Shown piece after piece: positions 1 through 37,715 of a stretch of DNA of 37,715 nt. This stretch comes from an uncultured bacterium. Its GTDB lineage: Bacteria > Planctomycetota > Phycisphaerae > Phycisphaerales > SM1A02. Location of the stretch: positions 1 to 37,715 of the forward strand of contig CAIUGT010000150.1 in the NCBI GenBank assembly GCA_903898755.1, read 5' to 3'. Position numbers and translations under genes: made by a program. Within the stretch, counting starts at the first letter, position 1. Every line of letters starts with the position of its first letter. Below the pieces are notes generated by a model. That model was not told the origin of the DNA, did not search any database, and worked only from the letters and a program-made list of their open reading frames with translations.

Positions 1-678
1 ATGGCCACGGAAACCGTAGAGAATTACATCAAGGCGCTCTATGCCTTGTGCCATGAATCACCAAGCGGTGAAGCTGGCATTGTGCGCTTGGCGCAAGAAG
101 TGGGCGTGACCAAAGGCACCGCCACCAGCATGATGAAGCGCCTTGCGCTGGCGAGGTTGGTGAAAGCCGAACCCTATAGTGGAATTGCGCTGACCGCGAA
201 AGGCAACAAGATCGCGCTGGATGTTCTGCGGCGCCATCGTGTCATTGAAACTTTTTTGGTGCGCACTTTAAAATTGGATTGGGCCGATGTGCACGAGGAA
301 GCTGAGCGACTTGAACATGCGCTTTCGCCGCGTATTTTAGACCGCCTTGATGAATTCCTTGGTCGTCCCTCAACCGATCCACACGGCGACCCTATTCCGG
401 ATGCAGCGGGAAAAGTATCCAAGACGCGCAGCAAACCGCTTTCGAAATGCCAAGCCCATGAACACGTTTGCATTGTGCGCATCACGGATCAGAACCGGTC
501 GTTCTTGCAGTTTGTCGCCCATAATGGATTGAAACCTGGTGTGAGTTTGGTGGTGAGAAGCGTGAGCACGCAAGCCCATTCCATGACTGTGCGCGTGAGG
601 CGTGGCCAGGCAGTCACGCTTTCGCAAGTTGCTGCGTCAAAGATTTTGGTTCAGGCTCAAGCGCAACAAAATCGCTAA
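1..678 (+). CDS. DtxR/MntR-family metal-dependent transcriptional regulator
   Basis: This 225-aa protein has the three-part DtxR/MntR plan. Residues 1-75 form a winged helix-turn-helix (VTKGTATSMMKRLALARLV is the recognition region). Residues 76-130 form the dimerisation and metal-binding helices, with RRHRVIETFL followed by EEAERLEHALS, the family's spaced His/Glu ligands, and a DPHGDPIP segment typical of DtxR-like proteins. A C-terminal FeoA/SH3-like beta domain spans about 150-215. Such proteins bind Mn2+ or Fe2+ and repress metal-uptake genes; the sequence does not decide which metal is used. The ATG lies on the first base of the window, so a longer N-terminus and the promoter cannot be judged. 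The next gene, pheS, begins a few bases after the stop and is functionally unrelated. Confidence 0.85.
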   Translation: MATETVENYIKALYALCHESPSGEAGIVRLAQEVGVTKGTATSMMKRLALARLVKAEPYSGIALTAKGNKIALDVLRRHRVIETFLVRTLKLDWADVHEEAERLEHALSPRILDRLDEFLGRPSTDPHGDPIPDAAGKVSKTRSKPLSKCQAHEHVCIVRITDQNRSFLQFVAHNGLKPGVSLVVRSVSTQAHSMTVRVRRGQAVTLSQVAASKILVQAQAQQNR

Positions 679-681
679 ACT

Positions 682-1677
682 TTGCGCGTGCTTGATTCCA
701 TAGACACACACGAACAAGAGGCGCTTACCGCGCTCGCCGCAGCCACAAACGCTGCTCAACTAGAGGCCTGGCGCATTAGTTGGCTTGGAACTTCTGGTCG
801 CATTGGCGCCATGATGGAAGCGTTGCGCTCGGCGCCAAAGGAAAAAAAGCCCGCACTGGGCAAGCAACTCAATGCCATGAAGCAAAAGTTGGAGGGGGCG
901 TTCGCTCTGCAAAAAGCTGCGGGCAGTGCTGAAAGTGGACCCGAAATTGATATGACTGAGCCGGGATTGCCCGCAGGCACGGGACGTCGCCATGTTCTCA
1001 CTCGAACCATCGCCGACATTGTTGATATTTTTGGCCGCATGGGTTTTCGCGTGGCAGAGGGTCCAGAAGTGGAGGACGAGTGGCACAATTTCACCGCGCT
1101 GAATATTCCAGAGGGGCATCCCGCGCGCGAGGGTACGGATAATTTTTACATGGCGGAGCAGGGTGGTATTCGCAGATTGCTTCGCACGCAAACAAGCACC
1201 GTGCAAATTCGCACCATGGAAAAAGAAAAGCCGCCGCTGAAGATTGTGGCGGTTGGGCGGGTGTATAGACCAGACACGCATGACGCCACGCACTTCTCCA
1301 TGTTTCATCAAGTGGAAGGTTTGTGCATTGACAAAAATGTTTCCATGGTTGATTTGAAAACCGCTTTGTGGCAATTTGCACGCGCTTGCTTTGGGCCAGA
1401 AGCAGAAGTGCGCATGCGTCCAAGTTTCTTTCCATTCACGGAGCCCAGCGCTGAAGTGGATATGAAAATGAAAATAAAAGGCGAGTGGCGTTGGGTGGAG
1501 CTTGGCGGTTGCGGCATGGTTGATCCGGCTGTCTTTGAGTCCGTTGGTATTGATCCGGAAGTATGGTCGGGCTATGCGTTTGGTTTGGGCGTGGAACGCA
1601 TCGCCATGCGCCGTCACGGAATCTCCGACATTCGCTGGCTGTACGAGAATGACACGCGATTTCTCAGGCAATTTTAA
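682..1677 (+). CDS. pheS: Phenylalanyl-tRNA synthetase alpha subunit
   Basis: 331-aa class II aminoacyl-tRNA synthetase subunit that charges tRNA-Phe together with PheT. The N-terminal coiled-coil arm covers about 1-85. Motif 2 is seen as GRVYRPDTHDATHFSMFHQVEG and its surroundings. Motif 3 is FGLGVERIAMRRHGISDIR, and the protein ends in NDTRFLRQF, the usual PheS C-terminus. The start is uncertain: TTG at 682 (used here) or GTG at 688, and neither has a clear Shine-Dalgarno site. pheT, normally directly downstream, is absent. Instead the TAA overlaps by one base (TAATG) the ATG of an unrelated membrane-anchored protein, so pheT must lie elsewhere in the genome. Confidence 0.95.
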   Translation: MRVLDSIDTHEQEALTALAAATNAAQLEAWRISWLGTSGRIGAMMEALRSAPKEKKPALGKQLNAMKQKLEGAFALQKAAGSAESGPEIDMTEPGLPAGTGRRHVLTRTIADIVDIFGRMGFRVAEGPEVEDEWHNFTALNIPEGHPAREGTDNFYMAEQGGIRRLLRTQTSTVQIRTMEKEKPPLKIVAVGRVYRPDTHDATHFSMFHQVEGLCIDKNVSMVDLKTALWQFARACFGPEAEVRMRPSFFPFTEPSAEVDMKMKIKGEWRWVELGGCGMVDPAVFESVGIDPEVWSGYAFGLGVERIAMRRHGISDIRWLYENDTRFLRQF

Positions 1678-2735
1678 TGTCCGTCAAATTTCTAGCGAAA
1701 CTTGTCGTGCTCATCATCGCGGCAATTGCGCTGATCTATGGAGTTTTTATTGCTCTTGGAAAGAGCGGCGCGTCATGGGACGGCACTGGTCAGCAAAGCA
1801 CACAGCAAGTTGATAAGCCTGTTGTCGTGGCGAACATTCCAGTGACCTCGCCGCAAACAAAGGCGGTGATGCCAATGGTTGATCCAGTGAAAGAAGACGC
1901 TGACGCAGTGCAAAAGCGGGTGAAGAAATCCGTGCAGTTCCTTGAGGAAGGCAACAGTGCGCAGGCGTTGGTTGAAATGCGCGCGGCTATTGATGTGGCG
2001 AAGTCGCAAATCGCATCGCCCGCTGAAATGGATGTGTTGTGCAACATGTTGATGCGCATTGAATATTGTGAAAATGGTCCAGACGGAATGTTGACATGGC
2101 TTGCTTCACCTGAAGCCGCGCTTGCAGTTGCGGATCCATTGGCACCTGGATCACTGGAGCGCAGCAGAATGAAAATTGAGGCGTTGTTATCAATGGGCAA
2201 GTTGCAAGAGTCGTGGGATGAATCCAAAGTATTGCTGGCGCGGTTTTCTCAGCCTGGCGCCGCGTCAGTGAAGGAACCATTGGCGCTTGAGCAAGCTATT
2301 CGCATCGCTGGAACAGCCGGCGCCAACGATCAAATTCCAGATTTGGAAATGCGCTTGCGCGCCTCGGTGGAAGCGGGAATTACCTTGAAAACATTGCAAG
2401 ATCCGCAATTGCCATTGGCCACGCTGGGCACATTGGCCAAGGCGCGTGGTGATTGCGCGTCCGCAATCAAGTTGTACGACCAAGCGCTTGAAGGATTCGA
2501 CATCAATCAATGGCTGCGCGAAAAACGCGTGGCTCCGTGGCGCATGCAAGTGTTGGCCTTGGTGGCCATGGACCGTGTTGATTGCTTGCGACAACTTGGC
2601 CAAAGTGAGCGTGCCAAAGGAAGAGCGAGCGTGTTGGCTGCAGATTTAGCCACCGCTCTTGGTGAAGATGATCCGATTTCTAGACAGGCCGCGGATCAAC
2701 GCGATCAAATGTTGTATGCGCCAATGTCACCTTGA
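1677..2735 (+). CDS. Membrane-anchored helical-repeat (TPR-like) protein of unknown function
   Basis: 352-aa protein with no family I can name. Residues 5-28 form one strongly hydrophobic segment (LAKLVVLIIAAIALIYGVFIAL) that should anchor it in the membrane with the rest outside the cytoplasm. A Pro/Val/Gln-rich linker follows to about residue 75. The remainder is alpha-helical with TPR-like pairs, for example VQFLEEGNSAQALVEMRAAI and ARGDCASAIKLYDQALEGF. A scaffold or protein-protein interaction role is plausible but is only inferred from the repeats. Its ATG shares a base with the pheS stop (TAATG), so translation is probably coupled to pheS. It converges on the S1/P1 nuclease gene, with 28 bp between the two stops and no evident terminator. 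Confidence 0.75.
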   Translation: MSVKFLAKLVVLIIAAIALIYGVFIALGKSGASWDGTGQQSTQQVDKPVVVANIPVTSPQTKAVMPMVDPVKEDADAVQKRVKKSVQFLEEGNSAQALVEMRAAIDVAKSQIASPAEMDVLCNMLMRIEYCENGPDGMLTWLASPEAALAVADPLAPGSLERSRMKIEALLSMGKLQESWDESKVLLARFSQPGAASVKEPLALEQAIRIAGTAGANDQIPDLEMRLRASVEAGITLKTLQDPQLPLATLGTLAKARGDCASAIKLYDQALEGFDINQWLREKRVAPWRMQVLALVAMDRVDCLRQLGQSERAKGRASVLAADLATALGEDDPISRQAADQRDQMLYAPMSP

Positions 2736-2763
2736 ATGAAATCAGCCTGAGTTCTTTAGAAAA

Positions 2764-3954
2764 TTATTGAGTGGATTTGGTTTTGGAAGCGGCTGGTTTT
2801 TTTGATTCTAAACTCGCCTCAATAATGGCCGCGAGGCGCCAGCCAGCCTTGTGCAATTCTTCTTCCGTGCGCGAGCCGGACCATTCAAGGTAGGAAATTC
2901 CATCTGGCATTTTCTTTTCCGTGGCGTCGCCCGATGCGCTTTCATTCTTAATGGTGACATTGCTGAACTCAAGTCGCTCGTGGGCTTGCGTGGACATTGG
3001 AATTATTTCATTGGCCCACGCTTGCGCCCACTCAGTGGGCTGGGATTTTGCGGCAGGCTTCCAGTCCGTTGGTTCGGAGTTGGCGAACCAAGCAATCACT
3101 TCCTCATCCGTGGCTTTTCCCTTGTGATTTGGCTGCTTTTCAATCTGTGCATCAACATGTTTCAAGGCCTCTTCAACTGCGTCGCTGTCCCAGAAACTGT
3201 GCAGGTTGGTGCCTTTACTTTTGCTTGATTTTTTTCCGGAAGATTTTCCGCCCGATTTGCTGTCGCTTTTGGAATCACTTTTTGAATTTTGTGAGTTACC
3301 TAAAATCATGTTGAATCCATTGCCGCCGTGATCGGGGAAACTTTTTCCGCCCTTGGTTGGGTTGACCAAATTTCCAGCGGAACTGAAATATGCGTTGCCC
3401 ACATGAAGCGGTTGATGAATGTCGCCCACATAATGCGCCAACAGAATCAGCGCGATGGGCTTGGTGATCTTGCGCGCGTTGGTTTCTGGCTCCGCGCCAG
3501 AAAGCACGCGCACGCAGAACGGAATCATTTGCACAATGTCGTAGGGTTCTGTGCCAAGATTTCCCTTGACATATTTGCCACCATCCACAGCGGGAACGTC
3601 GGTGTAATGAAATTCCTTATGGGTTGGCGCGTCACTGTCTTTGGCTTTTGTAGGCGGATTTGCCTCCCAAAATGCCACAAGTTGTTCTTGTAATTGAGGA
3701 TGATCTTTCAAAACAATTGGCTTGGGTTGTCCCTTTGGCAACTTGTCCCAGCCTTTGATTTCATCGGCGAGCACGGAGGCGCGTGAAAGCGTGATGCCAT
3801 CAAGAAGTTTGGTGACTTGCGCGCCGGTTGGTGTGCCAGCCAACTTCATGTCGGCGATGGCGCCAACCGTTTCGTGCCCCAGTGCTCCGTATGGGAAAAC
3901 TGGCATAGCTAGAAATAAAGTTGCGCACGTCAAGGTGAATATTCGAAATCGCAT
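2764..3954 (-). CDS. Secreted S1/P1-type zinc nuclease
   Basis: 396-aa protein with an N-terminal signal peptide (about 1-20), followed by the S1/P1 nuclease fold, a tri-zinc enzyme that cuts single-stranded nucleic acids and removes 3'-phosphates. The expected metal ligands are visible in order: His in GALGHE, Asp in SRASVLADEI, His in KEFHYTDVP, the cluster AHYVGDIHQPLHV, and NLHSFWDSD. The residue before GALGH is Tyr, where S1/P1 enzymes normally have an N-terminal Trp that itself binds zinc. A Ser/Lys/Gly-rich insert of about 30 residues (SKSDSKSDSKSGGKSSGKK) separates the HGGN loop from the last ligand block. The protein is probably exported and acts in the periplasm or outside the cell. 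It is monocistronic, downstream of but not joined to the arginine operon. Confidence 0.88.
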   Translation of the reverse strand: MRFRIFTLTCATLFLAMPVFPYGALGHETVGAIADMKLAGTPTGAQVTKLLDGITLSRASVLADEIKGWDKLPKGQPKPIVLKDHPQLQEQLVAFWEANPPTKAKDSDAPTHKEFHYTDVPAVDGGKYVKGNLGTEPYDIVQMIPFCVRVLSGAEPETNARKITKPIALILLAHYVGDIHQPLHVGNAYFSSAGNLVNPTKGGKSFPDHGGNGFNMILGNSQNSKSDSKSDSKSGGKSSGKKSSKSKGTNLHSFWDSDAVEEALKHVDAQIEKQPNHKGKATDEEVIAWFANSEPTDWKPAAKSQPTEWAQAWANEIIPMSTQAHERLEFSNVTIKNESASGDATEKKMPDGISYLEWSGSRTEEELHKAGWRLAAIIEASLESKKPAASKTKSTQ

Positions 3955-4084
3955 AGGAACTTTCTATCGCTTCAGGTTGAATGCGATGTAGCAAGACTAC
4001 CGCAACAGCGTGGAATTCATGATGATGCGTGCCATGTGAAATCGCGAAATGTGAAGCAAGTAGGGCAGTCGTTTTGTAAAGGCG

Positions 4085-5320
4085 TCAGGTGCTGTATTCG
4101 CTGTTCAATTTGACATATTCCTCGGTCATTCCGCTGGAAATGAAAAAATCTTCGTGTTCGCCAAGTCCAAGGTTGAATTCAACAATCACATTGGATTTGG
4201 CAAATTCAGCTGCGGCAATTTCTTTTTTGGTGATAGCGGGTTGTCCGTCTTGGAAAAGAACAACGTCGCCAACACGAAGCGACACGCGTTCAGGATCAAC
4301 CTTCGCTCCGCTTCGCCCCGCGGCGGCGAGAAGGCGACCCCAATTTGGATCTCCACCAGTGATGGCGCAGCGAACAAGCAAGCTGGTGGCTGCGGTTCGC
4401 GCAACATCAAGCGCGTCAGCGGCGCTAGCCGCTCCTCGCACTCGCACTTCAAAGGCGCGCGTAAAACCTTCGCCATCGCAGACAATCATGCGTGCCAAGT
4501 CGCGCGCTACTTCGCAGAAGGCGCGCTGCAATTCGCCGTGGTCAGCGGCGACGCCGCGTTGCGCCGTGGCGAATGCAAATACGGAATCATTGGTGCTGGT
4601 GTCGCCATCAATTGAAATTCTGTGGAAGGATTGTTCCACGGCAACGCGCAACATGGCGTCGAGTTCGTGAGGCTCCAGCGCGGCGTCCGTGGTGATGACT
4701 GCAATCATGGTGGCCATGTTGGGATGAATCATTCCCGCACCTTTGGCCACGCCAGTGACACGAATTTGCGCAGGATTTGTTGTGTTTTTTACGTTTTGAA
4801 CACTTGCATTTCCGGCGCCATGGGGCGCAGCCGCCACAAGGCGCGTGGACATTTTCAGGCGCGTGTCCGTGGTCATCATTGCGCGAGCGAATGGCTCCGC
4901 GTTTCCATCAACGCAACTTTGGGACAGGGGGGCAATGCATTTCGCAATGTTCGCAAGTGGCAATCGCTTTCCAATGATTCCCGTTGAATTCATAAGCACC
5001 GCGTCAGGTGCACAGCCACATTCTTGCGCCACTGAGTCACCAATTGCTTGCGCGTCCGCGTATCCGTGTGGACCAGTGGCGGCATTGGCGCAGCCGGAAT
5101 TTAAAATCAACACATTTGCATGCCCGCGTGAATTATGCAAATGATCCCGTGAAATTTGCACGGGCGCGGCGGCGAATAGATTGGTGGTGAACATGGCCGC
5201 CGCAACGGCGCCATCATCCATGCGCAACATGGCCAGGTCAGGCGCGCCATTTGATTTAATGCCCGCTGACATTCCCGACGCACGAAAGCCAACTGGCCAA
5301 ATGAATTCTTCAGTGCTCAA
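4085..5320 (-). CDS. argJ: Bifunctional glutamate/ornithine N-acetyltransferase
   Basis: 411-aa ArgJ. It moves the acetyl group from N-acetylornithine to glutamate (and in bifunctional members uses acetyl-CoA), making the arginine pathway cyclic. The autocleavage motif KGAGMIHPNMATM is present, with the nucleophile Thr near residue 204, so the precursor should split into alpha and beta chains. The C-terminus LNSEYST matches the family's usual SEY(T/S)T ending. The start is TTG at 5320, whose TTGA overlaps the argH stop by 4 bp; the next in-frame ATG is at residue 17, too late for the conserved N-terminus. It is the last gene of the operon and no hairpin terminator is apparent after it. Confidence 0.95.
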   Translation of the reverse strand: MSTEEFIWPVGFRASGMSAGIKSNGAPDLAMLRMDDGAVAAAMFTTNLFAAAPVQISRDHLHNSRGHANVLILNSGCANAATGPHGYADAQAIGDSVAQECGCAPDAVLMNSTGIIGKRLPLANIAKCIAPLSQSCVDGNAEPFARAMMTTDTRLKMSTRLVAAAPHGAGNASVQNVKNTTNPAQIRVTGVAKGAGMIHPNMATMIAVITTDAALEPHELDAMLRVAVEQSFHRISIDGDTSTNDSVFAFATAQRGVAADHGELQRAFCEVARDLARMIVCDGEGFTRAFEVRVRGAASAADALDVARTAATSLLVRCAITGGDPNWGRLLAAAGRSGAKVDPERVSLRVGDVVLFQDGQPAITKKEIAAAEFAKSNVIVEFNLGLGEHEDFFISSGMTEEYVKLNSEYST

Positions 5321-7200
5321 GAGACTTCGCTCTCTTTCAATTCCAACACCATGGCAATCTCATCGCAGTTTTGATTCTTGGGGCATTGCGCGCAATCTTT
5401 AGTGACTTTTTGCGGCAAACTGTTGATACTGACCGTGCGGAATCCACATTTTTCAAAGAACGCTGGCATGCGTGTGAGCACAAATAATCGCTCAATGCCA
5501 ATGCTGCGCGCCTTCTCAATAAAGAATTGCACCAGTTGTTTACCAAGACCGCGCCCTTGGAAACCTTCGTCCACTCCAAGTGATCGAATTTCCGCAAGGT
5601 CGGATTCGTAGATCCACAAGCTTGCGCAGCCGCGCACTTTTCCATCCACGGCGGCAATGGCAAAGTCCGTGATTTTCTCCATAATTTCGTCGCGCGTGCG
5701 CGGTAAATTTTCTCCGCGCAAGCTCCACAAATCCACCAAGCGTTTAATGTCATCCAAGTCTTCCACCACCGCATCGCGGAACCCTGTTGCGCCACCAGCG
5801 GAGCGTCGCTTTGGCCGACGTGTCGCGCGCAAACTTCTCTTGGCTTCCTTCACGCGCGCATTCACTTGGTCTGGCGCCGTGCCACCAGAAACAGAACGGC
5901 GACCCAGGGCAGAATCAACCGTGAGCGTGACGAACACATCGTTGGTGACCAGTGGCGCCAACTTCACCATGTCGGCTACTGACAACTCCTCAAGTGGCTT
6001 GCCTTGGCGAATGGCTTCGCGCACCAAGAGCCCAACTTGGTGATGCGCGTCGCGGAACGCGACCCCCTTACGCACCAAATAATCAGCCAATTCCGTTGCA
6101 TTTGCGTAGCTGGCAATAGCTGCCTTGCGCGCGCGTACTCGGTCAATCTTCAGGCCTTGCAACACGCGCGGAATCATTCGCAAACACATGGAAAGCGTGT
6201 CCATGGCGTCAAAGAGCGGCTCCTTGTCCTCTTGTAAATCTTTGTTGTATGCAAGTGGCAGCGCCTTCAAGGTGACAAGTATTCCCGTAAGATCGCCAAT
6301 GACGCGGCCAGTTTTTCCGCGAATCAATTCCAACGCGTCCGGATTTTTTTTCTGCGGCATCAAACTGCTGCCGGTGCTGACGTCGTCGGATAGTTCAACA
6401 TAAGCGGCTTCGCCCGTGGCGTAAAAAATAATATCTTCCGCCATGCGACTGAGATGCAACATGCACACGGAAGCGGAGGCGATGAGTTCAACTACAAAGT
6501 CGCGGTCGCTGACTGCGTCAAGACTGTTCGCGCTGGGTCCATCAAATCCCAAATCTTTAGCCAACTTTTGTCGATCAATTGGATAAGCGGTTCCAGAGAG
6601 CGCACCTGAACCAAGCGGGCAACGCGCCACGCGATCAAGCGCGTCGGAGAAACGATCCGCATCGCGGCGCAACATTTCAACATACGCCAGGCACCAATGA
6701 GCGAACAAAATGGGCTGAGCGCGCTGTAAATGCGTGAATCCAGGAAACACCGTGTCGCGCTCGCGTTCCGCCAATTCAAGCAAGCTTAAATTAGCGGCGT
6801 CAATTTCCGCAAGGCGAACGCGCGTCTGTTTCAAGCACCAAAGGCGCAAGTCCGTCGCCACTTGATCGTTGCGACTTCGACCCGTGTGCAGACGCTTGCC
6901 AAGATCGCCAATACGCGCGACCAATTCACGTTCAACCCAACTGTGAACGTCCTCGTCGGTGGCCTTGATGAGAAGTGAGGGATCTTTCTCAACCAATGAC
7001 GCAATTTCACGCAGCGCTTTTTCAATGCGCGCGCGATCGCCGTCGCTGATGACTTCGGCGCGCGCCAATGCATGTGCCCAACCGATAGAGCCTTCAATAT
7101 CCTCTTGAATCAGACGCCGATCAAAAGGCAGACTGTCATTGAAAGTTCGAAAGAGCGAATCTTGCTGACCTTGAACTCGTCCTTGCCAAATCGCTGTCAC
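5317..7200 (-). CDS. argH: Argininosuccinate lyase fused to a GNAT N-acetyltransferase (ArgH-ArgA-like)
   Basis: 627-aa fusion. Residues 1 to about 460 are argininosuccinate lyase, which splits argininosuccinate to arginine and fumarate; the fumarase/aspartase signature [15 protein letters not shown] is intact. A basic linker ([13 protein letters not shown]) leads to a GNAT domain from about 480 to 627, with acetyl-CoA-binding loop [13 protein letters not shown] and a Cys-bearing tail [15 protein letters not shown]. That tail resembles short N-acetylglutamate synthases, so the domain probably performs the first step of arginine synthesis. ArgH-ArgA fusions are known in some marine gammaproteobacteria. 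The start is GTG at 7200 within a GTGA overlap with the argG stop. The fusion is direct and in frame over the whole length. Confidence 0.93.
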
Positions 7201-8519
7201 CGACTGGCTCCGCTCTTGCTACCAGTAGTTGCGTTGTCAATGCCAAACAATTTGTTCAGGCCAAGCAGAGCGCGAATGCGGCTAGGCAATGAGAACAAAC
7301 GAATAAAGCCTTCAGCATGTTGCTGGTCGTAGACATCGTCCTCGCCAAATGTCGCAAATGCCTGCGAATACAGCGAATTTGGGCTGCGGCGGCGCGTGGT
7401 GGTTGCGGAGCCTTTGTAGGCGCGCACGGCAACTTCGCCCGTGAGTGGTTGTGCCAGAGATTTGATGGCGGCCCACTGCGCCTCACGTAACGGCGCAAAC
7501 CAGCGTCCGTCATAAATCACGCGCGCAAAGTCATTGGCCAGTTCCTCACGAAAACGCATGGAGTCACGGTCAAGAACAATTTGCTCAAGGCCGCGCAGGG
7601 CCTCCATTAAAATAGTTCCACCTGGAGTCTCGTAACAGCCGCGACTTTTCATTCCGACAAGGCGGTTCTCAACCATATCAACACGGCCCACGCCATGGCG
7701 CGCGCCAATTTCATTGAGAGCATCAAGCAGTTGCATTGCGGACAATTTTTTGCCATTCACACTCACAGGAACGCCATGTTCAAATCCAACGATCACTTCT
7801 TCTGGTTCATTGGGCGCCAACTTTGGATCTGTGGTTCGAATCCACAAATCTTCTGGTGGTGCGTTCCATGGATCCTCCAACTCCGCGCCTTCATGTGAAA
7901 CATGCCACGAGTTGGCGTCACGCGAATAGATTTTAGTGGCGCTTGCGGCGCATGGAATATTGCGTTGCGCCAAATAGGCAAGCATGGCTTCACGGCTGCG
8001 CAAGTTCCAGGAGCTTTCACGCCACGGCGCAATCACGCGCAATTGTGGCGCCAAAGCCGCATAAACGCTTTCAAAACGCACTTGATCATTGCCTTTTCCC
8101 GTGCAACCGTGCGCCACGGCGTCGCAATTTTCTTCCAGAGCGCACATAACCTGCGCTTGCGCAATGCAAGGGCGAGCAATGCTGGTGCCAAGTAGGTAGC
8201 GTCCTTCGTAGACGGCGCCGGACATGACCATTGGAAACACAAAGTCGGTCAAGAACGACTGCTTCAAATCTTTGATCACGCACAAGCACGCGCCGGAGTC
8301 CGCTGCTTTCTTTTCAATGCCAATAAGTTCTTGCGCGCCTTGGCCAACATCAGCCACGCATGCAACCACTTCGCAGTCGTAAGTTTCGCGCAGCCAGGGA
8401 ATCACACAGCTTGTGTCAAGGCCACCCGAGTACGCCACGCATACGCGCTTCGGTTTCTTGGAGTGTGCTTGCGAAGAAGCAGTGGGGGCGGGAGGATTAT
8501 TTTTGGTGGCGGTTGTCAT
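7197..8519 (-). CDS. argG: Argininosuccinate synthase
   Basis: 440-aa enzyme that joins citrulline and aspartate using ATP. The PP-loop AYSGGLDTS lies at residues 29-37, followed by [13 protein letters not shown], the conserved citrulline/ATP-binding segment, and a C-terminal [22 protein letters not shown]. It is about 35 residues longer than the usual 400, because of a Pro/Ser/Thr/Lys-rich N-terminal extension of about 24 residues and a short Ser/Gly tail. The ATG at 8519 shares one base with the argF stop (TGATG), and the 3' end overlaps argH by 4 bp. This tight packing indicates translational coupling within the arginine operon. Confidence 0.96.
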
Positions 8520-9514
8520 CAGTGGCTCCGAGTTGTGTGAGAGGTGCGAGTTGTATTTTTGCCCAAAGAGTCTTGGGTTGGTGTTGTGAGAAGATTTAGA
8601 AGCAGTGCATTTTGAATGTGCATTCTATTTTCGGCTTGATCAAAGACCGCGCTGTGTGGACCGTCAATGACGGCGTCGACTACTTCATGACCACGGTGCG
8701 CGGGAAGGCAGTGCATGAAATAGGCTTCTGATCCGGCAATGGCCATGATGTCAGGCGTGATGGAATAAGGCTTAAAAATGGCTTCTTTTGTGGCAGTTTC
8801 ATTTTGACCCATGCTGGTCCAGGTATCCGTGTAAACGGCGAAAGAGCCTTGAATGCGTTTGATGTCATTGGTGTATTGCAGCGTTGCGCCAGTGCGACAG
8901 GCGCGCGCTTGGCAGTCGCGAACAATGTCCGCGGAAGGAGCAAACCCTTCAGGCGTGACCACGATCATGGAGGCGCCCAATGTCGCGGTGATTTCCATCA
9001 GCGAGTGACAGACGTTGTTGCCATCGCCCACCCACGCCAGTTGATGTTGGCGGCAATCAAATCCAAGTTCCACCAATGTCATGTAGTCCGCAAGCGCTTG
9101 GCATGGATGATGAATATCCGAAAGCGCGTTGATGATTGGAATTGTCGCGTTTGCGGCAAGGGCGGTGATGGTGTCTTGGCTCATGGTGCGCGCGACAATG
9201 CAGTCGCACCAGCGCTCAAGGTTGCGGCTGTAATCAGCGATGGTTTCGCGCTCGCCAATGCGCAACTTTTCATGATCCAAGTAGACGGCATGTCCACCCA
9301 TGCGGGCAAAGCCAATATCAAAACTGACGCGCGTGCGCAGTGACGGTTTCTCAAACAACATGACAAGTGAGCGTTGCGCAAAGTGATCCTTGTATGGGCG
9401 GATGTCCGCTTTCAGGGCGCGTCCAAGTTCAATCAAAGGCATGACTTCATGCGAACTCAAATCCATAATGCGTGTGAGATCTTTTGTGGCCAGGCGTGTG
9501 TGCGGATGAATCAT
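8519..9514 (-). CDS. argF: Ornithine carbamoyltransferase
   Basis: 331-aa enzyme making citrulline from ornithine and carbamoyl phosphate. The carbamoyl-phosphate loop is [12 protein letters not shown], the second phosphate-contact motif is HHPCQALAD, the ornithine-specific loop is [10 protein letters not shown], and the catalytic [11 protein letters not shown] is present. Together these distinguish it from aspartate and acetylornithine carbamoyltransferases. A good ribosome-binding site, GGAG seven bases before the ATG, supports the start at 9514. The C-terminus runs about 25 residues past the usual end in a Thr/Ser-rich tail. Unlike its operon neighbours it is separated from the preceding argB by 105 bp. 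Confidence 0.95.
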
Positions 9515-9619
9515 GAAATGGCTCCAATGCGGGAGGCGACGTTGGTCGTCTGACGTGTTCGAAAGATGAAAAACATGGCAAATTGACCGCGAAATACAGT
9601 GGTGAGCATGGCGGGCATT
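9515..9619 (-). other. Spacer inside the arginine operon between argB and argF
   Basis: 105 bp without a convincing gene, in an operon where all other junctions overlap or nearly touch. On the - strand it ends with the argF ribosome-binding site. I see only a weak 4-bp inverted repeat (CGAC...GTCG near 9537-9548) and no terminator or clear promoter. argD, which this operon lacks, would biochemically belong at this point, so the gap could mark a past gene loss. That is speculation. Confidence 0.4.
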
Positions 9620-10477
9620 TCAGGAATTGCACGCCTGTTGCAATGGAAGAAATAGTGTTCCTGAGAAGTTTTCGCCGCCTGCATTACTCAGGGTTTGCAA
9701 TACGTTCACGTCATTCCAGCCTGCGACCAAAGTCGCAACTCCGGCTTGTTCACTGGCTTCTAGCGCTCCGCGAACTTTGGCGATCATGCCGCCAGTAATG
9801 ACGCCGTTTTGTGTAAGGCGCTCAACACCCGCGCGATCGAGTGAGGAAATAATATTGCCATCATTGTCTTTCACGCCAGCAACATCCGTGAGCAATACAA
9901 GTTGACGTGCTGAAACCAATCGCGCGATGGCTGCAGCGGCTTCATCAGCGTTGATATTTAAAAGTTCGCCCGCAGAATCCATGCCGATGCTAGAGAATAT
10001 GGGCGTGCAACCATTGCGAAGAAGTGTTTGAATGAGAGAGGGATCGCCGCCAGTAATTTCACCAACACGGCCCGTATCAAAGGCAAATTTTTGAGTCTTG
10101 CGCGCGGTGGTGGTGGCGCCATCAGCAAGGGTGAGACCGACCGCATTCACGCCGCGCGACTGCAGCAATCCAACAAGTCGCGCGTTCAGTTGTCCTGCGA
10201 GCACGCTGGCAATTTCCTGCATGTGTTCCGCGGGCGAAATGCGAATGCCATCACGTTTTTCACTTTTGAAACCAAGCAATTCCAAATGTCGATCGACGGA
10301 TTTTCCGCCGCCATGCACAAGCACAACGTTTTGATTGTGTTGAATGAACTGCGCAAGAACCACAAAGAACGAAGCGTTGGCGGATGGATCATCCAGCAAT
10401 GCGCCGCCCAACTTCATGACAAGAGGCGCAATTCGCAGTGGTTTTGGCTCTGTGCCCATGTGGACGGTTGAATTCAC
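9620..10477 (-). CDS. argB: N-acetylglutamate kinase
   Basis: About 285-aa amino-acid kinase that phosphorylates N-acetylglutamate. The glycine-rich VMKLGGALL and VLVHGGGKSVDRHL bind ATP and substrate, and GGMIAKVRGALEA near the C-terminus carries the conserved Lys. The frame is open upstream, but the start is set to GTG at 10477: it forms a GTGA overlap with the argC stop and has AAGGAG eight bases upstream. Starting earlier would place an unrelated segment before the fold. I see no clear N-terminal helix of the kind associated with arginine-inhibited NAGKs, so feedback control cannot be judged here. Confidence 0.95.
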   Translation of the reverse strand: MNSTVHMGTEPKPLRIAPLVMKLGGALLDDPSANASFFVVLAQFIQHNQNVVLVHGGGKSVDRHLELLGFKSEKRDGIRISPAEHMQEIASVLAGQLNARLVGLLQSRGVNAVGLTLADGATTTARKTQKFAFDTGRVGEITGGDPSLIQTLLRNGCTPIFSSIGMDSAGELLNINADEAAAAIARLVSARQLVLLTDVAGVKDNDGNIISSLDRAGVERLTQNGVITGGMIAKVRGALEASEQAGVATLVAGWNDVNVLQTLSNAGGENFSGTLFLPLQQACNS

Positions 10478-11553
10478 GAAAGCACTCCTTGCATGTTGGT
10501 TGGAAGCAGTCCCATGGTTTCCGCAAAACCCATCCGTATATTCATGCATTGCATTGCCTGGCCCGCCGCGCCCTTGACCAAGTTGTCAATGGACGAGGCA
10601 ATGACCAAGTGGTTGTGCGTGGCGTCAACCATGAGTGAAATGTCGCAGTAGTTGGTTCGCTCCACCGCGGCGATGGAACTCCAAGAGCCAGCTGAAAGCA
10701 ATCGCACAAATGGTTCGCTTTCATATTGGGCCGTAAGCGTGTTGCGGACAACGGCCTCGCTTACACTTGGTGCAAGTTCCGCGTGAATGGTGCTGACAAT
10801 GCCGCGGTCAAGCGGAAGCAAATGTGGCGTGAACAAGATATCCAGTTGCGTTTCTTGGCACATCTCTGGCTGATGTCTGTGTCGAAGCGGGCTGTATGGT
10901 TGAAAGCTGACTTCGCAAAATAAATTTTTGGTGGTGGCGCCGCGACCCGCGCCGCTGACGCCGCTTACGGAATCCACAATCACGGGGCGTGACGCATTGA
11001 GAAGTTTCGCATTCATGAGTGGACGCAACGGTAAAATCACGGAGGTTGGATAGCAGCCGGCGCAGGCGATTAAGTCGGCGTCGGCCAGCGCGTCACGATT
11101 GAGTTCCGGAAGTCCGTACACTGCATTTGCAAGCAAATCACTTGATGGATGGGTGAATCCGTAATGTGTGGGATACGCCGCGGCATCGCGTAATCGAAAC
11201 GCAGCTGAAAGATCAATCACCACAAGACCATGCGCAAGAAGTGATGGCGCCAATTCCGCGCTGACCTCATGCGGTGTGGCTAGAAAAATTATTTTGGCGC
11301 CACAGGCCACAATGGCTTCGACAGTGGCTGCTTGGATTGGTAAGTCATTCACGCCGCGCAGCCGCGGAAATAATTCAGACATGATTCGTGGGGCGGTGGT
11401 TGCGCCGCGCTCCGATGCGAACAAAGCCACAACTTCAATCATTGGATGATTCGCCGCAAGCGTGGCGAGTTCGGCGCCGGTGTATCCAGCCGCCCCGACT
11501 ATGGCTATGCCAGTGGGGACGTCGTTCAATTTATTGTCCATGTTATTTTCCAT
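10474..11553 (-). CDS. argC: N-acetyl-gamma-glutamyl-phosphate reductase
   Basis: About 359-aa NADPH-dependent reductase producing N-acetylglutamate semialdehyde. The Rossmann motif is IAIVGAAGYTGAELATL near the N-terminus, the catalytic Cys lies in ACAGCYPTSVILPL, and the C-terminal NIRMGFAETMGLLP is characteristic. Two starts are possible, ATG at 11553 (used here, one base after the argR stop) or ATG at 11541, four codons later. Neither has a strong Shine-Dalgarno site; a purine-rich GGAGAGA lies about 25 bases upstream. The reading frame stays open into argR, but that part is not homologous. The 3' end overlaps argB by 4 bp. Confidence 0.94.
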   Translation of the reverse strand: MENNMDNKLNDVPTGIAIVGAAGYTGAELATLAANHPMIEVVALFASERGATTAPRIMSELFPRLRGVNDLPIQAATVEAIVACGAKIIFLATPHEVSAELAPSLLAHGLVVIDLSAAFRLRDAAAYPTHYGFTHPSSDLLANAVYGLPELNRDALADADLIACAGCYPTSVILPLRPLMNAKLLNASRPVIVDSVSGVSGAGRGATTKNLFCEVSFQPYSPLRHRHQPEMCQETQLDILFTPHLLPLDRGIVSTIHAELAPSVSEAVVRNTLTAQYESEPFVRLLSAGSWSSIAAVERTNYCDISLMVDATHNHLVIASSIDNLVKGAAGQAMQCMNIRMGFAETMGLLPTNMQGVLS

Positions 11554-11554
11554 A

Positions 11555-12031
11555 TTATTTTCGAAGCGGCCGGCGCGGTCTCTCCGCGGTGCCTTGCAAA
11601 ATATTCTTAAGGCGAGTAGCCAAGTTGCGCGCCAGTGTGGCGCTTTTGGCGACCAGCAAAATAGTGTCATCACCTGCGAGTGTTCCAAGCGAGCCTTCTA
11701 GGCGGATGCGATCCAGTTCGACCGCAAGTGGGGTGGCGTGGCCTGTGCGTGTGCGCAAAACCACCATTTGTCCACCAACCTCCACATCCAGCAAATAGGT
11801 TTGCACCGCAGTGCTGATATCGGAGTTGTTCACAGCCGCAGACCCTGGCAACTGCCAACCAGTTGGGCCCTTCATGACGCCAAGATCAGCCAAATCTCGC
11901 GACAAAGTGGCTTGCGTCACATCCACGCCCTCGGCGCGCAATTGTTTGAGCAAGCTGTGTTGGCTGGTCACGCGGCCGGCTTGAAGAAGCCGCTCGATCA
12001 TGCGCCGTCGTGTTGGTTTGGAGGAATCCAT
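11555..12031 (-). CDS. argR: Arginine repressor ArgR
   Basis: About 158-aa ArgR/AhrC protein. The N-terminal winged helix includes RRRMIERLLQAGRVTSQHSLLKQLRAEG and VTQATLSRDLADLGV, the typical ArgR recognition helix. The C-terminal domain, which hexamerises and binds arginine, ends with TLAGDDTILLVAKSATLARNLATRLKNIL and contains the GT(L/I)AGDDT motif. The start is ATG at 12031: everything upstream in the frame is Lys/Tyr-rich and unlike ArgR. There is no Shine-Dalgarno site before this ATG; the bases read ACCTCCT. It is the first gene of the operon, so it probably controls its own expression and that of argCBFGHJ. Confidence 0.95.
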   Translation of the reverse strand: MDSSKPTRRRMIERLLQAGRVTSQHSLLKQLRAEGVDVTQATLSRDLADLGVMKGPTGWQLPGSAAVNNSDISTAVQTYLLDVEVGGQMVVLRTRTGHATPLAVELDRIRLEGSLGTLAGDDTILLVAKSATLARNLATRLKNILQGTAERPRRPLRK

Positions 12032-12041
12032 AGGAGGTATA

Positions 12042-12069
12042 ATTATGCATTGAATGTATAAAAAAGCAA
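12042..12069 (-). promoter_or_regulatory. Candidate argR-operon promoter with palindromic ARG box
   Basis: On the - strand, TTGCTT (12069-12064) and CATAAT (12047-12042) are separated by 16 bases and can serve as -35 and -10. Between and partly over them lies an imperfect palindrome, TTATGCATTGAATGTATAA on the + strand at 12043-12061, with nine-base arms and one mismatched pair. Its AT-rich TGCAT..AATG form resembles ARG boxes. A start of transcription near 12035 would leave only about four bases before the argR ATG. The box position implies that bound ArgR blocks RNA polymerase. Seen: the palindrome and the hexamers. Inferred: ArgR binding. Confidence 0.55.
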
Positions 12070-12089
12070 GAACAAAATAATATTTTTTC

Positions 12090-13517
12090 TTGGTAATTTT
12101 GAAAGCGTTGAATCGCCCCACGCAACGATTTGCTTTCAGAGCCGCATTTCTTGCCGCCATGTCCTGCGTGTCCGTGAGTTTGGGTGACGACGCGACGGAC
12201 CGCTTTCTGAAAGCGCTCTCCAGCACAAGTATGAGCGAAACACGCCTTGGCACCCTGAGCGAAACTCAAGACTTTGGAACATTTTGGTTGGTGCCGAATG
12301 TTGATCCGTTCTTTGGCCCGCACAAGCCATTCATTCGACTGGCCATTGATGCGCCGCAACCCATTCCGATAGATGAGGGCCGCATCGATCCGCTTTTTTC
12401 CACGGATCCATTTTCTCCCATCACCTCGCCGCTGCGAAACATGGAATTATGGATGCGTGAAATATTGAGCGTGAAGACCGACTTGTACAATTGCACGGTC
12501 GCCCAGCAGGCAAGTAGCAGTATCGCAGGGCAAGTCCGTGGCGCCGTGAGCAATCGATTCAGTTACAGGATTGATTGGAAGGCCTGGGAGATTGAGGGCG
12601 TAGGTATTGGCTCCATCACGGCGCAATTTCGCGCAAATAACAATTGGAGCGCGCAAAATGTGAACATTGGCAGCGCCATTGGTTCCTCGGTTGTGGTCGT
12701 GAATTCAGAGGACAATTCAATGCCAACTTTTTTGTCGCGCCTCTACGCGCAACAAGGTTTTTGCGATGACCGCATTCTGGTTGGCGCCGGGAAAATACTT
12801 CCCAACGACACCACGGGCGTGAATTTTTTCGCCGACGATGAAACCAGCCAATTTCTTGCGAGTTGTTTTGACGGCGGTGACGCCATGCCGCTTGGGTGGA
12901 ACAGTTACTTGCCCGGCGCATTCGCGCAATTTATTCCTGTTGATGGATTTTATGTGAACACGCTTCTGACAAGCCCGCTTGGCGCGCTGAATTCTGGTGG
13001 AGGTTTTGGAACTGCTGGCGACGGCTTCTACTTAATCGGCGCCGAAGCCGGCATTGTGACCACGCTTGGGTCCAACAAAGATTTGGTGGGTCGCTATTCC
13101 GTTTTAGTGTGCAACACCAACGCGGGCAACAATACTCCCGCCACCAATGAAAAAGAGTATGGCAACGCCATGACGCTGATCGCGCAGCAATTTCTTGATC
13201 GCGACATGGGGGTTTGGATTTCCTATCAATTCAGCGATGCCAACGTGAGTCCCGCTTCTCAAGAGTTCACATTCGGGTCAAGTTTGGAAAATGCCTTTGG
13301 TAGGCATGGCGATGGCGCGGGTCTTGGATTGGCTTGGACCGATTCATCCACGGCGGGGGATCGCCAGCAAAAAACGATCGAAACTTACTATCGTCTGCGG
13401 CTGACAGGCAGCCTGGAATTGACCGCGGATCTTCAATTGATCGACGATCCATCCAATCCACAAGCCAAGGGCGGAGCGACGTGGGTGTTTGGCCTTCGCT
13501 CTAAAATTAAATTTTAA
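12090..13517 (+). CDS. OprB-like carbohydrate-selective outer-membrane porin
   Basis: About 475-aa beta-barrel protein. The N-terminus has a signal peptide (FAFRAAFLAAMSCVSVSLG) with processing expected near residue 32. The body is rich in short amphipathic strands and Gly/Asn/Asp loops. The last 60 residues (TIETYYRLRLTGSLELTADLQLIDDPSNP) match the OprB-family ending, where Y..L...L..TADLQ.I..P precedes a final strand closing in a terminal aromatic residue (KIKF). OprB porins admit sugars across the outer membrane. The start is uncertain: TTG at 12090 is used because a signal peptide is needed, TTG at 12099 is equally possible, and ATG at residue 24 would cut the signal. It diverges from argR across about 58 bp that holds the ARG box. 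Confidence 0.75.
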   Translation: MVILKALNRPTQRFAFRAAFLAAMSCVSVSLGDDATDRFLKALSSTSMSETRLGTLSETQDFGTFWLVPNVDPFFGPHKPFIRLAIDAPQPIPIDEGRIDPLFSTDPFSPITSPLRNMELWMREILSVKTDLYNCTVAQQASSSIAGQVRGAVSNRFSYRIDWKAWEIEGVGIGSITAQFRANNNWSAQNVNIGSAIGSSVVVVNSEDNSMPTFLSRLYAQQGFCDDRILVGAGKILPNDTTGVNFFADDETSQFLASCFDGGDAMPLGWNSYLPGAFAQFIPVDGFYVNTLLTSPLGALNSGGGFGTAGDGFYLIGAEAGIVTTLGSNKDLVGRYSVLVCNTNAGNNTPATNEKEYGNAMTLIAQQFLDRDMGVWISYQFSDANVSPASQEFTFGSSLENAFGRHGDGAGLGLAWTDSSTAGDRQQKTIETYYRLRLTGSLELTADLQLIDDPSNPQAKGGATWVFGLRSKIKF

Positions 13518-13526
13518 ATTGCGCAA

Positions 13527-13559
13527 GAAAAAACCAGGACGTGCGGGACGTCCTGGTTT
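13527..13559 (-). terminator. Rho-independent terminator of infC
   Basis: A perfect 12-bp stem (arms 13531-13542 and 13548-13559, loop of five bases) lies between the convergent porin and infC genes. On the - strand the stem runs directly into six T residues, so it is an intrinsic terminator for infC. In the + direction it is followed by GCACATG with no T-run, so it could only be a weak stop for the porin mRNA. Confidence 0.88.
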
Positions 13560-13593
13560 GCACATGCAAGTTTCAAAAATTCAAACGACCAGT

Positions 13594-14391
13594 TTAGGAA
13601 TTGGCCTCAGTTGAAGTTGGAGTTGCAACGGTTGCATCCGTGGCGGCAACAACTTTCTTAGGCTTGGTCACTTTCTTTGGCTTCTTCACAGCGGTTTCAC
13701 CCGCGGTCGAAGTCGCTGTATCGCCATTGGCAACTGCATCGCCCACTGGCTTGGTTGCCGCGGCTTTTTCCGCCTTGGTTGGCGCAGGCTTTGGAGTTGG
13801 ATGCTTGCGCTTGTAAGCGTCAATGCGCGCGCGATCTGGCGACAACATGGCGGAGAGTCGCTTGCCATTGAATCTTGGCGGACTATCCAAGCGCGCCAGA
13901 TCAACCAACTTTGCGATTGCATCGTTCAATTTCACGGCGCCAATTTCCTTGTGCGCCATTTCGCGGCCCTTGTAACTGGCCACCAATTGAACTTTGTGTC
14001 CTTCAAGCAGGAAACGCCGCGCTTGTTGCACGCGAATCTCAACATCATGCGGATCCACTTTCATGCTGCGACCCAAGCGAACTTCCTTCATTTCAAAGGT
14101 CTTGGTCTTGCGACCTTGCTTGTCCTTTTTCGCTTGCTCGTATTTGTACTTTCCAAAATCCATGATCTTGCAGACCGGCGGCCGCACATCGGGCGCGATC
14201 TCCACAAGGTCAAGACCAGCCACCATGGCAAGTCGGCGCGCTTCTTCTGTTTCAACAACACCAAGCATTGTTCCTGTCTCGTCGATCAAACGAACAGGTG
14301 TGATGCGAATGCGATCATTGATGCGAGGACCAAAATTGGAACTTGACTCAGGTCGTGACATGGGCGGACGGCGGGGCGGAAATGCTGAGAT
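13594..14391 (-). CDS. infC: Translation initiation factor IF-3 with long basic C-terminal tail
   Basis: IF-3 keeps the 30S subunit free and checks start-codon pairing. The N-domain INDRIRITPVRLIDETGTMLG, the linker YKYEQAKKDKQGRK and the C-domain beginning KEVRLGRSMKVDPHDVE are all clear. About 70 extra residues follow the usual end near PTPKPAPTKAEKA, rich in Lys, Ala, Thr and Val (VKKPKKVTKPKKV), and are presumably unstructured. The start chosen is ATC at 14391, preceded by AAGGA at a seven-base spacing. ATG at 14361 is the alternative but has no Shine-Dalgarno site. Rare AUU/AUC/AUA starts are a known hallmark of infC autoregulation. rpmI and rplT, which usually follow infC, are absent and a terminator lies there instead. 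Confidence 0.92.
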   Translation of the reverse strand: MSAFPPRRPPMSRPESSSNFGPRINDRIRITPVRLIDETGTMLGVVETEEARRLAMVAGLDLVEIAPDVRPPVCKIMDFGKYKYEQAKKDKQGRKTKTFEMKEVRLGRSMKVDPHDVEIRVQQARRFLLEGHKVQLVASYKGREMAHKEIGAVKLNDAIAKLVDLARLDSPPRFNGKRLSAMLSPDRARIDAYKRKHPTPKPAPTKAEKAAATKPVGDAVANGDTATSTAGETAVKKPKKVTKPKKVVAATDATVATPTSTEANS

Positions 14392-14403
14392 GGAAGAATC
14401 CTT
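14389..14403 (-). promoter_or_regulatory. infC ribosome-binding site with probable ATC start codon
   Basis: On the - strand AAGGA (14403-14399) is followed by seven bases and an in-frame ATC (14391-14389). No ATG, GTG or TTG lies at a suitable distance from this Shine-Dalgarno site. A TTG at 14427 would precede it and an ATG at 14361 is about 36 bases beyond it. Because IF-3 discriminates against ATC starts, such an arrangement would let the factor limit its own synthesis. Confidence 0.6.
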
Positions 14404-14664
14404 TATGTAGAGACAATGGAAATGCAAAGCGCTTCAAAAGCGATTGCTGTGCAAACCGGATTGACCGGAGAAACGCAAGACAACGGGGGCAGAATCATCA
14501 TGCCTGTACGAAGAATTTCTGAGACATGCAGTCGTTGTCCTTGAGTTGCTTTGAAGCGGTGAAACGCTCACCACCTACACAGTACAAAGTACCTGCACAA
14601 GCATGACCGATGCAATGGGATTTGCAAGTGATTTTTCGACAGATTTTACATCTTGTGGCAAATG
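14392..14664 (-). other. thrS-infC intergenic leader
   Basis: 273 bp between the thrS stop and the infC start. No gene of convincing composition is present. I see a short inverted repeat (CGCTT...AAGCG near 14429-14442) but no run of T residues that would make a terminator, so infC may be transcribed from thrS by read-through as well as from its own promoter. No ribosomal-protein leader motif is recognisable by eye. Confidence 0.5.
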
Positions 14665-16758
14665 TCATTTTGTGTTTGGCGTGATTTTTCCAGCCAATGT
14701 TTCACTTGCGCGGGTTCGATAGTCCGAAACCAGCGCTGCGACAAAGTCGTCAAAAGGCATTTCGCCCGCATTTTCAGCCTTTCCATGCAGTCGAATGCTG
14801 ACCACACGGCGCTCGGCGTCACGCGGACCCACAATGGCCGTGACCGGAATCTTTTGCTCGGCGGCAATGCGAATGCGGTTCTGAACGCGTTCTGAACTTG
14901 TATCAAGCGTGGTGCGCAGGCCAGCTTGGTGCAGCGCGGCGTGCAATTCTTGCGCGTAGGCGTCGCTCTTTTCACTAATCGGAAGCACGCGCACTTGCTC
15001 TGGACTGAGCCACAACGGAAACGCGCCTGCGAAGTGCTCAATCAACACGCCGGTGAATCGTTCCAGACTTCCAAATGGCGCGCGGTGAATCATGACTGGT
15101 CTATGCGTCTTGTTGTCGGCGCCTTGATAGGACAGGTCGAATCGAATGGGCAAGTTGTAATCCACTTGCACGGTGCCAAGTTGCCAAGAGCGACCGATGA
15201 CATCGCGCACAACAAAATCAATCTTGGGTCCGTAGAAGGCGGCCTCGCCTGGCTCTTCGCTGAAAGGAACGCCAAGCGATTGCGCCGCGTCGCGGCACGC
15301 TTGTTCGGCTTTTTCCCAATTTTCCGCAAGGCCAACATATTTGGCGGAGTCCGGTCCGCGCAAGCCAACGCGCACGCGGTAATCCGTCATGCCCAGTGTT
15401 CCAAAAATAAGTTTGACAAGTTTCAAGCAGCCTTGCAGTTCATGCGCGACTTGATCTTCGCGGCAGAACAAATGCGCGTCGTCTTGTGTGAAACCACGAA
15501 CGCGCGTCAAGCCGCCAATTTCTCCCGACTGCTCCCAGCGATAGACCGTTCCAAATTCAGCCAAACGCACGGGCAAATCGCGCCATGAGCGCGGCTCACT
15601 GGCGAAAATGCGGATGTGGTGCGGGCAATTCATGGGCTTGAGCAAATAGCCATCAATCTCGCCTTTTTCCAAGCGATTTGAAAGGTCGGCGCATGTGCAA
15701 CCTTCTTTGGCAAGCGTGCTCATGCTTTCGTGGTCAATGATTGGCGGGTACTGGCTCTCGCGATAATAAGGAAAGTGTCCGCTGGTGCGATAGAGATCCA
15801 GTTTGCCAATGTGCGGTGTGAACACTTGGTGATAGCCCTGTTGTCGCAGCGCTTCACCGATGAATGTCTGCAACTCCTGGCGAATCACGGCGCCGTTTGG
15901 TTTCCACAACACAAGGCCTTGTCCAACCATTTCATCGATGTGAAAAAGTTGCAATTGTTTTCCAAGGACGCGGTGGTCGCGCAACTTGGCTTCTTCAAGT
16001 TGCTTCATGTGCGCGTCAAGCTCCGCCTTGGATGCGAAGGCGGTTCCATACACGCGCGTGAGTCGATCACTTTTTTCATCGCCGTGCCAATAGCTGCTGG
16101 CAAGCGTTGTCACTTTGTACGCGGCAACGCGCGCGGTGGTTGGCACGTGCGGACCGCGGCAAAGGTCTTCCCAATTTTTTCCAGGCGTTCCCGTTGCGTA
16201 CCAACTCAGCGTGGCGTCGCCGCCAGAAGTTTTCGCCGCATCGCAGGCGCGCCGCGCGTTGTCAATTTTATATTTGCTGCCTTCGCTGTTGGCCTTGGCC
16301 ATGCCATCGGCGGCGTTCATTTCAAAGCGCGTGAAGGGTCGATCTTCTGCGACAATTCGAGCCATTTCCTGCTCAATTTTGGTGAAATCGTCGGCGCTTG
16401 GAATTTGTCCGGCGGGGAAGGCCATGTCGTAGTAGAAGCCTTGCTCCACGGGCGGTCCATACACCAGTTGCACGCCAGGAAATAAATTGCTGATGGCCTC
16501 CGCCATAATGTGCGCCGCGGAATGGCGCACAAGAAACAGCGCGTCTGGGTCAATTGTGCCGTCGCGTTTTTTGGGAGTGACAATGGCCAACTGCGCGTCG
16601 CGCGACATTGTTGTTGAGAGGTCGCACAACACGCCGTCAATCTTTGCGCCAAGGGCGGCTTTGGCAAGACCCGCTCCAATATCGGCGGCCACTTTCGCGG
16701 CGGTTACAGGGGCGTCATAAGTTTTTGTGGTTCCGTCTGGAAGCGTGATGACTGGCAT
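14665..16758 (-). CDS. thrS: Threonyl-tRNA synthetase
   Basis: 697-aa class II synthetase. The N-terminal TGS domain spans residues 1-62. The editing domain carries HSAAH (79-83) and CRGPH (200-204), the two halves of its metal-binding site. The catalytic core includes LKPMNCPHH, with zinc ligands Cys378 and His380, and a C-terminal anticodon-binding domain beginning near WLSPEQVRVLP. Compared with the E. coli enzyme there is an insertion of about 30 residues just before the zinc motif (about 340-372), containing Cys-Thr-Cys (EGCTCADLSNRLEKGEIDG). The start is ATG at 16758, 12 bp after nrdR, without a clear Shine-Dalgarno site. Confidence 0.97.
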   Translation of the reverse strand: MPVITLPDGTTKTYDAPVTAAKVAADIGAGLAKAALGAKIDGVLCDLSTTMSRDAQLAIVTPKKRDGTIDPDALFLVRHSAAHIMAEAISNLFPGVQLVYGPPVEQGFYYDMAFPAGQIPSADDFTKIEQEMARIVAEDRPFTRFEMNAADGMAKANSEGSKYKIDNARRACDAAKTSGGDATLSWYATGTPGKNWEDLCRGPHVPTTARVAAYKVTTLASSYWHGDEKSDRLTRVYGTAFASKAELDAHMKQLEEAKLRDHRVLGKQLQLFHIDEMVGQGLVLWKPNGAVIRQELQTFIGEALRQQGYHQVFTPHIGKLDLYRTSGHFPYYRESQYPPIIDHESMSTLAKEGCTCADLSNRLEKGEIDGYLLKPMNCPHHIRIFASEPRSWRDLPVRLAEFGTVYRWEQSGEIGGLTRVRGFTQDDAHLFCREDQVAHELQGCLKLVKLIFGTLGMTDYRVRVGLRGPDSAKYVGLAENWEKAEQACRDAAQSLGVPFSEEPGEAAFYGPKIDFVVRDVIGRSWQLGTVQVDYNLPIRFDLSYQGADNKTHRPVMIHRAPFGSLERFTGVLIEHFAGAFPLWLSPEQVRVLPISEKSDAYAQELHAALHQAGLRTTLDTSSERVQNRIRIAAEQKIPVTAIVGPRDAERRVVSIRLHGKAENAGEMPFDDFVAALVSDYRTRASETLAGKITPNTK

Positions 16759-16770
16759 GATGTTGTGGAT

Positions 16771-17277
16771 TTATTTCGTTTTGGTTTCTGGAAAAAGATC
16801 GCGCTCGTTGGCGACAGGACTTGGACGTGATTGCATGGACGCCATCTCGGCGGCGAACTCGGCGATGGAGCTGAATCCGTGGTGCTCGCTGACAAATCGG
16901 ATGTAGGCAATTGGATCAACCACGCGAAGCTTGTTGGCAAGACGCTGGCCAATTTCGGTGCTCAACACTTCACGGTCGAAGTCGCGGTGGATTTCCTCTT
17001 CCACTTCGCGGCACAAACGTTCTTTGTCCTCTTCACGAATGGGGCGCTTTCCGCACGCGGCGTGCAAGCCACGTGACAGACTTTCAGCCAAGTAGGGAAC
17101 ACGCGTTCCATCGCGTTTCACAACCATTAATCGGGCAGTTCGCTCAAATCGCTCGTAGGTTGTGAAGCGTTTTTCACAGGCAATGCACTCGCGGCGGCGG
17201 CGGATGGTGTCGCCATCTTCGCCCGGGCGACTATCAATCACCTTGTCATTGTCTGCGGAACAAAAAGGACAGCGCAC
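16771..17277 (-). CDS. nrdR: Transcriptional repressor NrdR
   Basis: 168-aa NrdR, the ATP/dATP-sensing repressor of ribonucleotide reductase genes. The zinc ribbon is complete (Cys3, Cys6, Cys31, Cys34 in RCPFC...RRRRECIACEKRFTTYER) and is followed by the ATP-cone domain (VVKRDGTRVPYLAESLSRGL onward). The GTG start at 17277 lies three bases after the frr stop and has a perfect AGGAGG nine bases upstream. Its place between frr and thrS ties it to a translation operon rather than to nrd genes, none of which are in the window. About 20 C-terminal residues (SRPSPVANERDLFPETKTK) extend past the usual end. Confidence 0.96.
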   Translation of the reverse strand: MRCPFCSADNDKVIDSRPGEDGDTIRRRRECIACEKRFTTYERFERTARLMVVKRDGTRVPYLAESLSRGLHAACGKRPIREEDKERLCREVEEEIHRDFDREVLSTEIGQRLANKLRVVDPIAYIRFVSEHHGFSSIAEFAAEMASMQSRPSPVANERDLFPETKTK

Positions 17278-17280
17278 GAA

Positions 17281-17847
17281 TTACGCCTCCTCAATCTCGG
17301 TGACTTTCTTGGTCACAACTTCTTCCACACGCGTTGTTTGTTTCTTGGTGGCTTCGTCCACATCTTTTTGGGCGCGCTCGGCGGCGTCCTCGGTCAAGCC
17401 AGATTTTTTGTCAGCCAACAACGTGTCAATGCGCTTGTTGGCATCGCGGCGAGCGTTGCGAACGGCAACTTTGGTGTCCTCGGCAAGTTTCTTGGCTTGC
17501 GTTGCAAGTTGCTTGCGCCTGTCCGAACTTGGCGATGGAACAATGATGCGAATTTGAGTGCCTTCGGTTTGCGGATTCAGACCCAAGCCTGACTTCTCAA
17601 TGGCCTTCACGATTTCGGATTTGGCGCCTGGATCAAATGGCTTCACAAGAAGTTGCGTGGGCTCAGGCACGCTAATGGCGGCGAGTTCGCGCAGATCAGT
17701 CATGGAACCGTAGTAGTCCACCTTGATGTATTCCAACATGGCGGTGGTGGCGCGGCCCGTGCGCATGCCACGCAGCTCCTTGCTCAGGTGCTCCACGCTC
17801 TTCTCCATCTGATCTTCACATTCCAGCAAAATGGTGTCTAGGTCCAT
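17281..17847 (-). CDS. frr: Ribosome recycling factor
   Basis: 188-aa RRF, which with EF-G splits post-termination ribosomes. The helical-bundle segments are recognisable (LSKELRGMRTGRATTAMLE at the N-terminus and RRKQLATQAKKLAEDTKVAVRNARRDANK), as is the beta domain around LLVKPFDPGAK. Length and ends match the family. The ATG at 17847 has AAGGAG eight bases upstream. It lies downstream of pyrH, the usual pyrH-frr order, with a 153-bp gap in which I see no gene. Confidence 0.97.
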   Translation of the reverse strand: MDLDTILLECEDQMEKSVEHLSKELRGMRTGRATTAMLEYIKVDYYGSMTDLRELAAISVPEPTQLLVKPFDPGAKSEIVKAIEKSGLGLNPQTEGTQIRIIVPSPSSDRRKQLATQAKKLAEDTKVAVRNARRDANKRIDTLLADKKSGLTEDAAERAQKDVDEATKKQTTRVEEVVTKKVTEIEEA

Positions 17848-18000
17848 GCGATTTCTCCTTCAAGAGTGTGCGAGAATAGCAGGGAAAATGATGGGCGTAG
17901 CCGTTGATTCATGGGTGCGCGCAGTGTTTATCACAAGACGGATTTGCGTCGGTTTGTGGCGCAAAAAAATGCGGCTTCGATTTGCCCGTGCATGCGACGA

Positions 18001-18723
18001 TTAATTGGAAACCAGCGTGCCGATGGACTCGCCACACATGGCGCGCTTGACATTTCCATGTTGATGGAAGTTGAACACGCGCACAGGCAGCGAATGCTCC
18101 ATGCACATGGTCAACGCGGTCAGATCCATGACGGCCAATCGTTTGGCGATCGCCTCGGAGAATTTAATCTCGTTCAATTTGGTCGCGGTTGGATCCTTTT
18201 TTGGATCGGCTGTATAGACGCCGTCGACTTTGGTGGCCTTCAACAACATTTGTGCTTGTAATTCAACGCCGCGCAAACTGGCGCAGGTGTCGGTGGTGAA
18301 GAATGGATTGCCGGTGCCGGCCGCCAAAATAATCACGCGGCCTTTTTCCATGTGGCGCAGCGCGCGCGCACGGATGAAGGGCTCGGCCACGGACTTCACT
18401 TCAAGCGCGGTCATCAGTCGACTGGCCACGCCAGTTCCTTCAAGCGCCTCGCGCAAAGCAAGGCCGTTGATAATTGTTCCCATCATGCCCATGTAGTCGG
18501 CCGTGGCTTGCGCAATGCGACCCTTCTCGGCCAACTTGGCGCCGCGCACAATATTTCCGCCACCCACAACAATGGCCAATTTCAAGCCATTGACCGCGCG
18601 ATAGGCATCGGCAATTTCCGCTGCAATGTGCGCCAATTGCTCTGGCGCAATGCCAAGTTGACCTTCTTGCGCAAAGCTTTCTCCGCTGAGTTTCAATACA
18701 ACGCGTTGATAGTTCTGGCTCAC
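18001..18723 (-). CDS. pyrH: UMP kinase
   Basis: 240-aa hexameric UMP kinase that makes UDP. Its motifs are VVLKLSGESFA at the N-terminus, VVGGGNIVRG for phosphate binding, the family-typical DYMGMMGTIINGLALREAL, and FFTTDTCASLRGVEL in the substrate and nucleotide region, ending near GTLVSN. The GTG start at 18723 is supported by AAGGAG about nine bases upstream. The first 11 leader bases before the start codon, GGAGCCATTTC, are identical to those before argF. It heads the pyrH-frr-nrdR-thrS-infC series; rpsB and tsf, which often precede pyrH, are not here. Confidence 0.97.
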   Translation of the reverse strand: MSQNYQRVVLKLSGESFAQEGQLGIAPEQLAHIAAEIADAYRAVNGLKLAIVVGGGNIVRGAKLAEKGRIAQATADYMGMMGTIINGLALREALEGTGVASRLMTALEVKSVAEPFIRARALRHMEKGRVIILAAGTGNPFFTTDTCASLRGVELQAQMLLKATKVDGVYTADPKKDPTATKLNEIKFSEAIAKRLAVMDLTALTMCMEHSLPVRVFNFHQHGNVKRAMCGESIGTLVSN

Positions 18724-18840
18724 GAAATGGCTCCTTGATTTTTTGTTGAGTGCGGCAAGTTGAAAATATATTTGAGAAGTTCTACTGCGTTTTGCAAGAA
18801 TTGAGGCAACGCGAGTGAACCTGTTTCAGCGTAAGAAAGA

Positions 18841-20046
18841 TCACACATGCGCAAGGGCCTTCTCAAGATCATTGATCAAGTCTTGCTGATGTTCAATGCC
18901 CACGCTCAGGCGCACCAAGTTGTCCGAAATACCAAGCGCCTTTCTGCTTTCGGCGGGAACACTGGCGTGGGTCATGATGGCTGGGTGCTCGATCAAACTT
19001 TCCACGCCGCCCAAACTTTCAGCCAGTGCGAACATGTGCACGTTCTCCAAGAAGCGACGGCTTTCCGCCAAGCCTCCACGGATGAAGATGGTGATCATGC
19101 CACCAAAGGCTGGCTGGCCCGCAAGCTGCATTTGCTTTTTGGCGACGGCGTGTTGCGGGTGTGAGGCAAGACCCGGATACACAACACGCTCGACCTTGGG
19201 GTGCTTCTCAAGCCACTGCGCAATGTGCATGGCGCTTTCGCAATGCCGCTGCATGCGCACAGCTAAAGTCTTCACGCCACGCAGCGCCAAGTAGGCGTCA
19301 AATGGACCCATGACGCCGCCGATGGCGTTCTGTAAAAACCGAAGTTTTTCAGCCAAATCACCACGATTTGTCACCAACGCTCCGCCCACCACATCGCTGT
19401 GGCCGCCCAAGTATTTGGTGACCGAATGCATGACAATGTCAAAACCCATTTCAAGCGGCCGCTGCAACATGGGCGTGGCGAATGTGTTGTCGCACACACT
19501 GATAATGCCGTGCTTCTTGGCAATGGTTGCGATGGCCGCAAGGTCGACCACTTTCAGCGTTGGGTTGGTGGGAGTTTCAACCCAGACCATGCCGGGCTTT
19601 TTCTTTTGTATAGCCGCCTCAAAGAGCGCGGGGTTTGTCAGGTCAACATACACGGGCGCGAGTCCAGCGCTACGCTGGCGAACTTTTGAAAGCAGTCGAT
19701 ACGTTCCGCCGTACACATCGTCCATGCTGACAAGAGTGTCGCCGGTGTCGAGCATTTCCAAGCAAGTGCTAATGGCAGCAAGACCACTGGCAAACGCAAA
19801 GCCGCCGCACGTGCGCTCTTGTTCTTCGGAAAGTCCGCTGGATTCCAAATTGGCGATGGCGCGCTCAAAGGCAAAGCGCGTGGCGTTGTGGCTGCGTGAA
19901 TATTCAAATCCTTTATGGACACCAGGACTCTCTTGAATGAATGTGCTGCTGGTTGCAATCGCAGGCATAACCGCGCCTGTCACAGGGTCCGGGTGTTGAC
20001 CGCCATGAACGCAACGACTTTCTAAATTGAGATGTGGGTGAGCCAT
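18841..20046 (-). CDS. Cystathionine gamma-lyase/gamma-synthase family PLP enzyme
   Basis: 401-aa Cys/Met-metabolism enzyme. The PLP-binding Lys is near residue 211 in HSVTKYLGGHSDVVGG. The substrate region ETPTNPTLKVVDL, the PLP-ring contact DNTFATP and the C-terminal SLGGVESLIEHPAIMTHA match gamma-lyases and gamma-synthases. Beside a cystathionine beta-synthase the likely role is splitting cystathionine to cysteine (reverse transsulfuration). Gamma-synthase activity cannot be excluded, since these enzymes are hard to tell apart by sequence. The start at 20046 lies 25 bp inside the marC gene, so translation is probably coupled. Confidence 0.9.
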   Translation of the reverse strand: MAHPHLNLESRCVHGGQHPDPVTGAVMPAIATSSTFIQESPGVHKGFEYSRSHNATRFAFERAIANLESSGLSEEQERTCGGFAFASGLAAISTCLEMLDTGDTLVSMDDVYGGTYRLLSKVRQRSAGLAPVYVDLTNPALFEAAIQKKKPGMVWVETPTNPTLKVVDLAAIATIAKKHGIISVCDNTFATPMLQRPLEMGFDIVMHSVTKYLGGHSDVVGGALVTNRGDLAEKLRFLQNAIGGVMGPFDAYLALRGVKTLAVRMQRHCESAMHIAQWLEKHPKVERVVYPGLASHPQHAVAKKQMQLAGQPAFGGMITIFIRGGLAESRRFLENVHMFALAESLGGVESLIEHPAIMTHASVPAESRKALGISDNLVRLSVGIEHQQDLINDLEKALAHV

Positions 20047-20735
20047 GGCAAGATGCTAACGGCTGCGGAAATGCTGTCTTTGTGCGGCGCAATGGGTACA
20101 TTCGCAGGGATGCTGGCGATCACGCCTTGAATTCCAACAATGGTCATTTGCGCGGCAATACACACCAAAATAAATCCCATGATGCGGGTGATGGCGTTCG
20201 TGCCCGACTTGCCAAGAACTTTCTGAATGAGCAGCGCTCGATCAAGCACAATCCAAGTGACCAAGCACGCCAAGGCGATCGCAAGTGACGCCGACAAAAG
20301 ATCGATCCAGCGACCATCGCGAAAGTGGCTGCTCTCGGCGATAGCCACGGTCATGGCGCCAGGACCTGCAAGGAGCGGCATGGCGAGTGGAAAGAACGCC
20401 ACGCTGTCGCTTGACGCGGCCTCACGCGTTTCATCTGGATTGGACTTGGTCTCTATTTTGACGGAGATCAAATCCAGACCGATCTTGGCCAAAATTAAAC
20501 CACCACCTACGCGCACCGCCGACACGGTGATTCCAAAGAATGAAAGAATGGAACCGCCAAAGCCAAGGAACATAATCAAAATAAAGAATGCGTACACGCA
20601 ACCAAGCAGCGCGGTGCGTTGACGCAAGGCAGGGGAATCGTTGCACGTGATGGCCAGAAAAATACCAACGGTTCCCAGCGGATCAATCAGCGCGATCAGC
20701 GAAACAAATATGGTCAAAATGCCTGAAATATCCAT
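20022..20735 (-). CDS. MarC-family integral membrane protein
   Basis: 237-aa protein with about six transmembrane segments and the MarC-family landmarks: an N-terminal LIALIDPLGTVGIFLAI, the VRVGGGLILAKIGLDLI helix, FPLAMPLLAGPGAMTVAI, and a C-terminal RIMGFILVCIAAQMTIVGIQGVI. MarC proteins are inner-membrane proteins of uncertain transport role; the early link with multiple antibiotic resistance is not supported. The two conserved (I/L)DP and PL..GPG loops are intact. It sits between two transsulfuration genes, 11 bp after cystathionine beta-synthase and overlapping the following gamma-lyase by 25 bp. This suggests, but does not prove, a role tied to sulfur amino acids. Confidence 0.92.
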   Translation of the reverse strand: MDISGILTIFVSLIALIDPLGTVGIFLAITCNDSPALRQRTALLGCVYAFFILIMFLGFGGSILSFFGITVSAVRVGGGLILAKIGLDLISVKIETKSNPDETREAASSDSVAFFPLAMPLLAGPGAMTVAIAESSHFRDGRWIDLLSASLAIALACLVTWIVLDRALLIQKVLGKSGTNAITRIMGFILVCIAAQMTIVGIQGVIASIPANVPIAPHKDSISAAVSILPWLTHISI

Positions 20736-20746
20736 TGATTTTGAGC

Positions 20747-22153
20747 TTAGAGAAGTTGCTTGCGCAGGTAGTGGATTAAATCAATCCGCGTGATGATGCC
20801 ATAGAAATGATCGTCGTCTGCCACAATGGCCACGCGGTCGGCGCGGAAAATTGGGTGCAGATCGTTCACGCTGGACTTGGGCGAGATGGTCTCCAAGCGA
20901 CTAGTCATGAAATCACTCACTGGCAGTTTGGCAATATTGCCGCCCTTGACCAGCGCCAACAGCACATCGCTTTCATCCAGAATTCCAACCACGCGGTCCG
21001 CCGCGTCAAGCACGACCAACTGGCTCACGTCATACATATGCATTCGCTTGATGGCTTGTTGCACTGGCATCTGCGGACTCAAGACATAATCCTCGCGGTC
21101 CAAGTGGCGCCTGGAAATGAGATCGCGAAGGTCGCCAAACTTTTTGCGCTGAATAAAACCATTGTCGATCATCCATGGATCGGAAAACATTTTGGTGAGA
21201 TATTTTGCGCCCGTGTCGCAGATGAGCGTGACCACGCGCAGGGGCTTGGTTTGCTCGCGGCAAAATTTCAACGTGGCCGCCAGCAATGTTCCAACGCTGG
21301 AACCCGCTAAAACGCCTTCTTTTTTCAGCAATTCCCGCGCGGCGTGGAATGCCTCCGCGTCGCTAATGGCATAGGCCTTGTCAACCAACTTCAAGTCCAA
21401 AATACTAGGAACAAAGTCTTCGCCAATTCCCTCAACCAACCAGGAGCCCGCTTCAACCGTGCGGCCCTCATTGACTAGTGGCTCAAGAATGGAGCCAACT
21501 GGATCCGCCAAAATCATTTGTAATTTTGGATTTTTCGATTTCAAAAATCGACCAACGCCAGAGACCGTTCCACCTGAACCAACGCCCGACACGAACGCGT
21601 CAATGTCGCCGCCCATTTGCTTCCAAATTTCTGGACCAGTGGTCTCTTCATGCGCGCGCGGATTTGCCTCGTTGGCGAATTGGTTCACATAAAAATGTCC
21701 AGGTCGCTCAGCGGCAATGCGCGCGGCAATGTCTTGGTAATACTCGGGGTGACCCTTGGCCACATCGCTGCGAGTCAGAATCACTTCGGCGCCCATGGCT
21801 CGCAAGTGGCTAATTTTTCCGTCGCTCATTTTGTCGGGCACAACTACAACCAGCTTGTATCCCTTTTGTGCCGCCACCAAAGCCAGCGCCAAGCCCGTGT
21901 TGCCCGCGGTGGCTTCAACAAGTGTTCCGCCTGGCTTCAATGCGCCAGATGCCTCGGCTTCTTCAATCATGGTCACGGCAATCCGATCCTTAATGGAGCC
22001 ACCCGGATTCATGTTCTCCATTTTCACAAACAACCGGCAAAGCCCCGTGTCCAAATGCTTCAACTCAAGCATGGGCGTGTTGCCAATCATTTCCAAAATG
22101 CCGCCAAAAACAGGGGCAATCGAACGCTCTGTGATTGTGGAAGTGGACTTCAT
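20747..22153 (-). CDS. cbs: Cystathionine beta-synthase with C-terminal CBS domain pair
   Basis: 468-aa enzyme. Residues 15 to about 330 are a fold-type II PLP domain, with Lys55 in NPGGSIKDRIA and the asparagine loop EATAGNTGLAL. Residues 340-468 hold two CBS domains (VQQAIKRMHMYDVSQLVVLD and a second ending RADRVAIVADDDHFYGIITRIDLIHYLR), which bind adenosyl ligands and can regulate activity. It condenses serine (or acetylserine) with homocysteine to form cystathionine. Bacterial CBS lacks the haem segment of animal enzymes and so does this one. The start is ATG at 22153, 63 bp from the divergent rsmJ. With the downstream gamma-lyase it forms the reverse transsulfuration route. Confidence 0.94.
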   Translation of the reverse strand: MKSTSTITERSIAPVFGGILEMIGNTPMLELKHLDTGLCRLFVKMENMNPGGSIKDRIAVTMIEEAEASGALKPGGTLVEATAGNTGLALALVAAQKGYKLVVVVPDKMSDGKISHLRAMGAEVILTRSDVAKGHPEYYQDIAARIAAERPGHFYVNQFANEANPRAHEETTGPEIWKQMGGDIDAFVSGVGSGGTVSGVGRFLKSKNPKLQMILADPVGSILEPLVNEGRTVEAGSWLVEGIGEDFVPSILDLKLVDKAYAISDAEAFHAARELLKKEGVLAGSSVGTLLAATLKFCREQTKPLRVVTLICDTGAKYLTKMFSDPWMIDNGFIQRKKFGDLRDLISRRHLDREDYVLSPQMPVQQAIKRMHMYDVSQLVVLDAADRVVGILDESDVLLALVKGGNIAKLPVSDFMTSRLETISPKSSVNDLHPIFRADRVAIVADDDHFYGIITRIDLIHYLRKQLL

Positions 22154-22216
22154 ATTTCAAGTGTACCGATTGGCAATGACGCATACCAACATTCAATTCT
22201 TGGTCACAATAGCGCC

Positions 22217-22936
22217 ATGAAGTCGCCGCATAAAGAAACGCAGGCAGGTGTTTGGACCCTTGAAGATTTTCAAGGTCAGCCCGAGTTGCGCCAAGCGGGT
22301 GACAAGCCTGGTACGGGCGTGCGCGCTGAGTGGAAATCTTTGCGGCTACCCGATGGCGCAAACTCGTTGCGCAATCAACCGCTTGGGCGCGCCGTCGGAA
22401 AAGATATTCGAACCGCGGTCGACGCGACCGCCGGTTTGGGTTACGACACCTACGCGTTGGCGCTGCTTGGCATTGAAGTGTTGGCTTTGGAGCGCGATGC
22501 GAATGTGTTCGCGTTGCTTGCGGATGCGTTGGCGCGGATCCAGAGCGATAAAAAATTAACCACCGTCGCTGCGCGCATTCACATTGAGCACGCTAGCGCG
22601 CACGCGCGGTTGCCAACGCTGCGCACAAAAGTTGGATTCACATTGCCGCTTTTTACGGCGCGCGAATTTGTTGCGCCTGATCTGATCTTGCTTGATCCCA
22701 TGTTTGGTGGCGATCGTGGCGCGGCGAAGCCATCCAAAGAAATCCAAGCGCTGACCGCCACGGTTGGTGCGGACGTGGACGCCGACTCGCTTCTTGACAT
22801 GGCCATTGCAGCCGCCACGCAACGCGTGATCGTGAAGCGCGCGCGACTTGCGCCGCCACTTGCTGGCCGTGAACCTGATTGGATAATTAAAGGGAAATTG
22901 CTGCGTTTTGATGTGTATCGCGCCGGCGCCCTTTGA
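22217..22936 (+). CDS. rsmJ: 16S rRNA (guanine1516-N2)-methyltransferase RsmJ
   Basis: About 239-aa SAM-dependent methyltransferase. The SAM-binding motif VDATAGLGYDTYALALLG is followed by ALERD and the catalytic LILLDPMFGG. Near the C-terminus, RVIVKRARLAPPL and the GKLLRFDVY ending are typical of RsmJ. The N-terminal LRNQPLGRAVG is the conserved start of the fold. The start at ATG 22217 is chosen because the longer open frame upstream runs antisense through cystathionine beta-synthase. No Shine-Dalgarno site is visible. RsmJ modifies a guanine next to the rRNA site targeted by RsmE, encoded 21 bp downstream, so the pair is functionally coherent. Confidence 0.85.
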   Translation: MKSPHKETQAGVWTLEDFQGQPELRQAGDKPGTGVRAEWKSLRLPDGANSLRNQPLGRAVGKDIRTAVDATAGLGYDTYALALLGIEVLALERDANVFALLADALARIQSDKKLTTVAARIHIEHASAHARLPTLRTKVGFTLPLFTAREFVAPDLILLDPMFGGDRGAAKPSKEIQALTATVGADVDADSLLDMAIAAATQRVIVKRARLAPPLAGREPDWIIKGKLLRFDVYRAGAL

Positions 22937-22957
22937 AATTCGCCCTACACTTCGTGC

Positions 22958-23686
22958 GTGGCCCATCCGCGATGCATTGTTGAAAAACTTCCCGCCGTTG
23001 GCGACATTGCATGGTTGAGCAAAGATGAGGCCAAGCACGCAATGGGCAGTCGGCGCCTTGAAGCGGGGGACTCGCTTGAGTTGGTTGACGGTCGCGGCGG
23101 CGTGGCGCTGTCCAACATATTGCCAACGCGAAACGCCGCGGGTGAAACTGGGGCCAAAGTTTCCGCTTCTCACATTCAGCCGCGCTTGACGCCGGACATT
23201 CATGTTGCGGCGGCCATTCCCAAAGGCGATCGCTTGGCCACCATGCTTGACATGCTTGGGCAATTGTCCGTCGCGTCATTCACTCCGCTTGATTGCGAAC
23301 GCAGCGTTATTCCAGCCGACCGTTTTGATGGCGCGCGCGCTCACAGAATTTTTGTGGAGGCGCTGAAGCAAAGCCGCGGCGCGTGGACCACGCAAGTCGC
23401 AAGCGCGCACACGCCCAAGTCATGCGTGGAAATGTGCCACGCCAAAAACATCGCCGCCTACATTGCGCATCCCGATGGACAACCAATCGCCAAAATCAAA
23501 ATGGACCAACCCAGCTACATGATGTTGATTGGTCCCGAGGGTGGATTCACCGACGCGGAAATCGCCGCCACAGAAGCCGCGCACGCAATTCGAATTTCAC
23601 TTGGAGCAACAACGCTTCGCATAGAAACTGCGGCCGCAATGGCCGCTGGTTTTGTGCGCTTTTACGCACAAAACCAAGTTGTGTAA
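22958..23686 (+). CDS. rsmE: 16S rRNA (uracil1498-N3)-methyltransferase RsmE
   Basis: 242-aa SPOUT-family methyltransferase that modifies U1498 of the 16S rRNA decoding region. An N-terminal PUA-like beta domain (about 1-75) precedes the knotted SPOUT domain. The signature MMLIGPEGGFTDAEIAATEA and the C-terminal ISLGATTLRIETAAAMAAG are the standard RsmE motifs. The start is GTG at 22958, in good register with the family N-terminus. The TAA stop (23684-23686) directly abuts the 3' end of the convergent tRNA-Ala gene, with no base between, so the two transcripts must overlap or end inside each other. Confidence 0.94.
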   Translation: MAHPRCIVEKLPAVGDIAWLSKDEAKHAMGSRRLEAGDSLELVDGRGGVALSNILPTRNAAGETGAKVSASHIQPRLTPDIHVAAAIPKGDRLATMLDMLGQLSVASFTPLDCERSVIPADRFDGARAHRIFVEALKQSRGAWTTQVASAHTPKSCVEMCHAKNIAAYIAHPDGQPIAKIKMDQPSYMMLIGPEGGFTDAEIAATEAAHAIRISLGATTLRIETAAAMAAGFVRFYAQNQVV

Positions 23687-23759
23687 TGGAGTGCATCGGG
23701 ATCGAACCGATAACCTCCGCCTTGCAAAGGCGGCGCTCTCCCAGTTGAGCTAGCACCCC
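23687..23759 (-). tRNA. tRNA-Ala (anticodon TGC)
   Basis: The - strand folds into a full cloverleaf: a seven-pair acceptor stem GGGGTGC/GCACTCC, a D-arm starting TAGCTCAACTGGGAGAGC, an anticodon stem CGCCT/AGGCG around loop TTTGCAA, and a T-loop GGTTCGATCC. The anticodon TGC reads Ala codons, and the acceptor stem has the G3-U70 pair that identifies tRNA-Ala. The discriminator base is A (23687). The CCA end is not encoded; TTA follows, so CCA must be added enzymatically. It has no tRNA neighbours. Confidence 0.96.
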
Positions 23760-23769
23760 AGTGGGGCAA

Positions 23770-23775
23770 AGTATA
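23770..23775 (-). promoter_or_regulatory. Possible -10 element of tRNA-Ala
   Basis: TATACT on the - strand ends 10 bases before the tRNA 5' end, a spacing suited to a -10 hexamer. No good -35 hexamer is found at 16-18 bases upstream, so the call is weak. The adjacent leader (CCCCA) could pair with the tRNA 5' end (TGGGG). The alternative is co-transcription with the SH3-domain gene whose stop lies 62 bp upstream. Confidence 0.3.
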
Positions 23776-23821
23776 GGGGCAAAAAGTAATTCGTTATGGA
23801 AAGAATTTCTATTTCCCAGAT

Positions 23822-25201
23822 TTATTGAATGGAGCGAACTTGGCCACTTTTTCGCGTGGTCAGAATTTCAACGGCGGTCGGATCAATCACGCTGACTCGC
23901 AACGCCTCGTCGTAACGCTTCTCGCCACGAATACCAACCAGCGTTCCAAGCATGGTCGCAAGTTGAGCAGGATTCTTCGCCGTGACATACGCCACAGTTT
24001 GACCAACGGCTGGATCAACCAAGCGGTAGAGCAGTGGGAGTCGCTTGCCATCATAAATACTGCTGGCGTTGAGAATGCCAACGACGGTGAAGTCGGAGCG
24101 CGCCTCCAAAGCAATCTTGATGGCGCGGACTTGATCGGTGTCGGAATCAATCGCGGAGCGCAGTTCCTTGAGTTGGCGAATGCGTTGCTGCGCCTCGATC
24201 TGCACAATGAGTTGCTTCACACGCGTCTCAACAACATTCTTAATCTCAGCTTCGCATTCAGCGTCATTCATCAGGATCATGTAGCGATCTTTCAAAACTC
24301 CAACTTCGCTTGAAGCCAGTGGCTCCGCTTTCACGGTGACCCAAATCACTTCAAGGTCTTTGAAAGTTTGGCGGCGCTTTTCGGCCGCGATCATTTGCGG
24401 AGTCTTGACTGGTGGTGCAACCACAACAACTTCTACTGCTTTTACCGCAGGTTTTGCAACTTCTGTTGGAGCAGGCGCCACCACTGTTTCGGTGATCACG
24501 GTTTCTTTTTTAGTTTCTTCCGTGATGACTTTGGCTGGCGTTGTGTCGGTGGCTGGAATGGTCTCGCTCACTTCTTTGGTCTTCTCTTCGATCACCGACA
24601 CGGTGTTTGCACCAGTGGTTGGTTTCGCAACAGGAGCGCTCGCTTTGGCCTCCGCCATTTTGGTGGCTTCGCCAGCGCTGGAGCGGCGAATATAATTTCC
24701 GTTGATATAGCCCTTGCAAGTTGCGGGAATGGAAATTTTGTAGACCTTCTCTCGCTCGCCGTTGATGGTGGCGACCACTTTGAGCATTTCACCAGAGTTC
24801 ACTTTGCCAATCGCCTTGAACGAAGCATCAGGGTTTCCATCGGCTCCAATGTTTGGAGCGCGAACTTCGGTCTCCGCGTTCACGGTCAAAGTTTGACCGT
24901 CGGCGGACAGGACCACTTTGTCGTTGGCCAGCACGTATCCATATATGTTCTTGAAGGATGGTCCGCTGGTGCGAACCATGGCCCAGCCAAAACTATCTTC
25001 GATCACTTCAACAACGTCGCCCATGGACAACTTGCCAAATGGATACGTGCTGGTGGCGCTTGGTCCGCAACGGATATACACGTCGTTCGCGGCCACGGTG
25101 CCGCTGTAGGACTTACTCGGCGCGGCCGCAGGTGCTTGCGCCAAAGTGGTGGTGCTGAAAACGGGAAGAACGAGAACGATCAGTAGTAGAGCCAATTTCA
25201 T
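23822..25201 (-). CDS. Secreted SH3-domain protein with long charged linker
   Basis: About 459-aa exported protein. The signal peptide is MKLALLLIVLVLPVFSTTTLAQA. Residues 30-105 resemble a bacterial SH3 domain (NDVYIRCGPSATSTYPFGKLSMGDVVEVIED...GWAMVRTSG), and a second SH3-like segment spans about 110-180. Then comes a Thr/Val/Glu/Lys/Pro-rich linker to about residue 285, and a helical C-terminal region with a coiled-coil-like stretch (VVETRVKQLIVQIEAQQRIRQLKEL). Bacterial SH3 domains often bind peptidoglycan, so a cell-wall role is plausible; nothing shows catalysis. The start may instead be ATG at 25219 (MRRIAHMK), giving a more basic N-region. It diverges from a TolC-family gene, with 45 bp between the start codons. 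Confidence 0.72.
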   Translation of the reverse strand: MKLALLLIVLVLPVFSTTTLAQAPAAAPSKSYSGTVAANDVYIRCGPSATSTYPFGKLSMGDVVEVIEDSFGWAMVRTSGPSFKNIYGYVLANDKVVLSADGQTLTVNAETEVRAPNIGADGNPDASFKAIGKVNSGEMLKVVATINGEREKVYKISIPATCKGYINGNYIRRSSAGEATKMAEAKASAPVAKPTTGANTVSVIEEKTKEVSETIPATDTTPAKVITEETKKETVITETVVAPAPTEVAKPAVKAVEVVVVAPPVKTPQMIAAEKRRQTFKDLEVIWVTVKAEPLASSEVGVLKDRYMILMNDAECEAEIKNVVETRVKQLIVQIEAQQRIRQLKELRSAIDSDTDQVRAIKIALEARSDFTVVGILNASSIYDGKRLPLLYRLVDPAVGQTVAYVTAKNPAQLATMLGTLVGIRGEKRYDEALRVSVIDPTAVEILTTRKSGQVRSIQ

Positions 25202-25246
25202 GTGGGCGATTCTACGCATTTTTGGTTTGTATACAGTGCACGCTTC

Positions 25247-27064
25247 ATGATTCTCCGTTGGCCAATTCAGACGCTCACATTTGCCCTTCTCACAGCGGTT
25301 TGCGTGTGTTCTTGCACATCGCCCATGGATGATCCCGATGGAACCGAGGGGTTGCGCCACGCCATGGATACCGCCGTCGCGCGTGAATTGGTGCAGGCTC
25401 CAGTGCAAGATCCAGTCAGGCCTGTGACGCGTGAAATGAATGAGGTGTTCAACGCGTTGCAGAAACGACGCGCGCAACTTGATTCATTGGGGCCACAAAT
25501 GTCAGATGCAGGAGCAGGCATGCCACTTGGTAGCGACTTGTACGGCAAGCCCTATCCCGAAGTGAACTTGTCTTTGAAAGACGCCATTCGCATTTCCGTG
25601 GAGCACAATCTTGGAACACAAGTTGCGCGCTTGCAACAAGGTGTCACACAAGCGGAATTGGTTGCGGCGCAAGCCGCATTTGATTCTTCATTTGTGGCCA
25701 GCAGTCAGGCGAATATTTCAAACACGCCGGCGCAAGACATCAATCTCAGTGGAGCAGCTGTCCCCATTCCTGTGGACTTCATGAATCAATTTCGTCAGTT
25801 TAATTTTTCCAGCGGCATTCAAACGCCAATGGAAACGGGCGGGCAATTTAGCGCCACGGTTGTGAATCAATATTCAAAGTTGTATCCGTCCAGTGGCTAC
25901 ACGCCAAATCCAGCTTGGATTAACAGCGTGCAACTTGGCCTAACGCAGCCACTTTTACGTGGTTTTGGAAGCGATGTGAACATGGCTGGCATTCGCCTTG
26001 CGCGCAACAATGATCGGCGCAGTTTGCAACAGTTGCGCGCCAACTTGCTCACATTGTGCCGCGATGTGGAGGCCGCCTATTGGCAAGTGGTGCTGACGCG
26101 CCAACGTGTTGTGGCGGCGCAGTGGCTTGTGAAAGTTGGATTAGAAGTTCGCGATGTGCTTTCCAAGCGCCGCAGTTTTGACGCCACGCTTGCCAACTAC
26201 GCGGATGCCGTGGCCAAGGTGGAGGATCGCAAAAGCCAAGTGATCCGCGCGCAACGCGATGTGACCGCGGCCGTGGACAAATTAAAAGTACTTTTGAATG
26301 ATTCCAATTTTCCAGTTGGCGACGAGACCATGATCGTGCCCACGGATTTCATGGTTGATGAACCGCTTGCATTTTCATTGAAGGACGCCATTGGCACGGG
26401 CGTGGATCAAAGTCCAATCATCACGCAGGCGTTGCTTGGCGTTGATGACGCAAGCATTCGCCAAGTCGTTGCCGACAACGGCCGCTTGCCCTCGCTGAAC
26501 TTGACGGCGCAGTTGCAATTTCAAGGCATGGACCAGCAGAACGGAAATTATGGCGAGGCCTGGAGCGAGGTTGGCGCGGCCAATTTCATGAGCTATTTGG
26601 TGGGCGCCAATTTCAGTCAACCGATTGGAAATCGCGGTCCAGAAGCCAATTATCGCAGGTCGCGCTTGGAGCGTTCCAAGGCTGTCATCACCTATCGCGC
26701 GGCCATTCAGCAGGTGGTGTACTTGGTGAAAGATTCGCTGCGCACCATTGACGCGCAATATCGATTGATTGAGCAGACGCGCGCGTACCGCTTGGCGCAA
26801 GCGGAAAATATGCGCGCGTTGATGGTGGATGAGCAGACTATTCCAGTTTTGACTCCGGAGTTTCTGAGTTTGAAATTTCAGAGGCAGAACGAATTGGCCA
26901 GCGCGGAGAATCAAGAAATTCTTGCCATGGTGGAATACAACAACGCCATCGCGTCGTTATGGATGAACATGGGAACGGGTTTGCAAATGAACCGCATTGA
27001 GTTGAATGTGTTCGATCCCGACAATGATGGATCCACCAAAAATGCCACGACGACTGCAAAGTAA
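25247..27064 (+). CDS. TolC-family outer-membrane efflux protein, probable lipoprotein
   Basis: About 605-aa protein with the two-fold repeat of outer-membrane efflux proteins. The first half is SLKDAIRISVEHNLGTQVARLQQGVTQAELVAAQAAFD. The second half is SLKDAIGTGVDQSPIITQALLGVDDASIRQVVADNGRLP, and a long coiled helix ends at EYNNAIASLWMNMGTGL. The N-terminus has a hydrophobic segment ending VCSCTSPMDD, a probable lipobox with Cys23 as the acylated residue. Such proteins form trimeric exit ducts for pumps or type I secretion. No inner-membrane pump or adaptor gene is adjacent. The ATG at 25247 was chosen to begin the signal sequence. The 3' end overlaps the sua5 start by 23 bp. Confidence 0.88.
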   Translation: MILRWPIQTLTFALLTAVCVCSCTSPMDDPDGTEGLRHAMDTAVARELVQAPVQDPVRPVTREMNEVFNALQKRRAQLDSLGPQMSDAGAGMPLGSDLYGKPYPEVNLSLKDAIRISVEHNLGTQVARLQQGVTQAELVAAQAAFDSSFVASSQANISNTPAQDINLSGAAVPIPVDFMNQFRQFNFSSGIQTPMETGGQFSATVVNQYSKLYPSSGYTPNPAWINSVQLGLTQPLLRGFGSDVNMAGIRLARNNDRRSLQQLRANLLTLCRDVEAAYWQVVLTRQRVVAAQWLVKVGLEVRDVLSKRRSFDATLANYADAVAKVEDRKSQVIRAQRDVTAAVDKLKVLLNDSNFPVGDETMIVPTDFMVDEPLAFSLKDAIGTGVDQSPIITQALLGVDDASIRQVVADNGRLPSLNLTAQLQFQGMDQQNGNYGEAWSEVGAANFMSYLVGANFSQPIGNRGPEANYRRSRLERSKAVITYRAAIQQVVYLVKDSLRTIDAQYRLIEQTRAYRLAQAENMRALMVDEQTIPVLTPEFLSLKFQRQNELASAENQEILAMVEYNNAIASLWMNMGTGLQMNRIELNVFDPDNDGSTKNATTTAK

Positions 27065-28013
27065 TCACGAGGGAATTGAAGAGGCCGCGGCGCGCATTGA
27101 AGCGGGCGGCGTGGTCGCGTTTCCAACAGAGACTGTGTACGGTCTTGGCGCCAGCACTTTTGCGGTGGACGGTTTGAAATTGATTTATGAAATCAAGGGG
27201 CGGCCATCGGACAATCCATTGATCGCGCACGTGCTTGACGCCGTGGAGGCGCGCACGCTTGTGTCTGGTTGGGACCTGCGCTGCAACAGACTGGCCGCAA
27301 AATTTTGGCCCGGTCCGCTCACCATGATTTTGAACAAGGCCATTGATGTCCCCGACGAGGCCACCGCGGGTTTGCAAACCATCGCCGTGCGTTCGCCCAT
27401 GCATCCCGTTGCGCGCGCGTTGTTGTACGCCTTTGATGGGCCCATCAGCGCGCCAAGCGCGAATCGTTCGGGACATATTTCGCCCACAACCACCGAGCAT
27501 GTGATGGCGGATTTTCCAGAACAAGAAGATTTGTTGGTGCTTGAAGGCGGCCGCGCCAACTTTGGTATTGAAAGCACGGTGCTTGATTTAACAGGCGAAA
27601 AGCCTGTGATTCGCAGGCCGGGTTCGATCACGCTGGAGTCACTCTCGCGCGTGTTGGGTGCTGTGGAAGTTGCGCAAGGCATTGGTCAAGGCGTGAGTCC
27701 GGGCACTCGGCTGATTCACTACTCGCCAAAAATTCCAACCATGTTGGTTCCGTCCAATCGACTGGAATCTTTTCTGGCCACGCTTACGGAGCCTGCCGCG
27801 GTGCTCACCCTTGAGAGCGCGCGGGTGTCGGCGCCGCACATTGGCATTCAAATGCAAGCCGATGCGTCGGCGTACGCGCGCATGTTGTATTCCAAGTTGC
27901 GCGAGGCGGAAATTTCTGGGCTGACTCACATTGTCATTGAGGAGCCGCAAGGCCAAGACGGTTTGTGGTTCGCCGTGCTTGATCGATTGCGCCGCGCTGC
28001 GGCCAGTGTGTAG
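27042..28013 (+). CDS. L-threonylcarbamoyladenylate synthase (Sua5 type)
   Basis: About 323-aa Sua5, which makes threonylcarbamoyl-AMP for the universal t6A37 modification of tRNAs reading ANN codons. Residues 8-205 form the YrdC/TsaC domain: GGVVAFPTETVYGLGAS, the PSDNPLIAHV loop, WPGPLTMIL and SAPSANRSG. The C-terminal 110 residues form the Sua5 domain after the linker SPGTRLIHYSPK, which sets this long form apart from short TsaC. The start is uncertain among closely spaced ATGs (27024, 27027, 27042). 27042 is used because homology begins soon after, and no Shine-Dalgarno site favours any of them. It overlaps the efflux gene upstream and converges on hutU with 12 bp between stops. Confidence 0.93.
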   Translation: MPRRLQSNHEGIEEAAARIEAGGVVAFPTETVYGLGASTFAVDGLKLIYEIKGRPSDNPLIAHVLDAVEARTLVSGWDLRCNRLAAKFWPGPLTMILNKAIDVPDEATAGLQTIAVRSPMHPVARALLYAFDGPISAPSANRSGHISPTTTEHVMADFPEQEDLLVLEGGRANFGIESTVLDLTGEKPVIRRPGSITLESLSRVLGAVEVAQGIGQGVSPGTRLIHYSPKIPTMLVPSNRLESFLATLTEPAAVLTLESARVSAPHIGIQMQADASAYARMLYSKLREAEISGLTHIVIEEPQGQDGLWFAVLDRLRRAAASV

Positions 28014-28025
28014 CGAGTAATTTGA

Positions 28026-29699
28026 TCACTGCATTGGAATTTGCACGCCAAGTTTCACGGCGCATTCCTTGGCAAGTTCATAGCCCGCGTCCGCGTGGCG
28101 GAACACGCCCATCATTGGATCGTTGGTGAGCACGCGCTCCAGTTGTTGCGCGGCCAGTGGCGTGCCATCGGCAACAACAACTTGACCTGCGTGTTGGCTG
28201 AAACCAATTCCAACTCCGCCGCCGTGATGGAAACTTGTCCAACTTGCGCCGCTTGCAATGTTCACAGCAAAGTTCAGCAGCGGCCAATCGCTCACGGCGT
28301 CGGTGCCATCAAGCATGGCTTCTGTCTCGCGATTTGGACTGGCAACGCTGCCGCAATCAAGATGGTCGCGACCAATCACAATGGGGGCTTTTACCTCGCC
28401 ATTTGCAACCATTTCGTTGAAGCGAAGCCCGGCCTTGGCGCGCTCGCCCAGACCCAGCCAGCAAATGCGCGCGGGCAAACCTTGGAAAGCCACGCGCTCT
28501 TGCGCCATGTGAATCCAGCGCGCCAGCGATTTGTCATGCAGAAATAATTTCAACACCGCTTCATCAGTGGCGCGAATGTCGGCGGGATCGCCAGAGAGCG
28601 CCACCCAACGGAATGGACCGCGGCCCGTGCAGAATTGCGGACGAATGTACGCCGGCACAAAGCCAGGAAACGCAAACGCGTTGGTCAAGCCAGCGTCAAG
28701 GGCGCGCTGGCGAATGTTGTTGCCGTAATCAAAAACTTTGCTGCCCGCATTTTGAAACTGAACCATCAAGCGCACATGCTCTTTCATACTGGCGCAACTG
28801 CGGCGTTGATACTCAATAGGATCGCGTGTGCGAAGTTCGTCCGCCTCAACGCGCGACATGCCTTGCGGGTAGTAGCCCTCAAGTGGATCGTGCGCGCTTG
28901 TTTGATCGGTCAGTGTCTCTGGAATAATTTTGCGCGTGTGAAGGCGCGCTAGCAAATCAACCGCGTTGGCAAGCACGCCCACGCTTATGGCTTGCTTTGT
29001 TTTTTTCAATTCAATGGCGCGGTCAATGGCCTTATCCAAGTCGGTGAAGATCTCATCCAAGTAGCGGTCAAACTTACGCTTTTCAAGCCTTTCCATGCAG
29101 ATATCCGCAAGCAGGCAGGTGCCCTCATTCATGGTGATCGCCAACGGTTGCGCACCGCCCATGCCGCCGCAACCCGCGGTGACATTCAGCGTGCCTTGTA
29201 ATGTGCCGCCAAAATGTTGGCGCGCGCACTCGGCGTATGTTTCATACGTGCCTTGCAAAATGCCTTGCGTGCCAATGTAAATCCAACTGCCCGCGGTCAT
29301 TTGTCCATACATCATCAAGCCGCGGCCGGCGAGATCGTCAAAATGTTCCTGCGTGGCCCAGTGCGGCACCAAGTTTGAATTTGCAATCAGCACGCGCGGC
29401 GCGTTCACTTGCGTACGAACAATTCCAACCGGCTTGCCGCTTTGCACAAGAAGCGTTTCATCAACGTCAAGTGATTTCAGCGAGGCGATGATGGCGTCGT
29501 AGCATTCCCAATTGCGCGCGGCTTGGCCGCGGCCACCGTACACAACCAAGTCTTGCGGACGCTCCGCAACTTCGGGGTCAAGGTTGTTCATCAACATGCG
29601 CATGGCGGCTTCGGCGGCCCAACTTTTACAAACGCGTTGATTGCCGCGCGGCGCGCGAATGGTGCGGGTGGGGGCGTCGACTTTGTTCAGCATGGACAT
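28026..29699 (-). CDS. hutU: Urocanate hydratase (urocanase)
   Basis: 557-aa enzyme of histidine breakdown that turns urocanate into imidazolone propionate using tightly bound NAD+. Visible family landmarks are [22 protein letters not shown], the [13 protein letters not shown] loop, [22 protein letters not shown] (NAD-binding), [19 protein letters not shown] and [17 protein letters not shown]. Length matches the standard 550-560 residues. The start is ATG at 29699; ATG two codons later is equally possible, and neither has a Shine-Dalgarno site. The MHS transporter and hutH, with which it should form an operon, lie upstream on the same strand, but a 2.4-kb opposite-strand insert lies between, so it needs its own promoter. 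Confidence 0.97.
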
Positions 29700-29759
29700 G
29701 CGAACACTTTAGCGCAGGGGAGTGGTTGATTTCTTCTTGCGTATTCAAATTTGCCACAG

Positions 29760-29821
29760 TTGCCGTAAATTGTCGCAAAAATCCCATTTCGTTCCACACA
29801 TTAACTCAACGGTTCGCAGTG
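29760..29821 (+). repeat. 62-bp direct repeat, copy A (hutU side)
   Basis: By hand alignment 54 of 62 bases equal those of copy B (32154-32215), without gaps, and similarity drops sharply at both ends. Read on the - strand it begins with the codons CAC TGC GAA CCG TTG AGT TAA, the same ending (H-x-E-P-L-S-stop) as the MHS transporter gene, followed by about 40 bp of shared non-coding sequence. Here these codons belong to no gene, so they look like a relic or duplicate of the transporter 3' end. Confidence 0.85.
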
Positions 29822-29905
29822 GATTTGTCGGGAGCCCGCCTGCGACGTCGCAACTGCGAAGTCCTAACAATCGCGTAATGCCGCCGAGACATTTTAGAGT
29901 TTGGC

Positions 29906-29937
29906 TTGACGTGCATACTATGCCACATATAGTATGC
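29906..29937 (+). promoter_or_regulatory. padR promoter with overlapping inverted-repeat operator
   Basis: TTGACG (29906-29911) and TATAGT (29928-29933), 16 bases apart, form a good sigma-70-type promoter. Two perfect nine-base arms, GCATACTAT (29913-29921) and ATAGTATGC (29929-29937), are separated by seven bases and cover the spacer and the -10 element. PadR proteins commonly bind dyads at their own promoters, so autorepression is likely. Transcription would start near 29940, directly before the AAGGAG ribosome-binding site at 29941-29946. Confidence 0.75.
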
Positions 29938-29953
29938 GCCAAGGAGATATCAC

Positions 29954-30304
29954 ATGAAACCAGTCGAAGGCGAATTCTTGCGCGGAGTTGGACCAGTTGC
30001 TGTTCTGAAACTGCTTGAATGCGGACAGATGTATGGATATGAAATTGTGGAGGCGCTTGAAAAGCGCACCGAAGGCGTGCTGGCAATGGGTCAAAGCACG
30101 CTGTATCCAATGCTGTACAATTTGGAAGCGAAGGGATTTGTCGCCGCGCGCTGGGATGAAAGCGGCCCCCGCCCACGCAAGTATTACCGACTGACTTCAA
30201 CCGGCAAGAAACGACTCGTGCAGGATTCAATGACTTGGAGCCAACTGACCACCGCCATGGAGGCACTCGGGCTTACACGACATATCCCTGGAGTTTTCAC
30301 ATGA
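29954..30304 (+). CDS. PadR-family transcriptional regulator
   Basis: 116-aa protein of the short PadR class (PadR-s2). The winged helix is complete: VAVLKLLECGQMYGYEIVEALEKRTEGVLAMGQSTLYPMLYNLEAKGFVAARW, then the wing GPRPRKYYRLTSTGKKRL and one C-terminal dimerisation helix. AAGGAG lies seven bases before the ATG, one of the clearer ribosome-binding sites in the window. Its stop overlaps the next start (ATGA), so the regulator and the membrane protein are translated together. PadR genes are often paired with such membrane partners, whose levels they control. The strong dyad over its promoter points to self-repression. The inducing signal is unknown. Confidence 0.95.
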   Translation: MKPVEGEFLRGVGPVAVLKLLECGQMYGYEIVEALEKRTEGVLAMGQSTLYPMLYNLEAKGFVAARWDESGPRPRKYYRLTSTGKKRLVQDSMTWSQLTTAMEALGLTRHIPGVFT

Positions 30305-32079
30305 ACACTGATCTTCCACAGGACATCCGCAACTTGATCGCGCAAGTCGCAAAGAAAACCAAACTGCGCAAAGCAGAGAGGGCAGATGTGCAACGCGAAC
30401 TGACTTCTCACTTTCAAGAGGCGCTTGCCAGTGGCAAGTCCGCCGATGATGTTGTTCGAGCGTATGGCGATGCTCACGCTTGTGCAAAAAACTTGCGCAT
30501 TGCGGTGATTGCGAAACGCTCGCCGATTGATCGCGCATTTGGCTTGACATTCATGTGGTCCGCACGCGCAGCTGGGGCGTTTGTCTTGTTGTATGCAGTC
30601 GTCGCCATCTCTATGAGTTTCAATACACCAAAAGTTTCGTTTGATCCCGTCAAGCGTTACCGCGAGTCATTGCCAGTAGCCAAATCGCCTGACCAAGTTG
30701 CATGGCCGGCATATCGCGATGCGTTGGTGAAGATGGGGATGGGAATGGATGATCCCAAAATAGAGAGCGCTCGAACGCATTTGGCTGCCTGCGACTCTTT
30801 GCCTGGTTCAGAAAACTGGAATGCTGCAACCGCGTGGCTTACAGCCAATCGAGCACAAATTGATGCGTTCTGCAAAGCGACCAAGCGACCAGTGTTTGGA
30901 TTTCCAGTAGGGGTTGCTGTGAGTGATGATGATGCGGCACTGTTTGGGAAGTACTCCCAAAGTAATTCCATTTCCAACGCCGCAATTGATAATTCTGATG
31001 TGGACAAACCTGATCGATCAGAATTTCCTCTCTACAACATCCTCCTTCCACAACTTGCGAGCCTTAGACAGGCGGTCAGAATTATTGCCAGCGACATGAT
31101 GATGGCGGTTGAGAAAGCAGATGGCGAACGCGCCACGCGCGACGCTGAGGCCATCATTGCACTTTCTATTCATGCGCAGGAAGGTCGCATTTTGATTGGT
31201 GATCTTGTTGGGATGTCGATTCGGAGTATTGTTGTCAACCGAATATTGATGGCGCTTGAATGGAAGCCCAACACTTTCACCGATTCCCAACTGAATCGCT
31301 TGCAGAATGCGCTGCGTTCTGTGCCACGTGCGCTGGAGCGTCCAGATTTTACGAATGAACGCCTGATGTTTGAAGACATTGTCCAGCGTTTGTATACAGA
31401 TGACGGCCATGGCGATGGCCGATTTGCGCCGCAATGGAAGCAACTGCGACTGATATCGGCCTTGGAAAGTGTTTCTGGTGGTAATAATCGCAAAGAACAA
31501 GGGGCAACAACTCAATTCACTTTGCTTGCGAGTTGGCTAAGCCAACCATTTGCTTTTTATGCGATCGCTGGTCGCAAGGAGGCGCTTGATCATTACGACG
31601 CTTCCATAAAACGATTGGCCAGCCAACCAAATGACTCGCTGAATGATGCCGTGACGGCAAGTGCGATTGCGGATGAAAAATTTGTAGAAAGCATGACCGC
31701 GTATGGAGCGCGATTTTTCTTGGAAGGGCTATTGATGCCAGCTCTTGGAAAAGTTGAGTTCAACTTTCAGATTGATCGAGCGAATCGTGATGCGTGCGTG
31801 ATCTCAATTGCTGCCGAGTTGTATCACCGTGCAAATGGGAAGTGGCCTGCGAGTGCTACGGACTTGGCGCCACTTTGTAATGGCAATGCGCCGCGAGATT
31901 CATGGAATGGCAAATCAATCTTGATGGAAACCGATGCGAATGGTTTTCGAATGTGGTCGGTTGGTCGAGATGGTATGGATAATCGAGGCAATCTTAAAAA
32001 GTCCACGCAAGTGAAAGATTCCGTGGACTGGGTGTGGCTTGCGCCGCGCGGAAACTTGGACCGGTGGGAAGAAAATTAA
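30301..32079 (+). CDS. PadR-partner membrane protein with HAAS-like N-terminus and pseudopilin-like C-terminus
   Basis: About 592-aa protein of unknown function. Residues 1-65 are a charged helical region (LRKAERADVQRELTSHFQEAL..GKSADDVVRAYGD) resembling the HAAS/DUF1700-type domain found next to PadR regulators. One transmembrane helix spans about 85-107 (AAGAFVLLYAVVAISMSF). The large remainder is predicted outside the cytoplasm and has no motif I recognise up to about residue 500. The end (ISIAAELYHRANGKWPASATDLAP..PRDSWNGKSILM..GFRMWSVGRDGMDNRG) resembles the GspG-like pattern common in planctomycete proteins. The ATG at 30301 overlaps the padR stop. Signalling or envelope sensing is only a guess from context. 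It probably arrived together with padR. Confidence 0.75.
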   Translation: MNTDLPQDIRNLIAQVAKKTKLRKAERADVQRELTSHFQEALASGKSADDVVRAYGDAHACAKNLRIAVIAKRSPIDRAFGLTFMWSARAAGAFVLLYAVVAISMSFNTPKVSFDPVKRYRESLPVAKSPDQVAWPAYRDALVKMGMGMDDPKIESARTHLAACDSLPGSENWNAATAWLTANRAQIDAFCKATKRPVFGFPVGVAVSDDDAALFGKYSQSNSISNAAIDNSDVDKPDRSEFPLYNILLPQLASLRQAVRIIASDMMMAVEKADGERATRDAEAIIALSIHAQEGRILIGDLVGMSIRSIVVNRILMALEWKPNTFTDSQLNRLQNALRSVPRALERPDFTNERLMFEDIVQRLYTDDGHGDGRFAPQWKQLRLISALESVSGGNNRKEQGATTQFTLLASWLSQPFAFYAIAGRKEALDHYDASIKRLASQPNDSLNDAVTASAIADEKFVESMTAYGARFFLEGLLMPALGKVEFNFQIDRANRDACVISIAAELYHRANGKWPASATDLAPLCNGNAPRDSWNGKSILMETDANGFRMWSVGRDGMDNRGNLKKSTQVKDSVDWVWLAPRGNLDRWEEN

Positions 32080-32153
32080 CGCCAATAAAGGGCGGTCAGG
32101 TTTGCGTCACTCTCGCGCATATCAACGACTGGCACGCCAGCAGTTTGCAGAAT

Positions 32154-32215
32154 TTGCCGTAAATTGTGGCGAAAAACACATTTCGACCCACACGTTAACT
32201 CAACGGTTCGCGGTG
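32154..32215 (+). repeat. 62-bp direct repeat, copy B (transporter side)
   Basis: Matches copy A (29760-29821) at 54 of 62 positions. The right-hand third lies inside the MHS transporter gene and supplies its last codons and TAA stop (32195-32197 on the - strand); the rest is intergenic. The longest identical blocks are the 11 bases at 32154-32164 and the 17 bases at 32195-32211. This copy is in a coding context and so is probably the original, with copy A the duplicate. Confidence 0.85.
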
Positions 32216-33511
32216 TCGGTCGCGCAGCAGGAATAATCCCAACACCAACGTGATAGCGGTGATGGCCATTGGGTAATACAAGCCCGCGAGTGTGTTGTTG
32301 AAAGTTGCCACCGCCCACGTTCCAATGAGCGGCACCAATCCACCGAACACGCCATTGCCAATGTGATAGGGCAGCGACATGGATGTGTAGCGGATGCGCG
32401 TGGGAAACATTTCAACCAGGAACGCGGCGATGGGTCCATACACCAGCGTTACAAAAAACACTTGCGCGAATATCAGCAGCGTTAATGTTGTCGCATCTGG
32501 TCCGCCTTCTTGCGTGGCAGCCACAGTCATGGCTTTATAAATAGGTATCCAACTGATGAGTGCTAGAAAACATCCAAGCATCATGAGTGGCTTGCGACCC
32601 ACGCGGTCGCTGAGCGCGCCAAACACCACAAAGAATGGAGTGGCCATAAGCAGCGCCACGGCCATGATTTTGTTGGCCAGCACAAAATCAATTTTCAGCA
32701 CGGTCTGCATGTAATACAGCGCGTAGAACTGACCCGTGTACCAGACCACGCCTTGGCCCATGGTGGCCGCGAACAGCGCGGTCAACACCAACTTCAGGTT
32801 TTCGCGATTGCAAAAACTATCACGAAGTGGCTGCTTTGAAGCCTTTCCAGAGTTTTTTAATTCCACAAATACGGGCGACTCGTGCAATTTTCTGCGCACA
32901 AAATAGGAGAACGCCACCAACATCAGCGACAGTAGAAATGGAATGCGCCAACCCCATGCCGTGAAAGTGGAGTCGCCTAATTGCAAACGGCACAACAGAA
33001 TCACTCCTAGCGACGCGAATAATCCAAGCGTTGCGGTGGTCTGAATAAATGATGTGTAGAAGCCGCGTCGATGAGTTGGCGCGTGCTCGGCCACATACGT
33101 TGCCGCGCCGCCGTACTCGCCGCCAAGAGCAAGACCCTGCAAAAGCCGCAGCGCCAAAAGTAAAATGGGCGCCAGCACTCCAACTTGGTCGTAGGTTGGA
33201 AGCGCGCCAATAAGCGTGGTGCTGAAACCCATGATCAGCAGCGTGACCAAGAACGCATGTTTGCGACCAACCAAATCACCGATGCGGCCAAACACAATGG
33301 CGCCAAATGGTCGCACCACAAATCCGGTGGCGAATGTGGCCAGCGTGAACAAAAGCGCGGCGGTGGGGTCGGTCTGCGGAAAGAAATTTTTGGCGATGAT
33401 GGTGGCCAGGCTTCCAAAAATATAAAAGTCGTACCACTCAATCAGCGTGCCCGCGCTGGAGGCGCCAATGACGGTCCAAATATTTTTTGCGTTGTTCGAT
33501 TGCGCATTCAT
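32195..33511 (-). CDS. MFS transporter, metabolite:H+ symporter (MHS) family
   Basis: About 438-aa, 12-helix transporter. The N-terminal GTLIEWYDFYIFGSLATIIAKNFFP is the hallmark of the MHS branch (ProP, KgtP and ShiA relatives). MFS motif A occurs twice: GRIGDLVGRKHAF after helix 2 and GALSDRVGRKPLMML after helix 8. The region LRLLQGLALGGEYGGAATYVAEHAP is also typical. Such carriers import small organic acids or zwitterions with protons. Next to hutH and hutU the likely substrate is histidine or urocanate, inferred from context only. The ATG at 33511 shares a base with the hutH stop (TGATG). Its last codons lie in direct repeat copy B. Confidence 0.93.
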   Translation of the reverse strand: MNAQSNNAKNIWTVIGASSAGTLIEWYDFYIFGSLATIIAKNFFPQTDPTAALLFTLATFATGFVVRPFGAIVFGRIGDLVGRKHAFLVTLLIMGFSTTLIGALPTYDQVGVLAPILLLALRLLQGLALGGEYGGAATYVAEHAPTHRRGFYTSFIQTTATLGLFASLGVILLCRLQLGDSTFTAWGWRIPFLLSLMLVAFSYFVRRKLHESPVFVELKNSGKASKQPLRDSFCNRENLKLVLTALFAATMGQGVVWYTGQFYALYYMQTVLKIDFVLANKIMAVALLMATPFFVVFGALSDRVGRKPLMMLGCFLALISWIPIYKAMTVAATQEGGPDATTLTLLIFAQVFFVTLVYGPIAAFLVEMFPTRIRYTSMSLPYHIGNGVFGGLVPLIGTWAVATFNNTLAGLYYPMAITAITLVLGLFLLRDRHREPLS

Positions 33512-35019
33512 CAAGCGATCAACTCAATAATCGCCGCAAGATCAGGCGCGGGACTGCGATCGCCCGACAACGGTTTCACACGCGCACGCACCAACGCGTG
33601 CATGGCTTCAACGCCAGCACCCGAGCGAAGCGGCCGCTGCGCCTCAAGCGCTTGCGTCATGACATACAACTCAATGGCGATCACGTTGCGACACAATTCC
33701 ACCGAGCGCGCAAGTTGCGTTGCGCTGGTGGGACCAAACGAGTTGTAGTCTTCGATGCCGCCGCAGGTGGAAACATTTCCAACACTCGCGGGATGCGCCA
33801 AACTTTGCAACTCGTTGCAGCACGCGGCGGCGGTGTACTGCGTAATCATCAGGCCACTTTCAAGACCGGGACTTGTCGCAAGGTGCGGCTTCACGCGATT
33901 CACTTTGTCGTGGCCGGACAGCACCCAGAATGTGCGTCGCTCGCTAATGCCCGCAATGTGGCACAGCGCGATCTTGGCTTGATCCATGGCAAGTGCCAGC
34001 GGCATGCCGTGAAAATTTCCGCCGCTGACAATGTCAAAAGCGCCGGAATCATCGACAAAAACAAGCGGATTGTCGGTCACGGCGCCAAGCTCGCGCTCCA
34101 CAACAAGGCGCGCGCTATCCAGTTGATCAAACGCCGCGCCAATGACTTGCGCCGCGCAGCGAAGACCGTATGGATCTTGCACGCGCGGATCATTGTCCTT
34201 GTGCGAGGCTGGAATGTTGGAGCCCGCAAGAAGACCGCGCATGGCGGCGGCCACGGTGATTTGTCCAGGTTGATTGCGCGCAATGTGAATGCGTTCGTCA
34301 AGCGGAGAGTGGCTGGCCAAGCACGCGTCCATGCTCATGGCGGCGGCGTTGATGGCGGCGCCACGCAGCGCGTCGATTTGCTCAAAGGCAAGCGCGGCAC
34401 GCGAGGTCATAAGGTGCGTGCCGTTGAGAAGCGCCAGACCTTCCTTGGCTTCTAGTTGCAGCGGTTGCAAGTTGGCGGCTTTCAATGCGGCGGCGGCGCT
34501 AATTGTTTTGCCCGCAACCATCACATCGCCTTCGCCAAGTAGTGAAAGCATTGCGTGCGCAAGCGGCGCCAAATCACCGCTGGCGCCAACGCTGCCAATT
34601 TCTGGAACCACCGGCGTGATGTCGTGCGTCAGCATGTGCAGAATGCGCTCGACCACTTCCACGCGCACGCCGCTGTGACCGCGGCACAAACTTGCTGCAA
34701 GAATAAACAGCATGCCGCGCACGACATCTGTTGGAAGCGGGTTGCCCACACCCGCCGCGTGCGAACGAACAATATTGTGTTGCAGTTGCCGCAGTTGATC
34801 GGTGGGCACGCGAACGTGGGCCAGCGAGCCAAAGCCCGTGTTAATTCCATACACGGCGGTGTTGCCGGCGGCGACCGTGTTCACGGCTTCGCGCGCGCGC
34901 AAAAGATTCGCGCGGCCAGTGGCGCCAATTGTTGCGACGCGGCCAAGGCGCGCCACTTGGTGAACCATGCGTATGGTGAGCGGCTCGCCGTTGAGTTGGA
35001 TGGGTTGCGTGTGTGGCAT
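33511..35019 (-). CDS. hutH: Histidine ammonia-lyase
   Basis: About 502-aa enzyme that removes ammonia from histidine to give urocanate. The self-formed MIO cofactor triad Ala146-Ser147-Gly148 lies in GSVGASGDLAPLAH. YGINTGFGSLA near residue 60 supplies the catalytic Tyr, and FHGMPLALAMDQ and SCGGIEDYNS-like segments (STCGGIEDYNSFGP) are conserved. The start is ATG at 35019 because the family N-terminus (IQLNGEPLTI) follows at once; the open frame continues about 17 codons upstream without homology. No Shine-Dalgarno site is visible. It diverges from a membrane-protein gene across 63 bp. hutI and hutG, needed to complete the pathway, are not in the window. Confidence 0.96.
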   Translation of the reverse strand: MPHTQPIQLNGEPLTIRMVHQVARLGRVATIGATGRANLLRAREAVNTVAAGNTAVYGINTGFGSLAHVRVPTDQLRQLQHNIVRSHAAGVGNPLPTDVVRGMLFILAASLCRGHSGVRVEVVERILHMLTHDITPVVPEIGSVGASGDLAPLAHAMLSLLGEGDVMVAGKTISAAAALKAANLQPLQLEAKEGLALLNGTHLMTSRAALAFEQIDALRGAAINAAAMSMDACLASHSPLDERIHIARNQPGQITVAAAMRGLLAGSNIPASHKDNDPRVQDPYGLRCAAQVIGAAFDQLDSARLVVERELGAVTDNPLVFVDDSGAFDIVSGGNFHGMPLALAMDQAKIALCHIAGISERRTFWVLSGHDKVNRVKPHLATSPGLESGLMITQYTAAACCNELQSLAHPASVGNVSTCGGIEDYNSFGPTSATQLARSVELCRNVIAIELYVMTQALEAQRPLRSGAGVEAMHALVRARVKPLSGDRSPAPDLAAIIELIA

Positions 35020-35082
35020 GGGCAAAAGATAGCGGGTTCCCGAGTTGCCGCCACGACCATCTGCGAGCATGATGCATCCTTC

Positions 35083-35985
35083 ATGGAATCATCAATGCAA
35101 CAAGCCACCGACGCAACGCACTCGCCCGCACCACAACTCGCGGCGCCCGCTGATGAGTCAAGTGTGCGCCGCACCGTGTTGCTCGCTGTAGTAATTATTC
35201 TGGTTGCGCTCCTTGGCGTGTTTGCTTCACGCTTCAGTGTGTCGCCGCGCGGCGCCGCTTCGCCCGCGCTCTTGGTGGCAACGCAACCCGCGCTCGCCAT
35301 CGCCGCCGCGCTTGCAGCCATGATTGGCTCGCTTCTGATCGCGCTCACGCTGGCCAAGCCAATCAACGCGGTCGTGTCGCTCTTCGCGTTGGGCTGCGCC
35401 TTCGCCGCATACGCCATGCAGACCGGCACTATTTCAGATTTTGTTTTTCTTGGCGCCAACTTCAAACTTGCCGCGCTTGAAACAATTGCGTGGAGCGTGT
35501 TCATTGCGTTTGCGGCCATGATCACATTCCGCGTGGGCGGCGCGCTTGTTGATGTTCCCGCTCACGACAGCGAAGGAACATTCACTGGCGAAATCATTCA
35601 CAAGCGGGCGCTCATGTCGCTGCTCGCTGGCGTGGTCGCCATTCCTGTTCTCATTTTCACCATGATCGGCGCAAGTAAAGGTCAAGCCATTGGCGCATGC
35701 GCTATTGCCGGCGTCCTTACATCCGTGATTGGCCGCATGATTGCCCCGCGCGCGCAACCGATTCTTTTGTTCGCCATGCCCGCGCTTGTGATTGGTCTGG
35801 CGCAACTTGCGCTTGCATTTACCACCACCATTGCGCCAGACATTGCGTTTGTCAATGGAACGCTTTCGCCCATTCGCGTGCCCATGCCTATGGACATTGC
35901 CGCGGGTTCGCTCATCGGCGTGGCGATTGGTTTGGGTTGGTCCAAGGGCTTGGTGAAACACGAGCCGCCGTCCATGCATGACTGA
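35083..35985 (+). CDS. Multi-pass membrane protein of unknown function
   Basis: About 300-aa protein with no family I recognise. A Gln/Ala/Ser-rich cytoplasmic head of about 28 residues is followed by around eight hydrophobic helices, for example TVLLAVVIILVALLGVF, LAIAAALAAMIGSLLIALTL, ALMSLLAGVVAIPVLIFTMI and GSLIGVAIGLGWSKGL. Loops are short; the longest (VDVPAHDSEGTFTGEIIHKR) is mid-protein. Two starts are possible, ATG at 35083 and ATG at 35095; neither has a Shine-Dalgarno site. It lies just upstream of a PfkB-family kinase, with 25 bp between the stop and the start chosen for that gene. Its role is unknown. Confidence 0.7.
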   Translation: MESSMQQATDATHSPAPQLAAPADESSVRRTVLLAVVIILVALLGVFASRFSVSPRGAASPALLVATQPALAIAAALAAMIGSLLIALTLAKPINAVVSLFALGCAFAAYAMQTGTISDFVFLGANFKLAALETIAWSVFIAFAAMITFRVGGALVDVPAHDSEGTFTGEIIHKRALMSLLAGVVAIPVLIFTMIGASKGQAIGACAIAGVLTSVIGRMIAPRAQPILLFAMPALVIGLAQLALAFTTTIAPDIAFVNGTLSPIRVPMPMDIAAGSLIGVAIGLGWSKGLVKHEPPSMHD

Positions 35986-36010
35986 GTCGGGCAGTTACAC
36001 TCGCCGCACT

Positions 36011-36925
36011 ATGTCCCTCATTGTCACCGGAACCATCGGAATTGACACGCTTCACACGCCTATCGGCAGCGCCGAAAAAGTGCTTGGTGGATCGTGCAGT
36101 TATTTTGCCGCCGCCGCAAGTTTTCTTTCGCCCGTTCGCCTTGTCGGCGTGGTGGGTGGCGATTGGCCAACGCATCATGAAAAAGTGTTGCGCGGATTTC
36201 CAAACATTTGCACCAAGGGTTTGCAGAAGCGCGCTGGCAGCAAAACATTCGCGTGGGGCGGCCGCTACTTGGACAACATGAATCAGCGCGAGACGCTCTT
36301 CACTGAACTTGGCGTGCTTGAAGAGGCGCCGCCAAAAGTTCCAGCTGAATATCAAGACTCGCAATTTGTTTTCCTGGGCAACACGCATCCCGCGGTGCAG
36401 ATTGATTTGCTCTCGCAATTTCCTCACCGTGAGTTGGCCGTGTGCGACACCATGGATTTGTGGATTAACATTGCGCGCCCTGAATTACTGCTGCTTTTGC
36501 AGCAAGTGGACGGCGTGGTGTTGAATGATCAAGAGGCCGCGCAGTTGACCGATCACCGCAACGCCGTCACCGCGGGCAAAGCAATTCTTGACATGGGTCC
36601 GCAATTTGTCGTTGTGAAAAAAGGCGAGCATGGCGCCGTGTTGGTGCACCGCGATGGCGTGGCGGTATTGCCAGCGTTTCCCGCGGATGCAAAGCATGTG
36701 ATTGATCCAACCGGCGCGGGCGATAGTTTTGCGGGCGGCATGATGGCGCACATCGCGGCCACGGGAAGCGGCGATCTTGAAGTTGTGCAAGAAGGTTTGT
36801 CGTGGGGCACCGTCATGGCCAGTTTCACCATTGAGGCTTTTGGTCTCGATCGACTTGCCAAATTGGATCGCGCACAAATTGACGCGCGCATGCAACAATT
36901 CCGCACGGCAGCAAAAGTAGGTTGA
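36011..36925 (+). CDS. PfkB-family carbohydrate/nucleoside kinase
   Basis: About 304-aa ribokinase-fold enzyme. The N-terminal VTGTIGIDTLHTPIG, the glycine pair GGSCSYFAAAASFL, and the C-terminal PfkB signature DPTGAGDSFAGGMMAHIA with the catalytic Asp are present, as is VVKKGEHGAVL before it. The substrate cannot be read from the sequence; sugar or nucleoside phosphorylation is typical. ATG at 36011 fits the family N-terminus. An upstream in-frame ATG at 35978 overlaps the end of the preceding gene and would add 11 residues without homology. The stop is followed one base later by the ATG of a peptidase gene. Confidence 0.9.
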   Translation: MSLIVTGTIGIDTLHTPIGSAEKVLGGSCSYFAAAASFLSPVRLVGVVGGDWPTHHEKVLRGFPNICTKGLQKRAGSKTFAWGGRYLDNMNQRETLFTELGVLEEAPPKVPAEYQDSQFVFLGNTHPAVQIDLLSQFPHRELAVCDTMDLWINIARPELLLLLQQVDGVVLNDQEAAQLTDHRNAVTAGKAILDMGPQFVVVKKGEHGAVLVHRDGVAVLPAFPADAKHVIDPTGAGDSFAGGMMAHIAATGSGDLEVVQEGLSWGTVMASFTIEAFGLDRLAKLDRAQIDARMQQFRTAAKVG

Positions 36926-36926
36926 T

Positions 36927-37715
36927 ATGCGACCCACGCCGCCACGCTTAACCAAAGTGTTGCGCGTGGGTTGGTATGTCATTCTTTTTGGGTTGATCGC
37001 GGGTGGACCATGGGGAAACGCTGGCGGTAAATTCAAGGACTTGCCCAACGCCGAAAAAGTGGATGAACTTGCGGCAATTCTGCCAGAAATTGGTCGCGGC
37101 GGAAAAATACGCGAGCTCACATGGACGCCATCGTCGCTCACATTTCATCGCGGCGACAATTGGTACACGGTTGAATTTGCTTCGGGCGTGATCACATCTT
37201 CAAGCAAGCCGGAAGGCGACGCGCCCGTGACGGATAAATCTAAGTGGCCAAAAGATCCTTCGCCTGGCCGCTCCAAGCAACGCACTCAAGCCACAAGTCC
37301 GGATGGAAATTCCAAAGCCATCCACCGCGACGGTGGCGTGTATCTGGAAAACATAGAAACAAAAACACAGAAGCCCGTGATGGAAATGAAAGCGGGCGAG
37401 AACATTCAATATGGCACCGCCGATTGGGTGTACGGAGAAGAACTGGATCAGAGCGACGCCATGTGGTGGAGCAATGACGGAAAGTTTCTGGCCTTCTACG
37501 CCTTCGATGATTCGCAAGTGCCCAAATATGAATTGCTCAAAGGCTGGGACGCGTTGCGCACCACCAACGCGCCAATGTGGTACCCCAAGCCAGGCGACGC
37601 GAATCCCATCGCGGGCTTGATGGTGTTTGAAGTGGCGACCGGTCGCATGATCACAGTGGATGTTGGCGATGAACGCGATCAATATATTTACGGCATTCGC
37701 TGGAGCGACCACAAT
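36927..37715 (+). CDS. Dipeptidyl-peptidase IV-type S9 peptidase, 5' part (cut by window end)
   Basis: The first 263 codons of a gene that runs off the window. The N-terminus has a hydrophobic export segment (VLRVGWYVILFGLIAGGPWGNAGG). Then comes the beta-propeller of DPP-IV (S9B) enzymes: YGTADWVYGEELDQSDAMWWSNDGKFLAFYAFDDSQVPKYEL contains the Glu-Glu-like YGEEL that binds the free amino end of the substrate, followed by YPKPGDANP and IYGIRWSDHN. The catalytic alpha/beta-hydrolase domain (Ser-Asp-His) would lie beyond the window. It starts one base after the PfkB stop. It probably cleaves N-terminal dipeptides outside the cytoplasm. Confidence 0.88.
   Translation, partial: MRPTPPRLTKVLRVGWYVILFGLIAGGPWGNAGGKFKDLPNAEKVDELAAILPEIGRGGKIRELTWTPSSLTFHRGDNWYTVEFASGVITSSSKPEGDAPVTDKSKWPKDPSPGRSKQRTQATSPDGNSKAIHRDGGVYLENIETKTQKPVMEMKAGENIQYGTADWVYGEELDQSDAMWWSNDGKFLAFYAFDDSQVPKYELLKGWDALRTTNAPMWYPKPGDANPIAGLMVFEVATGRMITVDVGDERDQYIYGIRWSDHN

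Follow-up and report, generated by a model that had tools for sequence, protein, structure and literature searches.

The AUU start codon of Escherichia coli infC and the autoregulation of its product, initiation factor IF-3, reportedly go back to work by Butler et al. in 1987 and Sacerdot et al. in 1996. IF-3 is described as rejecting start codons other than AUG, GUG and UUG, and infC as a known case of feedback that starts with AUU in E. coli and with AUC in Streptomyces (PMC5472188). The start of Staphylococcus aureus infC, as mapped by retapamulin ribosome profiling, is given as AUA (PMC13009471). A sequence-only reading of the DNA studied here had pointed to infC as the classic gene with rare AUU, AUC or AUA starts, in agreement with these accounts of E. 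coli, Streptomyces and S. aureus (PMC5472188, PMC13009471). Rare infC start codons as such are already established, and the AUC start considered below adds another case.

The sequences upstream of infC and of genes in general have also received attention. The infC 5' UTR of Mycobacterium tuberculosis is described as long, highly expressed and suggested to be regulatory, and is noted for its resemblance to the infA 5' UTR (PMC3207917). According to Korolev et al. (2016, PMC4833913), short leader genes that end 10-11 bp before the main gene form a general peak, which is also seen in Planctomycetes. Here we analyze infC of an uncultured bacterium of the Phycisphaerales (Planctomycetota). The window, that is, the whole stretch of 37,715 nucleotides that was analyzed, is one contig (C150) of a 2.59-Mb genome consisting of 154 contigs.

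The infC locus

The genes on the minus strand follow the order pyrH, frr, nrdR, thrS, infC, all five identified via NCBIfam. The infC product scores 166.7 bits against NCBIfam TIGR00168 (cut-off 60), which identifies it as IF-3, and it matches PF00707 as well as IF-3 chains in the PDB, with a best E of 6.6e-37. The C-terminal tail of about 78 residues (13594-13830, minus strand) is rich in Lys, Ala, Thr and Pro and lies outside the part that matches solved IF-3 structures. The features of the locus are collected in Table 1.

Table 1. Features of the infC locus and its leader in window coordinates
Feature	Position	Strand	Remarks
infC (IF-3), 265 residues counted from ATC	13594..14391	-	translation, TIGR00168, PF00707
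infC start codon ATC	14389..14391	-	in frame, 7 bases past AAAGGA; conserved across the order
infC Shine-Dalgarno (SD) sequence AAAGGA	14399..14404	-	6-base match to own 16S anti-SD
In-frame internal ATG, codon 11; expected pick of an ATG-based ORF finder	14359..14361	-	no SD match
Mini-ORF 2, ATG in ATGA overlap with mini-ORF 1 TGA	14403..14501	-	open in all eight close relatives
Mini-ORF 1, ATG...TGA, MSQKFFVQA	14498..14527	-	AAGGA at 14542-14538; ATG in all eight relatives L002-L009
Promoter-like TTGCAT-N18-TACTTT upstream of infC leader	14586..14615	-	6/12 consensus bases; comparative support
Terminator-like hairpin 3' of infC, 12 pairs then TTTCTTGCGC	13531..13559	-	consensus only

The end of thrS is at 14665, leaving 273 nt to the infC ATC. 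A measure intended to detect thrS beside infC in other genomes (an open frame of at least 95 codons) also fires in 22 of 56 family loci, in which an ORF can extend back through a G+C-rich leader. The rplT gene is located on a separate contig (C41:38901-39218) and is not the downstream neighbour of infC, as it is in E. coli. The hairpin found 3' of infC is taken as a consensus match only, because the region contains two terminator-like sites compared to 2.5 expected from shuffled sequences.

The putative AUC start codon

On the minus strand, AAGGA (14403-14399; AAAGGA from 14404) is followed by seven bases, TTCTTCC (14398-14392), and then by ATC (14391-14389), after which nine codons precede the in-frame ATG 14361-14359. 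The sequence-only reading had placed the probable start of infC at this ATC, seven bases past AAGGA, and had expected an ATG-based annotation to lose ten residues; motif and spacing can be read directly from the minus strand, and the ATC plus the nine following codons make up the ten residues. The bacterium's own 16S rRNA ends in ...GGATCACCTCCTTTCT, and AAAGGA is therefore a 6-base match to the anti-SD sequence. In line with the same reading, which saw no ribosome-binding site at ATG 14361, there is no SD match of at least 4 bases at this ATG or at TTG 14427, the only ATG, GTG or TTG codons upstream of the IF-3 core. An ATG, GTG or TTG with an SD match is present within the first 60 codons of 20 of the 27 long ORFs in the window. 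The ATC is thus a non-canonical codon that is in frame and at SD distance, with no better ATG, GTG or TTG nearby.

Other candidates were considered and rejected. TTG 14427, in addition to having no SD, is lost in two relatives (L003 and L007). An in-frame ATA at 14406 overlaps the SD sequence and has no SD of its own by eye, and ATC ranks best.

The motif AAGGA-N7-ATC occurs once in the window, where 0.64 occurrences are expected, and at least one match was present in 47 of 100 shuffled sequences. The motif is no rarer than chance, and the weight of the argument therefore rests on its conservation in relatives.

Conservation of the start in related genomes

The start rule applied to the relatives was lenient and required an in-frame codon with an exact match of at least 4 bases to AGAAAGGAGGTGAT ending 4-11 bases upstream. 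In the first set of genomes, an in-frame AT[TCA] with an SD match was found in 13 of 14 loci of the genus, 19 of 20 of the rest of the family and 23 of 23 of the rest of the order, and also in 4 of 4 loci of the class. Genomes fetched later yielded 23 of 24 family loci and 30 of 31 order loci, so that altogether 108 of 112 infC loci in the order have ATC, ATT or ATA in frame behind an SD match. Counts in the two wrong frames, which served as controls, were 6 and 1 of 14 for the genus, 5 and 4 of 20 for the family, 2 and 3 of 23 for the order, and 0 and 0 of 4 for the class. Loci L032-L038 were excluded from the first-set start counts as relatives or duplicates of counted genomes (for example, the sequence of L033 is that of L016), and L010 and L041 were dropped because they have no N-terminus. 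There was no infC match in genomes G015 and G040, and the match in G025 was partial.

Most of these loci offer a single candidate. Among 57 genus, family and order loci, the SD match is at AT[TCA] only in 48 and is longer there than at ATG, GTG or TTG in four, while three are ties and two have neither; the later set also holds ties between the two kinds of codon (L317, L298 and L341).

The four loci of the order without an in-frame AT[TCA] start are L016, L025, L318 and L334. In L016, known from a single MAG contig, a 7-nt deletion removes the ATT from the reading frame of IF-3 and fuses that frame with mini-ORF 2 (see below); this deletion, present in L016 and L033, may be a real change or an assembly error. 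L025 and L318 have CTG at the position of AT[TCA], behind AAGGA or GAGGA, and hence a non-canonical start appears to be kept despite the codon change. L334 has an ATG 12 bases past AAGGAG, beyond the gap rule, and this ATG is probably its infC start.

The ten codons from ATC to ATG were compared among eight close relatives. Variable columns number 0 of 10 at first, 1 of 10 at second and 5 of 10 at third codon positions. The corresponding values are 3, 3 and 15 of 22 for the first 22 infC codons and 3, 0 and 41 of 50 for the infC core. Variation between ATC and ATG is nearly confined to third positions, and on this comparative evidence the codons appear therefore to be translated, which places the beginning of translation, in all likelihood, upstream of ATG 14361. 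The 15 bases before the ATC contain only one variable column in the same relatives, suggesting that the sequence directly before the ATC is constrained by something other than codons. The proposal that infC probably starts at the ATC is thus supported both by the 108 of 112 order loci and by the third-position variation in the ten codons. The AAGGA-ATC unit, on whose conservation that proposal had been staked, is kept as an SD with an in-frame AT[TCA] across genus, family and order.

The survey of the wider phylum, in which 130 loci were read from 141 genomes with a match, gave a more mixed picture. In the 125 phylum loci outside the class, AT[TCA] with an SD match is in frame in 76 compared to 21 and 23 out of frame; the SD match is at AT[TCA] only in 63 of these loci, at ATG, GTG or TTG only in 30, at both in 15 and at neither in 17. 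Rare infC starts thus appear to be widespread but not universal in the Planctomycetota. A further 72 loci, mostly from other phyla and taken from among the best 80 of more than 540, have AT[TCA] in frame in 67 cases and out of frame in 15 and 9. In the E. coli control, the ATT that follows GGAGG is the annotated infC start.

Two coupled mini-ORFs upstream of infC

Transcription of infC most likely begins at a promoter in the gap that follows thrS, which would give the mRNA a leader of about 190 nt. A stricter sigma-70 consensus scan of 13400-14800 found no promoter (0.9 expected). The pattern TTGC-N16..18-TANNNT is present at positions -330 to -150 in 26 of 51 family loci and 30 of 52 order loci, with shuffle means of about 0.6 and a maximum of 3 in each case. 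Downstream of the promoter-like site, a hairpin with a CGT-type loop (14555-14580, minus strand) seems by eye to be conserved in family leaders, with compensating changes, but folding z-scores are only mildly low.

The leader contains two mini-ORFs, a feature beyond what the sequence-only reading had mentioned. The TAA stop codon of mini-ORF 2 (14405-14403) overlaps the infC SD sequence, with 11 bases between stop and ATC, so that this ORF has the form expected of a re-initiation leader gene, being short and ending close before the main start. Across the 48 family chains of such ORFs (defined below), an SD match accompanies the start of mini-ORF 2 in one and the start of mini-ORF 1 in 21, and the stop of mini-ORF 2 falls at -18 to -4 in 31. 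In L313 the infC start was probably called 12 codons late; relative to the likely ATC, the end of mini-ORF 2 lies 3 bases upstream. Mini-ORF 2 exhibits no codon-position signal, with variable columns of 14/33, 13/33 and 11/33 at the three positions and 213 non-synonymous compared to 64 synonymous pairwise changes. Its peptide is therefore not conserved, and the sequence of the peptide seems not to matter. A block shared within the genus, CCGGTCAATCCGG, is conserved at the DNA level and persists in L017 despite a one-base shift.

Two side observations concern the mini-ORFs themselves. At 21 of 43 family junctions, a number of which come from close relatives, the sense codons of mini-ORF 1 number exactly nine, and no peptide conservation is visible between genera. 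Inside mini-ORF 2, about 40 bases before the ATC, lies the inverted repeat CGCTTTTGAAGCG (14430-14442, minus strand), a weak terminator-like site of 5 pairs; in L008 one arm is altered, with the pairing kept by eye.

For the purpose of counting, a chain was defined as an ATG ORF of at least 7 codons including the stop, followed by a second ORF whose start overlaps that stop and whose end is at -45 to +15. This statistic was defined after the first loci had been inspected, and was then applied unchanged to fresh genomes. In the first set, chains were found in 20 of 25 family loci (shuffle mean 2.2, maximum 7), the family having been thinned to 25 by omitting close copies, and in 12 of 27 other loci, five of them from the family (shuffle mean 2.4, maximum 9). 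In fresh genomes, 22 of 23 family loci have a chain (shuffle mean 1.96, maximum 7). The chain is weaker outside the family, with 13 of 30 fresh order loci (shuffle mean 3.5, maximum 9). L318 and L334, for which no AT[TCA] start was called, were excluded from these fresh counts, so that 23 of 24 and 30 of 31 loci were used. Seven of eight previously unseen family genera are positive, the miss being L281. When all loci including close copies are listed, with L016 entering by its out-of-frame ATT, the counts are 48 of 57 for the family and 23 of 52 for the rest of the order.

The reading frame of the second ORF provides a separate comparison. Where the junction is ATGA, the end of the second frame falls at -45 to +15 in 34 of 43 family cases compared to 14 of 43 for the +2 frame, and for the remaining loci of the order the figures are 18 and 7 of 28; the +1 frame is zero by construction and was not used. 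In the wider phylum there is no enrichment of chains (9 of 74 loci compared to 6.4 from shuffles). In other phyla 21 of 65 loci score (shuffle mean 7.0, maximum 15), but several of these chains are by eye C-terminal parts of the upstream gene, and they are therefore not counted as infC leaders. The background in the window is 5 of 43 other ATG ORFs of at least 150 aa.

No shared sequence is visible by eye between leaders of different genera. The chain recurs nevertheless, and the architecture thus seems to be conserved even though the sequence is not. A coupled chain also precedes infC in L334 with its probable ATG start, and the leader is therefore not strictly tied to the rare codon. In the open-licence papers searched, no description of a coupled mini-ORF chain before infC was found.

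Alternative explanations

One can argue that infC starts at ATG 14361 or TTG 14427 and that the upstream AAGGA-ATC is coincidental: an ATG is present at the position of ATG 14361 in most loci of the genus, the AAGGA-N7-ATC string is expected 0.64 times per window, and one member of the order, L334, probably uses ATG. However, the SD is absent at both codons, the counterpart of ATG 14361 is GTG in L008 and missing in many genera, and the codons before the ATG evolve like coding sequence. Moreover, 11 of 20 family loci and 7 of 23 order loci have no ATG, GTG or TTG at all in the 60 codons that precede the core. Seventeen of these 18 loci are thus left with AT[TCA] alone out of the six start codons, which makes it the sole usual or rare start in 17 of the 43 first-set family and order loci; the eighteenth locus, L025, has CTG. 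We consider a start at ATG 14361 or TTG 14427 highly improbable, and we are confident, as far as sequence comparison allows, that infC is translated from AUC 14391 into a 265-residue IF-3 beginning (f)Met-Ser-Ala-Phe-Pro-Pro-Arg-Arg.

The remaining alternatives concern the leader only. If the AUC start and plain IF-3 autoregulation are real, the mini-ORFs could still go untranslated and simply result from a different constraint acting on the leader, consistent with the lack of purifying selection on the mini-ORF 2 peptide and with the genus block that is kept as DNA in spite of the shift in L017. This explanation has to accommodate the recurrence of the chain in genera without visible similarity between their leaders, its presence in 22 of 23 fresh loci of the family, where shuffles give at most 7, and the excess of second frames ending near the start (34 compared to 14 of 43); we regard it as possible, with the odds somewhat against it. 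The mini-ORFs could also merely deliver ribosomes to a weak start codon, with no IF-3-dependent control in the leader, a view to which we give about the same limited credence. Short leader genes ending 10-11 bp upstream have been proposed as general translation boosters (PMC4833913), and the mini-ORF 2 stop at -18 to -4 in 31 of 48 family chains fits such a role, but ribosome delivery does not account for the retention of two coupled steps of which the first lacks an SD. A transcription attenuator or a protein-binding RNA like the Bacillus L20 leader, in which the mini-ORFs would serve ribosome-dependent folding, seems considerably less probable than either. In its favour are the long leader with a promoter-like site, the weak 5-pair terminator-like site at 14442-14430, the L20 attenuation described for B. 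subtilis infC (PMC10931766) and some signs of folding. The 50 nt after the -10 box form slightly more stable structures than shuffled sequences, with a mean z of -1.17 for the family, where 9 of 26 leaders lie below -1.5, and of -0.73 for the other loci of the order, where 5 of 30 do; in addition, 8 of 22 RNAalifold pairs are altered on both sides in one or more sequences. On the other hand, RNAalifold on 14 leaders gives only -8.8 kcal/mol over 250 columns, with 22 scattered pairs, 3 of which belong to the CCGG hairpin, and shuffled sequences yield terminator-like sites at least as often as this region does. The leader (14370-14680) has no Rfam match at E up to 1, the L20 leader included, and an Rfam search of the whole window at gathering level matched only a tRNA. 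With rplT on another contig, an L20-type operon is not apparent.

Possible feedback by IF-3

These results lead us to infer a scheme in which the mini-ORFs would be translated and would feed infC, with IF-3 acting on them as well as on the infC start, so that feedback would result. Since IF-3 rejects codons other than AUG, GUG and UUG as starts, the AUC start would make infC translation inversely dependent on IF-3, as in the negative feedback of E. coli. In vitro, IF-3 is reported to lower initiation by an AUU/CAU pair (PMC10158994).

In the leader, a ribosome starting at mini-ORF 1 would re-initiate at mini-ORF 2 through the ATGA overlap, without an SD. A ribosome leaving mini-ORF 2 would stop on the infC SD sequence, 11 bases before the AUC, and could start infC there. 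That the leader is functionally coupled to infC in some such way is, on the comparative data, somewhat more probable than the opposite, whereas control by IF-3 within the leader is less probable than not. Yoo and RajBhandary reported that raised IF-3 lowers re-initiation, and the events described as inhibited by IF-3 include both non-canonical starts and SD-less re-initiation (PMC2268962). The infC leader and start contain both kinds of event. Because SD-less re-initiation in E. coli is suppressed by an excess of IF-3, such a leader would make this feedback tighter. In vitro work on 70S scanning, on the other hand, describes IF-3 as supporting re-initiation, an effect opposite in sign to the one proposed here (PMC12548453, PMC5972666). 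Furthermore, infC has its own SD, and its last re-initiation step therefore need not match the SD-less step in sensitivity to IF-3.

We tentatively propose a nested feedback in this order, in which IF-3 might gate three successive steps on one mRNA, the SD-less passage of ribosomes from mini-ORF 1 to mini-ORF 2, their re-initiation at infC after mini-ORF 2, and recognition of the AUC or AUU codon, the leader acting as a ribosome-relay sensor of free IF-3; we hold this complete scheme to be less probable than not. If the leader works as proposed, it offers a natural test of the disputed question whether IF-3 inhibits or supports re-initiation in cells. The start codon fixes the N-terminus of an essential protein as far as sequence allows, whereas an ATG-based annotation would cut ten residues. 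The same consequence for annotation extends across the order, which is represented here mostly by MAG genomes.

Comparison with known systems

The locus resembles that of E. coli in that infC follows thrS and encodes IF-3 with a non-canonical AU[UCA] start downstream of a good SD. It differs in the start codon itself, AUC rather than AUU, and in its layout: in E. coli thrS ends 3 nt before the AUU and infC is followed by rpmI-rplT, whereas here a gap of 273 nt holds a promoter-like site and mini-ORFs. The ATC start, and with it the problem for annotation, is shared with Streptomyces infC, which is described as misannotated in most Streptomyces species (PMC5472188); that account, as far as it deals with the infC start, does not mention a coupled mini-ORF leader, whereas two mini-ORFs are present here. 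S. aureus infC likewise has a rare start, in that case AUA, in another phylum and mapped experimentally (PMC13009471).

With respect to the leader, a long sequence before infC is shared with the L20 leader of B. subtilis infC-rpmI-rplT (PMC10931766), but there is no L20 leader match here and rplT is not linked. The description of the M. tuberculosis infC 5' UTR does not mention, where it discusses that UTR, the coupled mini-ORFs that are present here (PMC3207917). A parallel to mini-ORF 2 is provided by the leader genes of Korolev et al., which are likewise short ORFs ending right before the main start (PMC4833913). As described there, that set allows one leader gene per gene and names no gene class (PMC4833913), whereas the present locus combines two coupled ORFs with infC and a non-AUG start.
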